Shown: positions 1 through 64,000 of the stretch, one piece after another
Position numbering within the stretch: position 1 is the stretch's first letter
How the letters are laid out: each line of letters starts with the position of its first letter
Source of the DNA: Actinomycetota bacterium
Lineage (GTDB): Bacteria; Actinomycetota; Acidimicrobiia; Acidimicrobiales; JAJPHD01
Length of the DNA: 64,000 bases
NCBI GenBank assembly: GCA_021325455.1
Contig: JAJPHD010000012.1
Location: forward strand, 1-64,000
Reading direction: 5' to 3'
Notes under the pieces: model-generated
What the model was told of the DNA's origin: nothing
What the model saw: only the letters and a program-made list of their open reading frames with translations
Database searches by the model: none
Made by a program: the position numbers and the translations under genes

Positions 1-173
1 ACGCCTACCAGAAGTACGCCGTCAACCAGCTGCCCGTGCTCTACACCCCGAGCTCCCCCTACGAGCTGACCGAGATCAACTGCCACCTGAAGGGCGTCAG
101 CTACAACACCTACCTGGAGATCGAGCCCGACCGGTGGTACCTCACCAAGGGGTCCTGCAAGGGGTCGGCCTAG
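1..173 (+). CDS. C-terminal end of a family 5 (peptide/oligopeptide type) ABC solute-binding protein, 5' end outside window
   Basis: Only the last 56 or so codons are present, read from base 3 to the TAG at 171-173. The residues include QLPVLYTPSSPYELTEI, then LKGV and a Trp-Tyr pair close to the end. This resembles the C-terminal lobe of DppA/OppA-type binding proteins, where a 'lPviyp...y.l...l.gv' stretch precedes the terminus. The role would be extracellular capture of peptides or similar solutes for an ABC importer. No permease genes follow, since the next gene is convergent. The family call rests on a short fragment. Confidence 0.55.
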   Translation, partial: AYQKYAVNQLPVLYTPSSPYELTEINCHLKGVSYNTYLEIEPDRWYLTKGSCKGSA

Positions 174-203
174 ACGACCAGCGCTTCACCGAAGGAATCG
201 GAT

Positions 204-229
204 CGGCCGGCTCGACGGGGAGCCGGCCG
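204..229. terminator. GC-rich hairpin between convergent genes
   Basis: Arms CGGCCGGCTC (204-213) and GAGCCGGCCG (220-229) pair perfectly over 10 bp around a 6-base loop. There is no T tract. It sits 31 bases after the stop of the solute-binding protein and 21 bases from the stop of the convergent acyl-CoA synthetase, so it could terminate both. Confidence 0.6.
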
Positions 230-249
230 GTCCGCGTCCGGGAGGGCGC

Positions 250-1959
250 TCAGGCCTTGAGGTCGGGGAAGTCCTCCTCCCACCACTCCCCTTCGGCCCG
301 TTGGGGGGGGCCGCCGGCGTGGCGGCGCTCCTCGGCGGTGCGAAGCTCGACCCGGCGGATCTTGCCCGAGATGGTCTTGGGCAGCTCGGCGAACTGGAGG
401 CGCCTCACCCTCTTGTAGGGGGCGAGGTGCTCCCGGGCGTAGGCCAGGATGGCCCGGGCCGTGGCCTGGTCGGCCTTCCAGCCCGGGGCGAGCACGACGA
501 ACGCCTTGGGCACGGCCAGGCGCAGGGGATCCGGGGAGGGGACCACCGCCGCCTCGGCCACCGCCTCGTGCTCGATGAGCACGCTCTCGAGCTCGAAGGG
601 TGAGATCCGGTAGTCGGACGCCTTGAACACGTCGTCGGCCCGGCCCACGTAGGTGATGTAGCCGTCCCCGTCGCGCCGGGCCACGTCGCCGGTGTGGTAG
701 TAGCCCTCCCGCATGGCGCCGGCCATGCGTTCCTCGTCATCGCGATAGGCGCTCATGAGCCCGAGGGGGCGCTGGGACAGGTCCAGGCAGATCTCCCCCT
801 CCTCGCCTGCCTCGCCCGTCACGGGGTCGATCAGCGCCACGGCGTACCCCGGCAGCGGCCGGCCCATGGAGCCCGGCTTCACCGGCTGGCCGGGGCTGTT
901 GGCCACCACGGCCGTGGTCTCGGTCTGGCCGTAGCCGTCGCAGACGGTGATGCCCCAGCGCTTTGCCACCTGCTCTATGACCTCGGGGTTCAGGGGCTCG
1001 CCGGCCCCCACGGCCTCCCGCAGAGGGACCGTCCAGGCGGACAGGTCCTCCTGGATCAGCATGCGCCACACGGTCGGGGGGGCGCAGAAGGTGGTCACCT
1101 GGCAACGGACCATCATGTCCAGGAGCCCCTTGGCGTCGAAACGGGTGTAGTTGTGCACGAGGACGGTGGCCTCGGCGTTCCAGGGGGCAAAGACGTTGCT
1201 CCAGGCATGCTTGGCCCACCCCGGCGAGGAGATGTTGAGGTGGGTGTCCCCCGGTTGCAAGCCGATCCAGTACATGGTCGAGAGGTGGCCGACCGGGTAG
1301 CTGGCATGGGTGTGCTCGACCAGCTTGGGCCGGGCCGTGGTGCCCGAGGTGAAGTACAGGAGGAAGGGGTCGCCAGCCCGGGTCACGCCGTCGGGGTGGA
1401 AGGTCTCGGGGGCCTCGGCCGCCTCTGCATAGGCGTGCCATCCAGGGACCGGGCCTCCCACCGCCACCCTCGTGTAGTCGCCCTCCACATGGTCGAACTT
1501 GGATGTGTCGGCCGAGCCCACCACGACGTGGCGGGCGTTGCCCCGCTCCACCCTGTCGGCCAGATCGGCAGGGCCGAGGAGGGTGGTGGCGGGGATCATC
1601 ACCGCCCCCAGCTTCATGATGGCGAGGATGGACTCCCACAGCTCGACCTGGTTGCCCAGCATGAGGATGACCCGGTCGCCCCGGCGCACCCCGAGGCCCC
1701 GGAGCCAGTTGGCGACTCGGTTGGAGCGGGAGGACAGCTCCGAGAAGGAGAGCCGGACCTCGCTACCGTCCTCCTCCACCACCCACAGGGCGGGCCGGTC
1801 CCGGGTCCTGCCCACCTCGTCGAACCAGTCCAGGGCCCAGTTGAACTCGTCCAGCAGGGGCCACTCGAACCCCTGATAGGCGGCATGCCAGTCCTCCCGG
1901 TGCTCGAGCAGGAAGTCCCGAGCACAGCGGAACCGCTCGGCGGAGGTGGACGATCCCAC
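250..1959 (-). CDS. AMP-forming acyl-CoA synthetase (MACS/acetyl-CoA-synthetase-like)
   Basis: The enzyme activates a carboxylic acid through an acyl-adenylate to the CoA thioester. The 569-residue protein has the ANL motifs in order: LYFTSGTTARPK near residues 201-212, GYGQTE near 355, YHTGDVARRDGDGY near 440, and the C-terminal PKTISGKIRR that carries the catalytic lysine. Overall it looks like medium-chain or acetyl-CoA-type synthetases, and the substrate cannot be told from sequence. I chose the GTG at 1959 because AAAGGAGG lies five bases upstream. The frame stays open further upstream, but only as a G+C-rich shadow of the divergent MFS gene. Divergently transcribed from the MFS gene. 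Confidence 0.88.
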   Translation of the reverse strand: MGSSTSAERFRCARDFLLEHREDWHAAYQGFEWPLLDEFNWALDWFDEVGRTRDRPALWVVEEDGSEVRLSFSELSSRSNRVANWLRGLGVRRGDRVILMLGNQVELWESILAIMKLGAVMIPATTLLGPADLADRVERGNARHVVVGSADTSKFDHVEGDYTRVAVGGPVPGWHAYAEAAEAPETFHPDGVTRAGDPFLLYFTSGTTARPKLVEHTHASYPVGHLSTMYWIGLQPGDTHLNISSPGWAKHAWSNVFAPWNAEATVLVHNYTRFDAKGLLDMMVRCQVTTFCAPPTVWRMLIQEDLSAWTVPLREAVGAGEPLNPEVIEQVAKRWGITVCDGYGQTETTAVVANSPGQPVKPGSMGRPLPGYAVALIDPVTGEAGEEGEICLDLSQRPLGLMSAYRDDEERMAGAMREGYYHTGDVARRDGDGYITYVGRADDVFKASDYRISPFELESVLIEHEAVAEAAVVPSPDPLRLAVPKAFVVLAPGWKADQATARAILAYAREHLAPYKRVRRLQFAELPKTISGKIRRVELRTAEERRHAGGPPQRAEGEWWEEDFPDLKA

Positions 1960-2136
1960 GATGGCCTCCTTTCGGCCTCCTTCCCCCCCCGGAGCCTGCC
2001 ACGGCCGGGGCGGCCCGACAAGGGCCGGTCCCGCCGCCCCCCTTTTGCGGTGCGCCCGGTGGCTGGCCCATCTACGGTGATCGTGTGGTCCATCCCCTCC
2101 CAGGGACCGGCCGGTCCCTGACCCTCTGAGGCGGCC

Positions 2137-3753
2137 GTGGTCTCGGCCCGCTCCCGGCTGAGCAGGGCCAGGCGCCCCGTGGGCCGGGCGGCGCGCCAGA
2201 TGCGCCGGCGCCTGGACCAGGTGGTGGGGGGCCCGGCCCGCAGCCAGGTCATCCTGGTCCTGGCCGCCGTCCTCGCCCTGAACAGTGCCGACACGGCCAC
2301 AGTGGGTGCCGCAGCCACCCAGCTGCGTCGCGCTCTTCACATCAGCAACACCGACATAGGCCTGCTCGTGGCGGTGACGTCCGTGGTGGCGGCCGTCGCC
2401 AGCCTCCCCTTCGGGGTCCTGGTGGACAAGACCCGCCGGACCCGGCTGCTGGCGGGGTCGATCGTGCTGTGGGGGGTGGCCATGGTGGCCAGTGCCGCCG
2501 TCAGCTCCTTCGGCTCACTGCTGCTGGTCCGCCTGGGCCTGGGGGCGGTGACCGCCGTGGCCGGGCCGGCGGTGGCCTCGCTGGTGGGGGACTATTTCCC
2601 CGCCGCCGAGCGGGGGAAGATCTACAGCTACATACTCACCGGGGAGTTGCTCGGGGCGGGCTTCGGCTTCGTGATCACCGGCGACGTGGCTGCCCTGTCG
2701 TGGCGGGCGGCGTTCGTGATCCTGGCCCTGCCCGCCGGCTTCCTGATGTGGGCGGTGCACAAGCTGCCCGAGCCCGCCCGCGGGGGCGCCGACCAGCTGG
2801 CCGTGGGGGCCAGCGCCTTCGGGGCCTCCATCTCGCCGCCCGCCAGCCCGCCTGGGGAAGCACCCCGGGTCGGGGCGCCCACCGGAGGGGAGCGGGCGGG
2901 TCCTCCGGGACCGGGAGCTGCGGGGGCCAACCGGCCCGGAGGGCCCGGGGAGGAGGTCCCCTCGGAGACCGACGTCCAGCGGGCGGCCCGGGCCAGGGGC
3001 ATCAGCCCCAACCCGCGGCTGGTCCTGCGCCGGGACCCCCGCCGCATGAGGCTCGCCGCCGCCGTGCGCTACGTGCTGGTCATCCGGACCAACGTCATCT
3101 TGATCGTGGCCGGGACGTGCGGGTACTTCTTCCTGGCGGGGGTGGAGACCTTCGGGCTCGAGTTCTCCCGGTCCCAGTACGGGATCGGCCAGGCCCTCGC
3201 CACCCTCCTCATGCTCCTCATCGGCGGTGGCTCGGTCGTCGGGGTCCTGGCGGGAGGCCGGGTGGCGGACTGGCTCGTCCACCGCGGCCACCTCAACGGC
3301 CGGCTCCTCGTCGCCGCGTTCTCTGCCGCTGCCACCGTCCTCCTGTTCGTCCCCGCCCTCACCACGAGGAGCGTGACCGCGGCTCTTCCCTGGGTCGTGG
3401 TAGCCGCCTTGGCCCTCACCGCTCAGAACCCTGCCATCGACGCCGCCCGCCTGGACATCATGCCCCCACTCCTGTGGGGCCGGGCCGAGGGCGTGCGCAC
3501 CGCCCTGCGCACGGGGGGCCAGGCCCTGGCCCCCCTGCTGTTCGGGGCCCTCTCGGACCTGCTCGGGGGGGGCCGGGCAGGCTTGCAGGACACTTTCCTC
3601 ATTATGCTTCTGCCCTTGGCCATAGGGGCCGCCATCCTGTTCCGGGGGCTGCGTACCTACCCGACGGACGTGGCCACCGCCGCCGCCTCTGCTGCCGCCA
3701 CCTCGGGGAAGTGGGCACCCCGCCGGCGCCGGATCCACCGCCACCTCGCCTAG
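2137..3753 (+). CDS. MFS transporter (Spinster/GudP-like)
   Basis: A 538-residue major facilitator with about 12 hydrophobic segments. It has the MFS signature between helices 2 and 3 (FGVLVDKTRRTRLL, near residues 89-102) and a corresponding half-repeat GGRVADWLVHRG in the C-terminal half. A Gly/Pro-rich cytoplasmic loop of roughly 80 residues (about 210-290) separates the two six-helix bundles, longer than usual. The GTG start has only a weak purine stretch upstream. The substrate is unknown. It is divergent from the acyl-CoA synthetase gene and followed 21 bases later by psuG. Confidence 0.85.
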   Translation: MVSARSRLSRARRPVGRAARQMRRRLDQVVGGPARSQVILVLAAVLALNSADTATVGAAATQLRRALHISNTDIGLLVAVTSVVAAVASLPFGVLVDKTRRTRLLAGSIVLWGVAMVASAAVSSFGSLLLVRLGLGAVTAVAGPAVASLVGDYFPAAERGKIYSYILTGELLGAGFGFVITGDVAALSWRAAFVILALPAGFLMWAVHKLPEPARGGADQLAVGASAFGASISPPASPPGEAPRVGAPTGGERAGPPGPGAAGANRPGGPGEEVPSETDVQRAARARGISPNPRLVLRRDPRRMRLAAAVRYVLVIRTNVILIVAGTCGYFFLAGVETFGLEFSRSQYGIGQALATLLMLLIGGGSVVGVLAGGRVADWLVHRGHLNGRLLVAAFSAAATVLLFVPALTTRSVTAALPWVVVAALALTAQNPAIDAARLDIMPPLLWGRAEGVRTALRTGGQALAPLLFGALSDLLGGGRAGLQDTFLIMLLPLAIGAAILFRGLRTYPTDVATAAASAAATSGKWAPRRRRIHRHLA

Positions 3754-3762
3754 CCGCCGACC

Positions 3763-3768
3763 TAGCCT
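3763..3768 (+). promoter_or_regulatory. -10 box TAGCCT for a likely leaderless psuG transcript
   Basis: TAGCCT is followed by exactly six bases and then the GTG start at 3775, leaving no room for a ribosome binding site. Confidence 0.45.
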
Positions 3769-3774
3769 GGCCCG

Positions 3775-4698
3775 GTGCACGATGACGGCCTGGTCCAGGT
3801 GAGCGGTGAGGTCTCCTCGGCCCTGAGCGACGGGCGGCCGGTGGTGGCCCTCGAGACCACCATCATCGCCCACGGGCTGCCCCGCCCCACGAACCTGTCG
3901 GTGGCGAGGGACCTGGAGGAGTGCCTGCGGGCCCGGGGCGTGGTGCCCGCCACGGTGGGAGTTGTCGGGGGGAGGCCCGTGGTGGGGATGGACGGGGCCG
4001 GCCTGGAGGTCATGGCCCAGGCAGAGGGAGTGGCCAAGGCGAGCGTGCGGGACCTCCCCCTGGTGGTCGCCGGGGGCGCCCACGCCGCCACGACGGTGGC
4101 CGCCACCGCCTTCCTGGCCCGCCGGGCAGGCATACGGGTCTTTGCCACCGGGGGGCTCGGCGGGGTCCATCGGGGTGCCTCCGACTCCTTCGACGAGTCG
4201 GCAGACCTCCACGTGCTGGCCCGCACCCCCATCACCGTGGTGTGCGCCGGCGCCAAGTCCATCCTCGACGTGGGTGCCACCCTGGAGCGGATGGAGACGC
4301 TGGGCATCACGGTGGCCGGCTACCGCAGCGACCACTTCGCCGGCTTCTACCTGCGGGACTCGGGCTTCCCCGTGCCCTGGCGGGTGGAGGAGCCGGGCCA
4401 GGTGGTGGCGGCCATGGCCGCCGCCGACGGCCTGGGCATTCCCGGCGCCATCGTCGTGTCCAACCCGCTTCCGGCGGAGGAGCAGCTGGACCCGGAGCTC
4501 TACCACCGGTCCCTCGATCAGGCCCTGGAGGACGCCCGCCGGGAGGGCAGGACGGGAAAGGAGGTGACCCCCTTCCTGCTGGACCGCATCCAGCGGGCCA
4601 CCGGCGGGGCCAGCCTGGAGGCCAACGTCCGGGCCGTCTGGCGCAACGTGGAGCTCGCCGCCGGCATCGCCCGGGCCTGGGCCGAGCGGGCCCGCTGA
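3775..4698 (+). CDS. psuG: pseudouridine-5'-phosphate glycosidase
   Basis: PsuG cleaves the C-C glycosidic bond of pseudouridine 5'-phosphate to give uracil and ribose 5-phosphate. The 307-residue length is typical. Family landmarks are visible: [14 protein letters not shown] near residue 24, [12 protein letters not shown] near 100, [13 protein letters not shown] near 123, the CAGAKSILD segment near 161 with the catalytic-lysine region, and VVSNPLP near 226. The stop is six bases before a PfkB kinase gene, matching the psuG-psuK pairing seen in other bacteria. The GTG start looks leaderless. Confidence 0.95.
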
Positions 4699-4704
4699 GC
4701 CCCG

Positions 4705-5640
4705 ATGGCACGCCTGCTGGTGGTGGGTGATGTGGTGGACGAGGTGATCGTCCGGCCCCTCGGGCCCGCCTCCCCCCGGAGCGACACCCCCTCGGCCATA
4801 GTGGGCTGCCCGGGAGGGTCGGCAGCCAACCAGGCCGCCTGGCTCGGCCACCTGGGGGCAGGGGTCCGCTTTGCCGGCCGGGTGGGGGCACCCGACCTCG
4901 AGCGCCACACCCGGGAGCTGGCCCAGTTCGGCGTCGATGCCCGGTTGGGGGCCGACCCTGAAGCGGGCACGGGTCGCATCGTGGTGATGGTCGGGGAGCG
5001 GGGGGAGAGGTCCATGTTCACCGACCGGGGGGCCAACCTCCGCCTCTCGGCCGAGGACCTGGGGCCTGACCTGCTGGAGGGGGTCGACCTCCTCCAGGTC
5101 TCGGGTTACTCGTTGTTCCATGGCCCCGGGCGCGAGGCCGTACGGGACCTCGTGGGGGAGGCGCGCCGTCGGGGGGCCGAGGTGTCGGTCGACCCCGCAT
5201 CCGAGGCGGGCCTGAGGGAGGTCGGGCCGGGAAGGTTCCTCTCCTGGGTGGAGGGGGCGTCCCTGATCTTCCCCAACCTGGACGAGGGCAGGCTGCTCGC
5301 CGGGCGCCATGACCCGCGCCAAGTGGCGGGGAGGCTGGCCGGCCGCTTCGACCTGGTGGCCCTGAAGGTGGGGGAGGAAGGGGCCCTGGTGGCCACGGGG
5401 GACGGTGACAGCTGGTGGCTTCCTGCCCCCCGGGCCCAGGTGGTGGACACGACGGGGGCCGGCGATGCCTTCTGTGCCGGGTTCCTGGCCCGCTGGGTGG
5501 AGGGCCGCCCCCCACCCGAGTGCGCCGGCGCCGGCCTGGAGGCCGCAGCGCAGGCCGTGGGGCACCTGGGGGGCCGTCCCGTCCCCCGGCCGGCCCCAGC
5601 GAGCGAGGGAGGGACAGCAGCGACCAGTACACTGTGCTGA
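4705..5640 (+). CDS. PfkB-family carbohydrate kinase, probable pseudouridine kinase
   Basis: A 311-residue ribokinase-fold kinase. It has the N-terminal PfkB glycine signature GCPGGSAANQAAWLGHLGA (near residue 34) and the C-terminal DTTGAGDAFCAGF with the catalytic Asp (near 250). Its position six bases after psuG suggests it phosphorylates pseudouridine to the PsuG substrate, but the fold alone does not fix the substrate. The last 20 residues are low-complexity. The TGA stop shares its final base with the ATG of the next gene. Confidence 0.85.
   Translation: MARLLVVGDVVDEVIVRPLGPASPRSDTPSAIVGCPGGSAANQAAWLGHLGAGVRFAGRVGAPDLERHTRELAQFGVDARLGADPEAGTGRIVVMVGERGERSMFTDRGANLRLSAEDLGPDLLEGVDLLQVSGYSLFHGPGREAVRDLVGEARRRGAEVSVDPASEAGLREVGPGRFLSWVEGASLIFPNLDEGRLLAGRHDPRQVAGRLAGRFDLVALKVGEEGALVATGDGDSWWLPAPRAQVVDTTGAGDAFCAGFLARWVEGRPPPECAGAGLEAAAQAVGHLGGRPVPRPAPASEGGTAATSTLC
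5628..5633 (+). promoter_or_regulatory. -10 box TACACT upstream of the DUF2127 gene
   Basis: TACACT, then six bases, then the ATG at 5640. It lies inside the end of the kinase gene, so the DUF2127 gene may have its own leaderless transcript besides readthrough from psuG. An in-frame GTG at 5634 is an alternative start. Confidence 0.4.
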
Positions 5641-6614
5641 TGAGGAGGAAGGCCCGGCAGGTCATCGCCCGGGCCCGCCAGAGGACCCAGTGGGTCCCCC
5701 GGGTCAGGCCGGCACCGGGTACGGAGCGGCCGCGGCGCTTCCTGCCCCGGGGGGTGCGGTGGGAGCTGGTCAGCTGCAGCCTCCACGGGCATGCCCTGGT
5801 CGGGACCGACGCCGCCGTGGTGCGGCCCCAGGATGCCCTGGTCGTGCGCCAGGACGGCCTCATGAGGTGGTACCGGTGCCTGCGCTGCGACAGCTGGCTG
5901 GTCCTGGCCCCGCCCGAGAAGCCCGAGCGCCACCACCCGCCCGAGCGCGAGCGCATCCGGCTGCCGCTTCGGGGCAGGCCCCTGCGGGACCGCTTCGTGC
6001 TGCGCATCATCGCCCTGGAGCGGGCCCTCCATGTCGTGGTGCTGGGGGCGCTGGCGGCTGCCATCTTCCTGTTCGCCACCCACCGGGCCGACCTTCGCCA
6101 CACGTACTACCGGGCCGTCGCCGACCTCCAGGGGCTCCTGGGTGGGCCCCGCGCCACCACCCACTCAGGCATCGTCCACGACCTCAACCACGTGTTCACG
6201 GTCAACATCCAGGACCTGTACCTGCTGGGGGCGCTGGTGGCCGCCTACACGGCGGTGCTGCTGGCGGAGGCGGTCGGGCTGTGGAGGATCAGGCGCTGGG
6301 CCGAGTACCTGACGGCCTTCGAGGCCTCGGTGTTCCTTCCCTTCGAGGTCTACGAGCTGGTGGTGAAGGGCCAGAGCCCCCTCAAGGTGGCCAGCCTGGT
6401 GGTGAACCTGGTGATCATCCTGTACCTCTTGCTGGTGCACCGGTTGTTCGGCATCCGGGGTGGGGGAGCGGCTGTGCGCCGGGAGTACGCCCACGACAGC
6501 GGCTGGGGAGTCATCGAAGCGGCCACCCCGCCGCTGGTGGGGGAAGGTGCGCCGGTTGGGGGGGTGGAGCCGGCGCCGGTGGCGGCGCCAGCACCCGCGC
6601 CGCTGGTGCAGTAG
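5640..6614 (+). CDS. DUF2127 membrane protein with N-terminal zinc-ribbon-like segment
   Basis: A 324-residue protein. Residues about 46-51 (CSLHGH) and 79-82 (CLRC) form a Cys/His cluster suggesting metal binding. After that come four hydrophobic segments between about 130 and 275: ALHVVVLGALAAAIFLFA, LYLLGALVAAYTAVLLAEA, YLTAFEASVFLPFEVYELV and ASLVVNLVIILYLLLVHRLFG. This matches the DUF2127 family, which has no established role. The C-terminal 45 residues are Ala/Pro-rich. It overlaps the upstream kinase by one base (TGATG). Confidence 0.72.
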   Translation: MRRKARQVIARARQRTQWVPRVRPAPGTERPRRFLPRGVRWELVSCSLHGHALVGTDAAVVRPQDALVVRQDGLMRWYRCLRCDSWLVLAPPEKPERHHPPERERIRLPLRGRPLRDRFVLRIIALERALHVVVLGALAAAIFLFATHRADLRHTYYRAVADLQGLLGGPRATTHSGIVHDLNHVFTVNIQDLYLLGALVAAYTAVLLAEAVGLWRIRRWAEYLTAFEASVFLPFEVYELVVKGQSPLKVASLVVNLVIILYLLLVHRLFGIRGGGAAVRREYAHDSGWGVIEAATPPLVGEGAPVGGVEPAPVAAPAPAPLVQ

Positions 6615-6640
6615 TAGGCAGGGAGGCGGCTCCCCGGACC

Positions 6641-6669
6641 TTGGGCGGTGCGATCGCCCGGAGTACACT
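6641..6669 (+). promoter_or_regulatory. sigma70-type promoter for the secreted hydrolase gene
   Basis: TTGGGC (6641-6646), a 17-base spacer, then TACACT (6664-6669). The untranslated leader to the ATG at 6761 is about 85 bases and ends with a GAGGAGG ribosome binding site. Confidence 0.5.
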
Positions 6670-6760
6670 GACAGCCGGCGTGAGCGGAGGGCGGCAGGGT
6701 TGCCACCTCGCAGGCGTGCTCGGCGAGAGGAGGCCTGGCTGGGGCCTCTGAGGAGGGGCC

Positions 6761-8794
6761 ATGAGGGGAAGGCCAGGCCGGGGGGCGAGGAACCGGGTGG
6801 CAGGAGCCCCGGCCACCGTGCTGGCGGTTGCCGCCCTGACGGCAGGCCTCCGCGCTGGCCCCCTGGCGCCGCCTGCCCGCGCCGTGCCCCTGGCCGCCCC
6901 TGTCCAGGCGGCCGCCACTGTGCCCCGGGCCGCCCCTGCCCAGGCGGCCGCCACGACCCCGGGGGTGGCCGTCTCCCCTCCGCTGCCGGCCTCCGGAGCG
7001 TCTGCCCCCTATCCTCCCTGCCCCCTCGGCCTCGCCCCCTCGGCCACCGAGAGCCCGGCGGGCGGCGCGCCCTTCGAGATCTGCTCGGGCCGGGTGCGGA
7101 GCTTCGACGGCACGCCTCTGGACCTGGACCTGAGCCTTCCCGCCGCATCCGCCGCTCCGGGCCCCCGTCCTCTGGTCGTGATGCTCAACGGCTGGGGGGC
7201 TTCGAAGACGGACTTCGAGTCAGCCACCCTCGCCGGCAACGGCCAGAACACCTGGCACTGGAACAACGCCTGGTTCGCCTCCAGGGGCTACGCGGTGCTC
7301 AACTACACCTCCCGGGGGTTCCACCGCTCCTGCGGCCAGGACCCCTCCACCGGCTACACGTACCTGCTCGACCCCGCTTGCAAGGGCCGCGCCAGCTGGA
7401 CCCATCTGGCCGACCGGCGATGGGAGGTCCACGACACCCAGTACCTGGTCGGCCTGCTGGTGGATGCCGGGGTGGCGCGTCCCGACCAGGTGGTGGTGAC
7501 GGGCGACTCCTACGGCGGCGGCCAGAGCTGGCTGCTGGCCCTGTCACAGGACCAGGTGATGATGCCGAGCGGCCGCCTGGTCCCCTGGCGCTCCCCGCGG
7601 GGGGTGCCCATCCACCTGGCGGCTGCCGTTCCCCAGTACCCCTGGACCGACCTGCCCCAGGCCCTGGTGCAGAACGGCCGCGGCTCCGACGGCTTCCACG
7701 GCGCCCCTCCGGACGGGCCGCACGAGACCCCGGTGGGGGTGGAGAAGGAGTCCTACGTGTCGGGGCTGTTCGCCGACGGGGCGGCCACGGCCCAGTTCTC
7801 CACGTCCGATCCCACCGCCGACCTGCCCGCGTGGTTCGCAGCCATCGCTGCCGGCGAGCCCTACTCCCCGGACCCCGAGGTGGCTACCGCCCTCCACCAG
7901 CTCCAGGCCTACCGCTCCCCGTACTACATGCCGGTCCCCCCGCCGGCCCTGGCGGTGCCGGTGTTCGACATACAGGGCGTGACCGATCCGCTGTTCCCGG
8001 CCATCCAGGCCCTCGAGCTGGAGAACAAGCTGTACCGGGCCGACCCGCGCTACCCGGTGTGGAGCTTCTTCGGCGACGTGGGTCACGCCTACGCCGACAA
8101 CCCGCATGCCGCCTGGACCGTGGCCAATGACGAGGCCAATGCCTTTCTGGCCCAGGTGCTGTCGGGTCGGGGAGTCACCCTGCCCAGGTACACCGTGGCC
8201 ACGGTGGCCTGCCTCCCCGGCCAGCGCATGGCCATCGTCAAGGGCTCGAGCTTCGCCGCCCTGGCCCCCGCCGTCTGGCAGCTGGGGAGCTCCCGGGGGG
8301 CGGAGACGACGAGCCTGGCCCCCCCTGGGGAGGAGGCGGTGGCCGCCGACCCGCTGGCAGGCGCCAGGTTCACCGGCCCGAGGGGCTGTCGCACCGTCAC
8401 GCCGGCCACGGGCACCAGGCCCGTCACCGACCCGGGGGTGGCGGCCTGGACCTTCAAGGTCCCATCTTCTCGAACCATCCTCGGGGCCCCGGTCGTCCGG
8501 GTCACCGCCCACCTGGTGGGCACCAGCGCCGAGGTGGCCGCCCGCCTCTGGGAGGTCGACCCCGCCACCGGGGCCGAGACCCTCATCACCCGCACCGTTT
8601 ACCGCCTGGGCTCCTCCACCCCCACGTCGACCCAGCACCTGGCCTTCGAGCTGTGGCCCACCGCCTGGCCGCTGGCAGCCGGCCACCTGCTCAAGCTGGA
8701 GCTGACCCAGGTGGACTCCCCGACCTGGAGGCCCGACAACCTGCCCTCCCTGGTCGCCTGGAGCGGCCTGCGCCTCTCGGTCCCCCTACGGTAG
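6761..8794 (+). CDS. secreted CocE/NonD-type (peptidase S15-like) alpha/beta hydrolase
   Basis: A 677-residue exported serine hydrolase. Residues 1 to about 45 form a signal peptide (arginine-rich start, then AGAPATVLAVAALTAGL), followed by an Ala/Pro-rich stretch. The catalytic domain has the nucleophile elbow GDSYGGGQ (near residue 248), a candidate acid in DIQGVTDPLF (near 403) and a candidate base in GDVGHAYADN (near 440). The C-terminal third has the beta-jelly-roll character of X-Pro dipeptidyl peptidase/acyl esterase proteins (RVTAHLVGTSAEVAARLW). Substrate unknown. GAGGAGG precedes the ATG. Confidence 0.8.
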   Translation: MRGRPGRGARNRVAGAPATVLAVAALTAGLRAGPLAPPARAVPLAAPVQAAATVPRAAPAQAAATTPGVAVSPPLPASGASAPYPPCPLGLAPSATESPAGGAPFEICSGRVRSFDGTPLDLDLSLPAASAAPGPRPLVVMLNGWGASKTDFESATLAGNGQNTWHWNNAWFASRGYAVLNYTSRGFHRSCGQDPSTGYTYLLDPACKGRASWTHLADRRWEVHDTQYLVGLLVDAGVARPDQVVVTGDSYGGGQSWLLALSQDQVMMPSGRLVPWRSPRGVPIHLAAAVPQYPWTDLPQALVQNGRGSDGFHGAPPDGPHETPVGVEKESYVSGLFADGAATAQFSTSDPTADLPAWFAAIAAGEPYSPDPEVATALHQLQAYRSPYYMPVPPPALAVPVFDIQGVTDPLFPAIQALELENKLYRADPRYPVWSFFGDVGHAYADNPHAAWTVANDEANAFLAQVLSGRGVTLPRYTVATVACLPGQRMAIVKGSSFAALAPAVWQLGSSRGAETTSLAPPGEEAVAADPLAGARFTGPRGCRTVTPATGTRPVTDPGVAAWTFKVPSSRTILGAPVVRVTAHLVGTSAEVAARLWEVDPATGAETLITRTVYRLGSSTPTSTQHLAFELWPTAWPLAAGHLLKLELTQVDSPTWRPDNLPSLVAWSGLRLSVPLR

Positions 8795-8881
8795 GTTCCG
8801 TAGCGAAATAGCACCCTTCCTCGTCGCGCCTCGTGCCCTGTTGCGGGGGTCCCTGTCCGGGAGGAAGGTGGCAATGTTTTG

Positions 8882-10813
8882 ATGCCTTTCGGGGTTGGAG
8901 CTTCCATGGGACCAGGGATGGGCGCCGGCATGGCCTGGGGCGCCACGATGCGCTCACTGCGCCGGGACGAGTCGGTCACCAAGGCCACCGTCACCCCGGG
9001 CACGGCCAAGCGCATGCTGGGCTTCGCCCGGCCCTACTGGCCCGTGCTCACCGTCTTCCTGGTCCTCATAGTCCTCGATGCCGTGGTGGGGACGGTGAAC
9101 CCCCTCCTCTACCGCGACATCATCAACCGGGGCATCCTCGGGCACCGGGTCGGCGTGGTGATAGTGCTGGCCCTGGTGGTGGCCGGTCTGGCCGTGGTCG
9201 ATGCCGGTCTCTCGATAGGGATCCGCTGGGTGTCGGCCCGGGTGGGGGAGAGCGTGATCTTCGACATGCGGTCCCGGGTCTTCGCCCATGTGCAGCGCAT
9301 GCCGCTGGCCTTCTTCACCCGGACCCAGACGGGGGCCCTCATCACCCGGCTCAACAACGACATCCTGGGGGCCCAGCAGGCCTTCACCGACACCTTGTCC
9401 TCGGTGGTGTCGAACATGGTGAGCGTGGGGCTGGTGCTGGCCGCCATGCTCTTCCTCTCGTGGAAGATCACCTTGGTGGCTCTCGTCATCCTGCCCGTCT
9501 TCGTGATCCCCGCTCGCAGGGTGGGACGGAGGCTGTCGGCCATCACCCGGGAGTCCTACGCCCTCAACGCCGAGATGAACACGACCATGACCGAGCGCTT
9601 CAACGTGGCCGGGGCGCTGCTGGTAAAGCTGTTCGGCCGCCCCGAGCAGGAGCGCCGGTCCTTCGAGGCACGGGCCGGCCGGGTGAGGGACATCGGGGTC
9701 ACCCAGGCCATGTACGCCCGCTTCTTCTTCGTGGCCCTCATCCTCACCGCCTCGCTCGCCACGGCCCTGGTCTACGGGTGGGGGGGCGTGATGGCGGTGC
9801 GGGGCGTGCTGAGCGTGGGGACGGTGGTGGCGCTCACCGCCTACCTCAACCGGCTGTACGGCCCCCTCACCGCCCTCTCCAACGTCCAGGTGGACGTGAT
9901 GACCACCCTGGTCTCCTTCGACCGGGTGTTCGAGGTGCTGGACCTTCCTCCCATGATCTCGGAGAAGCCGGACGCCGTGGCCCTGCCCAGGGGGCCGGCT
10001 CGGGTCGAGTTCGACCATGTGGACTTCAGCTACCCCCGGGCCGAGGAGGTGTCGCTGGCATCCCTGGAGTCGGTAGCGGTGCTGGAGCAGACCCCCGCCC
10101 AGCAGGTCCTGTTCGACGTCAGCTTCACGGCCGAGCCGGGGGAGCTGGTGGCCCTGGTGGGGCCCTCGGGGGCGGGCAAGACGACCATCAGCCACCTGGT
10201 GCCCCGCCTCTACGACGTGCGGTCGGGGGCGGTGCGGATCAACGGCATCGACGTCCGGGACGCCACCCTGGCCTCTCTGGCGGAGGTGGTGGGGGTGGTG
10301 ACCCAGGATGCCCACCTGTTCCACGAGACGATCCGGTCCAACCTGCTCTACGCCAAGCCCGATGCGAGCGAGGAGGAGCTGGTGGAGGCCCTGCGGGCGG
10401 CCCAGATCCTCCCCCTCGTGGCCTCCCTCCCCGACGGGTTGGACACGCTCGTGGGCGACCGAGGCTACCGGCTCTCGGGGGGCGAGAAGCAGCGCCTGGC
10501 CATCGCCCGCCTCCTGCTCAAGGCGCCCGACGTGGTGGTGCTGGACGAGGCCACCGCCCACCTCGACTCGGAGTCCGAGGTGGCCGTGCAGGAGGCCCTG
10601 CGCTCGGCCCTGGCCGGGCGCACCTCCATCGTGATAGCCCACCGCCTCTCCACCGTGCGGGAGGCCGACCGCATACTGGTGGTGGACGGGGGGCGCATCG
10701 TGGAGCAGGGCCGCCACGAGGACCTGCTGGCCGCCGGGGGCCTCTACTCGGAGCTGTACCGCATCCAGTTCGAGGGTCAGGAGGCAGGCGCCTTCCTGCC
10801 TAGCGCCGGCTGA
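8882..10813 (+). CDS. ABC exporter, fused membrane and ATPase domains
   Basis: A 643-residue half-transporter. The six-helix type IV membrane domain spans about residues 30-350 and the nucleotide-binding domain about 370-620. Walker A is GPSGAGKT, the Q-loop VTQDAHLF, the signature LSGGEKQ, Walker B VVVLDEAT and the H-loop IAHRLS. About 20 extra residues (ASLESVAVLEQTPAQQ) separate the first strand of the ATPase domain from the rest. I chose the ATG at 8882 over the TTG one codon earlier. A GGAGGAAGG ribosome site lies about 13 bases upstream. Cargo unknown. It converges on the NIPA-like gene with a 14-base overlap. Confidence 0.88.
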   Translation: MPFGVGASMGPGMGAGMAWGATMRSLRRDESVTKATVTPGTAKRMLGFARPYWPVLTVFLVLIVLDAVVGTVNPLLYRDIINRGILGHRVGVVIVLALVVAGLAVVDAGLSIGIRWVSARVGESVIFDMRSRVFAHVQRMPLAFFTRTQTGALITRLNNDILGAQQAFTDTLSSVVSNMVSVGLVLAAMLFLSWKITLVALVILPVFVIPARRVGRRLSAITRESYALNAEMNTTMTERFNVAGALLVKLFGRPEQERRSFEARAGRVRDIGVTQAMYARFFFVALILTASLATALVYGWGGVMAVRGVLSVGTVVALTAYLNRLYGPLTALSNVQVDVMTTLVSFDRVFEVLDLPPMISEKPDAVALPRGPARVEFDHVDFSYPRAEEVSLASLESVAVLEQTPAQQVLFDVSFTAEPGELVALVGPSGAGKTTISHLVPRLYDVRSGAVRINGIDVRDATLASLAEVVGVVTQDAHLFHETIRSNLLYAKPDASEEELVEALRAAQILPLVASLPDGLDTLVGDRGYRLSGGEKQRLAIARLLLKAPDVVVLDEATAHLDSESEVAVQEALRSALAGRTSIVIAHRLSTVREADRILVVDGGRIVEQGRHEDLLAAGGLYSELYRIQFEGQEAGAFLPSAG

Positions 10814-11747
10814 AGGGCTCGTCCCGCCGGGCCTTCCACCTCCGGCGTCTCTCCTGCATGCTCTGGGCCCTTCGGGACACCCGGCCGTTGCGCTCCACCA
10901 ACTGGAGGCGCTGCACCAGGGGGGAGGTGTCCAGGGCCACGATCCCCCCGAACAGCAGGACCAGACCGGCCACGACCCCTGCCAGCCAGACCCCGGTGCG
11001 GACGTGCTCGTCGAAGAGGACCAGGCCCAGGCCGATGGCGGCCGTGGGGTTGATGGCGTCCACCACGGGCATGCTGGCGGCCAGGGGGCCGGCCTGGTAG
11101 GCGCTCTGGACGAGCAGGAGGCCGATAAAGCTGGCGAGCACCATGGCCCACAGCTGCCAGGAGCCCAGGGCGGCTACAAAGCCTTGGCGGAAGAGGGCGA
11201 TGGTGGCCTTGAGCAGGGCCGCCTGGGTGGCGAGAACCAGGCCGGCGGCCAGGGCGAAGAGGGAGGACCGCAGGGGGCCGGCGGAGCGCCGGCCCACGGC
11301 CACGGCCGTGGTGGCCAGCACGGCCACCACGGCCAGGGCCAGCCCCCAGGAGAGGATGGGGGGGAAAGGGCGCCCGGCCCGGGGGGCGGCCGAGGCCAGG
11401 CCGACTCCCAGGCCGCAGGCCACGGCCAGGGCGCCCGCCCATTCCCTGGGCCCCATGCGCATCCCGTGCCAGCGGACCGATATCGGCAGGGCGAAGAGGA
11501 GCTCGGTGACCACCAGGGGCTGGACCATGACCAGGGGGCCGAACGCCAGGGCCAGTGACTCGAGGACGTAGGAGAGGAAGGCCAGGCCTATGCCGAGGAG
11601 CCAGAGGGGCTGGCGGGCCAGGTCGGCGAGGAGACGGAAGGAGAGCTGCTCGTCCTCGGGCCGGGTGCTGGCTACGTGCTGCTGGAGGACGCCGCCGCCG
11701 GCGAAGCTACCGCCGGCGGCGATGGCGCAGACGATGGCGATCAGCAT
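10800..11747 (-). CDS. DMT/NIPA-like membrane transporter
   Basis: A 315-residue protein with about nine or ten hydrophobic helices. It begins with an EamA-like first helix (MLIAIVCAIAAGGSFAGGGV) and has LAFGPLVMVQPLVVTELLFALP near residue 69, a pattern found in DMT-superfamily and NIPA-type magnesium transporters of actinobacteria. The C-terminal 35 residues are basic and soluble. It lies 60 bases downstream of hpnJ on the same strand, separated by an 18-base perfect palindrome, so it may be a separate unit. Substrate not determinable. Confidence 0.72.
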   Translation of the reverse strand: MLIAIVCAIAAGGSFAGGGVLQQHVASTRPEDEQLSFRLLADLARQPLWLLGIGLAFLSYVLESLALAFGPLVMVQPLVVTELLFALPISVRWHGMRMGPREWAGALAVACGLGVGLASAAPRAGRPFPPILSWGLALAVVAVLATTAVAVGRRSAGPLRSSLFALAAGLVLATQAALLKATIALFRQGFVAALGSWQLWAMVLASFIGLLLVQSAYQAGPLAASMPVVDAINPTAAIGLGLVLFDEHVRTGVWLAGVVAGLVLLFGGIVALDTSPLVQRLQLVERNGRVSRRAQSMQERRRRWKARRDEPFSRR

Positions 11748-11752
11748 GGCTG

Positions 11753-11770
11753 CCGGGCCCGCGGGCCCGG
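11753..11770 (-). terminator. 18-base perfect palindrome after hpnJ
   Basis: CCGGGCCCG/CGGGCCCGG reads identically on both strands and lies between the hpnJ stop and the ATG of the NIPA-like gene. It may be a terminator or attenuator, and there is no T tract. Confidence 0.35.
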
Positions 11771-11807
11771 GAGGAGCCGCTGGGGGCAGGGAGGCCCCGA
11801 GGACGCA

Positions 11808-13253
11808 TCATGGCGCTGCCGGGGCGCGGTCCCGCCGGCCCAGGAAGCGCACGAACTCGACCCCCTCGCGCAGGCGGCGGCCGGTCATCTCGGGGTGGCG
11901 CACCATCTCGGCCGACATCTCGGCCAGCTTGCCGGCCCGGAAGTAGAAGCGGCGGTAGAAGGTGTCCACCGAGTCCAGTATCTCGGTGCGGCCGAGGTGA
12001 GGGTAGGTGAGGGCCGCCAGCTGAGTGCCCTGCTCGCTCACCAGCGCCACCCCCTCCTCGTCCTGAGCCGGGAGCCAGCCGTTCTCCTTGGCCTGACGGT
12101 AGAGCTCGGTGCCGGGGTAGGGAGCAGCCACCGAGACCTGGAGGCTATGCGGGTTCACCTCCCGGGCGAAGCGGATGGTCTCCTGTATGGTCTCCCGGGT
12201 CTCACCGGGCAGGCCCAGGATGAAGGTCCCATGGACGGTGATCCCGAGCTCGCGGCAGTCCTTGGCGAAGCGCCGGGCCCGGTCCACCTTGAGGCCCTTC
12301 TTCACGTTGTTGAGCACCTGCTGGCTGCCCGACTCGTAGCCCACCAGGAGCAGGCGCAGGCCGTTGTCCTTGAGGACCTTCAGGGTCTCGCGGGGAACGT
12401 TGGCCTTGGCGTTGCATGACCAGGTGATGCCCAGGCGGGAAAGGCCCCGGGCGATGGCCTCGGCCCGGGGGCGGTCGTCGGTGAAGGTGTCGTCGTCGAA
12501 GAACAGCTCCTTCACCTGAGGGAAGAGCTGGCGGGCGAGGGCCACCTCCTCGAGCACGTGGCCGACGCTGCGGGTGCGGTAGCGGTGGCCCCCCACCGTC
12601 TGTGGCCACAGGCAGAACGTGCAGCGGGACCGGCAGCCCCGCCCGGTGTAGAGGGACAGATAGGGGTGGAGCAGGTATCCGATGTAGTAGTCCTCGGGCC
12701 GCAGGTCCCTCTTGTAGACGGGGGTGACGAAGGGCAGGCGGTCCATGTCCTCCAGCACGGCCCGGTCCGGGTTGTGCACCACCTGGCCCCGGGGACCCCG
12801 GAAGCTGATCCCGTCCACGGCGTCGAGGGGGCGGCCCTCGGCCACCTCGGCCACGGTGAAGTCGAACTCCTCCCGGGCCACGAAGTCCACGGCGGGGGCG
12901 CCCAGCAGGGAGCGCTCGGGCTCCACGGCCACCTTGGGGCCCACCATGCCGATGAGGAGGGATGGGTTGTGGTCCCTGAGGGCCTGGGCCACCTTCACGT
13001 CGCCGGCGAAGGTGGGGGAGCTGGTGTGGAGGATGGCCAGGTCGTGGCGGTGGGCCAGGGGCACCACGTCGTCGAGGGTGAGGCCCGCCGGGGGGGCGTC
13101 AACCAAGCGGCTGTCGGGGACCATGGCTGCCGGCTGGGCCAGCCAGGTGGGGTACCAGTAGGAGCGGATCTCCCGGCGGGCCTGGTAGCGGGCACCGGCC
13201 CCGCCGTCGAAGCCCTCGAACGAGGGTGGGTTGAGGAACAGGGTGCGCATCAT
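11808..13253 (-). CDS. hpnJ: B12-binding-type radical SAM protein HpnJ (hopanoid cyclitol ether formation)
   Basis: HpnJ is needed in other bacteria to turn a glucosaminyl bacteriohopanetetrol into the cyclitol ether hopanoid. The 481-residue protein matches the family throughout. The N-terminus RTLFLNPPSFEGFDGGAG is followed by a cobalamin-binding-like domain (residues about 30-165), then the radical SAM core with GRGCRSRCTFCLWPQTVGG. Its C-x3-C-x2-C ligands bind the 4Fe-4S cluster. FFDDDTFTD, NAKANVP and HGTFILGLPGET follow. The ATGATG start overlaps the upstream glycosyltransferase stop by four bases. GGTGGGAG sits just before it. No squalene-hopene cyclase or other hpn gene is in the window. 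Confidence 0.92.
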   Translation of the reverse strand: MMRTLFLNPPSFEGFDGGAGARYQARREIRSYWYPTWLAQPAAMVPDSRLVDAPPAGLTLDDVVPLAHRHDLAILHTSSPTFAGDVKVAQALRDHNPSLLIGMVGPKVAVEPERSLLGAPAVDFVAREEFDFTVAEVAEGRPLDAVDGISFRGPRGQVVHNPDRAVLEDMDRLPFVTPVYKRDLRPEDYYIGYLLHPYLSLYTGRGCRSRCTFCLWPQTVGGHRYRTRSVGHVLEEVALARQLFPQVKELFFDDDTFTDDRPRAEAIARGLSRLGITWSCNAKANVPRETLKVLKDNGLRLLLVGYESGSQQVLNNVKKGLKVDRARRFAKDCRELGITVHGTFILGLPGETRETIQETIRFAREVNPHSLQVSVAAPYPGTELYRQAKENGWLPAQDEEGVALVSEQGTQLAALTYPHLGRTEILDSVDTFYRRFYFRAGKLAEMSAEMVRHPEMTGRRLREGVEFVRFLGRRDRAPAAP

Positions 13254-14437
13254 CGGGCTCCCACCTTCTCCAGTCGGGTTCGGGTCGAAGGTACGGCGGC
13301 GGGCTCCGCGTCCGGGGCGGCAGAGGGAGGGCCGAGGGCCGGGGACAGGTCGATGCCGACCCGCTGGAGGGCGGCCACGAAGGCCGGCTTCCATCTGGGC
13401 CCGCTCCCCGTCAGGGGGGCGGGCCGGGTCACCCGCTCCAGCAGGGCGAGGGCGCTGGCGGTGATCCCGGCCGGGGTGGCGACGCAGGTCTCCGCCCCCC
13501 CCAGCTCCAGCTCGTGCAGGAGGTTGTCGCGGCCGTGGCCGGGCATGAGGTCGAGGAGCAGGAGAGGACGGCCCACCACGCGGGCCTCGCTGCAGGTGGT
13601 GGCCCCAGGCAGGGCCACCACCGCGTCAGCGGCGGCCATCAGCTCGGGGACCCGGTCGGTGAAGCCAAAGGCCCTCACCCGGGGCTCGCTCCTTGCCAGG
13701 GACCGGAGCCGGTGCTCGAGGGCTTGCTGGCGGCCCGCCACGGCCAGGACGTGCACGCCGCAGCGGGCCAGGTTGGCCACCGCCTCCACCAGGGGGCCGA
13801 ACCCCCACCCGCTGTCTATGAGAAGGATGCAGGGAGCGCCGGGCGGGATGCCGAGAGACTGGCGAGCGTCGGGCTGGGAGGGGGCCGAGTAGAAGGCGTC
13901 CCGCACCGGGCGGGGGACGAGGGAGACGGCGGCCCGAGGCAGGAAGCGGCGCACGGAGGCCGCCGCCGCCTCCGAGGTGACGAGGAACAGGTCCGTGCCC
14001 TCGGAGACCCAGAGGCGGTGCACGGCCACGTCCGTGCAGAGGACGACGGTCCGCCGCTGGGGTGCCTCGGCCTTGAGCTTGGCCGCCGCCGAGGCCCCGG
14101 TGGCGAAGACGCTTAGGACCAGGTCGGCCGGCCGGCGTCGCAGCTCGGCCCGCAAGGCTGGCACCAGCCTGGCCCCGGCGCCGCGGTCCATCCAGCAGGC
14201 GAACCGGCTCCCGGTGCGCAGGTGGGCGAAGTGCAGGCCGTCGTAGAGAGAGGGGATGGACAGCAGGCGGCCGAACACCTTCTCCCCCGCAGCCCCTCCC
14301 CGGGGGCCGAGCAGGCTCATGCTGTTGAGGCTGCGGGTACGCCAGCCGGCGGCCTCGAGGAGGCCGGAGCAGCTGCGGGCCATCATCTCGTGGCCCAACC
14401 CCAAGGACCCTGCCAGGAGCACTGCGTCCCTGCTCAT
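13250..14437 (-). CDS. GT28-type (MGDG synthase/MurG-like) glycosyltransferase
   Basis: A 395-residue protein with an MGDG-synthase-like N-terminal domain. LLAGSLGLGHEMMARSC is the acceptor-side GLGH loop near residues 9-16. A GT-B C-terminal domain follows with ILLIDSGWGFG (near 213), FGFTDRVPELMAAADAVV (near 265) and the sugar-nucleotide loop PGATTCSEARVVGRPLLL (near 290). Such enzymes glycosylate lipid acceptors, usually diacylglycerol or lipid II. Its ATGA coupling to hpnJ suggests the lipid might be a hopanoid, but that is inference. The ATG is preceded by GGGGAGGTGAC. The ORF extension upstream of it is not needed. Confidence 0.78.
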   Translation of the reverse strand: MSRDAVLLAGSLGLGHEMMARSCSGLLEAAGWRTRSLNSMSLLGPRGGAAGEKVFGRLLSIPSLYDGLHFAHLRTGSRFACWMDRGAGARLVPALRAELRRRPADLVLSVFATGASAAAKLKAEAPQRRTVVLCTDVAVHRLWVSEGTDLFLVTSEAAAASVRRFLPRAAVSLVPRPVRDAFYSAPSQPDARQSLGIPPGAPCILLIDSGWGFGPLVEAVANLARCGVHVLAVAGRQQALEHRLRSLARSEPRVRAFGFTDRVPELMAAADAVVALPGATTCSEARVVGRPLLLLDLMPGHGRDNLLHELELGGAETCVATPAGITASALALLERVTRPAPLTGSGPRWKPAFVAALQRVGIDLSPALGPPSAAPDAEPAAVPSTRTRLEKVGAR

Positions 14438-14541
14438 GTCACCTCCCCGCCTCGCTGGAGCCCAACCAGGTCCGCCATTGACGTACCCAGGGGAGAGCCT
14501 ACGCAACCGGGCGTTGGCAACGGGGGCCGGGTCCTCCTCCT

Positions 14542-15918
14542 CTAGTCCAGCTCGACCCCCAGGGCGCTGAGGGAGGCCAGGAGCTCCTCGGGCGAGGTGG
14601 CCCCCACCGTGCGCACCACGCCCTGCTCGTCCACCAGGACGTTGGCGGGCACTCCCCGTATGCCCAGCTCGGCGGCATAGGCCCCAGGCTCGTCCAGGAG
14701 CACCGGCCCGTCCACCCCGTACAGGTCGCAGAAGGCCATGGCCTCGGCGCGGGCGTTGACGTGCTCCCAAACGTTGATCATGACTATCTCCAGACCGGAC
14801 CGGCTGGCACGGCGGCGGATGCCCTCGATGAGGGGCGCCTCGCCGTTACAGGGGCCTCACCAGCTAGCGAAGAAGTTGATCAGGTACTTCTTGCCCTGCC
14901 ACTCCTCGCTGGTGCGGAGCCGGCCCGTGATCATGTCGGGCAGCTCGAAGCGTGGGAGGCGCTGGCCCACCAGGGGATGGGGGGAGCTGCCCGACGAGGG
15001 GGCGGGCGGGCGGGTCATGGCGTCGCGCAGCAGGTGGACGGTGCCACTGCCGGCATTGGACACCAGCACGGCGTCGCCATCGGGGTCGGCCACCACGTCT
15101 CCCGGCCCCGAGCCCACCTTCACCCGGGCCCATTCGAGCCGGGTGGCCAGGTCCACCACCGCCAGGGCCCCATGGCCCCGGTCCGCCACGTAGGCCCGGG
15201 TGGCCGATCCGGAGAGGGAGATGCCCACGGGCGCCCCCCCCAGGGGTATCTCGTCGATGAGGGCCGGGTCCTCCAGGTCCAGGACACCGATGGCACCTGC
15301 CAGGGAGTGCACCAGGTACCCCCGGGCGGAGAAGGGGTCGACGGCGATCTTGCAGGGGTACTCGCCCACCTTGAGCTCGGCCAGGGGGCGGTCGGTCCCG
15401 GTGTCGATCACGGTCACGGTGTGGTCCATGAAGTTGGAGCACCACAGCCGGCCCCGGGCCACGTCCACGGCCAGGCTGCCTGCCCCCAGCTTGGCCGGAA
15501 CCGTGCCCAGGACGGTAAGGCGGTCCACGTCGACGACCGTGACGGAGCTGCCCGCCGTGTTCCCGCAGTAGAGCTTGCGCTTCTCGGGGTAGAGGGCCAG
15601 GCCCGCCGGGTACTCGCCGGTGGGGACCTTGGCCACCACCTCCAGGGTGGCGGCATCGATGACGGTCACCGTGTCGGAGCGGGCATCAGCCACGAAGATG
15701 CGGTCCGACTCCTGGTCGTACATGACCGGGATGGGCTCCATCCCCACCGGGACCTGGGCCACCACCTCCCCGCCGGCCAGGTCCATCACGGCCAGGTGGT
15801 TGGAGCGGGAGCAGGCCACATAGCCGCGGCCCCGGCCCTGGTCGAAGGCCAGCCCCTCGGGGCCCATCCCCACCGGGATCTCGGCCAGCGCCGCCACGCC
15901 GGCGCCGGGCCCCGTCAC
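14542..15918 (-). CDS. YVTN beta-propeller fused to TlpA-like thioredoxin domain; predicted selenoprotein with in-frame TGA (Sec354)
   Basis: Reading the TGA at 14857-14859 as selenocysteine gives one 458-residue protein. Residues about 8-305 are a YVTN/YncE-type propeller with repeated blades (VTVIDAATLEVVAKVPTG, VTVIDTGTDRPLAELKVG). A Pro/Ser linker follows, then a TlpA domain from about 322: GQRLPRFELPD, YLINFFASW, then U354-G-P-C357, NGEAPLIEGI, and the cis-Pro loop RGVPANVLVD (Pro424). The TGA replaces exactly the first cysteine of the usual WCGPC motif, and the frame after it encodes the rest of the fold. No signal peptide is visible at the GTG start, and the ribosome site is poor. A conventional caller would split it into 14857-15918 and 14542-14781. 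The alternative is a nonsense mutation. Confidence 0.82.
14827..14844 (-). promoter_or_regulatory. candidate bacterial SECIS hairpin
   Basis: On the mRNA, counting the U of UGA as 1, bases 16-22 (GGCGAGG) pair with 27-33 (CCCUCAU/C side). The pairs are G16-C33, G17-U32, a C-A mismatch, then G19-C30, A20-U29, G21-C28 and G22-C27. The apical loop is CGCC with G as its second base. Distance from UGA to loop is 19 bases, within the 16-37 base range described for bacterial SECIS elements. A competing CCCUC/GAGGG stem one step downstream is also possible. Confidence 0.5.
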
Positions 15919-16056
15919 CGTGCCAGCCGGGCCGGCCCGGCGGGTGGGTCCAAGAGGGCAGGGAGGCAGGGTGGGAAGGTGTTGGACTTCACGGAGGCCC
16001 TACCCTAAACGGGGGGGTCAGGGCTCGGCCAGTCGAAGCCAGGCCCGGGGCCTGCC

Positions 16057-16062
16057 TACGAT
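16057..16062 (+). promoter_or_regulatory. -10 box TACGAT for a likely leaderless MBL-fold gene
   Basis: TACGAT, six bases, then the ATG at 16069. No ribosome binding site can fit between them. Confidence 0.45.
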
Positions 16063-16068
16063 GTCTCC

Positions 16069-17031
16069 ATGGTGGCCAAGCCCTTTGCCTCGTCGGCGGA
16101 CCTAGCCGAGAAGCGCCAGACCCTGGAGGAGCTGGCGGAGGGGGTGTGGGCGCTCAGCGCCGAGGGGGACCCCAACGTGGGGGCGGTGGAGGGGGAGGAC
16201 TTCCTGGTCTGCTTCGAGGCCCTGGCCACCCCGGCGGCGGCCCGCCCCTGGCTGGCCCGCATCCGGGAGCACACCGCCAAGCCCGTCCGCTACCTGGTCC
16301 TCTCCCACTACCACGCGGTGAGGGTGCTGGGCGCCTCCGCCTTCGGGGCCGAGGCCATCGTGGCTCACCAGAACACGAGGGCCCTGGTGCTGGAGAGGGG
16401 AAGGCAGGACTGGGAGAGCGAGATGGGCAGGATGCCCCGCCTCTTCCGGGAGCCGGAGACCATACCCGGGCTCACCTGGCCCACGGTCACCTTCTCGGAG
16501 CGGCTCACCATAGACCTGGGTGGTGACCGCGGCGACCTCGAGCTGGTCTACTGCGGGCGGGGCCACACCGAGGGCGACATCGTGGCCTGGCTGCCCAGCC
16601 GGGGCATCCTGTTCGCCGGCGACCTGGTGGAGGCCCAGGCGGCGCTCTACACCGGCGACGCCTTCCACCGTGAGTGGGCCTCGGGGACCCTGGATGCGCT
16701 CTCCGCCCTGGGGGCCGAGACCCTGGTGGGAGGGCGGGGTGGCGTGGTCCACGGACGGCCCGGGGTGGAGGCGGCCATAGCCCAGACCAGGCGGTTCCTC
16801 ACCACCCTGCTGGAGGAGGTGGGGGCGGTGAAGGAGGCGGGCGGGAGCCTCAAGGAAGCCTTCCGCAGGGCCCATGAGGCCCTGGCCCCCGACTACGGGG
16901 CGTGGCCCATCTTCGAGCACTGCCTGCCCTTCGACGTCTCCCGTTGCTGGGACGAGCTGGAGGGGGTCGAGCGGCCCCGGATCTGGACGCCGGAGCGCGA
17001 CCGCCAGGTCTGGGCCCAGCTCCAGGACTGA
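16069..17031 (+). CDS. MBL-fold hydrolase-like protein with altered metal motif
   Basis: A 320-residue metallo-beta-lactamase fold protein. The first metal motif reads SHYHAVR near residues 80-86, where HxHxDH is usual, so the Asp and the third His are Val and Arg. Later ligands remain: GRGHTEGD (His, near 166), FAGDLVE (Asp, near 183) and VVHGRPG (His, near 227). It may bind one metal only or act on an unusual substrate. It starts the run of aromatic-degradation genes and ends six bases before the FAD monooxygenase gene. I do not recognise a specific function. Confidence 0.75.
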   Translation: MVAKPFASSADLAEKRQTLEELAEGVWALSAEGDPNVGAVEGEDFLVCFEALATPAAARPWLARIREHTAKPVRYLVLSHYHAVRVLGASAFGAEAIVAHQNTRALVLERGRQDWESEMGRMPRLFREPETIPGLTWPTVTFSERLTIDLGGDRGDLELVYCGRGHTEGDIVAWLPSRGILFAGDLVEAQAALYTGDAFHREWASGTLDALSALGAETLVGGRGGVVHGRPGVEAAIAQTRRFLTTLLEEVGAVKEAGGSLKEAFRRAHEALAPDYGAWPIFEHCLPFDVSRCWDELEGVERPRIWTPERDRQVWAQLQD

Positions 17032-17037
17032 GGCGGC

Positions 17038-18540
17038 ATGGACCCCGTGGTGGTGGCCGGTGCAGGCCCGGTCGGCCTCACCACGGCCCTCCTCCTGTCC
17101 CTTCACGGCGTGCCCAGCGTGGTGCTCGAGGCCAAGGAGGAGCCGGGCCACGTGGGGTCCAGGGCCATCTGCATGCAGCGGGAGGCCCTCTGGGCCCTGG
17201 ACCGGGTTGGGGTGGCCGAGGCCATGGTGGCCGAGGGAGTGACCTGGACCGTGGGGCGCACCTACTACCGGGACCGGGAGCTGTTCTCGGTCCGCTTCCC
17301 GGAGGAGAGGGGCGGGATGCCGCCCTGGATCAACCTGAGCCAGTGCCGCACCGAGGCCCTCCTCCTCGCCGCGGCCGAGCGCTGCCCCCTGGTCGACCTG
17401 CGGTGGGGCGAACGAGTGACCGGGGTCATCCCCGGCCGGCGCGGCATGCAGGTGGCCACCGAGGGCGGGGGTGGGAGGCGGACATGGCAGGGGTCGTTCC
17501 TGGTCGGGGCGGACGGCCCGCGGTCCACCGTGCGCCAACTCCTGGGCGTGGGCTTCCCCGGGCGCTCCTACGAGGACCAGTTCCTCATCGTGGACGTGGC
17601 CTGCGACCTCGACTTCCCGAGCGAGCGGCGCTTCTACTTCGACCCTCCCTGGAACCCGGGGCGCCAGGTCCTCGTGCACGAGTGCCCGGGCAAGGTGTGG
17701 CGCATCGACTGGCAGGTGCCCGCCGATTACGACCTCGAGACGGAGCGGGCCTCGGGAGCGCTGGACGAGCGCATCAGGCGCATCGTGGGGGAGCGGGACT
17801 ACGAGGTGGTGTGGGCCTCCGCCTACCGGTTCCACGAGCGGGTGGCCTCGTCGTTCCGGGTGGGCCGGGCGTTCCTGGCCGGCGATGCCGCCCACCTGTA
17901 CGCCCCCTTCGGGGCCCGGGGGCTCAACTCGGGGATCTGCGACGCCGCCAACCTGGCCTGGAAGCTGGCCTGGGAGCTGCGAGGGTGGTCGGGACCGGCC
18001 CTCTTGGACACCTACGCAGTCGAGCGGGAGGCGGCAGCGGCCGAGAACCTGGCCGTCACCACCGCCACCATGGACTTCCTGGTCCCCCGGTCGGAGGCCC
18101 AGTGGGCGAGACGGCGCCAGGTGCTGGAGAGGGCGGTGTCAGACCCGGCGGCCCGGGCCGAGGTCGACTCAGGCCGGCTGGCGGAGGCCTTCGTGTACTC
18201 GTCCTCGCCGCTGACCACCCCGGGGGGGCCGGCCGGTCCCCTGGTGGCAGGGGCGGCTGTGCCCGAGCCCCTGCGCCGGCTCATGGGGCCGGGGTTCACG
18301 GTGCTGGCCGGGGCGCCCGTCGAGGCAGGGGACATGGCGATGCCGGTGTCGGTGCAGCTGGTGCGAGAGGCGGTCCCCGCCGGGTGGGTGGCGGTCGTGC
18401 GTCCCGACTTCCACGTGGCCGGCGTGGTCCCGGCCGAGGGGGAGGCCCTGGTAGCGGCTCTCCGGCGCGCCGCCGGCGCTACGGTCGGGGAAGACGAGTC
18501 ACGAGGAGGTGGCCGTGCCGTACTACCGGTGCGTGGGTGA
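17038..18540 (+). CDS. FAD-dependent aromatic monooxygenase (MhpA/PheA type)
   Basis: A 500-residue group A flavoprotein hydroxylase. It has the Rossmann motif VVAGAGPVGLTTALLLSLHG at the N-terminus, the NAD(P)H/FAD DG motif LVGADGPRSTVR near residues 157-168 and the second FAD motif FLAGDAAHLYAPFGARGLNSG near 279-299. A thioredoxin-like C-terminal region follows. Such enzymes hydroxylate phenolic rings. With hmgA and fumarylacetoacetase directly downstream, a reaction feeding homogentisate (for example ring hydroxylation of a hydroxyphenylacetate) is plausible but not shown. It overlaps hmgA by 26 bases. Confidence 0.85.
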   Translation: MDPVVVAGAGPVGLTTALLLSLHGVPSVVLEAKEEPGHVGSRAICMQREALWALDRVGVAEAMVAEGVTWTVGRTYYRDRELFSVRFPEERGGMPPWINLSQCRTEALLLAAAERCPLVDLRWGERVTGVIPGRRGMQVATEGGGGRRTWQGSFLVGADGPRSTVRQLLGVGFPGRSYEDQFLIVDVACDLDFPSERRFYFDPPWNPGRQVLVHECPGKVWRIDWQVPADYDLETERASGALDERIRRIVGERDYEVVWASAYRFHERVASSFRVGRAFLAGDAAHLYAPFGARGLNSGICDAANLAWKLAWELRGWSGPALLDTYAVEREAAAAENLAVTTATMDFLVPRSEAQWARRRQVLERAVSDPAARAEVDSGRLAEAFVYSSSPLTTPGGPAGPLVAGAAVPEPLRRLMGPGFTVLAGAPVEAGDMAMPVSVQLVREAVPAGWVAVVRPDFHVAGVVPAEGEALVAALRRAAGATVGEDESRGGGRAVLPVRG

Positions 18541-19693
18541 GGTACCGCGCAAGCGTCACATGCAGTTCCACCGCCCGGGTGGGGGACTCTTTGCCGAGGA
18601 GCTGATGGGGGAGGAGGGCTTCTCCTCGGACTCGGCCCTCCTCTACCACGTCCACCCGCCCACCGAGATCGTGAAGGCGGAGGCCCCCTCACTGCCTGGC
18701 GGGGACGGGGTGGTGCCCAACCACCCCCTCCTGCCCCGGCACTTCGAGACCCACGGGCTGGAGGTGGGCGGAGACCTGGTCACGGGCAGGCAGCTGCTGC
18801 TGGCCAACGCCGACGTGCGTCTCTCCTACGCCGCCGCGAGCGAGGCCAGCCCCTGCTATCGCAATGCCACGGGTGACGAGTGCGTCTACGTGGAGGCGGG
18901 CCGGGCTCGCTTCGAGTCGGTGTACGGGGTGCTCGAGGTGGGGGAGGGCGACTACCTCGTGGTTCCCCGGTCCACCACGCACCGCTGGGTGCCGGGGGGG
19001 AGCGAGCCCCTGCGGGCCCTCGTCGTCGAGGCCAGGGGGCACATCCACCCGCCTCGGCGCTACCTGTCCCCCACGGGCCAGTTCCTGGAGCACGCCCCCT
19101 ACTGCGAGAGGGACCTGCGGGCGCCGGCCGAACCGCTCGTCGTCGAGGGAGGCGAGACGGACGTGCTGGTCCGCCACCGGGACGGCCTCACGCTCTACAC
19201 CTATGCCCATCACCCCTTCGACGTGGTGGGCTGGGACGGCTGCCTGCACCCCTACGCCTTCTCCATCCGGGACTTCGAGCCCGTGGTGAAGCGGTTCCAC
19301 GCCCCGCCGCCCGTGCACCAGACCTTCGAGGGCCCCCGGTTCGTGATCTGCTCCTTCTGCCCCCGGCCCTTCGACTTCGACCCCGAGGCGGTACCGGTGC
19401 CCTACAACCACTCGAACGTCGACTCCGACGAGGTCCTGTTCTACGTGGGCGGCAGCTTCATGAGCCGCAAGGGAGCGGGGATCGGAATGGGCTCGATCAC
19501 CCTGCACCCGGGCGGGTTCGTCCACGGGCCGCAGCCGGGATCGGTCGAGGCCTCCCTGGGCCAGCCCGGCACCGATGAATGGGCCGTGATGGTGGACACC
19601 TTCGCTCCCCTGTCCCTGGGGGCGGCGGCGGCCCGGTGCGAGGACACCGAGTACGCCTGGACCTGGGCCCGGGGTGCCGCCCGGCGCGGCTGA
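18515..19693 (+). CDS. hmgA: homogentisate 1,2-dioxygenase
   Basis: HmgA opens the homogentisate ring to maleylacetoacetate with Fe(II) and O2. The 392-residue protein starts MPYYRCVGEVPRKRH, as bacterial HmgA proteins do. It has the cupin core with YVEAG and YLVVPRSTTHRW, then the ligand-bearing C-terminal region PYNHSNVDSDEVLFYVGG (His and Glu ligands) and ITLHPGGFVHGPQPG (His). I chose the GTG at 18515 because AGGAGG lies five bases upstream. The GTG two codons earlier overlaps that site. It begins inside the monooxygenase gene, which indicates translational coupling. Confidence 0.94.
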   Translation: MPYYRCVGEVPRKRHMQFHRPGGGLFAEELMGEEGFSSDSALLYHVHPPTEIVKAEAPSLPGGDGVVPNHPLLPRHFETHGLEVGGDLVTGRQLLLANADVRLSYAAASEASPCYRNATGDECVYVEAGRARFESVYGVLEVGEGDYLVVPRSTTHRWVPGGSEPLRALVVEARGHIHPPRRYLSPTGQFLEHAPYCERDLRAPAEPLVVEGGETDVLVRHRDGLTLYTYAHHPFDVVGWDGCLHPYAFSIRDFEPVVKRFHAPPPVHQTFEGPRFVICSFCPRPFDFDPEAVPVPYNHSNVDSDEVLFYVGGSFMSRKGAGIGMGSITLHPGGFVHGPQPGSVEASLGQPGTDEWAVMVDTFAPLSLGAAAARCEDTEYAWTWARGAARRG

Positions 19694-19703
19694 GGAGCCC
19701 CGG

Positions 19704-20894
19704 GTGGAAGGCGGCGCAGAGGGCGGCGGCCCCTTCGGCCTCCACAACCTCCCCTGGGGGGTGTTCTCCCTGCCGGGGGAGGCGCCGCGGGTGGGGGTGC
19801 GGTGGGGGGAGGCCGTGGTGGACGTGGAGCCCCTCCTCGGGGAGATGGCCCCCGGTGCGTTCACCGCTGGCTCCCTCAACCCCTTCATGGCCCTGGGACC
19901 GTCCGCTTGGCACGAAGCCCGGTCCCGGCTCATCGACCTGCTCATTGATGCTCGCCGGGCCGACGAGGTGGCCGCCCATCTGCTGCCCCTCGACCGTGTG
20001 CACCTCCACCTGCCGGTGGAGGTGGCCGACTACGTGGACTTCTACTGCTCCGAGGAGCACGCCTCGAACCTGGGGCGCATCTTCCGTCCCGACGAGGAGC
20101 CTCTCAAGCCCAACTGGCGGCACCTTCCGGTGGGGTACCACGGCCGCTCGGGCACAGTGGCGGTGTCGGGGACGCCGGTGCGCCGGCCGTGCGGGCAGCG
20201 GCGGGGTGCCGACGGCCCGGTCTTCGGCCCGTCTGCCCGTCTCGACCTGGAGGTGGAGGTGGGCTTCGTGGTGGGGGTGGGGTCGGAGATGGGGCGCCCC
20301 GTCCCGGTGAGCGCCTTCGCCGACCACGTGTTCGGCGTCGTGCTGGTGAACGACTGGAGTGCCCGGGACATCCAGGCCTGGGAGTACGTGCCCCTGGGCC
20401 CCTTCCTCGGCAAGTCCTTCCTCACCTCCATCTCGCCCTGGGTCGTCCCCTTAGAGGCGCTGGGCACGGCCCGGGTCCCCGGACCCCCCCAGGATCCCGA
20501 GCCCCTTGCCTACCTCCGGCGCGGGGAGCCCTGGGGGCTGGACCTCCACCTCGAGGTGGAGCTTTGCGGCCAGGTGGTGTCGCGGCCCCCGTTTGGCGGG
20601 CTGTACTGGACGCCGGACCAGATGCTGGCGCACATGACGGTGAACGGGGCCAGCCTGCGGACCGGCGACCTCTTCGCCTCGGGTACCGTCTCCGGCCCGG
20701 CTGCCGACCAGCGGGGCTCGCTCATAGAGCTCTCGTGGAACGGGGCCCAGCCGGTCAGGCTGGCCGACGGGTCCCGGCGCAGCTTCCTCGAGGACGGGGA
20801 CACGGTCACCATCTCGGGTAGCGCCCCGGGGCCGGACGGGGCCGTGATAGGGCTGGGATCGGTTACCGGGAGGGTGGAAGGACACTCCAGTTGA
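19704..20894 (+). CDS. fahA: fumarylacetoacetase
   Basis: The enzyme hydrolyses fumarylacetoacetate to fumarate and acetoacetate, the last homogentisate step. The 396-residue length is near that of long-form FahA. Visible landmarks are the N-terminal SH3-like part FGLHNLPWGVFS, the DFYCSEEHASNLGRIFRP region (metal Asp and the catalytic His area), WRHLPVGYHGRSGTV, VLVNDWSARDIQAWEYVPLGP and the C-terminal LFASGTVSGP. The GTG at 19704 is preceded by TGAGGAG, seven bases away. An earlier in-frame GTG at 19674 would overlap hmgA. Confidence 0.92.
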   Translation: MEGGAEGGGPFGLHNLPWGVFSLPGEAPRVGVRWGEAVVDVEPLLGEMAPGAFTAGSLNPFMALGPSAWHEARSRLIDLLIDARRADEVAAHLLPLDRVHLHLPVEVADYVDFYCSEEHASNLGRIFRPDEEPLKPNWRHLPVGYHGRSGTVAVSGTPVRRPCGQRRGADGPVFGPSARLDLEVEVGFVVGVGSEMGRPVPVSAFADHVFGVVLVNDWSARDIQAWEYVPLGPFLGKSFLTSISPWVVPLEALGTARVPGPPQDPEPLAYLRRGEPWGLDLHLEVELCGQVVSRPPFGGLYWTPDQMLAHMTVNGASLRTGDLFASGTVSGPAADQRGSLIELSWNGAQPVRLADGSRRSFLEDGDTVTISGSAPGPDGAVIGLGSVTGRVEGHSS

Positions 20895-20955
20895 CGCCCA
20901 TAACTCCCGCCGCCAAGATGGGCCGCACTGTCGCGCCGGAGGCGAAGGGGCACAC

Positions 20956-22401
20956 ATGGCGGACGTGGTCGGCGAGCGGGTTCACCCCCGGGAGCCGAGG
21001 CAGATCGTGGCCCGGCTGGAGAGGATCGACGTCTGGTCCCTCTCCTGGGTCTTCATAGGCATCATCGGCCTCGGCTTCCTCTTCACCTTCTACGACATCT
21101 TCGACATAAACGTCTCCTTCGTGCAGACCTGCGTGCAGATAAAGGCGGGGTGCACGCCCGCCAACGCCTTCAACACCTTGAAGGTGCCGGTGGTGCTCAA
21201 CCTGGCCGGCTACGTGGTGGGGACGCTGATCCTCTCCCCCATAGCCGATCGGGTGGGCCGGCGGAACATGCTGCTCGTCACCATGGTCATCACCGGCATC
21301 GGCTCCCTGTACAACGCCCTCGCCCCGGGGTACGCCAACTTCGTCGTGGCCCGCATCATCACCGGGGTGGGGGTGGGCGCCGACCTGGCCCTGGTGAACA
21401 CCTACATCAACGAGGTCGCCCCCTGCCGCCAGCGGGGGCGGTACACGGCGGTGATCTTCACCATGTCGGCCCTGGGCGCCTTCATTGGTATCTGGCTGGG
21501 GCTGATCCTCACCACGCCTGCCACTCCCTGGCCCACCGGCCTCCCCTTTGCCATCGCGGGCAAGGGGTTCCCGCAGGGCTGGCGGTGGATGTACGGGATC
21601 GGAGCCCTGCTGGCCCTGGTGGCTGTGGTGCTCCGGGTCGAGCTGCCCGAGTCGCCCCGCTGGCTGATCGGCCAGGGCCGGCTCGAGGAGGCCGACAGGG
21701 TGGTGAGGGCCATGGAGGAGAGGGCCAGCCGCCGGCACCCGCTGGCCGAGCCCGTGGACGACCCCTCCCTGGCGGTCACCCCCTCCAGCCGGGCTCCCTA
21801 CGGGGAGGTGCTGCGCAATCCCTTCTACCTGAGAAGGGCGGTCCTCCTGCTCGTGGTGTGGTTCGTTGCCTACATCACCGTCTACGGCTACTCGGCCGGC
21901 TTCACCTCCGTGCTGACCGGCCTGCACTACCCGGTCCCGGAGGCTGGGCTGATAGCGGCCATGGGGACCCTGGGCTTCATCGCTCAAGGGATAGTGACGG
22001 CAGCGGTGGTGGAGCACCTCGACCGGCGCTACTGGCTGCCCATCGGCGCCGTGCTCACCGTCGTGGGGGCCGTGCTCGTGGCCGAGGGCGGCCACCAGCT
22101 CGTGGTCTCCTTCATCGGGGCCTGCCTGATCTTCTTCGGGTTCAATGTCTGGGTCTCACCGACCTACGCCCTGTCGGCGGAGAGCTTCCCCACCCGGGCC
22201 CGCAGCACCGGCTTCGCCCTGGTGGACGGGGTGGGCCACATCGGGGGCGGCATCGGCGTGCTGGCCATCGCCTCGTTCGTCATCGGCCTGCCCGTGATCT
22301 GGGCCCTGCTCTTCATGGGCAGCTTCCTGTTCGTGTCCTCGGTGCTGGTCCAGTTCGCCGCCAGGACGAGGGGGAGGGTGCTGGATGAGGTGTCGCCCTA
22401 G
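20956..22401 (+). CDS. MFS permease, sugar/aromatic-acid porter type
   Basis: A 481-residue 12-helix permease. After helix 2 it has SPIADRVGRRNMLLVT (near residues 94-109), later PESPRWLIGQGRLEEA (near 233) and PTYALSAESFPTRARSTG (near 395), signatures of the sugar-porter and aromatic-acid:H+ symporter branches. Following fumarylacetoacetase by 61 bases, it probably imports the aromatic acid degraded by this cluster, which is inference from position. GGAGGCGAAGGGG precedes the ATG. Its TAG stop shares bases with the stop of the convergent CoA-transferase gene (CTAG). Confidence 0.85.
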   Translation: MADVVGERVHPREPRQIVARLERIDVWSLSWVFIGIIGLGFLFTFYDIFDINVSFVQTCVQIKAGCTPANAFNTLKVPVVLNLAGYVVGTLILSPIADRVGRRNMLLVTMVITGIGSLYNALAPGYANFVVARIITGVGVGADLALVNTYINEVAPCRQRGRYTAVIFTMSALGAFIGIWLGLILTTPATPWPTGLPFAIAGKGFPQGWRWMYGIGALLALVAVVLRVELPESPRWLIGQGRLEEADRVVRAMEERASRRHPLAEPVDDPSLAVTPSSRAPYGEVLRNPFYLRRAVLLLVVWFVAYITVYGYSAGFTSVLTGLHYPVPEAGLIAAMGTLGFIAQGIVTAAVVEHLDRRYWLPIGAVLTVVGAVLVAEGGHQLVVSFIGACLIFFGFNVWVSPTYALSAESFPTRARSTGFALVDGVGHIGGGIGVLAIASFVIGLPVIWALLFMGSFLFVSSVLVQFAARTRGRVLDEVSP

Positions 22402-23141
22402 CGGGCCAGGTCCCTGAGGGCGGCCAGCTCCTCGGGGCTGGGGGCCTCGGTGGTGCCCAGGTCGGCCGCCACTGCCAGGTCCCAGCCCGTCGCCTCCCTG
22501 ACCTGGTCGACGCTGGTGCCGGGATGGAGGTGGGTGAGCACGAGCTCCTTTCGCTCTGGGTCAGGCTCCATCAGCCCCAGATCGGTCACCACCAACGCCG
22601 GTCCCCCGCCCCTGAGCCCCAGGGCCGCCCGGTCGCCCGGTCCCCGGCCGTGGCCCACGGAGGTGATGAAGTCGAGCCGGTCCACGAAGCTCCGGCGGCT
22701 GTGGCGCAGGACGACGAGCACCCTGGCGCAGGAGGCGGCGATCTCGGGCGCACCTCCGGCGCCCGGCAGGCGGGTCTGGGGCCGGTCGTAGTCCCCGATG
22801 ACGGTGCTGTTGAGGTTCCCGAAACGGTCCACCTGGGCGGCCCCCAGAAAGCCGACGTCGATGCGTCCCGGCTGCAGCCAGTAGTTGAAGATCTCGGGCA
22901 GCGCCACCACCGTGTCGGCCGTCTCGGCCAGCTCCCCGTCACCGATGGAGAGCGGCAGCCGGGAGGGCTTGGCCCCGATGGTGCCCGACTCGTAGACGAG
23001 CACGAGGTGGGGGGCATGGGTGGCCCGGGCCAGGTTGGCAGCCTGGCTGGGCAAGCCGATGCCGACGAAGCAGACCTGCCCGTCCCCGAGCTGGCGGGCG
23101 GCGGCCACGGCCATCATCTCGCCGGCGTCCCAGCCCCTCAT
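22398..23141 (-). CDS. CoA-transferase family I, subunit B (glutaconate CoA-transferase/IpdB-like)
   Basis: A 247-residue beta-type subunit with FVGIGLPSQAANLARATH (near residue 25), LVYESGTIGAKPSRLPLSIGD (near 48) and GGAPEIAASC (near 128). Glu51 in the ESG motif aligns by pattern with the catalytic glutamate of glutaconate CoA-transferase, which argues for a true transferase. IpdB proteins, by contrast, act in steroid ring opening without CoA transfer. It is translationally coupled to subunit A by a four-base ATGA overlap. The substrate may be an aromatic-derived acid. Confidence 0.82.
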   Translation of the reverse strand: MRGWDAGEMMAVAAARQLGDGQVCFVGIGLPSQAANLARATHAPHLVLVYESGTIGAKPSRLPLSIGDGELAETADTVVALPEIFNYWLQPGRIDVGFLGAAQVDRFGNLNSTVIGDYDRPQTRLPGAGGAPEIAASCARVLVVLRHSRRSFVDRLDFITSVGHGRGPGDRAALGLRGGGPALVVTDLGLMEPDPERKELVLTHLHPGTSVDQVREATGWDLAVAADLGTTEAPSPEELAALRDLAR

Positions 23142-23941
23142 CCCAGCACGTTCTCCTCCATCCAGGCGAGAAACCGCTCCCGGTCACGGCTTATGGCGTC
23201 CCACTCCTCGTAGAAGCGGTTGTCCCGGCTCGAGTAGCCGTGGGTGTAGGAGGGGTACGAGCCGCCCGGCGCCTCGGCTACGAAGTCCACTACCCAGCCC
23301 GGCAGCAGGACCGAACCTGGCCTGGGCTTCAGGGCGGGGACCACCTCCTCCACCGTGACGAGCGACCGCCTGGCCGCCAGCACTGCCTCGCGCTGGATGC
23401 CAGTGATGCCCCACAGGGCCACGTTGCCCTGCCGGTCCGCCTGCTGGGCGTGGATGACCGTGACGTCGGGCCGGAGGGCGGCCACGGCGGTGAGGACCTC
23501 GCCGGTGAAGGGGCACGTGATGGGGGCCACCGTGGGGGACCGGTCCATGAGCCCGGTGCCGCGGTAGCCCCTGAGCACGGCGAAGGGGAGGCCGGACGCC
23601 CCCGCCACATAGCGGTTGACCATGCCGGCGTGGCTGTGCTCCTCGATCTCTATGGGATGGGGCCAGCCTCTCTCCACCGCGTCGCGGAACCGGTGCAGCG
23701 ACCCCACCCCCGGGTTCCCCGCCCACGAGAAGACCACCTTGTCGGCGCACCCCAACCCGATGAGCTGGTCGTAGATGATGTCCGGCGTCATGCGCACCAG
23801 GGTCAGGTGGCGCCGGCCCTGGCGGGCCAGCTCATGCCCGGCGGCGAAGGGGATGAGGTGGGTGAAGCCCTCCATGGCCACCGTGTCCCCGTCGTGCACG
23901 AGGCGGGCCACCGCCTCGGGGAGGGTGGTGATCTCGGCCAT
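23138..23941 (-). CDS. CoA-transferase family I, subunit A (glutaconate CoA-transferase/IpdA-like)
   Basis: A 267-residue alpha-type subunit with GDTVAMEGFTHLIPFAAGHEL near residue 19, FSWAGNPGVGSLHRFRD near 70 and HAQQADRQGNVALWG near 161. It works with subunit B as a heteromer. I prefer the ATG at 23941. An ATG 12 codons earlier (about 23977) would overlap the -10 box of the divergent ligase gene. Neither has a clear ribosome binding site. Confidence 0.8.
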   Translation of the reverse strand: MAEITTLPEAVARLVHDGDTVAMEGFTHLIPFAAGHELARQGRRHLTLVRMTPDIIYDQLIGLGCADKVVFSWAGNPGVGSLHRFRDAVERGWPHPIEIEEHSHAGMVNRYVAGASGLPFAVLRGYRGTGLMDRSPTVAPITCPFTGEVLTAVAALRPDVTVIHAQQADRQGNVALWGITGIQREAVLAARRSLVTVEEVVPALKPRPGSVLLPGWVVDFVAEAPGGSYPSYTHGYSSRDNRFYEEWDAISRDRERFLAWMEENVLG

Positions 23942-23971
23942 GGGCAACCGAAGGTAGTCGGGCCGCCTGGT

Positions 23972-23977
23972 TACCAT
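23972..23977 (+). promoter_or_regulatory. -10 box TACCAT for a likely leaderless ligase gene
   Basis: TACCAT, seven bases, then the ATG at 23985. It lies in the 43-base gap between divergent genes. Confidence 0.45.
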
Positions 23978-23984
23978 CGGCCCG

Positions 23985-25433
23985 ATGACCCGAGAGGCGG
24001 CCGACAACCTGGCCGCCAGCCTGGCCCGGCTGGCCGAGCGCTCCGGTTGGTGGGACCGCCCCGCCTTCCTGGAGGGGGGACAGGTGCTCACCCACGGGCA
24101 GGTCCACGAAGGAGCGGCCCGGGTGGCCGGAGCCCTGCGCCGGGCGGGGGCCGGCCCTGGCGAGCGGGTGCTCATCGCTCTCCCCGACAGCCGGTGGTTC
24201 GTCTGGTCGTTCCTGGGCGCCGTCCGCCTGGGCGCCCTGGCCGTGCCGGTGAACCCCGGCCTAGGTGGCGACGACCACGCCTTCCTGGCCGCCGACACCG
24301 AGCCGGCGGTGGTGGTGTGCGGGGAGGAGCTGAGCGCCCGCTTCAGGAGACGGGCTGCAGTGCTGGTTCCGGGGGAGGCGCTGGTCGGGGAAGCGGCGCC
24401 GGCCCACCCGGTTGGGGGCGAGGACGCCGCCTACGCCCAGTACACCTCGGGCACCACCGGGCGGCCCAAGGCCGCCGTCCACCGCCATGCCGACCCCGGC
24501 CGCTACCACGAGGCCATGGCGGTCGGCGCCCTGCATATGACGGCGGGGGACGTCGTGGTCTCGGTGTCCAAGGCCTACTTCGCCTACGGCCTCGGCAACA
24601 CGGTCTTCTTCCCCCTTCTCTCGGGAGCTTCCGCCGTCCTGTGGGCCGACAAGCCCACTCCCGATGGGTTGGAGGCCCTGGTCCGGGCCCACCGCCCCAG
24701 CCTCCTCTTCGCCGTGCCCAGCTTCTACGCCCTCCTGGTGGCCCGGGCCGACCCCACCCCCTTCGCCTCCCTGCGGGCGGCCGTGTCGGCGGGGGAGACC
24801 CTCACCCCGGCCCTGCTGGAGCGGGCGGAGCGCTTCCTCGGCTGCCCCGTCCTGGACGGGCTGGGCTCCACCGAGGTGGGCCAGACTTTTGTCTCCAACA
24901 CCTTGGAACGGCGCCGGCCGGGGTCGGTAGGGGTGGTGCTGCCCGGCTACGAGGTGAAGGTGCAGGACGGCACGCTGTGGGTGAAGGGCAGCTCGGTCAT
25001 GAAGGAGTACTGGCGCCAGCCGGAGGCCACCGCCGAGGTGATGGAGGGGGGCTACCTGCGCACCGGGGACAGGGCGCGCCTGGACGGGGAAGGCTTCGTC
25101 TGGCACGAGGGCCGGAACGACGACATGGAGATGGTGGGAGGGATCAAGGTCTCGCCGATCGAGGTGGAGGCGGTGCTGGGGAGCCACCCCGGGGTGGGGG
25201 AGGTGGCGGTGGCGGCCGTTCCCGACGAGCTGGGGGCGACCAGGCTGCGGGCCTTTGTGGTGCCGGTGCCGGGCCGCCCGCCACCGGACGGATTGGCCGA
25301 CGAGCTGGTGGAGCTGGCCCGGTCCCGCCTGGCCCCTTTCAAGGTGCCCCGCTCGGTCACCCTGGTCGAGCGCCTTCCCCGTACCCCGACGGGCAAGCTG
25401 CAGCGGTTCGCCCTGCGGGCCGGTTGGCCCTGA
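23985..25433 (+). CDS. benzoate-CoA-ligase-family AMP-binding enzyme
   Basis: A 482-residue ANL ligase that would convert an aromatic acid to its CoA ester. Motifs: AQYTSGTTGRPKAAVHRH near residues 150-167, the benzoate-ligase-like AYFAYGLGNTVFFPLLSGAS near 192, LGSTEVGQTF near 290, YLRTGDRARLDGEGF near 352 and PRTPTGKLQRF with the catalytic lysine near 470. The FAYGLGN segment is what places it with benzoate and hydroxybenzoate ligases. It is shorter than usual, and the exact acid is unknown. Divergent from the CoA-transferase genes. Confidence 0.82.
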   Translation: MTREAADNLAASLARLAERSGWWDRPAFLEGGQVLTHGQVHEGAARVAGALRRAGAGPGERVLIALPDSRWFVWSFLGAVRLGALAVPVNPGLGGDDHAFLAADTEPAVVVCGEELSARFRRRAAVLVPGEALVGEAAPAHPVGGEDAAYAQYTSGTTGRPKAAVHRHADPGRYHEAMAVGALHMTAGDVVVSVSKAYFAYGLGNTVFFPLLSGASAVLWADKPTPDGLEALVRAHRPSLLFAVPSFYALLVARADPTPFASLRAAVSAGETLTPALLERAERFLGCPVLDGLGSTEVGQTFVSNTLERRRPGSVGVVLPGYEVKVQDGTLWVKGSSVMKEYWRQPEATAEVMEGGYLRTGDRARLDGEGFVWHEGRNDDMEMVGGIKVSPIEVEAVLGSHPGVGEVAVAAVPDELGATRLRAFVVPVPGRPPPDGLADELVELARSRLAPFKVPRSVTLVERLPRTPTGKLQRFALRAGWP

Positions 25434-25454
25434 GCCACGGTCGGGCCCGGGCTG

Positions 25455-25940
25455 CTACCCGGGGGGCAGGGCGTCGGCCAGCTGTTCGGCGTGCTGCTCC
25501 AGGTGGCCGACCAGGAACTCGTCTATGGCCTCGGACACGGTCATGTCGCCCATGCTCTGGTGGTGCCCCACCCGGTCCAGGTCCTCCTCGCTGAGGTCCT
25601 GGAGGAGGGAGACCGTCCGGGCCACCCCGGCATCCATCTGGTCGAGGAGGACGCCTGGGTCCTCGTGGCGGCTGGCCTCGATGCGCTCCAGGCGCGAGGG
25701 AGTGGTCTTGACCCTCCCGAAGGGCACCTGGCCGCCGGCGGCCACGACCTTTTGCACCTCCTCCACCCAGTAGGGGAAGAGCTCGGCCAGGTGCGAGAGG
25801 ACCTGGCCCCGGTCCCATCTCTCGTTGGTGGTGGGATCGGCCGAGGTGAGGCGGTCTCCGAACTGGGGGGCCAGCTCCCTCACCCGGGCGGCGGCAGCCT
25901 GGAGACGCCGGATGCGATCGGAGGCGAACGACGTGGTCAC
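25455..25940 (-). CDS. DinB/MDMPI-family (mycothiol-dependent isomerase-like) protein
   Basis: A 161-residue four-helix protein. The likely metal ligands are a His in RGQVLSHLAELF (near residue 49) and the pair in VGHLEQHAEQL (near 145-150), the DinB-superfamily pattern. Members include mycothiol-dependent maleylpyruvate isomerase, so it could supply the cis-trans isomerase missing from the homogentisate genes nearby. Many relatives have other thiol-transfer roles, so this is only a hypothesis. The start is the GTG at 25940. It lies ten bases downstream of the FAD monooxygenase gene stop on the same strand. Confidence 0.68.
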   Translation of the reverse strand: MTTSFASDRIRRLQAAAARVRELAPQFGDRLTSADPTTNERWDRGQVLSHLAELFPYWVEEVQKVVAAGGQVPFGRVKTTPSRLERIEASRHEDPGVLLDQMDAGVARTVSLLQDLSEEDLDRVGHHQSMGDMTVSEAIDEFLVGHLEQHAEQLADALPPG

Positions 25941-25950
25941 GCGCCCCGGT

Positions 25951-27162
25951 CTAGTAGCGGCCCTGGCCCGAGCGGGACGAGCCGCCCCTAGGGCCGTAGG
26001 GGGCAGAGTCCAGCCAGGCACCGGCCCGACGGCCGGCCAGGGCCAGCCGGGCCGCCGCCAGCCGCTTGACGGCCAGGACGGGTCCCCGGCCCTGCATGTG
26101 CTCCAGGGCGGCCCCGGCCGCGGCCCGGTTGTACCGGGCGGCAGCCAGCCGGGTGCGGGCAAAGGCGTCCACCGCCTGGCGGGCCGTTCCGGGATCAGGT
26201 GCCTCGAGGCCCCGGCGGATGGACTCCGCCGCCGCCACGGCGTCGGCGATCCCGGAGTTCATCCCCCGGGCCCCGAAGGGGGCGAAGAGATGGGCGGCCT
26301 CGCCGACCAGCAGGACCCGGCGGCGGGGGTCGGTGAAGGCTCCGGCCAGGACCTGGAGGAAGCGGTAGGTAGAGACCCAGCTGACCCGGCCGGCGTAGCG
26401 GGAGGGCATCACCCGGGCCAGCCAGGCCCCCACGCCCTCGCCGGAGAAGTAGGAGGGGTCGTCTGCCCGCCGGCACTGCAGGTCCACCCGCCACCCGCCG
26501 GAGAAGGGCACGAGCAGCACGTTCCGGCCGCCCACACCGGGGTGGTGGTAGTGGAAGACCCTCTCCAGGGGCAGGGGGTCGCCCGGGTCCTCCTCCACGT
26601 CCACGATCACGAACGAGCGCTCTGACCGGCTCCCCGTCATGGCCACGCCGAGCGAAGAGCGGATGGCCGAGCGGCCCCCGTCGGCCGCTATGGCGTAAGG
26701 GGCCGACCACGAGGCCCCTTCGGCGGTCTCGAGCACGACGGCCTCCTCGGAGGAGGAGGCTCCGAGCACGGTGGTGTCCCACACCATCTCCACCCCGGCC
26801 CGCTTGCAGGCGTCGGCCAGCAGCCGCTCCGTCTCGGTCTGGGCCAGGCTGGTGAAGGGAGGGAGGAAGGAGGGGTCGGGCCGGGGATAGGAGCGCGAGA
26901 ACACCTCCCGCCCTCCCCAACAGGTGCGCTTGACCGCCCACACCAGGCCATGGCCGGCCACCTCCCAGCCGAGGCCGGTATGGATGGCCTCCAGGCGCTC
27001 CAGGGTCTCCCGGTGCACGTAGATGGCCCGACTGCCCACCCGGGGCCGGTCCTCGGGCCCGGCCTCCAGCACCGTGGCAGCCAAGCCCTGGGAGCGAAGA
27101 GCCAGGGCCGCGGCCAGGCCCACCGGGCCGGCCCCCACGACCAGGACCTGGCGCTCTTCCAT
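25951..27162 (-). CDS. FAD-dependent monooxygenase (second paralogue)
   Basis: A 403-residue group A flavoprotein. It has VLVVGAGPVGLAAALALRSQG at the N-terminus, AIAADGGRSAIRSSLG (DG motif, near residue 156) and VLLVGEAAHLFAPFGARGMNSG near 290. The last motif is GEAAH where GDAAH is nearly universal, a conservative Asp-to-Glu change at the FAD-pyrophosphate-binding residue. It lacks the C-terminal thioredoxin-like domain of the enzyme at 17038-18540. Its ATG touches the last base of mtnA, suggesting co-transcription. Substrate unknown. Confidence 0.78.
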   Translation of the reverse strand: MEERQVLVVGAGPVGLAAALALRSQGLAATVLEAGPEDRPRVGSRAIYVHRETLERLEAIHTGLGWEVAGHGLVWAVKRTCWGGREVFSRSYPRPDPSFLPPFTSLAQTETERLLADACKRAGVEMVWDTTVLGASSSEEAVVLETAEGASWSAPYAIAADGGRSAIRSSLGVAMTGSRSERSFVIVDVEEDPGDPLPLERVFHYHHPGVGGRNVLLVPFSGGWRVDLQCRRADDPSYFSGEGVGAWLARVMPSRYAGRVSWVSTYRFLQVLAGAFTDPRRRVLLVGEAAHLFAPFGARGMNSGIADAVAAAESIRRGLEAPDPGTARQAVDAFARTRLAAARYNRAAAGAALEHMQGRGPVLAVKRLAAARLALAGRRAGAWLDSAPYGPRGGSSRSGQGRY

Positions 27163-28169
27163 CAGCCCACCGCTTCAGGCCGCCCCACCAGGCGGGCCAG
27201 GGCCGGGCCCAGGGGCGGCTCCGCCACTCCGTCCTCGGTGACCAGTGCGGTCACCAGGGAGGCGGGGGTGACGTCGAAGGCGGGGTTGTGCACCGGCACC
27301 CCCTCGGGTGCCAGGCGGTGCCCGCCCAGCATGGCCACCTCCTCCGGCGGCCGCTGCTCGACCGGTATGGACGAGCCCTCGGGGCAGCCCAGGTCCACGG
27401 TGGAGGTGGGGGCCGCCACCAGGAAGGGAACCCCGTGGTGGCGGGCCAGCACGGCCAAGGGGTAGGTGCCGATTTTGTTGGCCACGTCCCCGTTGGCCGC
27501 CACCCGGTCGGCCCCGACCACCACGGCGTCGACCTGGCCGGCCGCCATGAGCGAACCGGCCGCCCCGTCCACCACCACCGTGGCCGGTATGCCCAGGCGC
27601 TGCAGCTCCCAGGCCGTGATGCGGCTCCCCTGGAGAACCGGGCGGGTCTCCTTGACCCACACCGACGGGCGCCGACCGGCCTCGTGGGCGGCCCGCACGA
27701 TGCCCAGGGCGGTGCCGTAGCCGGCGCAGGCCAGCGAGCCGGCATGGCAGTGGGTCATGACCCGGGCCCCCTCCGGAAGCAGGGAGGCACCGGCCGCACC
27801 CAGGCGGCGGTTGCGCTCCACGTCCTCCTCGGCCAACCTCTCCGCCTCGGCCAGGGGGTCCGGGGCAGCCAGGGCCCTCTTCACCCCCCAGGCCAGGTTG
27901 ACGGCCGTGGGGCGGGTGGCCACCAGCCTCCTGGCCGCTTCCGACCGGTCCTCCCCTGTGGCGGCAGCCAACGCCACCCCGAGGGCGCCAGCCACCCCCA
28001 GAGCCGGCGCACCCCGCACGACCATGGCCCGGATGGCGGCACAGAGCTCGTCGACCGTCCCCACCTCGACGAAGGCGAGCTCGGCGGGGAGCCGGCGCTG
28101 GTCCACCAGCCGCACGGCCCCATCGGCCCAGGCCACGGTGGGGGGGAGGGGATCCTCGGATTCTGGCAC
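27162..28169 (-). CDS. mtnA: S-methyl-5-thioribose-1-phosphate isomerase
   Basis: MtnA isomerises methylthioribose 1-phosphate to methylthioribulose 1-phosphate in methionine salvage. The 335-residue protein has VRGAPALGVAGALG near residue 50, THCHAGSLACAGYGTALG near 138 with the catalytic cysteine, KETRPVLQGSRITAWEL near 172 and GADRVAANGDVANKIGTY near 216 with the catalytic Asp. The usual THCNAG asparagine is His here. The GTG start follows TAGGGT by seven bases, so the transcript looks leaderless. No other salvage genes are adjacent. Confidence 0.92.
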   Translation of the reverse strand: MPESEDPLPPTVAWADGAVRLVDQRRLPAELAFVEVGTVDELCAAIRAMVVRGAPALGVAGALGVALAAATGEDRSEAARRLVATRPTAVNLAWGVKRALAAPDPLAEAERLAEEDVERNRRLGAAGASLLPEGARVMTHCHAGSLACAGYGTALGIVRAAHEAGRRPSVWVKETRPVLQGSRITAWELQRLGIPATVVVDGAAGSLMAAGQVDAVVVGADRVAANGDVANKIGTYPLAVLARHHGVPFLVAAPTSTVDLGCPEGSSIPVEQRPPEEVAMLGGHRLAPEGVPVHNPAFDVTPASLVTALVTEDGVAEPPLGPALARLVGRPEAVG

Positions 28170-28176
28170 CCTTCGT

Positions 28177-28182
28177 ACCCTA
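28177..28182 (-). promoter_or_regulatory. -10 box TAGGGT for leaderless mtnA
   Basis: Minus-strand TAGGGT, seven bases, then the GTG at 28169. It lies back to back with the -10 box of the divergent methyltransferase gene, nine bases away. Confidence 0.5.
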
Positions 28183-28191
28183 GGCGCCTCT

Positions 28192-28197
28192 TAACCT
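28192..28197 (+). promoter_or_regulatory. -10 box TAACCT for the leaderless PCMT-type gene
   Basis: TAACCT, six bases, then the GTG at 28204. The two divergent promoters here overlap almost completely. Confidence 0.5.
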
Positions 28198-28203
28198 GGC
28201 CGG

Positions 28204-29466
28204 GTGGCCACGGGGGACGAGGGCGACCACTCCGCCCGCCTGCGGGCGGCCATGGTGGCGCGCCTCTTCGACAACGGGGTCCTCCACGACCCGGCCGTGG
28301 CCGAGGCCATGGCCTCGGTGCCGCGCCATCTGTTCGTGCCCGAGGTCAGCCCGGAGGAGGCCTATCGAGACCAGGCCATACCCACCAAGGTCGTGGCGGG
28401 CGAGGCCGTCAGCTCCTCCTCCCAGCCCGCCATCATGGCCATCATGCTCGAGCAGCTGGATCCCCGGCCCGGTCAGCGCGTGCTCGAGATCGGCGCTGGC
28501 ACCGGCTACAACGCCGCCCTGCTGGCGCGGCTGGTGGGCCCTAGCGGATCGGTGGTGACGGTGGACATCGACGAGGACCTGGTGGAGGGGGCCAGGGCCC
28601 ACCTCGCCGCTGCCGGTCTGGCCGGGGCGCCGATCGAGGTGGTCTGTGCGGACGGGGCGTGGGGGTGGCCGCCCGGTGCGCCCTACGACCGCATCATCCT
28701 CACGGTGGGGGCCTCGGACCTGGCCCCGGCCTGGCTGGAGCAGCTCAGCCCCGGCGGCCGGCTCGTCCTTCCTCTGTCGGTGAGGGGGGTGCAGCAGTCG
28801 GTTTGCTTCGTCTGGGAGGGCGACCACCTGGTGAGCCTGTCCCTTCGTGACTGCGGGTTCATGCCCCTGCGGGGCGAGCTGGTCGGGCCGGAGCGACGCA
28901 TACCGCTGCCGGGTCATCCCGGGGTGAGCCTGCTGGTGCCCGACGCCAGGGACCTTGACCCCGAGGCCCTGGCCCGGGCCCTGGCCGGACCCTTCGAGGA
29001 CCGTTCCACCGGGATCGAGGCCGGAGGGGGGAGCCTGGCCAGCCTGGGGAGGTGGCTGGCCTTGCGGGACCCGGGCACGGCGCACCTGGTGGTCCACGGG
29101 ACGCCGGAGGAGCTGGCCGCCAGCCGGGTCCCCCCGCTGTTCGATTGGCCCGTGCCAGGTGGATGCCAGCGTCTGACGGTGTGCCTGCTGGGGCGGGCGT
29201 CCCTGGCCGCCCTCACCCGGGCCCCGGTCTCTGCGGCGCACCGTCGGCCCGCCCCGCTCACCGTGCGGGCCTGGGGGCCGGAGCCAGAGGCGGGGGAGTT
29301 GGCCCGTCGTCTCGAGGAGCATGCCGCCGCCTGGGACCGGAGCGGTCGCCTCACGACCGAGCACGTCCGCATGGCGGCCTATCCCCAGGGAGCCGAGGTC
29401 CCCGACGTCCCCGGGGCGGTGGTCGTGGACACCGGCCATGCCCGCCTGGTCGTGAAGGCGGCGTAG
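28204..29466 (+). CDS. PCMT-type (protein-L-isoaspartate O-methyltransferase-like) methyltransferase with long C-terminal extension
   Basis: A 420-residue protein. The first 220 residues form a PCMT domain: VPRHLFVPE near residue 40, AVSSSSQPAIMAIMLEQL near 75 and the SAM motif VLEIGAGTGYNAALLA near 95-110. The remaining 200 residues have no motif I recognise. E. coli Pcm is about 208 residues, so this is twice the usual size. Long actinobacterial relatives include methyltransferases of peptide-modification systems as well as repair enzymes. No precursor peptide is evident beside it. Confidence 0.75.
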   Translation: MATGDEGDHSARLRAAMVARLFDNGVLHDPAVAEAMASVPRHLFVPEVSPEEAYRDQAIPTKVVAGEAVSSSSQPAIMAIMLEQLDPRPGQRVLEIGAGTGYNAALLARLVGPSGSVVTVDIDEDLVEGARAHLAAAGLAGAPIEVVCADGAWGWPPGAPYDRIILTVGASDLAPAWLEQLSPGGRLVLPLSVRGVQQSVCFVWEGDHLVSLSLRDCGFMPLRGELVGPERRIPLPGHPGVSLLVPDARDLDPEALARALAGPFEDRSTGIEAGGGSLASLGRWLALRDPGTAHLVVHGTPEELAASRVPPLFDWPVPGGCQRLTVCLLGRASLAALTRAPVSAAHRRPAPLTVRAWGPEPEAGELARRLEEHAAAWDRSGRLTTEHVRMAAYPQGAEVPDVPGAVVVDTGHARLVVKAA

Positions 29467-29534
29467 GTGGACGGGCCTCGTGAGCCGGGGCGGACGCCGT
29501 TTCGCCCCGTGCCCCGGTGTGCTAAGGCTGGCTC

Positions 29535-31850
29535 GTGACCGACACGGCCCTCGCCCCCGCCCCGGCCGACCTGGAGGCCCTGGAGTCCATCCAGCGCCGC
29601 GTCCTGTGGCTCTCCACGGCAATGGTGCACGTTGCCAACCATCGGCCGCCCGACGGCTCGGGGATCAAGGTGGGGGGCCACCAGGCCTCGAGCGCCTCCA
29701 TGGTGAGCCTCATGACCGCCCTGTGGTTCTCCGCCCTGCGGGCCGAGGACCGTGTCTCGGTGAAGCCCCACGCCTCCCCGGTGCTGCACTCCATCAACTA
29801 CCTGCTGGGCTGGCTGGACCGCCGCTATCTGCCCACCCTGCGGGCCTTCGGGGGCCTGCAGAGCTACCCCAGCCGGACCAAGGACCCGGACCCGGTGGAC
29901 TTCTCGACCGGCTCGGTCGGCATCGGCGCCACGGCGGCGGTCTGGGCCGCCCTGGCCCGCCGCTACGTGGGGACCCATTTCCCGCTCGCCGAAGGAGGAC
30001 GGATGATCAGCTTGGTGGGCGACGCCGAGCTGGACGAGGGGGCGGTGTGGGAGGCGCTGGCCGAGCCGCTGGTGAGCATGCTCCCCGAGCTGGTCTGGGT
30101 GGTGGACCTCAACCGCCAGTCGCTGGACCGGGTGGTCCCCGGGGCCGCCGCCGGCGGGCGGGCGGGGATGCTCGCGGCGGCGGGCTGGCAGGTGATCACG
30201 GTCAAGTACGGCCGGTTCCTCGAGTCCCTGTTCTCCCTGGAGGGTGGCCCCGAGCTGCGCGACCGGCTCGACGGGATGGGCAACGGCGAGTACCAGAGGC
30301 TGCTGCGGTGCTCGCCGTCGGAGCTGCGGGCCCGGCTGCCGGGCCCGTCGGGGCCGCTGAGGAGCCTGGTGGACCAGCTGGACGACGCCTCCCTGCAGCG
30401 GGCATTGCGCGACCTCGGGGGGCATGACCTGGCCAAGCTGGCCTCGGCGTTCTCGGCAGTGTCGCAGGAGCAGCCCACCGTCATCTTCGCCCACACCATC
30501 AAGGGCTGGTCCCTGCCCACCGAGGGGCACCCGGCCAACCATTCGGCCCTCCTCAGCGAGGACCAAATGAGGGAGCTGGCATCGTCCCTCGGGGCTTCCT
30601 GGGAGGATCCCTGGGCCGGCTTCCCGCCGGGTAGCCCCGAGGCGGCCCTCTGCGCCTCGGTGGCTGCCCGGCTTGCTCGGGAGCAGGTAGAGGGGGCTGC
30701 GCCCCCTGCGGTGCCTACGTCCCTGGGCCGCTCGCACGCCGGGAGGGTGTCCACCCAGCAGGCGCTGGGCCGCTTCTTCCTGGACCTGCACCGGGCCGCT
30801 CCCGAGGTCGCCGCCAGGGTGGTGACGCTCAGCCCGGACGTGGCCTCCTCGACCAACCTCGGGGGATGGATCAACAAGGTGGGGGTGTGGTCGCCGACCG
30901 ACCGCCCCGACTGGTTCGAGGGCGACCGGGAGGCTCTGGTCCACTGGGTGGAGCGGGGGGCGGGCCAGCACATCGAGCTAGGCATCGCCGAGACCAACCT
31001 CGTGGGTCTCCTGGGCGAGCTGGGCGCCACGTGGAGCCGCCTGGGCCAGCCCCTGTTTCCCGTGGGCACCCTCTACGACCCCTTTGTGGGGAGGGCGCTG
31101 GAGCCGTGGTCATTCGGGATGTACGCCGGAGGCCAGTCGATCCTGGTCGGCACTCCCTCGGGCGTGACGCTGGCCCCCGAGGGGGGCGCCCACCAGTCGG
31201 TGGTCACCCCCTCCATCGGCCTGGAGCAGCCCGGGTGCGTGGCCTTCGAGCCCGCCTTCGGCAAGGACCTGGAGTGGGTCCTGCTTTCCTGCCTGTCCCG
31301 GCTGGGGCGGCCCGGGGGCACCTCGGCCTACCTCCGCCTCTCCACGCGCCCCATCGACCAGTCCCTGGCCCGGCTGCCTCCCGAAGGGAGCCCGGAGCGG
31401 GGGCGGCGGCGGGACCTGGTGCTGGCGGGGGGATACCGACTGGTGCCGGGCGACTCGCCTCCTCCCGTGGTGCTGGTGGGGATGGGGGCGGTCATGCCCG
31501 AGGTGCTGGCGGCGTGCAGCTCGCTCTCGTCGTTGCTGGGGCGGTCGCCGGCGGTGGTGTGCGTGACCTCCGCCGACCTCCTGTGGCGGGCGGCCCAGGC
31601 CCGCCGGGGCCTGGGCGAGGGGGAGTGGTGGGTGCTCGACTCCCTCTTCGAGCCGGGTGTGCCCATGGTGACGGTCATGGACGGCCATCCCCACACCCTG
31701 GCCTTCCTGGGGGCGGTGGCGGGCTCCCCGATCACCTGCTTGGGGGTGAGCGGCTTCGGGCAGTCCGGGGCGTTGGCCGACGTCTACCGCTACCACGGCA
31801 TCGATACCGACACCATCGTGGGAGCGGCGCTGGACCTGGTCGAGGGCTGA
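29535..31850 (+). CDS. AceE-like homodimeric 2-oxoacid dehydrogenase E1 (transketolase family)
   Basis: A 771-residue thiamine-diphosphate enzyme. Motifs near the N-terminus, GGHQASSASMVSLMTALWF and KPHASPVLHSINYLLG, and the cofactor motif GDAELDEGAVWEAL followed by VVDLNRQSLD resemble E. coli AceE, not transketolase itself. The C-terminal two thirds has the pyrimidine-binding region (ELGIAETNLVGLLGELG, where the Glu is the cofactor-activating residue). AceE proteins are about 890 residues, so this is a shorter form. No E2 or E3 gene is adjacent, and the natural substrate is uncertain. GTG start; a TAAGGC element lies six bases upstream. Confidence 0.75.
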   Translation: MTDTALAPAPADLEALESIQRRVLWLSTAMVHVANHRPPDGSGIKVGGHQASSASMVSLMTALWFSALRAEDRVSVKPHASPVLHSINYLLGWLDRRYLPTLRAFGGLQSYPSRTKDPDPVDFSTGSVGIGATAAVWAALARRYVGTHFPLAEGGRMISLVGDAELDEGAVWEALAEPLVSMLPELVWVVDLNRQSLDRVVPGAAAGGRAGMLAAAGWQVITVKYGRFLESLFSLEGGPELRDRLDGMGNGEYQRLLRCSPSELRARLPGPSGPLRSLVDQLDDASLQRALRDLGGHDLAKLASAFSAVSQEQPTVIFAHTIKGWSLPTEGHPANHSALLSEDQMRELASSLGASWEDPWAGFPPGSPEAALCASVAARLAREQVEGAAPPAVPTSLGRSHAGRVSTQQALGRFFLDLHRAAPEVAARVVTLSPDVASSTNLGGWINKVGVWSPTDRPDWFEGDREALVHWVERGAGQHIELGIAETNLVGLLGELGATWSRLGQPLFPVGTLYDPFVGRALEPWSFGMYAGGQSILVGTPSGVTLAPEGGAHQSVVTPSIGLEQPGCVAFEPAFGKDLEWVLLSCLSRLGRPGGTSAYLRLSTRPIDQSLARLPPEGSPERGRRRDLVLAGGYRLVPGDSPPPVVLVGMGAVMPEVLAACSSLSSLLGRSPAVVCVTSADLLWRAAQARRGLGEGEWWVLDSLFEPGVPMVTVMDGHPHTLAFLGAVAGSPITCLGVSGFGQSGALADVYRYHGIDTDTIVGAALDLVEG

Positions 31851-31882
31851 GGCCGGCCCCCAGCAGGCGGAAGCGGTCAACC

Positions 31883-31939
31883 GCTAGCGGGATGGTGGGC
31901 CGCTAGCAGGGTCGGTGGGCGCTAGTAGGGTCGGTGGGC
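31883..31939 (+). repeat. three tandem copies of an 18-19 base element ending at the hisS start codon
   Basis: GCTAGCGGGATGGTGGGC (31883-31900), then GCTAGCAGGGTCGGTGGGC (31902-31920) and GCTAGTAGGGTCGGTGGGC (31921-31939). The last two differ at one base. The third copy ends directly before the GTG at 31940 and contains TAGGGT, a possible -10 box. Confidence 0.7.
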
Positions 31940-33199
31940 GTGTCCCCCTCGTTCCAGGCTCCAGCGGGAACCCGCGACGTGCTGCCGCCCGAGTCGGCCC
32001 GCTGGGAGGCACTGGTGGACTGCTTCGCCCGGGTGGCCGGCCAGGCCGGGTACGGGTTGGTGCTCACCCCCCTCTTCGAGGAGGTAGAGGTGTTCGCCAG
32101 GGGGGTGGGGGAGTCCACGGACGTCGTGTCGAGGGAGATGTACGAGTTCGAGGACCGGGGCGGGAGGCGCATGGCCCTGCGCCCGGAGTTCACGGCCTCC
32201 GTGGTGCGGGCCTTCATCCAGTACCGGCCCACCACCCCGTGGAAGGTCTGGTACTGGGGGCCGGCCTTCCGTTACGAGCGGCCCCAGGCCGGCCGCTACC
32301 GCCAGTTCCACCAGGTGGGCGTGGAGGGGCTCGGGAGCGATGAGCCTCACCTGGACGTCGAGGTGGTGGCCCTGGCCTGGCGCTTCTACCGGGCCCTGGG
32401 ACTCACCAGGCTGCGCCTGGACTTGAACAGCCTGGGTGACGGGGTGTGCCGACCGGCCTACCGCTCGGCCCTGGTCGACTTCCTGGGCTCTCGCTCGGCC
32501 GAGCTGTGTTCGGAGCACCGGGACCGGTGGCAGCTCAACCCCCTGAGGGTCCTCGACTGCAAGAAGGAGGAGTGCCGGGCCGTTGCAGCCGGCGCTCCCC
32601 ACCAGCTCGACTACTTGTGCCAGCCTTGCTCCGACCACTGGGGCGCGGTCCTGGAGGGGCTACAGGCCATCAAGATCCCCTACGTGGTCCAGCCCAGGCT
32701 GGTGCGGGGGCTGGACTACTACACCAGGACGACCTTCGAGGTGGCCGCCGAGGCGCTCGGGACGGCTCAGGACGCCGTCGGGGGCGGAGGGCGCTACGAC
32801 GGCCTGGTCGAGGCGCTCGGAGGGCCGCCGACCCCGGCCATCGGCTTCAGCCTGGGCATCGAGCGGATCCTCCTCGCCTGTGACGCCGAGGGGGTGTTCG
32901 CCTCGGCCGGGAGCGAGTTGGCCGCCTTCGTGGTGGACGTCACAGGCGGGGCGGCGGCCTTGGCGATCACTGAGGAGCTGAGGGAGGCGGGAATCAGCGC
33001 TGATCGGGCTTTCGGGAGGCGGTCCCTGCGGGCCCAGCTCCGGACTGCCGACCGATCGGGGGCTGCCGTCGCCCTGATCGTCGGGCCGGAGGAGGCTGCG
33101 GCGGGGACCGTTCAGCTGAGGTGGTTGCGCTCGGACCGAGGTCAGGAGGAGATCGACCGGGCCAAGGTGGTCTCGCGGCTCAGGGAGGAGCTGGGATGA
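31940..33199 (+). CDS. hisS: histidyl-tRNA synthetase
   Basis: HisRS charges tRNA-His. The 419-residue class II synthetase has PAGTRDVLPPES at the N-terminus, motif 2 in YWGPAFRYERPQAGRYRQFHQVG near residues 110-132, the histidine-specific RGLDYYTRTTFE near 257 and motif 3 GFSLGIERILLA near 300. The anticodon-binding domain follows. I prefer the GTG at 31940. A GTG two codons earlier is also in frame but leaves no space after the repeat. The ATGA overlap with aspS indicates an operon. Confidence 0.94.
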   Translation: MSPSFQAPAGTRDVLPPESARWEALVDCFARVAGQAGYGLVLTPLFEEVEVFARGVGESTDVVSREMYEFEDRGGRRMALRPEFTASVVRAFIQYRPTTPWKVWYWGPAFRYERPQAGRYRQFHQVGVEGLGSDEPHLDVEVVALAWRFYRALGLTRLRLDLNSLGDGVCRPAYRSALVDFLGSRSAELCSEHRDRWQLNPLRVLDCKKEECRAVAAGAPHQLDYLCQPCSDHWGAVLEGLQAIKIPYVVQPRLVRGLDYYTRTTFEVAAEALGTAQDAVGGGGRYDGLVEALGGPPTPAIGFSLGIERILLACDAEGVFASAGSELAAFVVDVTGGAAALAITEELREAGISADRAFGRRSLRAQLRTADRSGAAVALIVGPEEAAAGTVQLRWLRSDRGQEEIDRAKVVSRLREELG

Positions 33200-35028
33200 G
33201 CACGCCTGAGAGGCCGGTGGCGGCCGGCTCTGGCGCGGGCGGTTCGGCCGTGGGGGCCGGCGGTTGGGCCGTGGGGGCCGGCGGTTTCTCCTGGCCGGAG
33301 CCCGCCGGGATGCGTGACGCCTGGTGCGGCCAGCTCCGGGCCGCCGACGCTGGCCGGCGGGTGCGCCTTTGCGGGTGGGTCGCTCGCCGGCGCCAGCACG
33401 GCGAGCACCTGGCGTTCGTGGACCTGCGGGACCGCACCGGGACCGTGCAATGCGTGGTGGACGGGGCCCACGATCTCCGCTCCGAGTACGTGCTGGCCGT
33501 GACCGGTACGGTGAGGGCCCGCCCTGAGGGAACGGCCAACCCCAACCTGCCGACAGGGGAGGTGGAGGTCGGCGACTGCTCGGTCGAGATCCTGGCTCAG
33601 GCTGAGCCGCCCCCCTTCCCCGTCACCGACCGGGTGGAGGCCGACGAGGCGGTCCGGCTGCGCTACCGGTACGTCGACCTGCGCCGAGAGCGGATGCAGG
33701 CCAATCTGGCCCTGCGCGCCAGGGTCAATGCCGCCATACGGCGGGCCATGGAGCGCCAGGGCTTCATCGAGGTGGAGACCCCTCTCCTTTGGACCCCGAC
33801 CCCCGAGGGTGCCAGGGAATTCGCTGTCCCCTCGCGAATGCAGCCAGGCTCGTTCTACGTCCTGCCCCAGAGCCCACAGATAGCCAAGCAGCTGCTCATG
33901 GTGTCAGGGGTGGACCGCTACTACCAGATCGCCCGCTGCCTGCGGGACGAGGACCTGCGTGCCGACCGCCAGTTCGAGTTCACCCAGCTGGATGCCGAGG
34001 CTTCCTTCGTCACCCAGGAGGATGTGCACCGGTTCATCTCAGAGGCAGTGCTGGACGCAGCCGAGGCCGCTACGGGCGTGCGGCCTCCCCCCATAGAGAA
34101 GATGACCTGGGCGGATGCCCTGGACCGCTACGGCACCGACAAGCCCGACCTGCGCTTCGGCATGGAGCTGGTGGACCTGACCAAGCAGCTGGCCGCCAGC
34201 GAGTTCCGGGCCTTCCGGGCCCCGGCCGTCAAGGCCATACGGGTGCCGGGGGGAGGCCAGCTCGGGCGGTCGCGTCTGGATTCCCTGGTGGAGAGGGCCA
34301 AGGCCCTGGGAGCTCCCGGTCTGGTGTGGATGCGGGTCGCGGAGGGAGGGGACCTGGACGGACCGGGAGCGGTGCTGCGCCACATCGGCGCCGGCGAGCG
34401 GGCCGCGGTCGTAGCCGCCACCGGAGGCGAGCCTGGCGACCTCCTCCTCCTGGTGGCAGGCGAGCACCGCACCACCTGCACCGTCCTCGGCCAGCTACGG
34501 GTGGACCTGGGCCGGCCTCCGGTCTGGGAAGGGCCACACCGCTACGTCTGGGTGGTCGACTTCCCCCTCTTCGAGGGCATCGATGACGAAGGCAGGCCGG
34601 TGGCGGCCCACCATCCCTTCACCATGCCTCACCCCGACGACCTGGACCTGCTGGAGTCAGACCCGTTGGCGGTGCGCTCACAGTCCTACGACCTGGTGCT
34701 GAACGGATGGGAGCTGGGGTCAGGGAGCATCCGGATCCACCGGGCCGACATCCAGTCCAGGGTGTTCTCGGCCCTCGGGATCAGCGCCGAGCAGGCGGAG
34801 AGCCGCTTCGGCTTTCTCCTCGGCGCCTTCCGGTACGGGGCTCCCCCCCATGGCGGCTTCGCCTTCGGGATAGACCGGCTGGTTGCCCTCCTGGCCGGCG
34901 AGGAGAACATCCGGGAGGTCATCGCCTTCCCGAAGACCCAGTCCGGGGCCGACCTCATGACCGGGGCGCCCAAGGCTCTCGACGCCCGGTCGCTGGCGGA
35001 GCTGGGGCTGGCGATTCGCCGGCAGTAA
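33196..35028 (+). CDS. aspS: aspartyl-tRNA synthetase
   Basis: A bacterial-type AspRS of 610 residues. The N-terminal OB-fold anticodon-binding domain follows a Gly/Ala-rich tail of about 30 residues that is unusual (repeated AVGAGGWAVGAGG). RLRYRYVDLRRERMQ and motif 1 come next, then PQSPQIAKQLLMVSG, motif 2 YYQIARCLRDEDLRADRQFEFTQ, the bacterial insertion (GAD) domain, and motif 3 GGFAFGIDRLVALLAG. ATGA overlap with hisS. Whether it also charges tRNA-Asn cannot be told here. Confidence 0.94.
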   Translation: MSTPERPVAAGSGAGGSAVGAGGWAVGAGGFSWPEPAGMRDAWCGQLRAADAGRRVRLCGWVARRRQHGEHLAFVDLRDRTGTVQCVVDGAHDLRSEYVLAVTGTVRARPEGTANPNLPTGEVEVGDCSVEILAQAEPPPFPVTDRVEADEAVRLRYRYVDLRRERMQANLALRARVNAAIRRAMERQGFIEVETPLLWTPTPEGAREFAVPSRMQPGSFYVLPQSPQIAKQLLMVSGVDRYYQIARCLRDEDLRADRQFEFTQLDAEASFVTQEDVHRFISEAVLDAAEAATGVRPPPIEKMTWADALDRYGTDKPDLRFGMELVDLTKQLAASEFRAFRAPAVKAIRVPGGGQLGRSRLDSLVERAKALGAPGLVWMRVAEGGDLDGPGAVLRHIGAGERAAVVAATGGEPGDLLLLVAGEHRTTCTVLGQLRVDLGRPPVWEGPHRYVWVVDFPLFEGIDDEGRPVAAHHPFTMPHPDDLDLLESDPLAVRSQSYDLVLNGWELGSGSIRIHRADIQSRVFSALGISAEQAESRFGFLLGAFRYGAPPHGGFAFGIDRLVALLAGEENIREVIAFPKTQSGADLMTGAPKALDARSLAELGLAIRRQ

Positions 35029-35031
35029 GGG

Positions 35032-35046
35032 GCGGGGCCGCCCCGC
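35032..35046 (+). terminator. short GC hairpin after aspS
   Basis: GCGGGG (35032-35037) pairs with CCCCGC (35041-35046) around a three-base loop, four bases after the aspS stop. No T tract. Confidence 0.4.
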
Positions 35047-35309
35047 GTGGCGCTCCGGGGGCTCAGGGGGACTCCCGGGGTTTGGGGCCGGTCGTGGCGT
35101 TCCCTTGGGGGTCGGTCCGGCGTTCCCTTGGGGGGGGGCTCCGGTGTTCTTTCAGAGAGGCTCAGGCGTTCCAGTCAGGGGCCGCTTCCTGAGGGCCGCT
35201 CAGGGGTTGTTTCCCCCGGGGGGGTGCTCAGGGGTTGTTTCCCGAGGGGGCCGCCCTGGGGTTGTTTCCCGAGGGGGCCGCCCTCGCCCTCCTTCCAGGG
35301 CGAGCAGCC

Positions 35310-35358
35310 GTAGTTGGTACGGTCACGGTGAAAAATCGCACGTCACGGTACCAACTAC
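35310..35358. repeat. 11-base perfect inverted repeat with internal direct repeats
   Basis: GTAGTTGGTAC (35310-35320) and GTACCAACTAC (35348-35358) are perfect reverse complements. Inside lie two direct copies of GTCACGGT 20 bases apart and an A-rich centre. The local composition is less G+C-rich than its surroundings. Its role is unknown: structured RNA, protein-binding site or relic of a small mobile element. Confidence 0.7.
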
Positions 35359-35374
35359 AGAGGCACGGGCTCGA

Positions 35375-35558
35375 GGCGGAGCCGATGCGGGATGGGCGCG
35401 GCAGTGTCCGAGGTGCGTGAGGGCGGAGCCGATGCGGGATGGGCGCGGCAGTGTCCGAGGTGCGTGAGGGCGGAGCCGATGCGGGATGGCCGCGGCAGTG
35501 TCCGAGGTGCGTGAGGGCGGAGCCGATGCGGGATGGGCGCGGCAGTGTCCGAGGTGCG
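35375..35558. repeat. tandem array, 47-base unit, about four copies
   Basis: Copies begin at 35375, 35422, 35469 and 35516. Units start GGCGGAGCCGATGCGGGATG and end with GTCCGAGGTGCGTGAG. They are nearly identical (one G-to-C change in copy 3), and the last stops four bases short. 47 is not a multiple of 3, so it is not a coding repeat. Confidence 0.9.
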
Positions 35559-35643
35559 GGACCCGCCGGCCAACCCCTCGCCCCAGTCCGCCGCCCTCCA
35601 CATAGTCAGCCGGCCCCAACACCCTCCCCCCAGTCCGCCGGGC

Positions 35644-37011
35644 TCACTCGCCCTCGCCCGCCTCCGCAGCCCCGCCCACCGTTCGCCGCCGCTTGCCGGC
35701 GCTCAGCTCCTCCCCAGTTCCGCTCGCCGCTCGCCGGCGCTCGGCCAAGAGGTCCGCCACGGCGGCCTCGGCCCCTAGGCGGGACGGCTCGTAGTAGGTA
35801 CGCCCGGCCACCTCCCTGGGCCGATACTCCTGGGATACCCAACCGCTCGGGTCGTCGTGGGGGTAGACGTAGCCCACGCCGTGGCCCAGCGAGCGAGCCG
35901 AGCGGTAGTGGCTGTCGGCCAGGTGGGGCGGGACGGGTCCCTGAGGAAGGCTGGCCACGTCCTCCTGCGCCTTCCACAGCCCCATGGCGGTGCGGTTCGA
36001 CTTGGGGGCGGTGGCCAGGTGGACCACCGCCTGAGCGAGGTTGAGGGCCGCCTCGGGCAGCCCCACGAACTCCACGGCCCGGGCGGCGGCGTCGGCGACC
36101 ACCAGGGCCATGGGGTCGGCCATGCCCACGTCCTCGCTGGAGAGGATCACGAGGCGGCGGGCGATGAACCGGGGGTCCTCGCCGGCGGCCAGCATCCGGG
36201 CCAGCCAGTAGAGGCCGGCATCGGGATCGGAGCCTCGGATGGACTTGATGAAGGCGCTGATGACGTCGTAATGCTCGTCCCTTCCGTAGCGCAGGACCCG
36301 CCCGGCCCTGGCCTCCTGGACGTGGGAGAGCGTCACCTCGCCCCCGTCTGCTAGGGCCAGCGACACCTCCAGGGTGGTGAGAGCGGCCCGGGCATCACCG
36401 TCGGCCAGCTCCGCGATGAGGTCCTTGGCCGCCGGCTCGGCGCGGGCTCGCTCGCGGTCCAGGGCCCGGTCGACCAGCCTGCGCAGAGCTTCCTTGTCGA
36501 GGGGCTCGAGGCGGAAGAGGGTGGCCCGGGACAGCAGGGGGGCGTTGAGCTCGAAGAAGGGGTTCTCGGTTGTCGCCCCGATGAAGGTCAGGATTCCTTC
36601 CTCGACGGCGGGGAGCAGGGCATCCTGTTGGGCCTTGTTGAAGCGGTGGACCTCGTCGAGGAACAGGATGGTCCCCTGCCCTTCCTGGGCCAGTCGCTGC
36701 CGGGCCTCGTCGGCGGCGCCCCTCACATCCTTCACGCCGGCGGTGACGGCCGAGAGGGCCACGAAGGAGCGCTCGGTGACCGCGGCCACCACCCGGGCCA
36801 AGGTGGTCTTGCCGGTGCCCGGCGGGCCCCACAGGATGATGGAGGAGAGCCTGCCCGATTCAATGAGGGCCCGAAGGGGCCCACGCGGGCCCAGCAGGTG
36901 GGCCTGGCCCACCACGTCATCCAGGGACTTGGGCCGCATCCGCTCGGCCAGCGGCGCCTGACGTGCCAGGCGCGCCTCCAGGGAGGCTGAGAACAGGTCG
37001 TCGCCTGCCAC
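35644..37011 (-). CDS. rarA: replication-associated recombination protein A (RarA/MgsA AAA+ ATPase)
   Basis: RarA is a AAA+ ATPase related to clamp loaders that acts at stalled replication forks. The 455-residue protein has ERMRPKSLDDVVGQAHLLG near residue 24, Walker A GPPGTGKTTLARVVA near 57, Walker B ILFLDEVHRFNKAQQD near 106, sensor 1 TFIGATTENP near 133 and the C-terminal tetramerisation region including YVYPHDDPSGWVSQEYRP. The GTG at 37011 fits family length. The frame continues upstream through a tandem repeat as a shadow. Repeat arrays lie on both sides of this gene. Confidence 0.93.
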   Translation of the reverse strand: MAGDDLFSASLEARLARQAPLAERMRPKSLDDVVGQAHLLGPRGPLRALIESGRLSSIILWGPPGTGKTTLARVVAAVTERSFVALSAVTAGVKDVRGAADEARQRLAQEGQGTILFLDEVHRFNKAQQDALLPAVEEGILTFIGATTENPFFELNAPLLSRATLFRLEPLDKEALRRLVDRALDRERARAEPAAKDLIAELADGDARAALTTLEVSLALADGGEVTLSHVQEARAGRVLRYGRDEHYDVISAFIKSIRGSDPDAGLYWLARMLAAGEDPRFIARRLVILSSEDVGMADPMALVVADAAARAVEFVGLPEAALNLAQAVVHLATAPKSNRTAMGLWKAQEDVASLPQGPVPPHLADSHYRSARSLGHGVGYVYPHDDPSGWVSQEYRPREVAGRTYYEPSRLGAEAAVADLLAERRRAASGTGEELSAGKRRRTVGGAAEAGEGE

Positions 37012-37030
37012 GCCCGTGAGGTTATGGCCC

Positions 37031-37157
37031 GCCCCACTCGAGCAAACCCGCCCCACTCGAACGAACCCACGACCCCGCCCCACTCGAGCAAACCCGCCCC
37101 ACTCGAACGAACCCACGACCCCGCCCCGCTCGAGCAAACCCGCCCCACTCGAGCGAA
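37031..37157. repeat. tandem array, 46-base unit, about 2.8 copies
   Basis: Copies begin at 37031, 37077 and 37123. Each unit contains GCCCCACTCGAGCAAACCC and a second half GCCCCACTCGAACGAACCC, so it is an internal near-duplication plus a short ACGACCCC tail. It occupies the divergent promoter region between rarA and the DUF948 gene. Confidence 0.88.
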
Positions 37158-37251
37158 GGCCCCCCAGGGGGTCATCCCCCTCCCCAGAAGCGCCCCGTCC
37201 CGTGCCCGGGCCTTCAGGCGGGGGCCCATATGGGGCTAGGGTGGCCCGGCG

Positions 37252-37692
37252 ATGATCCTGGGGTCGGCTGTGGCAGCGGAGGTGGCGGCTGGGCTAGCTG
37301 CGGTGTGCCTGGTGGTGCTGGCCGCCGGGGTGGCGGCCCTGGTCCTGCTGGTCCGGGCCGTACGGGGGGTCCAGGCGTCCCTGGACCGGTGGGGGGAGGA
37401 GGCCCTGCCGGCCCTGGCCGGATTGCGGAGGCTGCGATCGGTGTCTCCGGTGCTCGACTTGGGAGCGGCGGGGCGTCCCGGAACAGGCAACGGCGCCTAC
37501 GGGCCGGATCATGGCCCCTACGGGGGGGAGGCTCCGACCGGTGAGGCGGGGAGGGACGGCCTCGATCCTTCCTCCGCCGGGGGGAGCCGGCTGGCCTGGC
37601 TGGCCCTTTCCGAGCCCCTGATCAAGCTCCTGGCGGCCGGGAGCGGGGCGGCAGAGGCCGCTCGCAGCTTCAGGCACCGCCGGGGGGGGTGA
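37252..37692 (+). CDS. DUF948-like membrane protein
   Basis: A 146-residue protein with one long N-terminal membrane helix (residues about 5-35, AVAAEVAAGLAAVCLVVLAA onward), then a soluble part with ALPALAGLRRLRSVSPVLDL and a Gly-rich linker. In actinobacteria a DUF948 gene commonly stands between rarA and a DUF6167 gene, ahead of alaS, and the same order starts here. No function is established. A TAGGGT element lies nine bases before the ATG. Confidence 0.65.
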   Translation: MILGSAVAAEVAAGLAAVCLVVLAAGVAALVLLVRAVRGVQASLDRWGEEALPALAGLRRLRSVSPVLDLGAAGRPGTGNGAYGPDHGPYGGEAPTGEAGRDGLDPSSAGGSRLAWLALSEPLIKLLAAGSGAAEAARSFRHRRGG

Positions 37693-37696
37693 GGCG

Positions 37697-38038
37697 GTGT
37701 TCAAGCGGCTGTTCTGGCTGGTCACGGGGGCCGGGTTCGGGTTCGGCCTGTCCTTCTGGGTGTCGCGGGCCTTGCGGCGAGTCATTGCCCGCTGGGCGCC
37801 GGCCAGCGTGGCAGCCCGGGCCCAGGCTGCTGCGCGCAGCCTGGCCGCCGACGCCCGGGCGGCGTGGTCGGATGGCCGAGCCACGATGGAGGAGCGCCAG
37901 CGGGTGCTGAGGGAGGGCCTGGGGGGAGGGCGGCCCGCCCTGGGACCGGGCAGGCCCAAGGGGCGGCCGCCGGACCGGCGGCTCACGTCGGGGGGAGCCC
38001 GGCCCCCCGGACCTGAAGGCCTCAGGACCGGTACGTGA
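37697..38038 (+). CDS. DUF6167-like small membrane protein
   Basis: A 113-residue protein starting MFKRLFWLVTGAGFGFGLSFWVSRALRR: a basic start and a single glycine-rich membrane helix, then an Ala/Arg-rich amphipathic stretch (residues 33-75) and a Pro/Gly-rich tail. This is the layout of the DUF6167 family that follows DUF948 genes in actinobacteria. The GTG start is four bases after the DUF948 stop. alaS, the usual next gene, is absent. The 3' end overlaps the convergent IPT/TIG gene by 17 bases. Confidence 0.6.
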   Translation: MFKRLFWLVTGAGFGFGLSFWVSRALRRVIARWAPASVAARAQAAARSLAADARAAWSDGRATMEERQRVLREGLGGGRPALGPGRPKGRPPDRRLTSGGARPPGPEGLRTGT

Positions 38039-38729
38039 ACGTCAAGGGATTGGAGCTGCCCGCCGGAGTGCTCAGGATGACCGGGACGGACTGGCCGGAA
38101 GCCACCCCGAGCTGAGGGACCGTCGCTGTGCAGCGGGTGCGGCTGGAGCAGCGTACGGGGGCGGCCCGGCCGCCAAAGGTGACGGTGATGGTGCCGGTGC
38201 TGCTGTAGAGGCCGGTCCCTACGAGCACGACCGTCGAGCCCGGAGCCCCCTGCCCGGGGGTGAGCCCGGTCAGCTGCGGGCCGCCCCCAGGAGCCGCCGA
38301 CGGCCCGGTGGTCGTGGAGGTGGTGTGGGCCGTAGTCGGAGGGGAGGCAGTGGTCCTTGGTGCTGCGGTGGTCGTGGGGCGGGCCGCCGTGGTGGCAGTC
38401 GTGCCGGGCGATGCGGAGCCGGCACCGTGGCTACCCCCCCTCCGGGGTCGATGCCCCTGTGAGCGGGTGGTCCGGGAAGGGGAGGCACTGACCTTGCGGG
38501 GCGCTCCCCCGAGCTTGATGGAGGCGAGGAAGGCGCCGAGCCCGATCAGCCCGGCCAGGGCCAGCAGGCAGAGAGCCTGGAGAAGGCTGACCCGGCCTCG
38601 CCTGGGAGGGCGCCGGCTGACATGGGCGCCGTGGCGGTGATGACCTGGGCGGAAGGGGGGTGCGGGCCCCAGGACCCGCTCCGGAGGCCCCGGTCGGGGC
38701 CGCGCTGATGTGTCTGGGTGCCGTTTCAC
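38022..38729 (-). CDS. membrane-anchored IPT/TIG-domain surface protein
   Basis: A 235-residue protein. An Arg/Pro-rich cytoplasmic segment (residues 1-48) precedes a membrane helix (LLQALCLLALAGLIGLGAFLA, split here at about 49-69). A long Thr/Ala/Pro-rich linker follows, then a single IPT/TIG beta-sandwich domain of about 80 residues (PQLTGLTPGQGAPGSTVVLVG to the end). The design is that of an extracellular domain held out from the membrane by a spacer. Ligand unknown. The GTG start at 38729 follows a GGAGGAGGGGG run at long spacing. The longer frame upstream overlaps the divergent gene. Confidence 0.6.
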   Translation of the reverse strand: MKRHPDTSARPRPGPPERVLGPAPPFRPGHHRHGAHVSRRPPRRGRVSLLQALCLLALAGLIGLGAFLASIKLGGAPRKVSASPSRTTRSQGHRPRRGGSHGAGSASPGTTATTAARPTTTAAPRTTASPPTTAHTTSTTTGPSAAPGGGPQLTGLTPGQGAPGSTVVLVGTGLYSSTGTITVTFGGRAAPVRCSSRTRCTATVPQLGVASGQSVPVILSTPAGSSNPLTFTYRS

Positions 38730-38811
38730 ATGCCGTCCCCCTCCTCCTACCCAGGGACGGGCCGGGCCCCACCGCCTCGGGCTCCCTCCCGGTTGTGGCA
38801 AGGTGGGTCGG

Positions 38812-39612
38812 GTGTACGCCATCGGCTCGCTGCTCGTCGTGGTGGCGCTCTCTCTCCTGATTACCAGGGTAGCCACCGTCATCCTCGTCGCCACCGGGCT
38901 TTCTTCCCAGGCGGCTCGCTTCCAGGCCCGGTCGGCCTTCACGGGCTCGGGCTTCACGACCTCCGAGTCCGAGAAGGTCGTGGACCATCCCTTGCGCCGC
39001 CGGGTGATCATGACCCTGATGCTGCTCGGCAATGCCGGCATCGTCGCCTCTGCCAGCACGCTCATCATCGGCTTCCAGCGCCTGGGTGCCCATTCCGTGA
39101 ACCCCGGGTTCAGGATCCTTCTCCTGGGAGTGGGGATCCTGCTCATCGTCTACCTGTCCCGCAACGGCCGTGTGGACCACTGGCTCACCCGGGCGATACG
39201 GAGGGTTCTGGGGCGGTACACGGACCTGCCCGGGAGGGACCTGGCCGGCCTCCTCGACCTCTCCGGGGACTACGCGGTGACGGAGATGGCGGTGAAGGAG
39301 GGAGACTGGGTGGCGGGTAGGCGCCTGGGGGAGCTCGAGCTGCGGGACGAGGGCGTGGCCGTCCTCGGCATCACCCGCAGGGATGGCCGCTACCGGGGCG
39401 CTCCGGTGGGCTCCACCGTGGTCCACGCTGGCGACATCCTCGTCCTCTACGGCAGGGCACCGGCCCTGAACGACATCGACCACCGGCCCGCCGGCCCGGA
39501 AGGGGAGAAGCGCCACGAGGAGGCAGTGGCCCGCCAGCGCCTGCTGGTCGGCTGGGAGGAGCGGGAGGACCGCGAGGACCGGGTGGCCCGGGAGGACGGG
39601 GTGGTCCGGTGA
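38812..39612 (+). CDS. membrane protein with C-terminal TrkA-C (RCK_C) domain
   Basis: A 266-residue protein. Three hydrophobic segments in residues 1-120 (IGSLLVVVALSLLITRVATV, VIMTLMLLGNAGIVASASTL, FRILLLGVGILLIVYLS) are followed by a linker. A TrkA-C domain spans about residues 160-225, with DYAVTEMAVKEGDWVAGRRL and GDILVLYGRA. TrkA-C domains bind nucleotides or ions and gate potassium transporters. The membrane part is not a canonical pore. The C-terminal 40 residues are highly charged with alternating Glu/Arg. The GTG start is preceded by AAGGTGGG. Confidence 0.7.
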   Translation: MYAIGSLLVVVALSLLITRVATVILVATGLSSQAARFQARSAFTGSGFTTSESEKVVDHPLRRRVIMTLMLLGNAGIVASASTLIIGFQRLGAHSVNPGFRILLLGVGILLIVYLSRNGRVDHWLTRAIRRVLGRYTDLPGRDLAGLLDLSGDYAVTEMAVKEGDWVAGRRLGELELRDEGVAVLGITRRDGRYRGAPVGSTVVHAGDILVLYGRAPALNDIDHRPAGPEGEKRHEEAVARQRLLVGWEEREDREDRVAREDGVVR

Positions 39613-39642
39613 CCGCGGCGATGGAGCCCGCCCTGGGCGCTC

Positions 39643-41025
39643 TCACCCCGTGGTCCGGGTGGATGCTCCCTCCCCGGGGGGCCCGGCTCCTTGAGCCCCC
39701 GAGGCAGGGGAGGCCGCCGGCACGATCAGGCGGAACTCGCTGCCGGAGCCGGGACTGCTCGTGAGCTCGATGGCTCCCCCGAGGGCCAGGGCCGCCCCCC
39801 GGGCGATGGCCAGCCCCAGGCCCGAGCCACCGCTGGAGCGGCCCCGGGCCCGGTCGACCCGGTAGAAGCGGTCGAAGATGCGTCCCTGGTGCTCGGGAGC
39901 GATACCGATACCGGTGTCACGCACGGCGATGCACCAGCGGTCGTCCTCGGCCGGCTGCACGCTCACGTCCACCCGTCCTCCCGGGAGCGTGTAGCGGATG
40001 GCGTTGGAGACCAGGTTGGTGAGCGCCGTGTCGACCAGGTCCGGTGCCGTCACCACCACCGCCGGCCGTCGGCGGGCATGGACCCGGAGGGTGACCGACC
40101 TCTGGTCGGCCTCGGGGGCCAGGCGGAGGGCCACGGTGCGGGCCAGCTCCCGCAGGTCCGTCCGGCGCGGGGGGTTGGACCCGGGTAGCTCGAGCTGGCG
40201 CAGGTTGCCCAGGCTGTCGAGGAGGGCGCGAATCCGTTCCACCTCGTTGCGCAGGAGGGCGGCGGCCTCCCCTCTCTCGGTGTCAGACCGCACGGTCCCG
40301 TCGATGACGGCACTGGCCACCGCCGCCACGGAGTTGAGGGGGGTGGCGATCTCGTGGGCCAGGTCGGCCAGCAGGCGGCGCTCCGCCCGGTCGGCCTCCT
40401 CCAGCCGGGCCGCCATGGAGTTGAAGGCCCGCACCAGGTGGCGGAACTGCTCGGGGCCGGAGTCGTCGATCCTGGCCCTCAGGTCTCCGGCAGCGACCCG
40501 GTCGGCGGCCCCGGCGGCCCGTCCGATGGGCCGGCGCAAGGAGCGGGTGAGGGTGGTCGACCCGATCACGCTCACCACGACCAGGACCACGAGGATGCCG
40601 GCCACGATGGCCGTCAGCTCGGCGGTGAGGCCCGACTGGCCCTCCACGTCACCGACCACCACCACCCTGCCCCCGGGGAAGGCCCGGGAGACCGTGAAGA
40701 GGCCGGGCCCGGTGTTCCGGGGGCCCCGGTACAGGGTGTGGCCGTGCCTGTAGACGAGGAGCTGGTCGTCCCCCAGCAGCTGCTGGAACAGGGGGAGGAG
40801 CTCCGGCCGGGCGCCCTTGCCGAGTGCCTGGGCCACCACGGCTGCTGTCGACCGGTCGGACCGGAGGGACGTGGCCCGGGCCCGGTCGTGGTCCAGGTGG
40901 GCGAACAGGAGGGCGGCGCCCACCAGTAGCAGAGCGGCCGGCATGACCATGGAGGCGACCAGGCGGAGGCCCAGCGACGACCGCACCCGGCCCAAGGCCC
41001 GGCTCCTCCAGCGGGCGGCTGTCAT
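39643..41025 (-). CDS. sensor histidine kinase (HAMP, HisKA, HATPase)
   Basis: A 460-residue membrane sensor. Two membrane helices (about residues 20-43 and 138-160) flank an extracytoplasmic region of about 95 residues. HAMP follows (LRRPIGRAAGAADRVAAGDL), then the H-box DLAHEIATPLNS (near 222) and the ATPase boxes NLVSNAIRYT, DTGIGIAPE and SGGSGLGLAI. Its start overlaps the response-regulator stop by four bases. The signal is unknown; it lies next to the respiratory block. Confidence 0.9.
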   Translation of the reverse strand: MTAARWRSRALGRVRSSLGLRLVASMVMPAALLLVGAALLFAHLDHDRARATSLRSDRSTAAVVAQALGKGARPELLPLFQQLLGDDQLLVYRHGHTLYRGPRNTGPGLFTVSRAFPGGRVVVVGDVEGQSGLTAELTAIVAGILVVLVVVSVIGSTTLTRSLRRPIGRAAGAADRVAAGDLRARIDDSGPEQFRHLVRAFNSMAARLEEADRAERRLLADLAHEIATPLNSVAAVASAVIDGTVRSDTERGEAAALLRNEVERIRALLDSLGNLRQLELPGSNPPRRTDLRELARTVALRLAPEADQRSVTLRVHARRRPAVVVTAPDLVDTALTNLVSNAIRYTLPGGRVDVSVQPAEDDRWCIAVRDTGIGIAPEHQGRIFDRFYRVDRARGRSSGGSGLGLAIARGAALALGGAIELTSSPGSGSEFRLIVPAASPASGAQGAGPPGEGASTRTTG

Positions 41026-41720
41026 GCCTCGAGCCGGTAGCCCACCCCCCGCAGGGGGGTGAGGCGGAGCGCATCTCCCAGCTTGCGCCGGAGGCGGGCC
41101 ACGTGGACGTCAACCGTCTTCTCGGACAGGTGCACGGTGCCCCACGCCTCCTCGAGCAGCTGGCGACGGGACAGGGCCTGGCCCCTCCTCCGGGCCAGGG
41201 TGGCCAGCAGGTCGAACTCCCGTCTCGTGAGCTCCACCGGCCTGCCCTCGAGCAGGCACCGCCTGGAGCCCAGGTCGAGGCTCACCCCCCCCACCCGGAC
41301 CTCGCTGCCGCCGGCGATCTCCCGTAGTGAAGCCCTCTCTCCGCCTCGTTCGGCGGCCCGGCGGAGGTGGGCGCGCACCCGGGCCACCACCTCGGGCACC
41401 GAGAAGGGCTTGACGACGTAGTCGTCGGCCCCTATCTCCAGGCCAGCCACCCGGTTCCACTCCTCGCCTCGAGCGGTGAGGAAGAGAACCGGGATGGACG
41501 AGTCCCGGCGGAGCTGCTTGACCAGCTCGAACCCGTCCAGTCCGGGGAGCATGACGTCCACCACCGCCAGGTCGACCTGGGCCTCCCGGGCCAGGCGCAG
41601 CCCGCTCTCCCCGTCGGGCGCCTCGATCACGTCGTATCCCTCCCTGGTCAGGTACTGGCGCAGGGCCCAGCGCTGGGCCTCCTCGTCCTCCACCACCAGG
41701 ATCCGGCTCTTCCGCTCCAC
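41022..41720 (-). CDS. OmpR/PhoB-family response regulator
   Basis: A 232-residue regulator. The receiver domain (residues 5-120) has acidic residues VEDEE, the phospho-acceptor Asp in VDVMLPGLDG (near 55) and the conserved Lys in VVKPFSV (near 104). A winged-helix domain (about 138-232) has ELTRREFDLLATLARRRG and VDVHVARLRRKLG. The GTG start has GAGGAT seven bases upstream. It is divergent from the small membrane protein gene at 41852, a candidate target. Confidence 0.92.
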   Translation of the reverse strand: MERKSRILVVEDEEAQRWALRQYLTREGYDVIEAPDGESGLRLAREAQVDLAVVDVMLPGLDGFELVKQLRRDSSIPVLFLTARGEEWNRVAGLEIGADDYVVKPFSVPEVVARVRAHLRRAAERGGERASLREIAGGSEVRVGGVSLDLGSRRCLLEGRPVELTRREFDLLATLARRRGQALSRRQLLEEAWGTVHLSEKTVDVHVARLRRKLGDALRLTPLRGVGYRLEA

Positions 41721-41851
41721 GTCACGATCCTCGCGCCTCGAGCCCTCCTGTCGCCGTTACCGGCCGTGTCCAAGGCGTAACCGTGGCGTAACTGCTCGTG
41801 GTTACGTTCCAAACCAGAAGCGACAACCGCAAGTGAAAGGGGTGAGTTGTC

Positions 41852-42079
41852 TTGGGTCTCTTCGTTGCCAGTCTCGCAATAGGTGCCGTCGTTGTAGCAG
41901 TGATGCTGGGCATCCTGGGGGTCGGAATATACGTGAATGACCGCGTGATGCGAGACGAGAATGCCCGCAGGGCGGGACACCTGCCCCGTCGTCTCTACTG
42001 GACCGACACCAGTCACATCGACGAGGAGTGGAGGGCCCTCCAGGCTCGCCAGGACCGGCGACCGGCTGGCCGGCGATAG
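41852..42079 (+). CDS. small single-pass membrane protein
   Basis: A 75-residue protein with one N-terminal helix (LFVASLAIGAVVVAVMLGILGVGIYV is residues 3-28, shown in two parts: LFVASLAIGAVVVAV and MLGILGVGIYV). A charged tail follows with YWTDTSHIDEEWRALQ. The TTG start is supported by AAAGGGGTGAG six bases upstream. I recognise no family. Its place just before ctaB and divergent from the response regulator suggests a link to the oxidase or to the two-component system, without further evidence. Confidence 0.55.
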   Translation: MGLFVASLAIGAVVVAVMLGILGVGIYVNDRVMRDENARRAGHLPRRLYWTDTSHIDEEWRALQARQDRRPAGRR

Positions 42080-42180
42080 CGCTCGGCGTCGCCGCCAGCC
42101 GGGGGGGGACGCCGCTCCCCGGGGCGGCGGTGGGGGGCCGGGCGTCGCCGGGCGGACCATGGTGCCGGGGCGGGATGGCC

Positions 42181-42186
42181 TAATAT
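42181..42186 (+). promoter_or_regulatory. -10 box TAATAT for ctaB
   Basis: TAATAT is followed eight bases later by the GTG at 42195, consistent with a leaderless ctaB transcript. Confidence 0.45.
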
Positions 42187-42194
42187 CCCTCGTC

Positions 42195-43097
42195 GTGCTG
42201 GCCCATGGCGCCGCAGGGCGCACCGGTATCCGGTCCTTGATCGGGGGTTACCTCGCCCTCACCAAGCCCAGGATCGTGGAGCTCCTGCTGGTGACCACGG
42301 TGCCCACCATGCTGGTGGCGGCCCGGGGGATCCCCCCCGTGGGGCTGATCGTGGCCACCCTGGTCGGAGGGTCGCTGGCCGCCGGGGGCGCCAATGCCAT
42401 CAACATGTACGTGGACCGGGACATCGACGCCGTCATGCACCGGACCCGCCGGCGCCCCCTCGTCACCGGCGCAGTCAGCCCCTCGGCTGCCCTGGCCTTT
42501 GCCGTGGCCCTGGAGATGCTGGCCTTCGCCGAGCTGTGGCTGGCCGTGAACCTGCTGAGCGCCTTCCTCGCCATCGGAGCCACGGCCTTCTACGTCTTCG
42601 TGTACACGCTGTGGCTCAAGCGCACCTCCTCCCAGAACATCGTGATCGGGGGGGCAGCCGGTGCCGTCCCCGTGCTGGTGGGCTGGTCTGCCGTCACCGA
42701 CCACCTGGGCGCCACGCCGTGGCTGCTGTTCGGGGTCATCTTCTTGTGGACCCCTCCTCATTTCTGGGCCTTGGCTGTCCGCTACCGGGAGGACTACGCC
42801 GATGTGGGGGTACCCATGCTGCCGGCCGTGACGCCGGCGGCCCGGACGGCCCGCCACATCCTCGTGTACACGGTTGCCGTGAGCCTGGCCGGTGTGGGCG
42901 TGGCCTTCCTGGCCGGCCTGGGCCCTGTCTACCTCGTGCCCGCCGCCGTCCTGGGGGCAGTTTTCGTGGCCCACGGGGTGGCACTGGTGCGCCGGCCGAG
43001 CCCCGGCCTGGCCATGAGGATGTTCCACTACTCGATCACCTACCTGGCGGTGCTCTTCACCGCCATGGCGGTGGCCGTGCTCGTCGCCCACCCCTAG
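42195..43097 (+). CDS. ctaB: protohaem IX farnesyltransferase (haem O synthase)
   Basis: CtaB adds a farnesyl group to haem B to make haem O, the precursor of haem A in aa3 oxidases. It is a 300-residue UbiA-superfamily membrane protein with about nine helices. The first Asp-rich motif is NAINMYVDRDIDAVMHRTRRRPL (N..D..D pattern, here residues about 66-88, 20 of them being INMYVDRDIDAVMHRTRRRP). The second region is PPHFWALAVRYREDYADVGVP near 193. I chose the GTG at 42195. A longer form from an ATG near 42160 is possible. Confidence 0.92.
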   Translation: MLAHGAAGRTGIRSLIGGYLALTKPRIVELLLVTTVPTMLVAARGIPPVGLIVATLVGGSLAAGGANAINMYVDRDIDAVMHRTRRRPLVTGAVSPSAALAFAVALEMLAFAELWLAVNLLSAFLAIGATAFYVFVYTLWLKRTSSQNIVIGGAAGAVPVLVGWSAVTDHLGATPWLLFGVIFLWTPPHFWALAVRYREDYADVGVPMLPAVTPAARTARHILVYTVAVSLAGVGVAFLAGLGPVYLVPAAVLGAVFVAHGVALVRRPSPGLAMRMFHYSITYLAVLFTAMAVAVLVAHP

Positions 43098-43138
43098 GCA
43101 AGAGGTCACGAGGGCCACAGGCGGGTGGCCACAAGCGC

Positions 43139-43783
43139 CTATTTCGCCCGGGACAGGGCGTGCAGCCAGTGGTCGAGAGCGGCCGGTGTCAGCTGGCCCG
43201 AGACGGCCCGGGCCACCCGGCCGTCAGCCCCGATGAAGACCGTGGTGGGCAGGCCCAGGAGACCGTACCTGGTTGCCGCTCGCCCCTGGGGGTCCTGGCC
43301 CACCGGGTAGCGGACCCCCGAGGTACGGACCAGCTGGCGGGCGTGGGCGGCGTTGTCGTTCACGTCCACGCCCACGAAGGCGATGCGGCCGTGCTCGTGG
43401 CGCGCCGCCCGGGCCAGGAGGGGAAGCTCCTGCTTGCAAGGTCCGCACCAGGAGGCGAAGAAGTTCAGCACGACGGGCCTGTGGCCGGCGCGGGGCAGGC
43501 TGACCCGGGGGTGGCCGGGGAGCAGCGGTGGCAGGCTGAGGCGAGGTGGGACGGCTCCGGGACCGGCTCCGCTGGGGGCCGGTGCCCGGGGGGGAGCCGC
43601 TCCCACGGGGGTGGTGGCGGCGGTGCGTGCCGGGCGGCGGGGGCTCAGTCCCAGCACGTAGAAGATGCCCGCGGCGACGAGGCCGAGGGGGATGAGGACG
43701 GCGAGCACCAGGGCCAGGCGGGTCCAGGCCGGCGGGCGCGAAGGGCGGGAGGGAGTGAAGGCTGGCTCCTCCGGTGCCGTCAT
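43139..43783 (-). CDS. TlpA/ResA-like membrane-anchored thioredoxin
   Basis: A 214-residue extracytoplasmic thiol-disulfide protein. A signal-anchor helix (LALVLAVLIPLGLVAAGIF, about residues 24-42) is followed by a Pro/Ala linker and a TlpA fold. The intact active site is NFFASWCGPCKQELPLL (near 107-123) and the cis-Pro loop LGLPTTVFIGADG (near 172). This is the same ASW-x-GPC context in which the gene at 14542-15918 has TGA. It is likely to keep cytochrome or oxidase cysteines reduced. Confidence 0.85.
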   Translation of the reverse strand: MTAPEEPAFTPSRPSRPPAWTRLALVLAVLIPLGLVAAGIFYVLGLSPRRPARTAATTPVGAAPPRAPAPSGAGPGAVPPRLSLPPLLPGHPRVSLPRAGHRPVVLNFFASWCGPCKQELPLLARAARHEHGRIAFVGVDVNDNAAHARQLVRTSGVRYPVGQDPQGRAATRYGLLGLPTTVFIGADGRVARAVSGQLTPAALDHWLHALSRAK

Positions 43784-43834
43784 GGCGGGGGCCGGCGAGG
43801 GCCCCTCCGCGGGGCGGACAGGGCCTTGGTTCCC

Positions 43835-43848
43835 TCAGGTCGACCTGA
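43835..43848. promoter_or_regulatory. 14-base perfect palindrome upstream of the TlpA gene
   Basis: TCAGGTCGACCTGA is fully self-complementary, 52 bases upstream of the TlpA start and 11 bases before a plus-strand -35 box. It looks like a dimeric regulator site. The regulator is unknown. Confidence 0.5.
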
Positions 43849-43858
43849 TGCCAGGTTC

Positions 43859-43887
43859 TTGACGGGCACTACCCGGGACCCTAATCT
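43859..43887 (+). promoter_or_regulatory. consensus sigma70 promoter with no evident gene
   Basis: TTGACG (43859-43864), 17 bases, TAATCT (43882-43887). The next plus-strand gene with a credible product starts at 44723, beyond a minus-strand lipoprotein gene. The transcript could be a small RNA or an antisense RNA to that gene. Confidence 0.45.
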
Positions 43888-44036
43888 CCAATCCCCGTAA
43901 GGAAAGGGGCGCCCGGCCGAGGGAGCGTGACCGGACGCCATGGCCCACATCGGTAAGCGGGAGTGCCATGGTGTTGAGGCGGTGCGAGGAGAGGGGGGAG
44001 GGGGCACGGGGACCAAAGCCCCTCCCGGCGCTCGGC

Positions 44037-44645
44037 TCATCCCAGCCTCACGATCCTCCACCCGCTCACCTTCAGGCCATTGGCCTGGCCCGGGGCGCGG
44101 TCGCCGGCATAGGTGTAGAGCGGCCTGCCTTCGTAGGCAACCTGCAGGGCGCCGCTCGGGCGCACCACCACCCCCACCGTGGTGAGCGGGCGGGGCACTC
44201 CCCGGCCGGCGGTGGGGCGGAGGAGGCCCGGGGGGAGGAGAAGGGGCCTGAAGGTACGGGTGCAGGGGCCGGTGCACACGAAGGTGCCGACGCCGCCTGC
44301 GGTGGAGCCGGGCTGGTAGTAGAGCGTGTAGCCCTTCCGGTCGACCAGGACCGTTCCGTGGCCTGGGACCCGGGCGGCCCGCAGCACGGGGGGGCCGGCG
44401 ACGGTGGTGCGGGCGGCGGGGGCGGCCGTGGTGGGAGTGACGTGGGTGCTGTCCTTGGGCGGGCGCCCGGGGTGGGAGCTCGTCGGGGGGTGGTCGGCAC
44501 GGGTGCCGGCCGGCCCGGCCGTGCCGCAGGCCGCCGTGACCAGGGCCAGGGCCGTGGGCAGGACCGGGCCCAGGACCATGCGCACCGGGGCGGAAAGCGG
44601 TGCCTTCCTGCCCTGGGGCCCTCGGCATCCTCTCGTTGCCTTCAT
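44037..44645 (-). CDS. COG4315-type lipoprotein (Lipoprotein_15 repeats)
   Basis: A 202-residue protein with a lipoprotein signal: the hydrophobic stretch MVLGPVLPTALALVTAACG ends in the lipobox with Cys near residue 40. A Thr/Pro-rich spacer follows, then two PF03640-like repeats: GTVLVDRKGYTLYYQ with CTGPCTRTFRPLL, and LTTVGVVVRPSGALQVAYEGRPLYTYAGD. Family members are exported and have no agreed function. The TLYY...C..C..W/F pattern is typical. It is convergent with nothing and sits inside the oxidase neighbourhood. Confidence 0.75.
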   Translation of the reverse strand: MKATRGCRGPQGRKAPLSAPVRMVLGPVLPTALALVTAACGTAGPAGTRADHPPTSSHPGRPPKDSTHVTPTTAAPAARTTVAGPPVLRAARVPGHGTVLVDRKGYTLYYQPGSTAGGVGTFVCTGPCTRTFRPLLLPPGLLRPTAGRGVPRPLTTVGVVVRPSGALQVAYEGRPLYTYAGDRAPGQANGLKVSGWRIVRLG

Positions 44646-44722
44646 GGCCGTCCATCCTTAGCGCCGGCGGGCCCGGGCCGGGTAGCAGGCGCCAGCTAGG
44701 GGAAGAGGAGGTTTCCCGGGAG

Positions 44723-45457
44723 ATGAGCGAGGCAGGTGAGAGAACGGCAAGGGAGATGCCCAGGGCCCTCCGCATGGGCCTGGTGGGGTTCTCCTTCGCC
44801 GCCGTGGCGTCGGCGGTTGGCGTGTGGGGGGTCGGGTTCCTCCGCACCGGGCCCCCGCCGGTGGCTGCCAAGGTGGTGCGGACGGCAAGCGGGTGCAATG
44901 CCTATCTTACCATCCAGACGGTCGGCTCCATCGGCTACGGGCCCCGCCCCAGCTGGGTGAGCTACCTGGTGCAGAACACCAAGGGGCAGTGGGTGCACTC
45001 CACGATCTTCGTGCTGCCCTCGCACTGCACGATCCATATGACCAACTACGAGTACGACGGGGTGACGCCCCTTCGCAACAACGTCTTCGGGCGCGTCACC
45101 GGGACCGTAGGGGGCAAGGAGTACGTGACGGGGGACGTCGGGAGCAAGAAGTACTCGACGTCTACGCCGGTGAGTGTGGTGGACGGGGCCACCGTCCCCG
45201 CCCACACCTTCACCGTGCCGGCGCTGGGCATCAACGTGCCCTGGGCTGCCACCACGGCGAGCAACCTCTGTGCCGTGGCGCCCTGCTCGCCCAAGTCCCC
45301 CCACGACATCGACAAGATCACGTTCAAGACGGGGGCGGCGGGCTACTACCGCTGGCAGTGCATCGTGCCCTGCGGGCTGAACTTCCTGGACGGCAACGGA
45401 GGGCCGATGCAGACCATGGGTTATATGCAGGGCTTCCTGGCCGTGGAGCAGTCATGA
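44723..45457 (+). CDS. membrane-anchored cupredoxin-like copper protein
   Basis: A 244-residue protein with one N-terminal membrane helix (LVGFSFAAVASAVGVWGVGF, residues about 19-38) and a beta-rich extracytoplasmic domain. Candidate copper ligands are the His in VPAHTFTVPALG (near residue 154) and the C-terminal WQCIVPCG followed by MQTMGYMQGFL. The CxxxCG spacing copies the CuA loop of oxidase subunit II. Where CuA has His the residue is Phe (CGLNF), so a standard binuclear CuA site is unlikely. It stands 40 bases before cox2 and may be an electron donor or an extra oxidase subunit. Confidence 0.68.
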   Translation: MSEAGERTAREMPRALRMGLVGFSFAAVASAVGVWGVGFLRTGPPPVAAKVVRTASGCNAYLTIQTVGSIGYGPRPSWVSYLVQNTKGQWVHSTIFVLPSHCTIHMTNYEYDGVTPLRNNVFGRVTGTVGGKEYVTGDVGSKKYSTSTPVSVVDGATVPAHTFTVPALGINVPWAATTASNLCAVAPCSPKSPHDIDKITFKTGAAGYYRWQCIVPCGLNFLDGNGGPMQTMGYMQGFLAVEQS

Positions 45458-45496
45458 GGGCGCCTTCGCCGGCCGGACGGCTCGAGGGAGGCATAG

Positions 45497-46477
45497 ATGG
45501 CTGACGCCGCGCTCACCCCGGCTGCCCCCGCGCAGCGGGAGCCCCACCACTTCGCCCGGATATTCATCATCTGGCTGGTGGCGACGGCCATCGCCGACAT
45601 CCTGATCTGGTTCTTCCTCTACCCCCACCTGGCTCCGGGCCGCCTCACCAGCTCGGCTCACGGCGACCAGTACGACATGACGGTGCTGCTCATGTGCGCG
45701 GCGCCGGTGCTGTTCGCGGTGTGGCTGTGGTTCGGGTACTCGTGCATCTACTTCTCCAACCGGGGCACGGTGCCCGAGGACGGTGCCTGGTACGAGCGCG
45801 ACAGCGTGGCCATCCAGGTCAGCTGGATCGCCATCACGTCCCTCATCGTGTTCGGCCTGTTCGTGTTCGGGACCTACGAGCTGATCGCCCCGGCCGGAGC
45901 CGGCGGCGGCGAGGGGCCGAGCGCCATCTGGCGGCCGCCGGGCGCCCCGTCCAGCTCCTACGCCGCCCTCCACCCCAAGCCGTGGAAGCCGGGCTCCCAT
46001 CCGGCCCTCCTCGAGGTGCAGGTCATCGGCCAGCAGTGGCTCTGGACCTTCCGCTGGCCCCAGTTCGGCGGGATGGAGACCACCTCTCTGTACCTGCCCA
46101 CCAACACCACCATCCAGTTCAACGTCACCTCGTTGGACGTGATCCACAGCTTCTGGCCCTACCGGCTGGGGGTGAAGGCTGATGCCAACCCCGGGGTGAA
46201 CAACGTGGCCTACACCACCACCACCGGCCAGACGCACTCGTTCACCTACCGCTGTGACGAGCTGTGCGGCATCTGGCACGGCGACATGATCGGGACCGGG
46301 CACGTGGTCTCCCAGGCGGCGTTCTACCGCTGGGCCACGACGGAGGAGAAGAAGCTGGCCCCCCTCACCCGCCACCTGCCCCCCTACAGCCTCACGTACA
46401 CACCGTCCCTCCACGGAGCCGGTGGAGGCCTCTACCCGCAGCTGGACAAGCCCACGCCCAAGAGCACCGGGAGCTAA
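45497..46477 (+). CDS. ctaC: cytochrome c oxidase subunit II
   Basis: Subunit II takes electrons from cytochrome c or another donor. The 326-residue protein has two membrane helices (IFIIWLVATAIADILIWFFL, and SWIAITSLIVFGLFVFGTYE near 110) and a periplasm-side cupredoxin domain. The full CuA ligand set is present: His in DVIHSFWPYRLG (near 216), then YRCDELCGIWHGDM (near 251-264). The inter-helix region has two extra hydrophobic stretches compared with short subunits II. No haem c motif is seen. GGAGG lies eight bases before the ATG. First gene of cox2-cox1-cox3-ctaG. Confidence 0.93.
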   Translation: MADAALTPAAPAQREPHHFARIFIIWLVATAIADILIWFFLYPHLAPGRLTSSAHGDQYDMTVLLMCAAPVLFAVWLWFGYSCIYFSNRGTVPEDGAWYERDSVAIQVSWIAITSLIVFGLFVFGTYELIAPAGAGGGEGPSAIWRPPGAPSSSYAALHPKPWKPGSHPALLEVQVIGQQWLWTFRWPQFGGMETTSLYLPTNTTIQFNVTSLDVIHSFWPYRLGVKADANPGVNNVAYTTTTGQTHSFTYRCDELCGIWHGDMIGTGHVVSQAAFYRWATTEEKKLAPLTRHLPPYSLTYTPSLHGAGGGLYPQLDKPTPKSTGS

Positions 46478-46491
46478 GGAGCCAACTGGAC

Positions 46492-48528
46492 ATGGCCATA
46501 GACCAAGAGCTCTACCGCCCACCCCCTCCCGTCACCCCCCCGGAGGGGGGCTCGTGGAGACAGCGGGTGATCCCGTGGTGGCCCCACCCCAACATCCTCA
46601 CCGGCATCCTCCTCGGTGCCGGGGGGTACGCCCTCGGCCATTTCCTCGGCAATGTCATCGCCGGCAACTGGGCCCGCTTCGGGAACACGAACATGAACGA
46701 CGTGGCCCTGATCATCGGGTACCTGGTGGCCACCCTCGGCTTCCTGGTCGGCATCGGGGCCCTCAACTACCCCGTGGCCAAGATCTTCGGACTCGACCCT
46801 CCGCTGGCCAAGGCGGCACCCAGGGGCCTTAGCCGGTACTTCGCCTACACCCCTGACCACAAGGTCGTGGGCTGGCAGTACCTGATCGGCATGCTGATCT
46901 ACTTCTTCACCGGCGGGATGTTCGCCCTGGCCATCCGGACCGAGCTGCTGTTCCCCCGGTACCACTCTCACATCTTCAACCCGGAGACCTACCTCACCAT
47001 CGTGGGCATCCACGGGACCATGATGATGATGATGATGACCTCGGTCATCGTGGGGCCCTTCGGCAACTACTTCGTACCGTTGATGATCGGGGCCAAGCGG
47101 ATGGCCTACCCCAGGCTGGAGGCCCTGTCCTTCTGGCTCACCCCCCCGGCCTACATAATCCTGCTCTCCACCATGCTGGTGGGCGGCTTCCCCACAGGGT
47201 GGACGGGGTATGCCCCCCTCGCCAACGAGGCCGTGCAGGGCATGGACGGCTACGAGGTGGCCTTTGCCCTCATGGCCCTGTCGCTCATCATCACCTCGGT
47301 GAACATGATCGCCACCATCGTGGACTTCCGGGCGCCCGGGATGCGCTGGACCCGGCTGCCCATGTTCGTCTGGGGAGCGCTCACCACCTCGGTGCTCACC
47401 GCCCTGGCTCCGCCCGTTCTCTTCGCCGGCCTCTACTTCATGGGCATGGACCGCACGGTGGGCACGGCCCTCTTCGTGGATGCCCACGGGGGCAGCTCCT
47501 ACCTGTGGGAGAACGTGTTCTGGTTCTTCGGCCACCCCGAGGTGTACATCCTGGCCCTGCCGGGCTTCGCCATCGCCGCCGAGCTGCTCCCGGTCTTCAC
47601 CCGACGACGATTGTTCGGCTACAACGTCTCGGCGGCGGGCATGATCGGCGTCTGCTTCATGTCGTGGTTCGTGTGGCAGCACCACCTCTTCGTGAGCGGG
47701 ATCAACGCTGACATGCGCCCGCTGTTCATGCTCACCACCGAGGTGATCTCGATCCCAACGGGCTTCATCTACCTGGTGGCAATGGCCACCTTGTGGAAGG
47801 GCAAGCTCCGCTTCGAGGTGCCGTCCCTCTTCGTCCTGGCCTTCTACCTGAACTTCCTAATCGGGGGAGTGTCGGGGGTGTTCCTCTCCGACGTGCCTGT
47901 CGACGTCACCGTCCACGGGAGCTTCTTCGTCCAGGCCCACTTCCACTACACGATCATGGGCGGCCTGATCTTCGCCTTCTTCGGCGCCATCTACTACTGG
48001 ATACCGAAGATGACCGGCTATGAGATGAACAAGACCCTGGGATGGATCCACTTCTGGGTCATGTTCATCGCCTTCCAGCTCACCTTCATCCCCCTGTTCA
48101 TCGTGGGTGAGCTGGGTATGCCCAGGCGCTACTTCGAGTACGCCCCCAAGTGGGCCACGCTCAACCAGACGGCCAGTGCGGGTGCCTACGCCATCGCTAT
48201 CTCAATGATCATCTTCGTGATCAACCTCGTGTACTCGATGGTCTGGGCCCGCAAGCGCTCGGTCGAGAACCCCTGGTTCTCGAGGGGCCTGGAGTGGCAG
48301 ACGGCGACGCCGCCGCCGCCTGACAACTTCGAGCGGATACCTCTCGTCCTGTCCCACCCCTACGACTACGGGAACCCCATAGAGGACATCCCGGTGGCCG
48401 ACCTGCGGGGTGTGCCCACTCCGGCCGTCCTGGCCGCCTCGGCGGCCGGGGTGTCGGGCGGCTCGGACGAGATCGACGATCCGCCGGGACCGGGGGCCGG
48501 TCCCGGGGACCGGGGAGGTGAGCAGTAG
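46492..48528 (+). CDS. ctaD: cytochrome c oxidase subunit I (haem-copper oxidase)
   Basis: The 678-residue catalytic subunit holds haem a and the haem a3-CuB centre. Ligands are visible: low-spin haem His in GIHGTMMM, CuB ligands and cross-linked Tyr in FFGHPEVYILALPGFAI, the His pair in WQHHLFVSG, and the haem ligands in AHFHYTIMGG. The Glu of GHPEVY is that of A1-type enzymes. The D-pathway entry, normally GAxDMAFPRxN, reads IGAKRMAYPRLEALSFW, so the Asp is Arg and the Asn is Glu. There are extra N-terminal helices and a Pro/Gly-rich tail. TAAGGAG precedes the ATG. Confidence 0.94.
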   Translation: MAIDQELYRPPPPVTPPEGGSWRQRVIPWWPHPNILTGILLGAGGYALGHFLGNVIAGNWARFGNTNMNDVALIIGYLVATLGFLVGIGALNYPVAKIFGLDPPLAKAAPRGLSRYFAYTPDHKVVGWQYLIGMLIYFFTGGMFALAIRTELLFPRYHSHIFNPETYLTIVGIHGTMMMMMMTSVIVGPFGNYFVPLMIGAKRMAYPRLEALSFWLTPPAYIILLSTMLVGGFPTGWTGYAPLANEAVQGMDGYEVAFALMALSLIITSVNMIATIVDFRAPGMRWTRLPMFVWGALTTSVLTALAPPVLFAGLYFMGMDRTVGTALFVDAHGGSSYLWENVFWFFGHPEVYILALPGFAIAAELLPVFTRRRLFGYNVSAAGMIGVCFMSWFVWQHHLFVSGINADMRPLFMLTTEVISIPTGFIYLVAMATLWKGKLRFEVPSLFVLAFYLNFLIGGVSGVFLSDVPVDVTVHGSFFVQAHFHYTIMGGLIFAFFGAIYYWIPKMTGYEMNKTLGWIHFWVMFIAFQLTFIPLFIVGELGMPRRYFEYAPKWATLNQTASAGAYAIAISMIIFVINLVYSMVWARKRSVENPWFSRGLEWQTATPPPPDNFERIPLVLSHPYDYGNPIEDIPVADLRGVPTPAVLAASAAGVSGGSDEIDDPPGPGAGPGDRGGEQ

Positions 48529-49181
48529 TGGCGACCGAGGTGAGCCCCCAGGGAGTGGAGGGCTTCGACGATGCCCTCTACGAGGAGCAGTGCCAGATCA
48601 GCAGCATGTGGACCAGCTCCCGTCTGCTGGTGGTCCTCAGCCTGTTCCTCTACGGGGCCTTCACCTTCACCTACTTCTACCTGCGGGCCCTCGACAACAA
48701 CAACGACTGGAGGGTCGGCAACCAGCACGCCTCGACCCTCATAGGGGTCATGGTGACGGCCTGCCTCATCGGTTCGGCCCTCCTCCACTACATGAGCGCC
48801 CGGCGGCTGCAGGTGGGCATGAAGTTCGACTACCTGGTGGGGGCGGGCCTTTCCCTCGGGCTGGTGGCCACCGCCTGCGGCCTGCAGATCTGGCAGCTCA
48901 CCCGCCTGCCGTTCCAGCCTGCCTCCAGCGGGTACACGAGCGTGTTCATCGCCTGGATGCCGATCTACATCGTGTACATGCTGGGCCAGATCTACTGGCT
49001 GGAGACGATCCTGGCCCAGGCCATCGTGAGGCCCTGGAGCGCATTCCGGCCGACAACCGACCCGGACCTGCCGCCCGTGGTGCCGCGCTTCGGGGCCAAC
49101 GTGGAGGGCTACATCCTGTTCTCGGAGTTCATGGGCGCCATGGCCTTGCTGATAATGATCCTGTTCTACGCCATACCGTGA
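48528..49181 (+). CDS. ctaE: cytochrome c oxidase subunit III
   Basis: A 217-residue five-helix subunit III. It begins with SSRLLVVLSLFLYGAFTFTYFYLRALD (in two parts: SSRLLVVLSLFLYGAF and TFTYFYLRALD), the region corresponding to helix III of longer forms. It ends in VEGYILFSEFMGAMALLIMI, which differs from the common HFVDxVW ending, so this is a divergent member. Its GTG shares a base with the cox1 TAG (TAGTG), which shows tight coupling. Confidence 0.85.
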   Translation: MATEVSPQGVEGFDDALYEEQCQISSMWTSSRLLVVLSLFLYGAFTFTYFYLRALDNNNDWRVGNQHASTLIGVMVTACLIGSALLHYMSARRLQVGMKFDYLVGAGLSLGLVATACGLQIWQLTRLPFQPASSGYTSVFIAWMPIYIVYMLGQIYWLETILAQAIVRPWSAFRPTTDPDLPPVVPRFGANVEGYILFSEFMGAMALLIMILFYAIP

Positions 49182-49219
49182 GGACGCAGGGGTAGGCCGG
49201 TGAGAGGCGGGGAGCAGCC

Positions 49220-50224
49220 GTGGGGCTGATCCTGGACCACTGGTCGGTGGGCCCCATCGGCTACGTCATCATTGCCCTCGGGGTCCTCTACGAGGTGGGC
49301 CACGTCCGCCGGCAGAGAGCGACCCACGACCGGTCGGCACCCGAGTTCCGGGACCGGCGCATCCGGGCGGTGGCCTTCCTGTCCGGCCTGGCCGCCCTCT
49401 TCGTGGCCTTCGAGTCGCCGATCGACTACTGGTCGGATTGGCTCTTCTGGGTCCACATGATCCAGCACCTGCTGATCCTGGTCGTGGCCTCCCCCTTGAT
49501 AGTGGTGGGCGCTCCCTGGCTCCTGCTGCTCCGGGGCCTGCCGGCCCGGGTCGGTCCCTACGACGGGTGGCCAGGGAGGGCAGGGGGGTGGTCGGTGCGG
49601 CCACGGAGAACGGTGGGGAGGCTGGCGGCCCGGGTGGCCGCCTTCGGCCCCCTGCGGGCCCTGGGCCGGGCCGTGAACCGGCCAGTGGTGGCCTGGCTTC
49701 TGGCCGTGGTCGACGTGTGGGTGTGGCACATGCCCGGTCCTTACGACGCCACCCTGCGGTCCCTTCCCATCCACTACGCCGAGCACGCCAGCTTCCTGCT
49801 GTTCGGCATCCTGTTCTGGCTGCAGGTGTATGACTCGTACCCTCTGCGGTCCAAGCTGTCCCCGGTGGGAAGGCTGACCTTCCTCGCCGCCTGGGCGGCC
49901 CAGAACTGGATCCTCTCCATGGCCCTGGCCTTCGCCTCCGGTCCCTGGTACGCGGGCTACGCCGACCTGGCCCACCGTCCCGAGGCCATATCGGCCCTCC
50001 AGGACCAGACCATAGGGGCGGGCATCATGTGGATCCCGGGCATGCTGCCCGTCGCCTTGGCCGTGGTGCTGACGGCTTACCGGTGGCTGCACCCCAAGCA
50101 GCCCGTCGACCTGGACACCGAGCTGGCCCAGCTGGTGGCCGACGAGGAGCGCCGACGCCACTCGGGGCGGTCCCTGCTCGGCAAGGTGCGTCTCAGCCCG
50201 GGGCGCAAGCAGCAGTGGAACTAG
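49220..50224 (+). CDS. ctaG: caa3-type cytochrome c oxidase assembly factor CtaG
   Basis: A 334-residue membrane protein of the caa3_CtaG family, with about seven helices. Conserved motifs include LFWVHMIQHLLILVVASPLIV (split: LFWVHMIQHLL and ILVVASPLIV, near residue 78) with paired His, WVWHMPGPYDA near 171, HYAEHASFLLFGILFWLQVYD (HYAEHASFLLFG near 189) and GIMWIPGMLPV near 273. The His residues could bind copper or haem. It is needed for CuB assembly in related bacteria. GTG start with a GGGGAG site. Last gene of the cox operon. Confidence 0.87.
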   Translation: MGLILDHWSVGPIGYVIIALGVLYEVGHVRRQRATHDRSAPEFRDRRIRAVAFLSGLAALFVAFESPIDYWSDWLFWVHMIQHLLILVVASPLIVVGAPWLLLLRGLPARVGPYDGWPGRAGGWSVRPRRTVGRLAARVAAFGPLRALGRAVNRPVVAWLLAVVDVWVWHMPGPYDATLRSLPIHYAEHASFLLFGILFWLQVYDSYPLRSKLSPVGRLTFLAAWAAQNWILSMALAFASGPWYAGYADLAHRPEAISALQDQTIGAGIMWIPGMLPVALAVVLTAYRWLHPKQPVDLDTELAQLVADEERRRHSGRSLLGKVRLSPGRKQQWN

Positions 50225-50357
50225 ACGTGGCGCCGGGGGCACCTTCGGGCCCGAACCACAGATCGGCGGGGCCGAACTACAATGAGAGTGGGCGGTGGGA
50301 GATGACAGGACAGCTGGTTGGGAACAGCTCAATGGTTGTGATCGGAGCGATCAGCAG

Positions 50358-50798
50358 ATGATGGATGCGGCATCGATCCTGGCGGTGACTGGCAATTTCT
50401 CGCAGGCGGCGGTCTACACCCTGGGCCTTCCCATCGGCATCGGGGCGGGGGCGGTGGTGTGGGGCTTCCTGCAGCGCCGGCCACTGCGGACCCCCCGGTC
50501 ACAGGCGCCGCTGTTCCCCCTTTCGGGCACGCCCCAGCGCCTGTACGACCTGGAGGTGTCGGCGGCGGCCCGCTCCAACCAGCACGGCGTCCCGGGCAGG
50601 ACGGGGGCGGGAGTGGCAGGGAGCTCCGAGGCCGGCGGGACGGGGCAGGGAGGGGTCGGGGCGGCGGCGGAGGCCGTCCCGGGCGCTTCCGGGCCGGCCC
50701 GAGTGGGCTCAACCGGCACCGGGGTCGGCGGGAGGGGCCCCGTCGGCCAGAACCGGCCTGCCGGGCCCGAGAGCCCCGACGGTCCCGGGGCAGGCTAG
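50358..50798 (+). CDS. small membrane protein with low-complexity tail, unknown
   Basis: A 146-residue protein. One membrane helix at about residues 16-38 (AVYTLGLPIGIGAGAVVWGF) is followed by a short basic stretch, then a Gly/Ala/Pro-rich tail from about residue 70. Only the first 65 residues look like structured protein. The ATG has GGAG at long spacing. Position after ctaG may mean a role with the oxidase, but the tail could be a compositional artefact. No family recognised. Confidence 0.45.
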   Translation: MMDAASILAVTGNFSQAAVYTLGLPIGIGAGAVVWGFLQRRPLRTPRSQAPLFPLSGTPQRLYDLEVSAAARSNQHGVPGRTGAGVAGSSEAGGTGQGGVGAAAEAVPGASGPARVGSTGTGVGGRGPVGQNRPAGPESPDGPGAG

Positions 50799-50873
50799 AG
50801 GAGGAGGCGGCGGCTCAGCCCCACAAGGGTCTCGGGGCGGCCTTTGCCAGAGACGGGGCCGGCTCGACGGGCC

Positions 50874-51632
50874 TCAGGCCGGTGGGCGAGGTGGGGCAGG
50901 CAGGCCCAGGGGACGGAGATGGGCCCCGAGGGTGGTGGCAGCCCGGTCCAGGTTGGCCTGGGCTGCCCTGGCTTCCTTCACCATGGCCCTGGACTCGGAG
51001 GTGAGGCGTGCTCTGGCCTGCTCGTTCCCGGGGTGGGCCATGAGGGCCTCCACGTCGAGGAGGGCCCTGGTGGCGTGGGGGTAGGCCCACGACCCCGCGT
51101 CGTAGAGGGCCAGGTTCGCCACCTGGTTGACCTGGGAGAGGGCACCGGGGACCTGCATGGTCAAGAGGTTGTATATGTCGCTGTTGACGGGGGTGCAGTT
51201 GGACTCGACCTCCTTGGCGAAGCGCAGCGCCTCCGCCCGGCTGCCCGGGGCGGGGTGAGCGCCCAGCCGTTGCCATCTGCGCTCGACCAGCCGGACCCCC
51301 TCGGTGCACCCCGCCAGGTCGCTCAGCATCTGGGCCCGGAAGGAGGAGAGGGCGGCCACCCGCTGAGGTGAGGTGTAGGTGTCGTAGCGGTCGACGAAGA
51401 AGCAGGCCCCCGCCACCACGAGGGCGGCGAGGAGGTACACCGGCCAGCGGCGGTACCAGGGCCTCGGCCCCCTGGGGAGCCTCGTGGCCTTGGGAGCGCT
51501 CAGGAACCCCCCGCGGTGCTGGCGCAGGGCGAATACGAAATCGGTCCCGCTGCCCTGCCCCCAGGTCCCTCGGGAACCCGCGGTGCCCGGGCCGGCGGAT
51601 CTGGTGCCCTCCTTGCTGTGGTCCTCAAGCAC
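50874..51632 (-). CDS. membrane-anchored helical protein, unknown
   Basis: A 252-residue protein. A Gly/Arg-rich cytoplasmic start precedes one membrane helix (YLLAALVVAGACFFVDRY, near residues 66-83). An extracytoplasmic, mostly alpha-helical domain follows, with two cysteines (LAGCTEGVR and ESNCTPVN), which could form a disulfide. No motif identifies it. Third gene of a minus-strand run with ccdA and the SCO1-TlpA gene (26-base gap), so it may serve oxidase assembly. GTG start. Confidence 0.6.
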   Translation of the reverse strand: MLEDHSKEGTRSAGPGTAGSRGTWGQGSGTDFVFALRQHRGGFLSAPKATRLPRGPRPWYRRWPVYLLAALVVAGACFFVDRYDTYTSPQRVAALSSFRAQMLSDLAGCTEGVRLVERRWQRLGAHPAPGSRAEALRFAKEVESNCTPVNSDIYNLLTMQVPGALSQVNQVANLALYDAGSWAYPHATRALLDVEALMAHPGNEQARARLTSESRAMVKEARAAQANLDRAATTLGAHLRPLGLPAPPRPPA

Positions 51633-51657
51633 CCCTTCGCTCCGTCCCGGCCCCCAC

Positions 51658-52875
51658 TCAGCTCCCGCTCCCCGCCAAGCCTGGCACCTCGTTCTTCAAG
51701 ACGTAGACCAGCTCCTCTGTGGTGAGGGACCCGGGGTGGCGGACCAGGACCTTACCCTGGGGGCCGATCACCAGCGTGAACGGTAGCCCGGTCACCTTCT
51801 CGGCGCCGGCCGCCTTGCCGCTCGGGTCGCTGACCAAGGGATAGGTGAGCCCGTCCCTGGCCGCCAGGGCCCTGGCCGGCCCCCGGTGGTCGGAGACATC
51901 GACCCCCACGAAGGCCACCTTCCTGCCGACCTCCCGGTAGGCGGCCTCCAGCGCCGGCAGCTCGGCCTTGCAGGCCGGGCAGGTGCTGGACCAGAAGTTG
52001 ACCACGGCATAACGGCCCCGGAGGCTGGCCAGGCGGAACTGGCCCTGGCCCTTGGCCAGGTAGGGCAGACTGAAGGTAGAGGCGCTGGCCCCCACGGTGG
52101 CCGTGCCCTCGACGGACGGTCCTCCCACATGGGGGCTTCGCTCGGGCCTGGGCAGCAGGTCGTCGGCCATCTGGGCCATCCCGTGGCCGAAGAGGGCTGT
52201 GTCGGAGTCGGCGGTGCCGAAGTCGGCGATGGCCCGCTCCCTCCCCTTGGGGTCGATGAAGAACATCTCGGTCCCGTGCTCGACCGTTCGCGCCTTCCGG
52301 TTGAGCAGCACCTCGATCCCGTAGGCCTGCCACACCGCTTCCAGCCGGGAGGGCCGCCCGGTCACAAAGCGCCAGTTGGGCAGCCTCCCGAGCCCGTGCT
52401 CGTCGGTCCAAGACCTGACGTCGGAGACCCGGGGGTAGAAGGGGTTGGCGTTCACGGACAACCAGACCACGTGGCGGGCCGCCGGCCCGAGGTCCCGCTC
52501 GGCGGTCAGGATGTCCTGGGCCAGCAGGGGGCAGAGGTCCACGCAGCGGTCGTCGTTGAAGGTGAGCACGACGCTCCGGCCCCGGAACTGCCCCAGGGAC
52601 ACACGCTGTCCCCTCTGGTCCGTGAGGGCGAACCCGGGGGCCTTCCTGCCCGACCCCGGGATAACGTCCAAGTTGAGGAGCTCGCCCGTGGCCAGGTTGA
52701 TGTGGGGAGCCTCGGCTGTCGCCTGCAAGGCCTGGCGGGCCAGCGACCCGGTGGTGCCGTTCCCCCGGCCGAGCGTTCCCCGGGCGACGAGCACGGCCGC
52801 TACCAGCACCGCCAGCGTGACGGCGGCGGCTAGGGCCGTCGCCCAGGTCCGCCGGCCCAGCCGGGAGGTCCTCAT
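51658..52875 (-). CDS. SCO1 copper chaperone fused to a TlpA thioredoxin domain
   Basis: A 405-residue exported protein. A signal-anchor helix (ALAAAVTLAVLVAAVLVA, residues about 14-31) precedes a SCO1/SenC domain (about 75-245). Its copper-site Cys pair is in FNDDRCVDLCPLLAQD (C-x3-C, near 111-115) and its His is in VEHGTEMFFIDP. A TlpA domain (about 268-405) follows with NFWSSTCPACKAELP (CPAC, near 295) and the cis-Pro loop TGLPFTLVIG. The chaperone and its likely reductant sit in one chain. ATGA overlap with ccdA. Confidence 0.87.
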   Translation of the reverse strand: MRTSRLGRRTWATALAAAVTLAVLVAAVLVARGTLGRGNGTTGSLARQALQATAEAPHINLATGELLNLDVIPGSGRKAPGFALTDQRGQRVSLGQFRGRSVVLTFNDDRCVDLCPLLAQDILTAERDLGPAARHVVWLSVNANPFYPRVSDVRSWTDEHGLGRLPNWRFVTGRPSRLEAVWQAYGIEVLLNRKARTVEHGTEMFFIDPKGRERAIADFGTADSDTALFGHGMAQMADDLLPRPERSPHVGGPSVEGTATVGASASTFSLPYLAKGQGQFRLASLRGRYAVVNFWSSTCPACKAELPALEAAYREVGRKVAFVGVDVSDHRGPARALAARDGLTYPLVSDPSGKAAGAEKVTGLPFTLVIGPQGKVLVRHPGSLTTEELVYVLKNEVPGLAGSGS

Positions 52876-53741
52876 GTGCGTTGCCCCACGGCCCGACGGT
52901 CACGCCGGTCGGCGGCCCCGTGGCGGGCCACGCCCACCCACACCAGCACCAGCACCAGCCCGGCCAAGCCGAGCCCCAGCGCCAGTTCGACGTCTCCCTG
53001 GCTCACCGCCGAGGACAGGAGGCTCTGGAGCCGCTCCACCCCCCCGATGAGTCCCGCCGAGGAGGAGCCCGTGAGGTAGGTGGCCCAGTAGTAGACGAGG
53101 TAGGCGCCGACCAGGGTGAGGAGGGCCGGTCCCAACCGGTCGAGGTACCGGCTGGCCCTCCTCAGGACCTTCACCACCGAGGTCTGAGCGAGGGCCATGG
53201 CCACGCTGACGGCCCCGAGGACCGTGGCCATGCCCAGGGCGTAGGCGAGGAAGGTGGCTATGCCGGTCACCGGGCCCACCCGGGTGAAGGCTCCCGCCAC
53301 GCCGGCCAGGAATATCGAGAGGGAGCAGGTGAGCGAGGCCACGGCGTAAGAGACCCCGAAGCCCACCATCGAGCGCAGGCTGCGGTCCTTGCCGGTCCAC
53401 GGGAGGTGGGGGAGGTGGACAGGGAGGCGCCGGCCCAGGAGACCCGCCACCCCCAGGGCGAGGAGGGCCGAGCCCACCACGAGCATCACCCAGGGAACCC
53501 AGGCCATGAAGGCGGTGATGCCGGCGTCGAACACCGCCCCCAGGACGGCGAAGACGACCACGAACCCGGCCGAGACGGCTGCCGCCGATCGCACGGCCGC
53601 GGTCAGGCGCCGGAGTGTCCCCCCCGGTTCGCCGCCGGGGCTCATGAAGAACGAGAGATAGGCAGGCAGCATCGGGAAGCCGCAGGGATTGACGGCGGCT
53701 ACCAGCCCGAGGGCAAAGGCGTACGAGAGCTGAGCGGTCAC
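52872..53741 (-). CDS. ccdA: CcdA-type thiol-disulfide transporter
   Basis: CcdA carries reducing equivalents from cytoplasmic thioredoxin across the membrane. The 289-residue protein has the paired-cysteine helices characteristic of the family: AAVNPCGFPMLPAYLSFF (near residues 16-33) and ASLTCSLSIFLAGVAGAF (near 135-152). Downstream, in the same operon, is the SCO1-TlpA protein, the expected recipient. I chose the GTG at 53741 (GGAG five bases upstream). The adjacent GTG at 53744 is equally in frame. Confidence 0.87.
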   Translation of the reverse strand: MTAQLSYAFALGLVAAVNPCGFPMLPAYLSFFMSPGGEPGGTLRRLTAAVRSAAAVSAGFVVVFAVLGAVFDAGITAFMAWVPWVMLVVGSALLALGVAGLLGRRLPVHLPHLPWTGKDRSLRSMVGFGVSYAVASLTCSLSIFLAGVAGAFTRVGPVTGIATFLAYALGMATVLGAVSVAMALAQTSVVKVLRRASRYLDRLGPALLTLVGAYLVYYWATYLTGSSSAGLIGGVERLQSLLSSAVSQGDVELALGLGLAGLVLVLVWVGVARHGAADRRDRRAVGQRT

Positions 53742-53858
53742 CACGTCTCCGGGAACCAACCTTAGCCACGCCCGGTCCGGCCGCCCAGGCACCGGCGCCA
53801 CCGCTGTTCGGGGACCCGGCGGCGCCCGCCTACCAGGCTGAGGGCCGCCGGCTGCCGC

Positions 53859-55127
53859 TCAGGGATCGATCCTGATGTCCAGGGCGGAGTGGGCTTGGCG
53901 CAGGGCGGCCTCCACCTCCCCGGGGGTCCTGGCCTTGGCGAACAGGAACCCGAGGTAGCGGTCCCCCTCGGGGAGGGGGACCACGGGGCGGCCGAGGGGG
54001 ATGGAGATCTCCAGGCCCGTGATCCCCGGGACGGCCAGGGCCCGGTCCCGGCCCCCCACGCCGGCCAGGGTGCCAGCCCTGGGGATGGGCAGCATCATCA
54101 CCCCCGCCGCCCTTTCCTCCCTGCGCACCTGGTCCAGGGGGCGCCCCAGGGCATGGGCCACGATGAGCTCCTCGAGGCTCACCCCCGTCCCGAACACCAG
54201 GGCCCGGGAGCAGAGCCCGCCGATGGAGCGGGCGGCCAGCTCGATGACCGACACCCCCCGCCTGGCTCCTCCTGGCGGCCCAGCCTCACCCTGGCCCGGG
54301 GGGATCCTCAGCTCGGCGTGGACGGGCCCCTCGGTGAGGCCCAGGGCGTCGCAGGCCCGGGAGGTGACCTCGGCCACCTCGGCCAGGACGTCCTCACCCA
54401 GGCGGGAGGGGGTCACGTAGAGGGTCTCCTCGAAGTAGGGCCCTTCCAGGGGGTCGGGCTTGTCGAACACGGCCAGCACCTCCAGGTGGCCGCCCCGCAA
54501 CAGGCCCTCCACCGCCACCTCGGCTCCGGGGAGGAACCGTTCGACAAGGAGTGCCGGCCCGCCGGGGTTGTCCCGTCCCTCTCCGCCCTCACGGGCGATC
54601 CGCCGGGCCCGATCGGCCGCCGCCCGCGCCTCCGGGACGCTGTCGGCCCTGATGACGCCCCGGCTGGCCGACAGGCCCAGCGGCTTCACCACGCAAGGAA
54701 GCCCCACCTGCTCGGCCAGGGCTCCCACGTCCTGCCCTGGGACCGCCAGCCCCCACGCCGGCTGGGGCACGCCGGCCCGGCCCAGGCGGGCCCGCATGGC
54801 CGCCTTGTCCCTGGTCCTCGCCACGGCGTCCGGGTCGGCATGGGGCAGGCCCAGGCGCGAGGCCGCCAGGGCGGCGGCCACCACGCCCTGGTCGTCCACC
54901 GCGACCACCCCGTCCACCGGCGAGCGCCGGGCCAGCTCCACGATGCGCTCGGCGGCCCGCACCGGGTCGGACATGGGGACCACCAGGGCCCGGTCGCCCA
55001 TGGAGGAGGCCAGCGCCTGGCGGCGCTCGGAGGCGACCACCACCTCGGCGCCCAGCCGGCTGGCGGCCACGACGAAGTCAGCCGCCCTGTAGGTGCCGGT
55101 GGGCACCAGTAGGACCAGTCTGCTCAC
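53859..55127 (-). CDS. ATP-grasp-fold ligase, substrate unknown
   Basis: A 422-residue protein of the BL00235/carbamoyl-phosphate-synthase-like ATP-grasp type. The N-terminal pre-ATP-grasp domain has LVLLVPTGTYRAADFVVAASRLG (LVLLVPTGTYRAADF, residues 4-18). The ATP-grasp core has LPCVVKPLGLSASRGVIRAD (near 140), LVERFLPGAEVAVEGLL (near 185) and the metal-binding VIELAARSIGGLCS (near 278), where Glu and Ala-Arg follow the N/D-x-R pattern. Such enzymes join a carboxylate to an amine. Start is the GTG at 55127, nearly back to back with the divergent nfuA start. Confidence 0.75.
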   Translation of the reverse strand: MSRLVLLVPTGTYRAADFVVAASRLGAEVVVASERRQALASSMGDRALVVPMSDPVRAAERIVELARRSPVDGVVAVDDQGVVAAALAASRLGLPHADPDAVARTRDKAAMRARLGRAGVPQPAWGLAVPGQDVGALAEQVGLPCVVKPLGLSASRGVIRADSVPEARAAADRARRIAREGGEGRDNPGGPALLVERFLPGAEVAVEGLLRGGHLEVLAVFDKPDPLEGPYFEETLYVTPSRLGEDVLAEVAEVTSRACDALGLTEGPVHAELRIPPGQGEAGPPGGARRGVSVIELAARSIGGLCSRALVFGTGVSLEELIVAHALGRPLDQVRREERAAGVMMLPIPRAGTLAGVGGRDRALAVPGITGLEISIPLGRPVVPLPEGDRYLGFLFAKARTPGEVEAALRQAHSALDIRIDP

Positions 55128-55132
55128 CGTCC

Positions 55133-55138
55133 TATCAT
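55133..55138 (+). promoter_or_regulatory. -10 box TATCAT for leaderless nfuA
   Basis: TATCAT, seven bases, then the ATG at 55146. This argues for that start and against the ATG at 55137, which overlaps the box. Confidence 0.5.
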
Positions 55139-55145
55139 GGCGGGT

Positions 55146-55784
55146 ATGGCCGTTCCCGATGCTCCCGAGCTGCAGCCGGTGGTGACCATCACCGACCGGG
55201 CCCGGGCCATGGTCCTGGAGGTCCGCTCGCAGGAGTCCGAGGCCGAGCGCCTGGCCCTGTGGTTGGAGGTGAACGGCGTCGCTGGCGGCGCCTACGCCTA
55301 CGACATGTACTTCGAGGCGGCCACCGACGCCGGTCCTCAGGACGCCGTCCAGCACCACGACGAGCTGACCCTGGTCATCCCCGAGGCCAGCGTGGACAAG
55401 GTGCGGGGCGCGACCCTGGACGTGGCCGACCAGGGGGGTGAAGAGGGGCTGGTCATCATCAACCCCAACGCCCCCGAGCCCGAGGTCAGGCCCCAGGGGG
55501 ACCTGTCCGGCCCCGTGGCCCAGGCCGTCCTCGCCGTGCTGGAGGACGCCATCAACCCGAGCATCGCCGCCCATGGGGGCCGGGCTGACCTGGTGGCGGT
55601 GGAGGAGGGGACGGCCTACCTGCGGCTGTCGGGCGGCTGCCAGGGGTGCGGGCTGGCGAAGGTGACCCTGAGCCAGGGGATCGAGGTGGCCATCAAGGAC
55701 GCCGTCCCCGAGGTCACCAAGGTGGTGGACGTCACCGACCATGCCAGCGGGTCCAACCCCTACTACGAGCCGGCCAAGAAGTAG
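55146..55784 (+). CDS. nfuA: NfuA-type Fe-S cluster carrier
   Basis: NfuA carries 4Fe-4S clusters to target enzymes. The 212-residue protein has an N-terminal degenerate A-type (IscA-like) domain (residues about 12-95, VTITDRARAMVLEVRSQE onward). The C-terminal Nfu domain has the cluster-binding CxxC in LSGGCQGCGLAKVTLSQGIE (near 164-167). The start at the second ATG fits both the -10 box and family length. Confidence 0.87.
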   Translation: MAVPDAPELQPVVTITDRARAMVLEVRSQESEAERLALWLEVNGVAGGAYAYDMYFEAATDAGPQDAVQHHDELTLVIPEASVDKVRGATLDVADQGGEEGLVIINPNAPEPEVRPQGDLSGPVAQAVLAVLEDAINPSIAAHGGRADLVAVEEGTAYLRLSGGCQGCGLAKVTLSQGIEVAIKDAVPEVTKVVDVTDHASGSNPYYEPAKK

Positions 55785-55800
55785 CGCCCGGGCCGGGACA

Positions 55801-55833
55801 GCGGACGCGGCTTCCCTCCGTCGCCGCGTCCGC
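55801..55833. terminator. bidirectional hairpin between nfuA and yceI
   Basis: GCGGACGCGGC (55801-55811) pairs perfectly with GCCGCGTCCGC (55823-55833) across an 11-base loop. It lies between convergent genes, 17 bases after the nfuA stop. Confidence 0.65.
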
Positions 55834-55853
55834 CGGCCGGAGCCCGTTCAGGC

Positions 55854-56402
55854 TTACTGGCGCACGGCCTCGATCTCGAGGGTCACCTTGACCTTGTCAC
55901 CCACCACGACGCCGCCGCCCTCGATGGCAGCGTTCCAGGTGAGGCCGAAGTCCTTGCGGTTGAGCTCGGTGGTGGCGGTGAACCCCGTGCGCAGACCGCC
56001 GTAGGCATCCGGTCCGGTGCCGTTGAGCTCCAGGTTCAGCTCCACCTGCTTGGTGACCCCGTGGAGGGTGAGGTCGCCCACCACGAGATAGCCCTCGCCT
56101 GCTGGGCGCACCTCGGTGGAGCGGAAGGTCATGGTCGGGTAGCGCTCCACGTCGAAGAAGTCGGGGGAGCGCAGGTGGTTGTCGCGGTTCTCGTCGTGGG
56201 TGTCCACCGAGGCGGTCTCGATGGAGGCCTCCACCGACGAGCGGAGGGGATCCTCGGCCACGGTGATGGTGCCTCCGAAGCGGGTGAAGCGGCCCTTCAC
56301 CTTGGAGACCATCATGTGGCGGACCGAGAACTCCACGGCGGAGTGGACGGGGTCGATCTGCCAGGTGCCGGGCAGGACTGCGGGGGCGGTTGTCTGGGTC
56401 AT
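55854..56402 (-). CDS. YceI-family lipocalin-like protein
   Basis: A 182-residue YceI protein, an isoprenoid-binding beta-barrel fold. Signatures are GTWQIDPVHSAVEFSVRHM (near residues 12-30), the F..FGGTI strand, SPDFFDVERYPTMTF (near 79) and LTLHGVTKQVEL (near 113). No signal peptide is seen, so it is likely cytoplasmic, as in many actinobacterial members. AGGAAGGAG precedes the ATG. It is divergent from a MarR regulator, with a palindromic operator in between. Confidence 0.9.
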   Translation of the reverse strand: MTQTTAPAVLPGTWQIDPVHSAVEFSVRHMMVSKVKGRFTRFGGTITVAEDPLRSSVEASIETASVDTHDENRDNHLRSPDFFDVERYPTMTFRSTEVRPAGEGYLVVGDLTLHGVTKQVELNLELNGTGPDAYGGLRTGFTATTELNRKDFGLTWNAAIEGGGVVVGDKVKVTLEIEAVRQ

Positions 56403-56419
56403 GGTTGGGCTCCTTCCTG

Positions 56420-56431
56420 GTACGGTCGTAC
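56420..56431. promoter_or_regulatory. second palindrome in the yceI-marR gap
   Basis: GTACG (56420-56424), two bases, CGTAC (56427-56431). It is 18 bases upstream of the yceI start and could overlap its promoter. Confidence 0.35.
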
Positions 56432-56436
56432 TGGTG

Positions 56437-56453
56437 AGCACAACTGTTGTGCT
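56437..56453. promoter_or_regulatory. MarR-type operator, 17-base palindrome
   Basis: AGCACAAC-T-GTTGTGCT: perfect 8-base arms around one central base, midway between the divergent yceI and marR starts. Size and position fit autoregulation by a MarR dimer. Confidence 0.75.
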
Positions 56454-56468
56454 TACAACTATATTTCC

Positions 56469-56939
56469 ATGACCGAGTCCCGCTGGCTGAACCGAGAGGA
56501 GATGGGCACCTGGCGGGCGCTGGTGGCCATGAACAACCGGCTGTTCGCCCGCCTGGACGAGGAGCTGGCCCGGGCCCATTCCATCTCCCTGGCCGAGTAC
56601 GAGGTGCTGGTGCAGCTGTCCGAGGCCCCTGGGGGCGCCCTGCGCATGTCGGACCTGGCGGAGCGGGCGCTCGTCTCCCGCAGCGGGCTCACCCGCCGCC
56701 TGGACGGGATGGTGGAGGCCGGCCTGGTGTGCCGGCAGGCCTGCCCCAGCGACCGCCGGGGGACCCTGGCCGTGCTCACCGAGAGGGGCCGGGAGGCTCT
56801 CGAGGCGGCCGCGCCCACCCACGTGGCCGGTGTCCGCCGCCACCTGCTGGACCCCCTCAGCCCGGCCCAGCTGGAAGGCCTGGGAGAGGCCTTGCGCACG
56901 GTCCTGGCCCGCCTGGAGCAGGACGACCCCGGGAAGTGA
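56469..56939 (+). CDS. MarR-family transcriptional regulator
   Basis: A 156-residue winged-helix repressor. The helix-turn-helix is LRMSDLAERALVSRSGLTRRLDGM (LSDLAER-type, near residues 60-82), with recognition helix SRSGLTRRLDGM. The wing is CPSDRRGTLAVLTERG (Asp-Arg-Arg, near 97), as in MarR proteins. It likely controls itself and divergent yceI through the palindrome at 56437-56453. No obvious ribosome binding site; an AT-rich stretch lies just upstream of the ATG. Confidence 0.87.
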   Translation: MTESRWLNREEMGTWRALVAMNNRLFARLDEELARAHSISLAEYEVLVQLSEAPGGALRMSDLAERALVSRSGLTRRLDGMVEAGLVCRQACPSDRRGTLAVLTERGREALEAAAPTHVAGVRRHLLDPLSPAQLEGLGEALRTVLARLEQDDPGK

Positions 56940-56998
56940 CTCCCGGGAGCACAGCGGGTACCCTTGTCGGAAGCCGACGCGATGCCATGGAGGGACCC

Positions 56999-57316
56999 AT
57001 GAGCTCTGAGTGGGACGGACAACCGTACGACGTCGCCCCGGCCATCGGGGTGGGGCTGGGGAACGGGAGGCTCAACCGGATACTGATGGTGATCCTCGGA
57101 CCGGCCCAGGTGGGGTCGGGCATCCGACCCTCGGACTGGCCCGGCGGACCCGGACGGCCCCCCGAGCCGGTGGGGCCGTCTCCCTCGGGTCCCGGGGGCA
57201 GGCGCCACCGTCGCCGTCCCCGTCGCCGCGTCCGCCTGGTCGCCTACTGCCGGGCCCACCTCCGCCTCCGGCGGGCCACCCCCGGGGTCGCCACCCATAG
57301 CCGGCCCCACCTCTAG
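56999..57316 (+). CDS. small hypothetical protein
   Basis: A 105-residue ORF. The first 45 residues (for example GVGLGNGRLNRILMVILGPA) look like natural protein sequence. The remainder is Pro/Gly/Arg-rich and of low complexity. GGAGGGA lies just upstream of the ATG. Another in-frame ATG lies four codons earlier. No family recognised, and the C-terminal half may not be meaningful. Confidence 0.45.
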   Translation: MSSEWDGQPYDVAPAIGVGLGNGRLNRILMVILGPAQVGSGIRPSDWPGGPGRPPEPVGPSPSGPGGRRHRRRPRRRVRLVAYCRAHLRLRRATPGVATHSRPHL

Positions 57317-57425
57317 CCGGACCCATACCCGGCCCCGGCTCTAGACGGGCAGCGGGGACCTGGTTCGCCGGAGCGGGTACAGGCCAGGGACCGGTGCCCG
57401 TCCTTCAGCAGTCCCCAGCAGGTCT

Positions 57426-59714
57426 CTAGCAGCTTCTGCCCACCGTGTAGGCCTTCCCCGGGCCGGCGGTGTCGGCGGCTTCCAGGAGGCCGCCGGCGGG
57501 GGTGCCGACCGACTCGAAGGTGGCCGCCCCCGTCGACCGTAGGGATGCCCCTGCCGGCGGGTTGCCGAGCACCCTGGCCGGGGCGGTGACCGAGATGACC
57601 CCGTGCTTCAGGTCCAGGCTCCCGGTGGCCGATCCCTGGCTGTTGTAGAGGGTGCCGCCGGTGGCGGACTTAGTGACGGTCCCGTAGGAGAAGTCCACCG
57701 GAAGGGGGGGCGTGGTGGAGGTCTCCACCCCCGTTCCCGGGTACTCGGCTGACAGGAAGTGCGAGGTGTGGTCGTAGGTCCAGGTTACGTACCAGACGTC
57801 GCCGTCACCGGCCAGCTGGGGAGTGCCCCCGGGGCCGTTCGAGAGGCTCTCCACCCCCAGTCTGGCCGTGATGTACCGGCCCGAGGTGGTGAAGCCCCCG
57901 TCGCGGATGTCGAGGGAGTCCACGTTGCCCGTGGACCCGAGGGGATGGGAGTCGCCGTAGGGGTCGGTGAAGGTGGTGCAGGCAGGCGCCAGGGAGGGCG
58001 CCGGCCCCCCTGTCACCCGGGCCGGCGCCTTGCCGATCAGGGCGTTCATCCTGGCCACGTTGAAGCTGCCCATGCCGGTGGCCAGGTCGTAGCCGGGCGT
58101 GGCCGGGTAGGGGCCCGTGTCCCCGAGCACCACGTCGTGGAACCCCGGGCCGCCGTACTGCTGGTACAGGGCGGGCGAGGCGAAGCCCAGCCGGTTGCGG
58201 TGAGCCGACTCCAGACGGGCCCACACCCCGAGCGACAGGGGTGAGGCCAGGCTGGTGCCTCCCACCGTCTCAGGGGTGCCGCTCACATAGACGTTGGCCC
58301 CGCTGTCGGGGTCGGCGTCCATGGCGATGTCGGGCACGGTCCGCCCGCACCCGGGCGAGACAGCCACGCTGGCGCACACCGTCGAGGTGGGAGGGGCCAC
58401 ACCCCCTTGCCAATAGGGCTGGGACTCGAAGTAGCTGACGCCCCCGCCCCCCGCCACCCAGGCCGTCTCGTCCTTGTAGGTCCCGTTGGCGTTGGTGACG
58501 AGCGTGGTGCCCCCCACCCCGACCACGTAGGGCGACGCAGCCGGGTAGTTCACGTCGGGCTCACCGGCAGGGACGCCATTGGTGGGCGCCACGGCGCAGA
58601 ACCCCCCACTGTCCCCGGCCGAGGCGAAGACGGTCTGGCCCTGGGCGGCGGCTTCGGCGAAGGCCTCGTCATCGGCCAGCATGGAGCCGTCCAGGAAGGC
58701 CTCGTTCTCGCACTCGCCGAAGGAGGCGCTCCCCGCCCGGGCCACGTCCTGCCACGCGAAGGCGTTGAACTCCCTGGCTATGTCGGAGTCGGTGAGGGTG
58801 GTGGTGTCGTATATGTAGAGGCGCTTGACCGTGCCGGCCATGCCCGTCGAGTACTGGGTGTCGAGGTCCCATTCGTCGGCGGCCGAGGTGTCGGGGCTGG
58901 CCACCCCCACCCGCTTCACGGTCACGGGGACCCGGGGGAGCCGGTTGGCGGCCTCCTCGGTGCGCAGGTCCTTCACCACCTGGGTCAGGTTGCCCTCGGC
59001 GAAGATGGCGACGGCGGTCCGGTAGCCGGTGGGGGTGCGGGCCACGTCGTAGGCCTTCCAGAACCCCTGCGGGTTGTACGTGCAGGGGTAGCCGACGCCG
59101 GGCACGGTGCACGACGACGGGGGGTTGGTGGTGGGCTCCACCCGGGCGGCGTCGTTGAGGCCGAGGACCGCACCCACGGCCGGGGCCAGGCTCGAGGGCA
59201 CCGAGGCGGCCGAGGTGTTGGCATAGACCTTCCGCCCCCGCTGCACGTAGGCCCCGATGGAGGTGTGGAAGGCCGACTCCACCTGGGCGACCGTGCCCTC
59301 GGCGCTCACGAGCAGGCGGTTGGGGGAGACGCTCACCCCGCTGAACCCGTGGGAGCCGAGGTAGGCCGCCACGGCCCGGGCCTGGGCCGGGGTGGGGCTG
59401 TAGGACGCCTCGAACTGGGAAGGGGTGAGCCAGCGGCCGTAGGAGGCCGAGCCCGGGGTGCTCGTCTGGCGGATGAGCCCGTCCAGGCCCGAGCGGTCCC
59501 GGAGCCGGAGGACGACCGAGACCGTGAGCGGGGCGGTGGCCGGTGCCGGGCCGAGGGCGGTGGCGCTCTGCAGGTCCAGGCCTCTGGTGGCGGTGGCCAC
59601 CCACCCGGTGGTGGAAGCGTGGGCCGGCGGGGCCAAGCCGAGGAGCCCCAGCGGGACGGCCATAGCGGCTCCAGCGGCGAGGAGGCGCCGGCGGCGCCCC
59701 AGGATCCCTCCCAT
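57426..59714 (-). CDS. secreted S53 family serine-carboxyl peptidase (sedolisin/pro-kumamolisin)
   Basis: A 762-residue exported protease, a class active at acidic pH. The signal peptide spans residues 1-33 (RRRRLLAAGAAMAVPLGLL, cut near AHAS). The pro-domain covers about 40-185 (YGRWLTPSQFEASYSPTPAQ). In the catalytic domain, Glu and Asp are in ADEWDLDTQYS (near 283-287), the oxyanion Asp in SAGDSGGF (near 372) and the nucleophile Ser in VGGTSLASPLS (near 490). The Ca-binding segment is near 525-550. A further beta-rich C-terminal domain of about 190 residues follows. AGGAGG precedes the ATG. Confidence 0.9.
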   Translation of the reverse strand: MGGILGRRRRLLAAGAAMAVPLGLLGLAPPAHASTTGWVATATRGLDLQSATALGPAPATAPLTVSVVLRLRDRSGLDGLIRQTSTPGSASYGRWLTPSQFEASYSPTPAQARAVAAYLGSHGFSGVSVSPNRLLVSAEGTVAQVESAFHTSIGAYVQRGRKVYANTSAASVPSSLAPAVGAVLGLNDAARVEPTTNPPSSCTVPGVGYPCTYNPQGFWKAYDVARTPTGYRTAVAIFAEGNLTQVVKDLRTEEAANRLPRVPVTVKRVGVASPDTSAADEWDLDTQYSTGMAGTVKRLYIYDTTTLTDSDIAREFNAFAWQDVARAGSASFGECENEAFLDGSMLADDEAFAEAAAQGQTVFASAGDSGGFCAVAPTNGVPAGEPDVNYPAASPYVVGVGGTTLVTNANGTYKDETAWVAGGGGVSYFESQPYWQGGVAPPTSTVCASVAVSPGCGRTVPDIAMDADPDSGANVYVSGTPETVGGTSLASPLSLGVWARLESAHRNRLGFASPALYQQYGGPGFHDVVLGDTGPYPATPGYDLATGMGSFNVARMNALIGKAPARVTGGPAPSLAPACTTFTDPYGDSHPLGSTGNVDSLDIRDGGFTTSGRYITARLGVESLSNGPGGTPQLAGDGDVWYVTWTYDHTSHFLSAEYPGTGVETSTTPPLPVDFSYGTVTKSATGGTLYNSQGSATGSLDLKHGVISVTAPARVLGNPPAGASLRSTGAATFESVGTPAGGLLEAADTAGPGKAYTVGRSC

Positions 59715-59788
59715 GCGAACCTCCTAGGACTAGTTCAAACAGACTAGCACAACGGCCCAATCACCACCTCCGGGCCCGGGTTCCGGGG

Positions 59789-59794
59789 TACCCT
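59789..59794 (+). promoter_or_regulatory. -10 box TACCCT for a leaderless DUF2142-type gene
   Basis: TACCCT, six bases, then the ATG at 59801. An in-frame GTG directly precedes that ATG. Confidence 0.4.
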
Positions 59795-59800
59795 GGGGTG

Positions 59801-61246
59801 ATGGGGCGACGGCCGGGGCTGGTCGTCTGGGCCGCTCTCTTTGCCGCCATGGCTGCCTGGGCGCTGGCGAGCCCCCTGATGAGCGGTCCTGACGAGCCGG
59901 CCCATCTGGTTCGCGCCGCCTCCCTGGTGCGGGGCCAGCTCATGGGGCAGCGGGTGGGCGGCCCTTCCAGCCCCACCACCCGTGTCCGGGTGCCGGCGTG
60001 GCTGGCCGGGGCCGATCGGGTCCCCCTCTGCTACCGCGGGAAGCCTGCCGTTCCCGCCCGTTGTGCTCCCCCGGTGAGCACGGCCGGTGGCAGTGCCCGG
60101 GCCGTCACCTACACCGGGCGTTACCCGCCCCTCTACTACGCCCTGGTCGGTTGGCCCACCCTGGTCCTGCGGGGGGCACCGGCGGTGTACGCGATGCGCC
60201 TGGCTGCCTGCGCGGCGGTGGCCGTGCTCCTGGCCGGGGCGCTGTGGTGCGCCGGCCGTTCCCGGCGGCGCCCTGGCCTGCTGGTGGCCCTGGCCCTCGC
60301 CATCACCCCCCAGGTCCTCTTCCTCGGCTCGGTGGTGAACCCGAGCGGTCTGGAGCTGGCGGCGGCGCTGTGCGCCTGGACGGCGGGCCTGGTTGCCGGT
60401 GAAGCCGGAGACGAGGCTCCCACCTGGTGGATGCTGGCCTCGACGGCGGTGCTGGCCAACGTCCGGGGGCTCTCGCCCTTCTGGGTGGCGCTCATGGGTG
60501 CCACTCTGGTCGCCTGGTGGGGGCGGGAGGGGCTGGCCCGGGTCCTCCGCACCCGGGCCATCCGGGTGGGCCTCCTGCCCCTGGCCGCGGCCGGTGCCGT
60601 CGGGGTGGCTTGGGTGCTCGGGGCCGGCGCCCTGCACACCCGGCCCAGCTCGCTGGTCGCCGGGCACCCCGGGCCCCTGGTCGTGCTGGGCATCGAGGCC
60701 GCCAACGTGGCCGTGCTGGCTCCCCAGTTCGTGGCGGCCTTCGGCTGGACCGACACCTACCTGCCGGTTCCGGTCTACGTGCTGTGGCTGGGGGCGCTGC
60801 TGGCGCTGGTGGCAGGTGCCGCCCGCCGGGCCGGCCGACGGCACCGTGTGGTGATCGTGGCCCTGGCCCTGGCCTGCTTCCTGGTGCCCACGCTCCTCAC
60901 CTTCGCCGAGGCGGGCCACCTGGGGGTCTTCGGCCAGGCCCGGGACTGGATGCCCCTGTGGGTGGGCCTACCGCTGGTGGCGGGGGCCGCCCTCCCTACG
61001 GGCGAGGGCCGGCGGGCCCGCTGGCTCGTCGCCGGCACTGCCGCGGGGGCCGTGGCCGTCCAGGGGCTGTCCTGGTGGTGGGCCCTGGAGCGGTACCGCT
61101 ACCAGCCACCCGTGCCGGTGGCGGCACTGGGGGTGGTGCTGGTGGGGTCGCTGGTGGTAGCCGCCGTGGTGGCGGGATGGGGGAGGGGCGAGGAGGGGGA
61201 CGTCATTTCGATTCCCTACCTCGTAGGCGGCGGTAGCGACGGATGA
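59801..61246 (+). CDS. DUF2142-type polytopic membrane protein
   Basis: A 481-residue protein with about ten to twelve hydrophobic segments. It starts [36 protein letters not shown] (key part [11 protein letters not shown] near residues 29-39), the DE-x-x-H pattern on the first outside loop that typifies DUF2142 and GT-C-like membrane proteins. [16 protein letters not shown] (near 105) is a further DUF2142 landmark. It may transfer sugars from lipid carriers, but no activity is shown. Its 3' end overlaps the convergent pgi gene by 44 bases. Confidence 0.72.
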
Positions 61247-62843
61247 GGGAGTCCGTGGAGGAGTCGTGGTGGAGGTCGGGGGGCCCGGCATCCTCGAGCT
61301 CGGGGAGGATGGCGTCGGCCAGGATCTTGCCCAGCTCCACCCCCCACTGGTCGAAGGAGTCGATGCGCCAGAGGGCGCCCTCGGTGAACACCTTGTGCTC
61401 GTAGAGGGCCACCAGCTTGCCCAGGTTCTCGGGGCTGAGCCGGGGGAGGAGGATGGTGCTGGTGGGGCGGTTGCCGGGGCAGACCCGGTGGGGGACCTGG
61501 TCGGGGGGCGACCCGGCGGCGGCCAGCTCCTCCTCGGTGCGCCCGAAGGCCAGGGCCTGGCCCTGGGCGAAGAGGTTGGCCATGAGGAGGTCGTGGTGGT
61601 GCTGAAGGGCGTTGAGGGGCTCGGCGAAGCCGATCAGGTCGGCCGGGATGAGCTTGGTCCCCTGGTGGAGCAGCTGGTAGAAGGCGTGCTGGCCGTTGGT
61701 GCCGGGCTGACCCCAGATGACCGGCCCGGTTTGGTGGTCGACGGGGCGGCCCTCGAGGTCCACCCGCTTGCCGTTGCTCTCCATCTCGAGCTGCTGGAGG
61801 TAGGCGGGGAAACGGGCCAGGTAGGCGCTGTAGGGCAGGACGGCCAGGCTCTGGGCGCCGAGGAAGTTGTTGTACCAGACGGCCAGCAAGCCCATGAGGA
61901 CAGGGAGGTTGGCCTCGAAGGGGGCGGTGCGGAAGTGCTCGTCCATCTGGTGGAAGCCGTCCAGCATCTCCCCGAAGGCCTGGGGGCCTATGGCGATCAT
62001 GAGGGAGAGGCCGATGGCCGAGTCGTAGGAGTAGCGTCCGCCCACCCAGTCCCAGAGGGGGAGCATGTTGGTCGTGTCGATGCCGAACCGGCTCACCCCC
62101 TCGGCGTTGGTCGACACGGCCACGAAGTGACGGGCCACCGCCTCTTCTCCTGCCCCCAGGCCGGCGAGGAGCCACCCCCTCGCCGTCTGGGCGTTGGTGA
62201 GGGTCTCCTCCGTGTGCCAGCTCTTGGAGCACACGATGAACAGGGTCTCGGCAGGGTCCAGGCCCCGGGTCGCCTCCACGAAGTCGGCCCCGTCGACGTT
62301 GGAGACGAAGGCCAGGCGGAGGCGGGGGTCGGCATAGTGGCGGAGGGCCTCGTAGGCCATGGCGGGTCCCAGGTCAGAGCCGCCTATCCCGATGTTGATC
62401 ACGTTGCGGATGGGGCGGCCGGTGTGCCCTCTCCAGGTCTGGTCGCGCACCTGGGTGGCGATGCTGCCCATACGGTCCAGGGTGCGGTGCACCTCGGGGA
62501 CCACGTCCTTGCCCCCGGCGTAGATAGAGGTGCCCCTCGGGGCCCGCAAGGCCACGTGCAGGACCGAGCGGTGCTCGGAGACGTTGATAGGCCGGCCCTC
62601 GAACATGTCGGCGACGTGGCTCCCGAGCCCCGTTTGCTCGGCCAGGGCCACGAGGAGGGACAGGGTTCTCTGCGTGACCAGGTGCTTGGAGTAGTCCAGG
62701 TACACCCCGCATGCCTCGGCGGCGAAGCGCCGGCCCCGCTCCGGATCGCTGGCGAACAGGTCGCGGAGATGGGCCCGGCGCATCTCGCCGGCATGGGCCT
62801 CCAGCTCCTTCCAGGCGGGGAGGGCGGTGGGGGCCTCAGCCAT
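61203..62843 (-). CDS. pgi: glucose-6-phosphate isomerase
   Basis: Pgi interconverts glucose 6-phosphate and fructose 6-phosphate. The 546-residue long-form enzyme has [19 protein letters not shown] (near residue 149), [15 protein letters not shown] in place of the usual SKTFTT-type phosphate loop (near 205), [14 protein letters not shown] (near 267), [18 protein letters not shown] (near 375, catalytic Glu in most enzymes is in this region) and the C-terminal [10 protein letters not shown] (near 504) with the catalytic Lys. The ATG at 62843 follows GGGGTGG and overlaps the gndA stop by eight bases. Confidence 0.93.
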
Positions 62844-63990
62844 GCCCGCCACCCCCCTGTGCGGAGCGGACCGGGCCCTCGTCCGGGGGTGGCCCCGAGG
62901 TGGCCTCGGGACCCTGGGAGGCGGAGCTGGTCGTCGTGCGGACGGGCCCTTCGCCGGCGGGCTTCTCCTGGTGCCCCCCGAACTGCTGGCGCATGGCCGA
63001 GAGGGCCTGGTTGGCGAAGTGGTCCAGGTCCCTCGAGGCGAAGCGGGAGTAGAGGGCGGCGGTGAGGACGGGGGCGGGCACGCCCTCCTCGATGGCGGCG
63101 ATGGATGTCCATCGCCCCTCGCCGGAGTCGGAGACCCGGCCGGCGAAGCCGGACAGGTCGGGGTCGGAGGCGAGGGAGGCGGCGGTCAGGTCGAGCAGCC
63201 AGGAAGCGATGACGCTGCCTCGCCGCCACACCTCGGCCACGGCGGCCGTGTCGATCCGGTAGCGGTAGAACTCGGGGTGCTCGAGGGGGGCGGTCTCGGC
63301 GTCGCCCTCCCCGGGGTGCAGGCCGGCGTCGGCATGGTTCAAGATGTTGAGCCCCTCGGCCAGGGCCGCCATCATCCCGTACTCGATCCCGTTGTGGACC
63401 ATCTTGACGAAGTGGCCCGCCCCCGACGGGCCGCAGTGCAGGTAGCCCATCTCGGCCCGGTCGGGCTGCCCGGTGCGCCCGGGGGAGCGGGGAGCGGCAT
63501 CCACTCCGGGGGCCAGGCGGGCGAAGATGGGGTCCAGGTAGGCCACGGCCTCCTCGTCTCCCCCGATCATGAGGCAGTAACCCCGCTCCTTGCCCCACAC
63601 CCCGCCGCTGGTCCCGCAGTCCACAAAGCGGATCCCTCGCTGCCCCAGGGCCTCGGCGTGGCGGATGTCGTCCCGGTAATAGGAGTTGCCACCGTCTATG
63701 ACGATGTCACCGGGCTCCATCCGCCCGGCCAGGTCGGTGATGACCCGGTTGGTCGTCTCGCCGGCGGGCACCATCACCCAGACCGCCCGGGGAGGGACCA
63801 GCTTGGCCACGAGGTCATCCAGCGTGGCCGCTCCGATGGCTCCCTCTGAGGCCAGGGTCCCGACCACTTCGGGGTCGCGGTCGTAGACCACGCACTCGTG
63901 CCCGCCGGCCAAGAGGCGGCGGACGATGTTGGCCCCCATGCGGCCGAGTCCCACCATTCCCAGCTGGCTCGCCGTGGTGCTCTGGCTCAT
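62836..63990 (-). CDS. gndA: 6-phosphogluconate dehydrogenase (decarboxylating), short GndA type
   Basis: The enzyme oxidises and decarboxylates 6-phosphogluconate to ribulose 5-phosphate. The 384-residue protein has the dinucleotide motif [17 protein letters not shown] near the N-terminus, [14 protein letters not shown] (near residue 95), CGTSGGVWG (near 124) and the catalytic [14 protein letters not shown] (near 192). The first 340 residues match the short YqeC/GndA form, and about 40 Pro/Ser/Glu-rich residues are added at the C-terminus. GGAGGAAGCC precedes the ATG, which lies ten bases from the window edge. Coupled to pgi. Confidence 0.9.
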
Positions 63991-64000
63991 GGCTTCCTCC

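What the first reader, a model, noticed from the sequence alone, without database searches (positions are those of the whole stretch)
14542..15918. In-frame TGA at the catalytic cysteine of a thioredoxin domain: a probable new selenoprotein
On the minus strand the frame reads INFFASW, then TGA (14857-14859), then GPCNGEAPLIEG, and runs on without another stop for 105 codons to a TAG at 14542. The TlpA active site is normally W-C-G-P-C; here the first Cys codon is TGA and the second Cys is intact. The sequence after the TGA encodes the rest of the fold, including the cis-Pro loop GVPANVLVD, so the downstream part is under coding constraint. A random nonsense mutation hitting exactly this codon out of about 458 is unlikely. 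Ordinary gene calling would report two unrelated fragments. Selenocysteine at thioredoxin-like active sites is established in other bacteria; this protein's architecture is not one I know as a selenoprotein.
Basis: partly seen in the sequence, partly recalled or inferred. Interest (0 to 1): 0.93.

Follow-up and report, generated by a model that had tools for sequence, protein, structure and literature searches.

The report
New propeller-thioredoxin selenoprotein family
An uncultured bacterium carries a gene with a TGA stop codon exactly where a thioredoxin active site should have its first cysteine; the same TGA stands in all eleven full-length copies found (this one and ten relatives), each in a genome with the selenocysteine tRNA, so the protein is predicted to contain selenocysteine and likely works as a disulfide-handling enzyme mounted on a beta-propeller.

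Summary
Observation confirmed, interpretation supported. TGA 14857-14859 (minus strand) sits at the first Cys of a WCGPC site; the frame runs 104 codons further to TAG 14542. Eleven full-length copies (own plus ten genomes, 44-52% identical to it) all have TGA in this column; no full-length Cys form was found. The three best database hits end exactly at FFASW. All 11 genomes have tRNA-Sec(UCA) and SelD; selA was found in all seven checked. In G627 the gene directly follows selA-selB-selD-selC; in 5 of 11 genomes (3 genera) a sel gene lies within 20 kb. Synonymous codons just after the TGA agree more than in any other of 449 stretches of the gene, and a hairpin is shared, though its loop breaks the published G rule and it is weak in the window's own copy. 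The protein is a seven-bladed YVTN propeller with a C-terminal UGPC thioredoxin domain. UxxC in TlpA/redoxin folds is a known kind; this propeller fusion is not named in the 119-family 2026 catalogue, though one listed 'Redoxin family' entry could not be compared. So: a new variant of a known kind. Selenium insertion, substrate and direction of the reaction are untested.

The parts
14542..15918 (-). Whole predicted selenoprotein gene, GTG start 15918 to TAG 14542-14544, 458 residues
   Evidence: the start is the only ATG/GTG/TTG in this frame before the upstream stop (sequence)
15022..15897 (-). Seven-bladed YVTN beta-propeller (residues 8-299, 28 strands)
   Evidence: (TIGR02276 152.1 bits, cut-off 27.85), model, solved folds
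14545..14970 (-). C-terminal redoxin/TlpA-like thioredoxin domain (residues 317-458)
14857..14859 (-). In-frame TGA, predicted selenocysteine 354 of the UGPC active site
   Evidence: TGA in 11 of 11 copies
14848..14850 (-). Cys357, second active-site residue
14647..14649 (-). Pro424 of the GVP loop, expected cis-Pro (recalled thioredoxin feature)
14809..14844 (-). SECIS-candidate hairpin region, +16 to +51 from the U of the UGA
   Evidence: weak in this copy

Best explanation
The gene has an in-frame TGA at the first cysteine position of a thioredoxin active site, and this TGA is predicted to be read as selenocysteine by the cell's SelB and tRNA-Sec, giving one 458-residue protein that likely reduces disulfides. 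Shown: the TGA, its presence in all 11 copies found, the Sec machinery in their genomes, protein-level constraint after the TGA, and extra constraint on the synonymous codons right behind it. Inferred: SelB binds a hairpin about 16 to 51 bases from the U of the UGA. Inferred: Sec354 is the exposed attacking residue and Cys357 the resolving one, cycling through a selenenyl-sulfide. Inferred: the propeller docks the partner next to the active site. By eye the members show no signal peptide, so a cytosolic site is likely but untested. The substrate is not known.
For: TGA at the same column in 11 of 11 full-length copies from 11 genomes (found). Own genome: selA, selB, selD, tRNA-Sec UCA, and SelD itself has an in-frame TGA. 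tRNA-Sec 11 of 11 and SelD 11 of 11 (anticodon tca). Gene directly behind selA-selB-selD-selC in G627 and behind selD-selC in G031. The three best of 186 database hits end at FFASW, and a separate fragment begins just behind the site. dN/dS after the TGA 0.145 and 0.076 in the two close pairs. Synonymous agreement highest of 449 windows just after the TGA. Shared hairpin, 90.2% of 143 cells paired. Confident model, pLDDT 91.7, pTM 0.90. Cys paralogue in the window.
Against: No protein or selenium data. selA is present over cut-off in 114 of 198 genomes of the order, so machinery alone is weak support. The shared hairpin loop lacks the G of the published bSECIS model; a strict scan found no hairpin at -7.5 kcal/mol or better in 11 of 11 copies, but it also fails the own selD and passes 51 of 308 control stretches. 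The own copy (8.3%), L050 (8.4%), L151 (14%) and L152 (46.6%) do not fold better than 95% of synonymous controls. Two-sided pair changes are no more than shuffles give (85 of 500). Two distant stretches of the gene also show high synonymous agreement (z 7.9 and 6.7 against 8.9). In the own genome the gene is not on a contig with sel genes. SelB was checked in only 2 of 11 genomes.
Confidence: 0.88

Rival explanations
1. The TGA is a real stop: the cell makes a 353-residue propeller and the thioredoxin part is a relic or is made separately.
For: Gene callers in public databases stop there (P0002-P0004) and call a separate C-terminal fragment (P0122). Own hairpin is weak.
Against: All 11 copies keep the frame behind the TGA without a second stop, with dN/dS 0.145 and 0.076 in the close pairs. 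The stop would cut the thioredoxin fold at its active site, and UGPC is invariant in the 11 copies.
Confidence: 0.05
2. A sequencing error or a recent nonsense mutation in this one genome.
For: One base separates TGA from a Cys codon; no reads could be checked.
Against: Ten other genomes, 44-52% identical over the protein, have the same TGA.
Confidence: 0.01
3. The organism reads TGA as an amino acid by another code or by general read-through rather than by the Sec system.
For: The residue replaced is Cys, so reading TGA as Cys would also fill the site.
Against: TGA ends ordinary genes here: the homogentisate dioxygenase 18560-19693 ends in TGA at the length usual for its family, and selA, selB and selD of G627 end in TGA. 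tRNA-Sec UCA is present in 11 of 11 genomes.
Confidence: 0.03

Closest known systems
UxxC selenoproteins of TlpA/redoxin type: 'Redoxin family protein' PF08534 (HEU0032618.1), 'Thiol-disulfide isomerase-like' cd02966, 'Prx-like thiol:disulfide oxidoreductase' PF00578 (Table 1 of PMC13188914)
   Same: Sec at the first position of a UxxC site in the same fold; PF08534 is also the best Pfam hit here.
   Different: No propeller is named in the table. The representative sequences could not be fetched, so identity with the Redoxin entry is open.
NF041054, ResA-like WAxxUGC selenoprotein family
   Same: ResA-like thioredoxin domain with selenocysteine.
   Different: 52.8 bits against a cut-off of 300; motif WUGPC, not WAxxUGC.
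NHLRC2 (PMC6107167, passages)
   Same: Thioredoxin-like domain next to a beta-propeller, active site facing a cleft in the solved structure.
   Different: NHLRC2 has the thioredoxin domain first, a six-bladed NHL propeller and CCINC; here propeller first, seven blades, UGPC.
YVTN/YncE propellers (1l0q, 3vgz)
   Different: The matches cover residues up to about 302 of the model and not the thioredoxin part.
ResA/TlpA thiol-disulfide oxidoreductases (4nmu, 1st9)
   Same: C-terminal domain by profile: 4nmu 70.7 bits over positions 307-444.
   Different: Cys instead of Sec and no propeller (family knowledge).

Membership tests
Bacterial selenoprotein | In-frame UGA at a position that is Cys in homologous domains | tested here: met
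Bacterial selenoprotein | UGA conserved in relatives | tested here: met
   11 of 11 full-length copies
Bacterial selenoprotein | Genome encodes SelA, SelB, SelD and tRNA-Sec | tested here: met
   Own genome: all four. Relatives: tRNA-Sec and SelD 10 of 10; SelA 6 of 6 checked; SelB checked in G627 only
Bacterial selenoprotein | bSECIS hairpin 16-37 nt behind the UGA with G in the first two loop positions, MFE -7.5 or lower (PMC13188914) | tested here: inconclusive
   Hairpin at a fitting distance, shared, loop G absent; strict scan 0 of 11 but also fails own selD and passes 51 of 308 controls. The review says some genes do not fit the model
Bacterial selenoprotein | Selenium present in the protein | not testable with these tools
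   needs labelling or mass spectrometry
TlpA/ResA-like thioredoxin fold | Redoxin/TlpA domain over the curated cut-off | tested here: met
   PF08534 65.8 bits, cut-off 26.6; PF00578 54.2, cut-off 26
NF041054 WAxxUGC selenoprotein | Score over the curated cut-off of 300 bits | tested here: not met
   52.8 bits
NHLRC2 | Thioredoxin-like domain N-terminal to the propeller | tested here: not met
   propeller residues 8-299, thioredoxin 317-458
NHLRC2 | CCINC motif | tested here: not met
   WUGPC in 11 of 11
Redoxin family selenoprotein UxxC (HEU0032618.1) | Same sequence family as the listed representative | not testable with these tools
   accession could not be fetched

The most novel reading that the evidence does not exclude
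A selenocysteine-only enzyme family that serves selenium metabolism itself: sitting right behind selA-selB-selD-selC in some genomes, the propeller would hold SelD or a selenium carrier while the protein's own selenocysteine reduces bound selenium to selenide for selenophosphate synthesis, so that a selenoprotein feeds the pathway that makes it.
Probability: 0.15. Interest if true: 0.85.

Novelty: new variant of a known kind. Interest (0 to 1): 0.65.

Why it matters
Common selenoprotein searches pair a TGA with Cys homologues (PMC13188914, passage). At full length this family showed no Cys form in the searches here, and public gene calls cut it in two, so it is easily overlooked. It adds a selenoprotein architecture from an uncultured lineage in which selA is common (114 of 198 genomes), and its place behind the sel genes in some genomes makes a link to selenium supply testable.

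Tried and rejected
Machinery co-occurrence as the main proof: set aside, since selA is over cut-off in 114 of 198 genomes of the order. Strict bSECIS scan: uninformative. Rfam on the window at gathering thresholds: no match. Fold of the own 63 bases from -3: ordinary (z -0.51). Function from neighbours: 30 chosen predicted proteins were scanned (10 of the window, 20 from five relatives' loci plus L050); apart from sel genes I saw no neighbour shared beyond one genus (aconitase in G031 and G627, same genus). The pdb_via list is filled by the propeller, so the absence there of a propeller-thioredoxin entry says nothing. P0005 was left out of the alignments because its end reads out of frame. Propeller-only matches G156, G655 and G552 were not counted as members. 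The synonymous test used 9 of 11 copies; L148 and L151 were left out as near copies. A second tRNA-Sec-like match over the gathering score in G499 (48.7 bits) was not pursued.

Literature: eight searches; I saw the listings, 10 to 20 rows each, and none named a propeller-thioredoxin selenoprotein. PMC13188914: section 7 parts 1 and 2 of 3, which hold Table 1, and passages. PMC2398784: section 9 and passages. PMC9312934, PMC9402790, PMC6107167: passages. PMC12013277: term search, no hits.

Full report
Observation. On the minus strand 15918-14542 reads as one frame of 458 residues with a single TGA at 14857-14859, between INFFASW and GPCNGEAP, ending at TAG 14542-14544. 104 sense codons follow the TGA. 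Pfam sees a Redoxin/AhpC-TSA domain spanning the TGA and a YncE-like propeller before it.

Machinery in the own genome. The window lies in a 2.95 Mb draft of 28 contigs, 96% complete. It has selA on contig C14 (413.6 bits, cut-off 267.9), selB beside it (256.7 bits, cut-off 242.25), tRNA-Sec on C14 (67.2 bits, gathering 47; anticodon tca) and selD on C17 (353.3 bits, cut-off 125). SelD has an in-frame TGA at its own active site, so UGA-Sec decoding in this genome does not rest on the new gene alone.

Homologues. In 397 genomes drawn from the order, 11 matched at E 1e-40 or better: nine full length (own included), each with exactly one stop, a TGA; two (G156, G655) propeller only. In 396 genomes drawn from the phylum, three matched: own, G499 (full length, one TGA) and G552 (propeller only). 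That gives 11 copies in 11 genomes, 11 of 11 with TGA in one column. The ten relatives are 44-52% identical to the own protein. In the protein database search 186 proteins passed among the 7999 candidates scored, 120 listed; the three best end exactly at FFASW, and no listed hit is a full-length Cys form. A search with the thioredoxin part alone gave five hits among 152 candidates, the best a fragment starting just behind the site. The window also holds a Cys paralogue, NFFASWCGPC.

Machinery in the relatives. tRNA-Sec: 10 of 10, each read by ARAGORN with anticodon tca (which also held one non-member, G552). SelD: 10 of 10; in-frame TGA only in G178 and in one of two copies in G731. SelA: five of five searched and G627 by Pfam; G695, G727, G731 and G743 were not checked. 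SelB outside the own genome was checked only in G627. SelA is over cut-off in 114 of 198 genomes of the order, so this agreement is needed but not strong by itself.

Linkage. In G627 selA, selB and selD (Pfam) and selC lie on one strand in that order; by my gene prediction selA-selB and selB-selD overlap by 4 bases and the new gene starts about 80 bases behind selC. G031, same genus, has selA, selD, selC and the gene in the same order and strand. In G197 and G727 (one genus) sel genes lie about 7 to 11 kb away, in G499 selD about 18 kb away. So 5 of 11 genomes, 3 genera, have a sel gene within 20 kb. In the other six the gene and the sel genes found are on different contigs, the own genome included.

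Constraint after the TGA. The two close pairs give dN/dS 0.145 and 0.076 behind the TGA; four distant pairs give 0.39 to 0.61. Synonymous codon agreement among nine of the 11 copies is highest of 449 windows at about codon +10 (z 8.9); two stretches far upstream reach 7.9 and 6.7. Pairs and windows are not independent.

Hairpin. The stretch +1 to +54 aligns without gaps. A hairpin at +16 to +51, loop near +31 to +36, is shared: 90.2% of 143 cells pair, shuffled mean 86.7% (0 of 500 as high), slid versions 35.0-59.4%; the covariation score is reached by 17 of 500 shuffles, the number of pairs changed on both sides by 85 of 500. Against synonymous recodings 7 of 11 copies fold better than 95% of controls; own (8.3%), L050 (8.4%), L151 (14%) and L152 (46.6%) do not. 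The published model asks for a G in the first two loop positions (PMC13188914, passage) and the shared loop lacks it. My strict scan could not decide: 0 of 11 copies pass, own selD fails too, and 51 of 308 control stretches pass.

Structure. A model from 14 sequences has mean pLDDT 91.7 and pTM 0.90, with 28 propeller strands (seven blades) and a C-terminal thioredoxin fold. The closest solved folds are YVTN/YncE propellers and, by profile, ResA-type proteins for the C-terminal domain. Ten of 11 copies have a G-[PA]-x-C motif before the propeller; the own one does not. Propeller residues Cys36 and Cys189 are invariant in the 14 aligned sequences; their role is unknown.

Mechanism (inferred). 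SelB with Sec-tRNA reads UGA 354. Sec354 would be the exposed attacking residue and Cys357 the resolving one, as in thioredoxin folds with UxxC or CxxC (family knowledge). The propeller would hold the partner; in NHLRC2 a cleft between such domains is proposed as a ligand site (PMC6107167, abstract passage). That the reaction runs as a reduction is a guess from the GPC motif.

Comparison and novelty. Table 1 of the 2026 catalogue (119 families) lists Redoxin UxxC, Thiol-disulfide isomerase-like UxxC and others, so Sec in this fold is a known kind. Propeller, YVTN and NHL do not occur in that paper's text. The listed Redoxin representative could not be fetched, so identity with it is open. The eight literature searches showed no propeller-thioredoxin selenoprotein in their listings.

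Organism. The neighbouring homogentisate dioxygenase is closest, among named hits, to an Acidimicrobiales MAG (78%), so an uncultured actinobacterium of that group is likely; this is inference.

Noticed in passing
window 17038-22401 (+): FAD monooxygenase, homogentisate 1,2-dioxygenase, fumarylacetoacetase-type hydrolase and an MFS transporter in a row: a likely aromatic-degradation cluster beside the gene.
   Followed up: no
window 43139-43783 (-): TlpA-type protein with NFFASWCGPC and an N-terminal hydrophobic stretch: a Cys counterpart of the new domain in the same window.
   Followed up: partly
L169 and L177 (genome G731): Two selD genes in one genome, one with an in-frame TGA and one without.
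   Followed up: no
L021, L147, L148, L149, L151, L153, L154, behind the thioredoxin domain: Seven of 11 copies have a C-terminal extension with a WHW motif; own, L050, L131 and L152 lack it.
   Followed up: no
window 11808-14386 (-): Downstream on the same strand: a glycosyltransferase-28/MGDG-synthase-like protein and a radical SAM protein.
   Followed up: no
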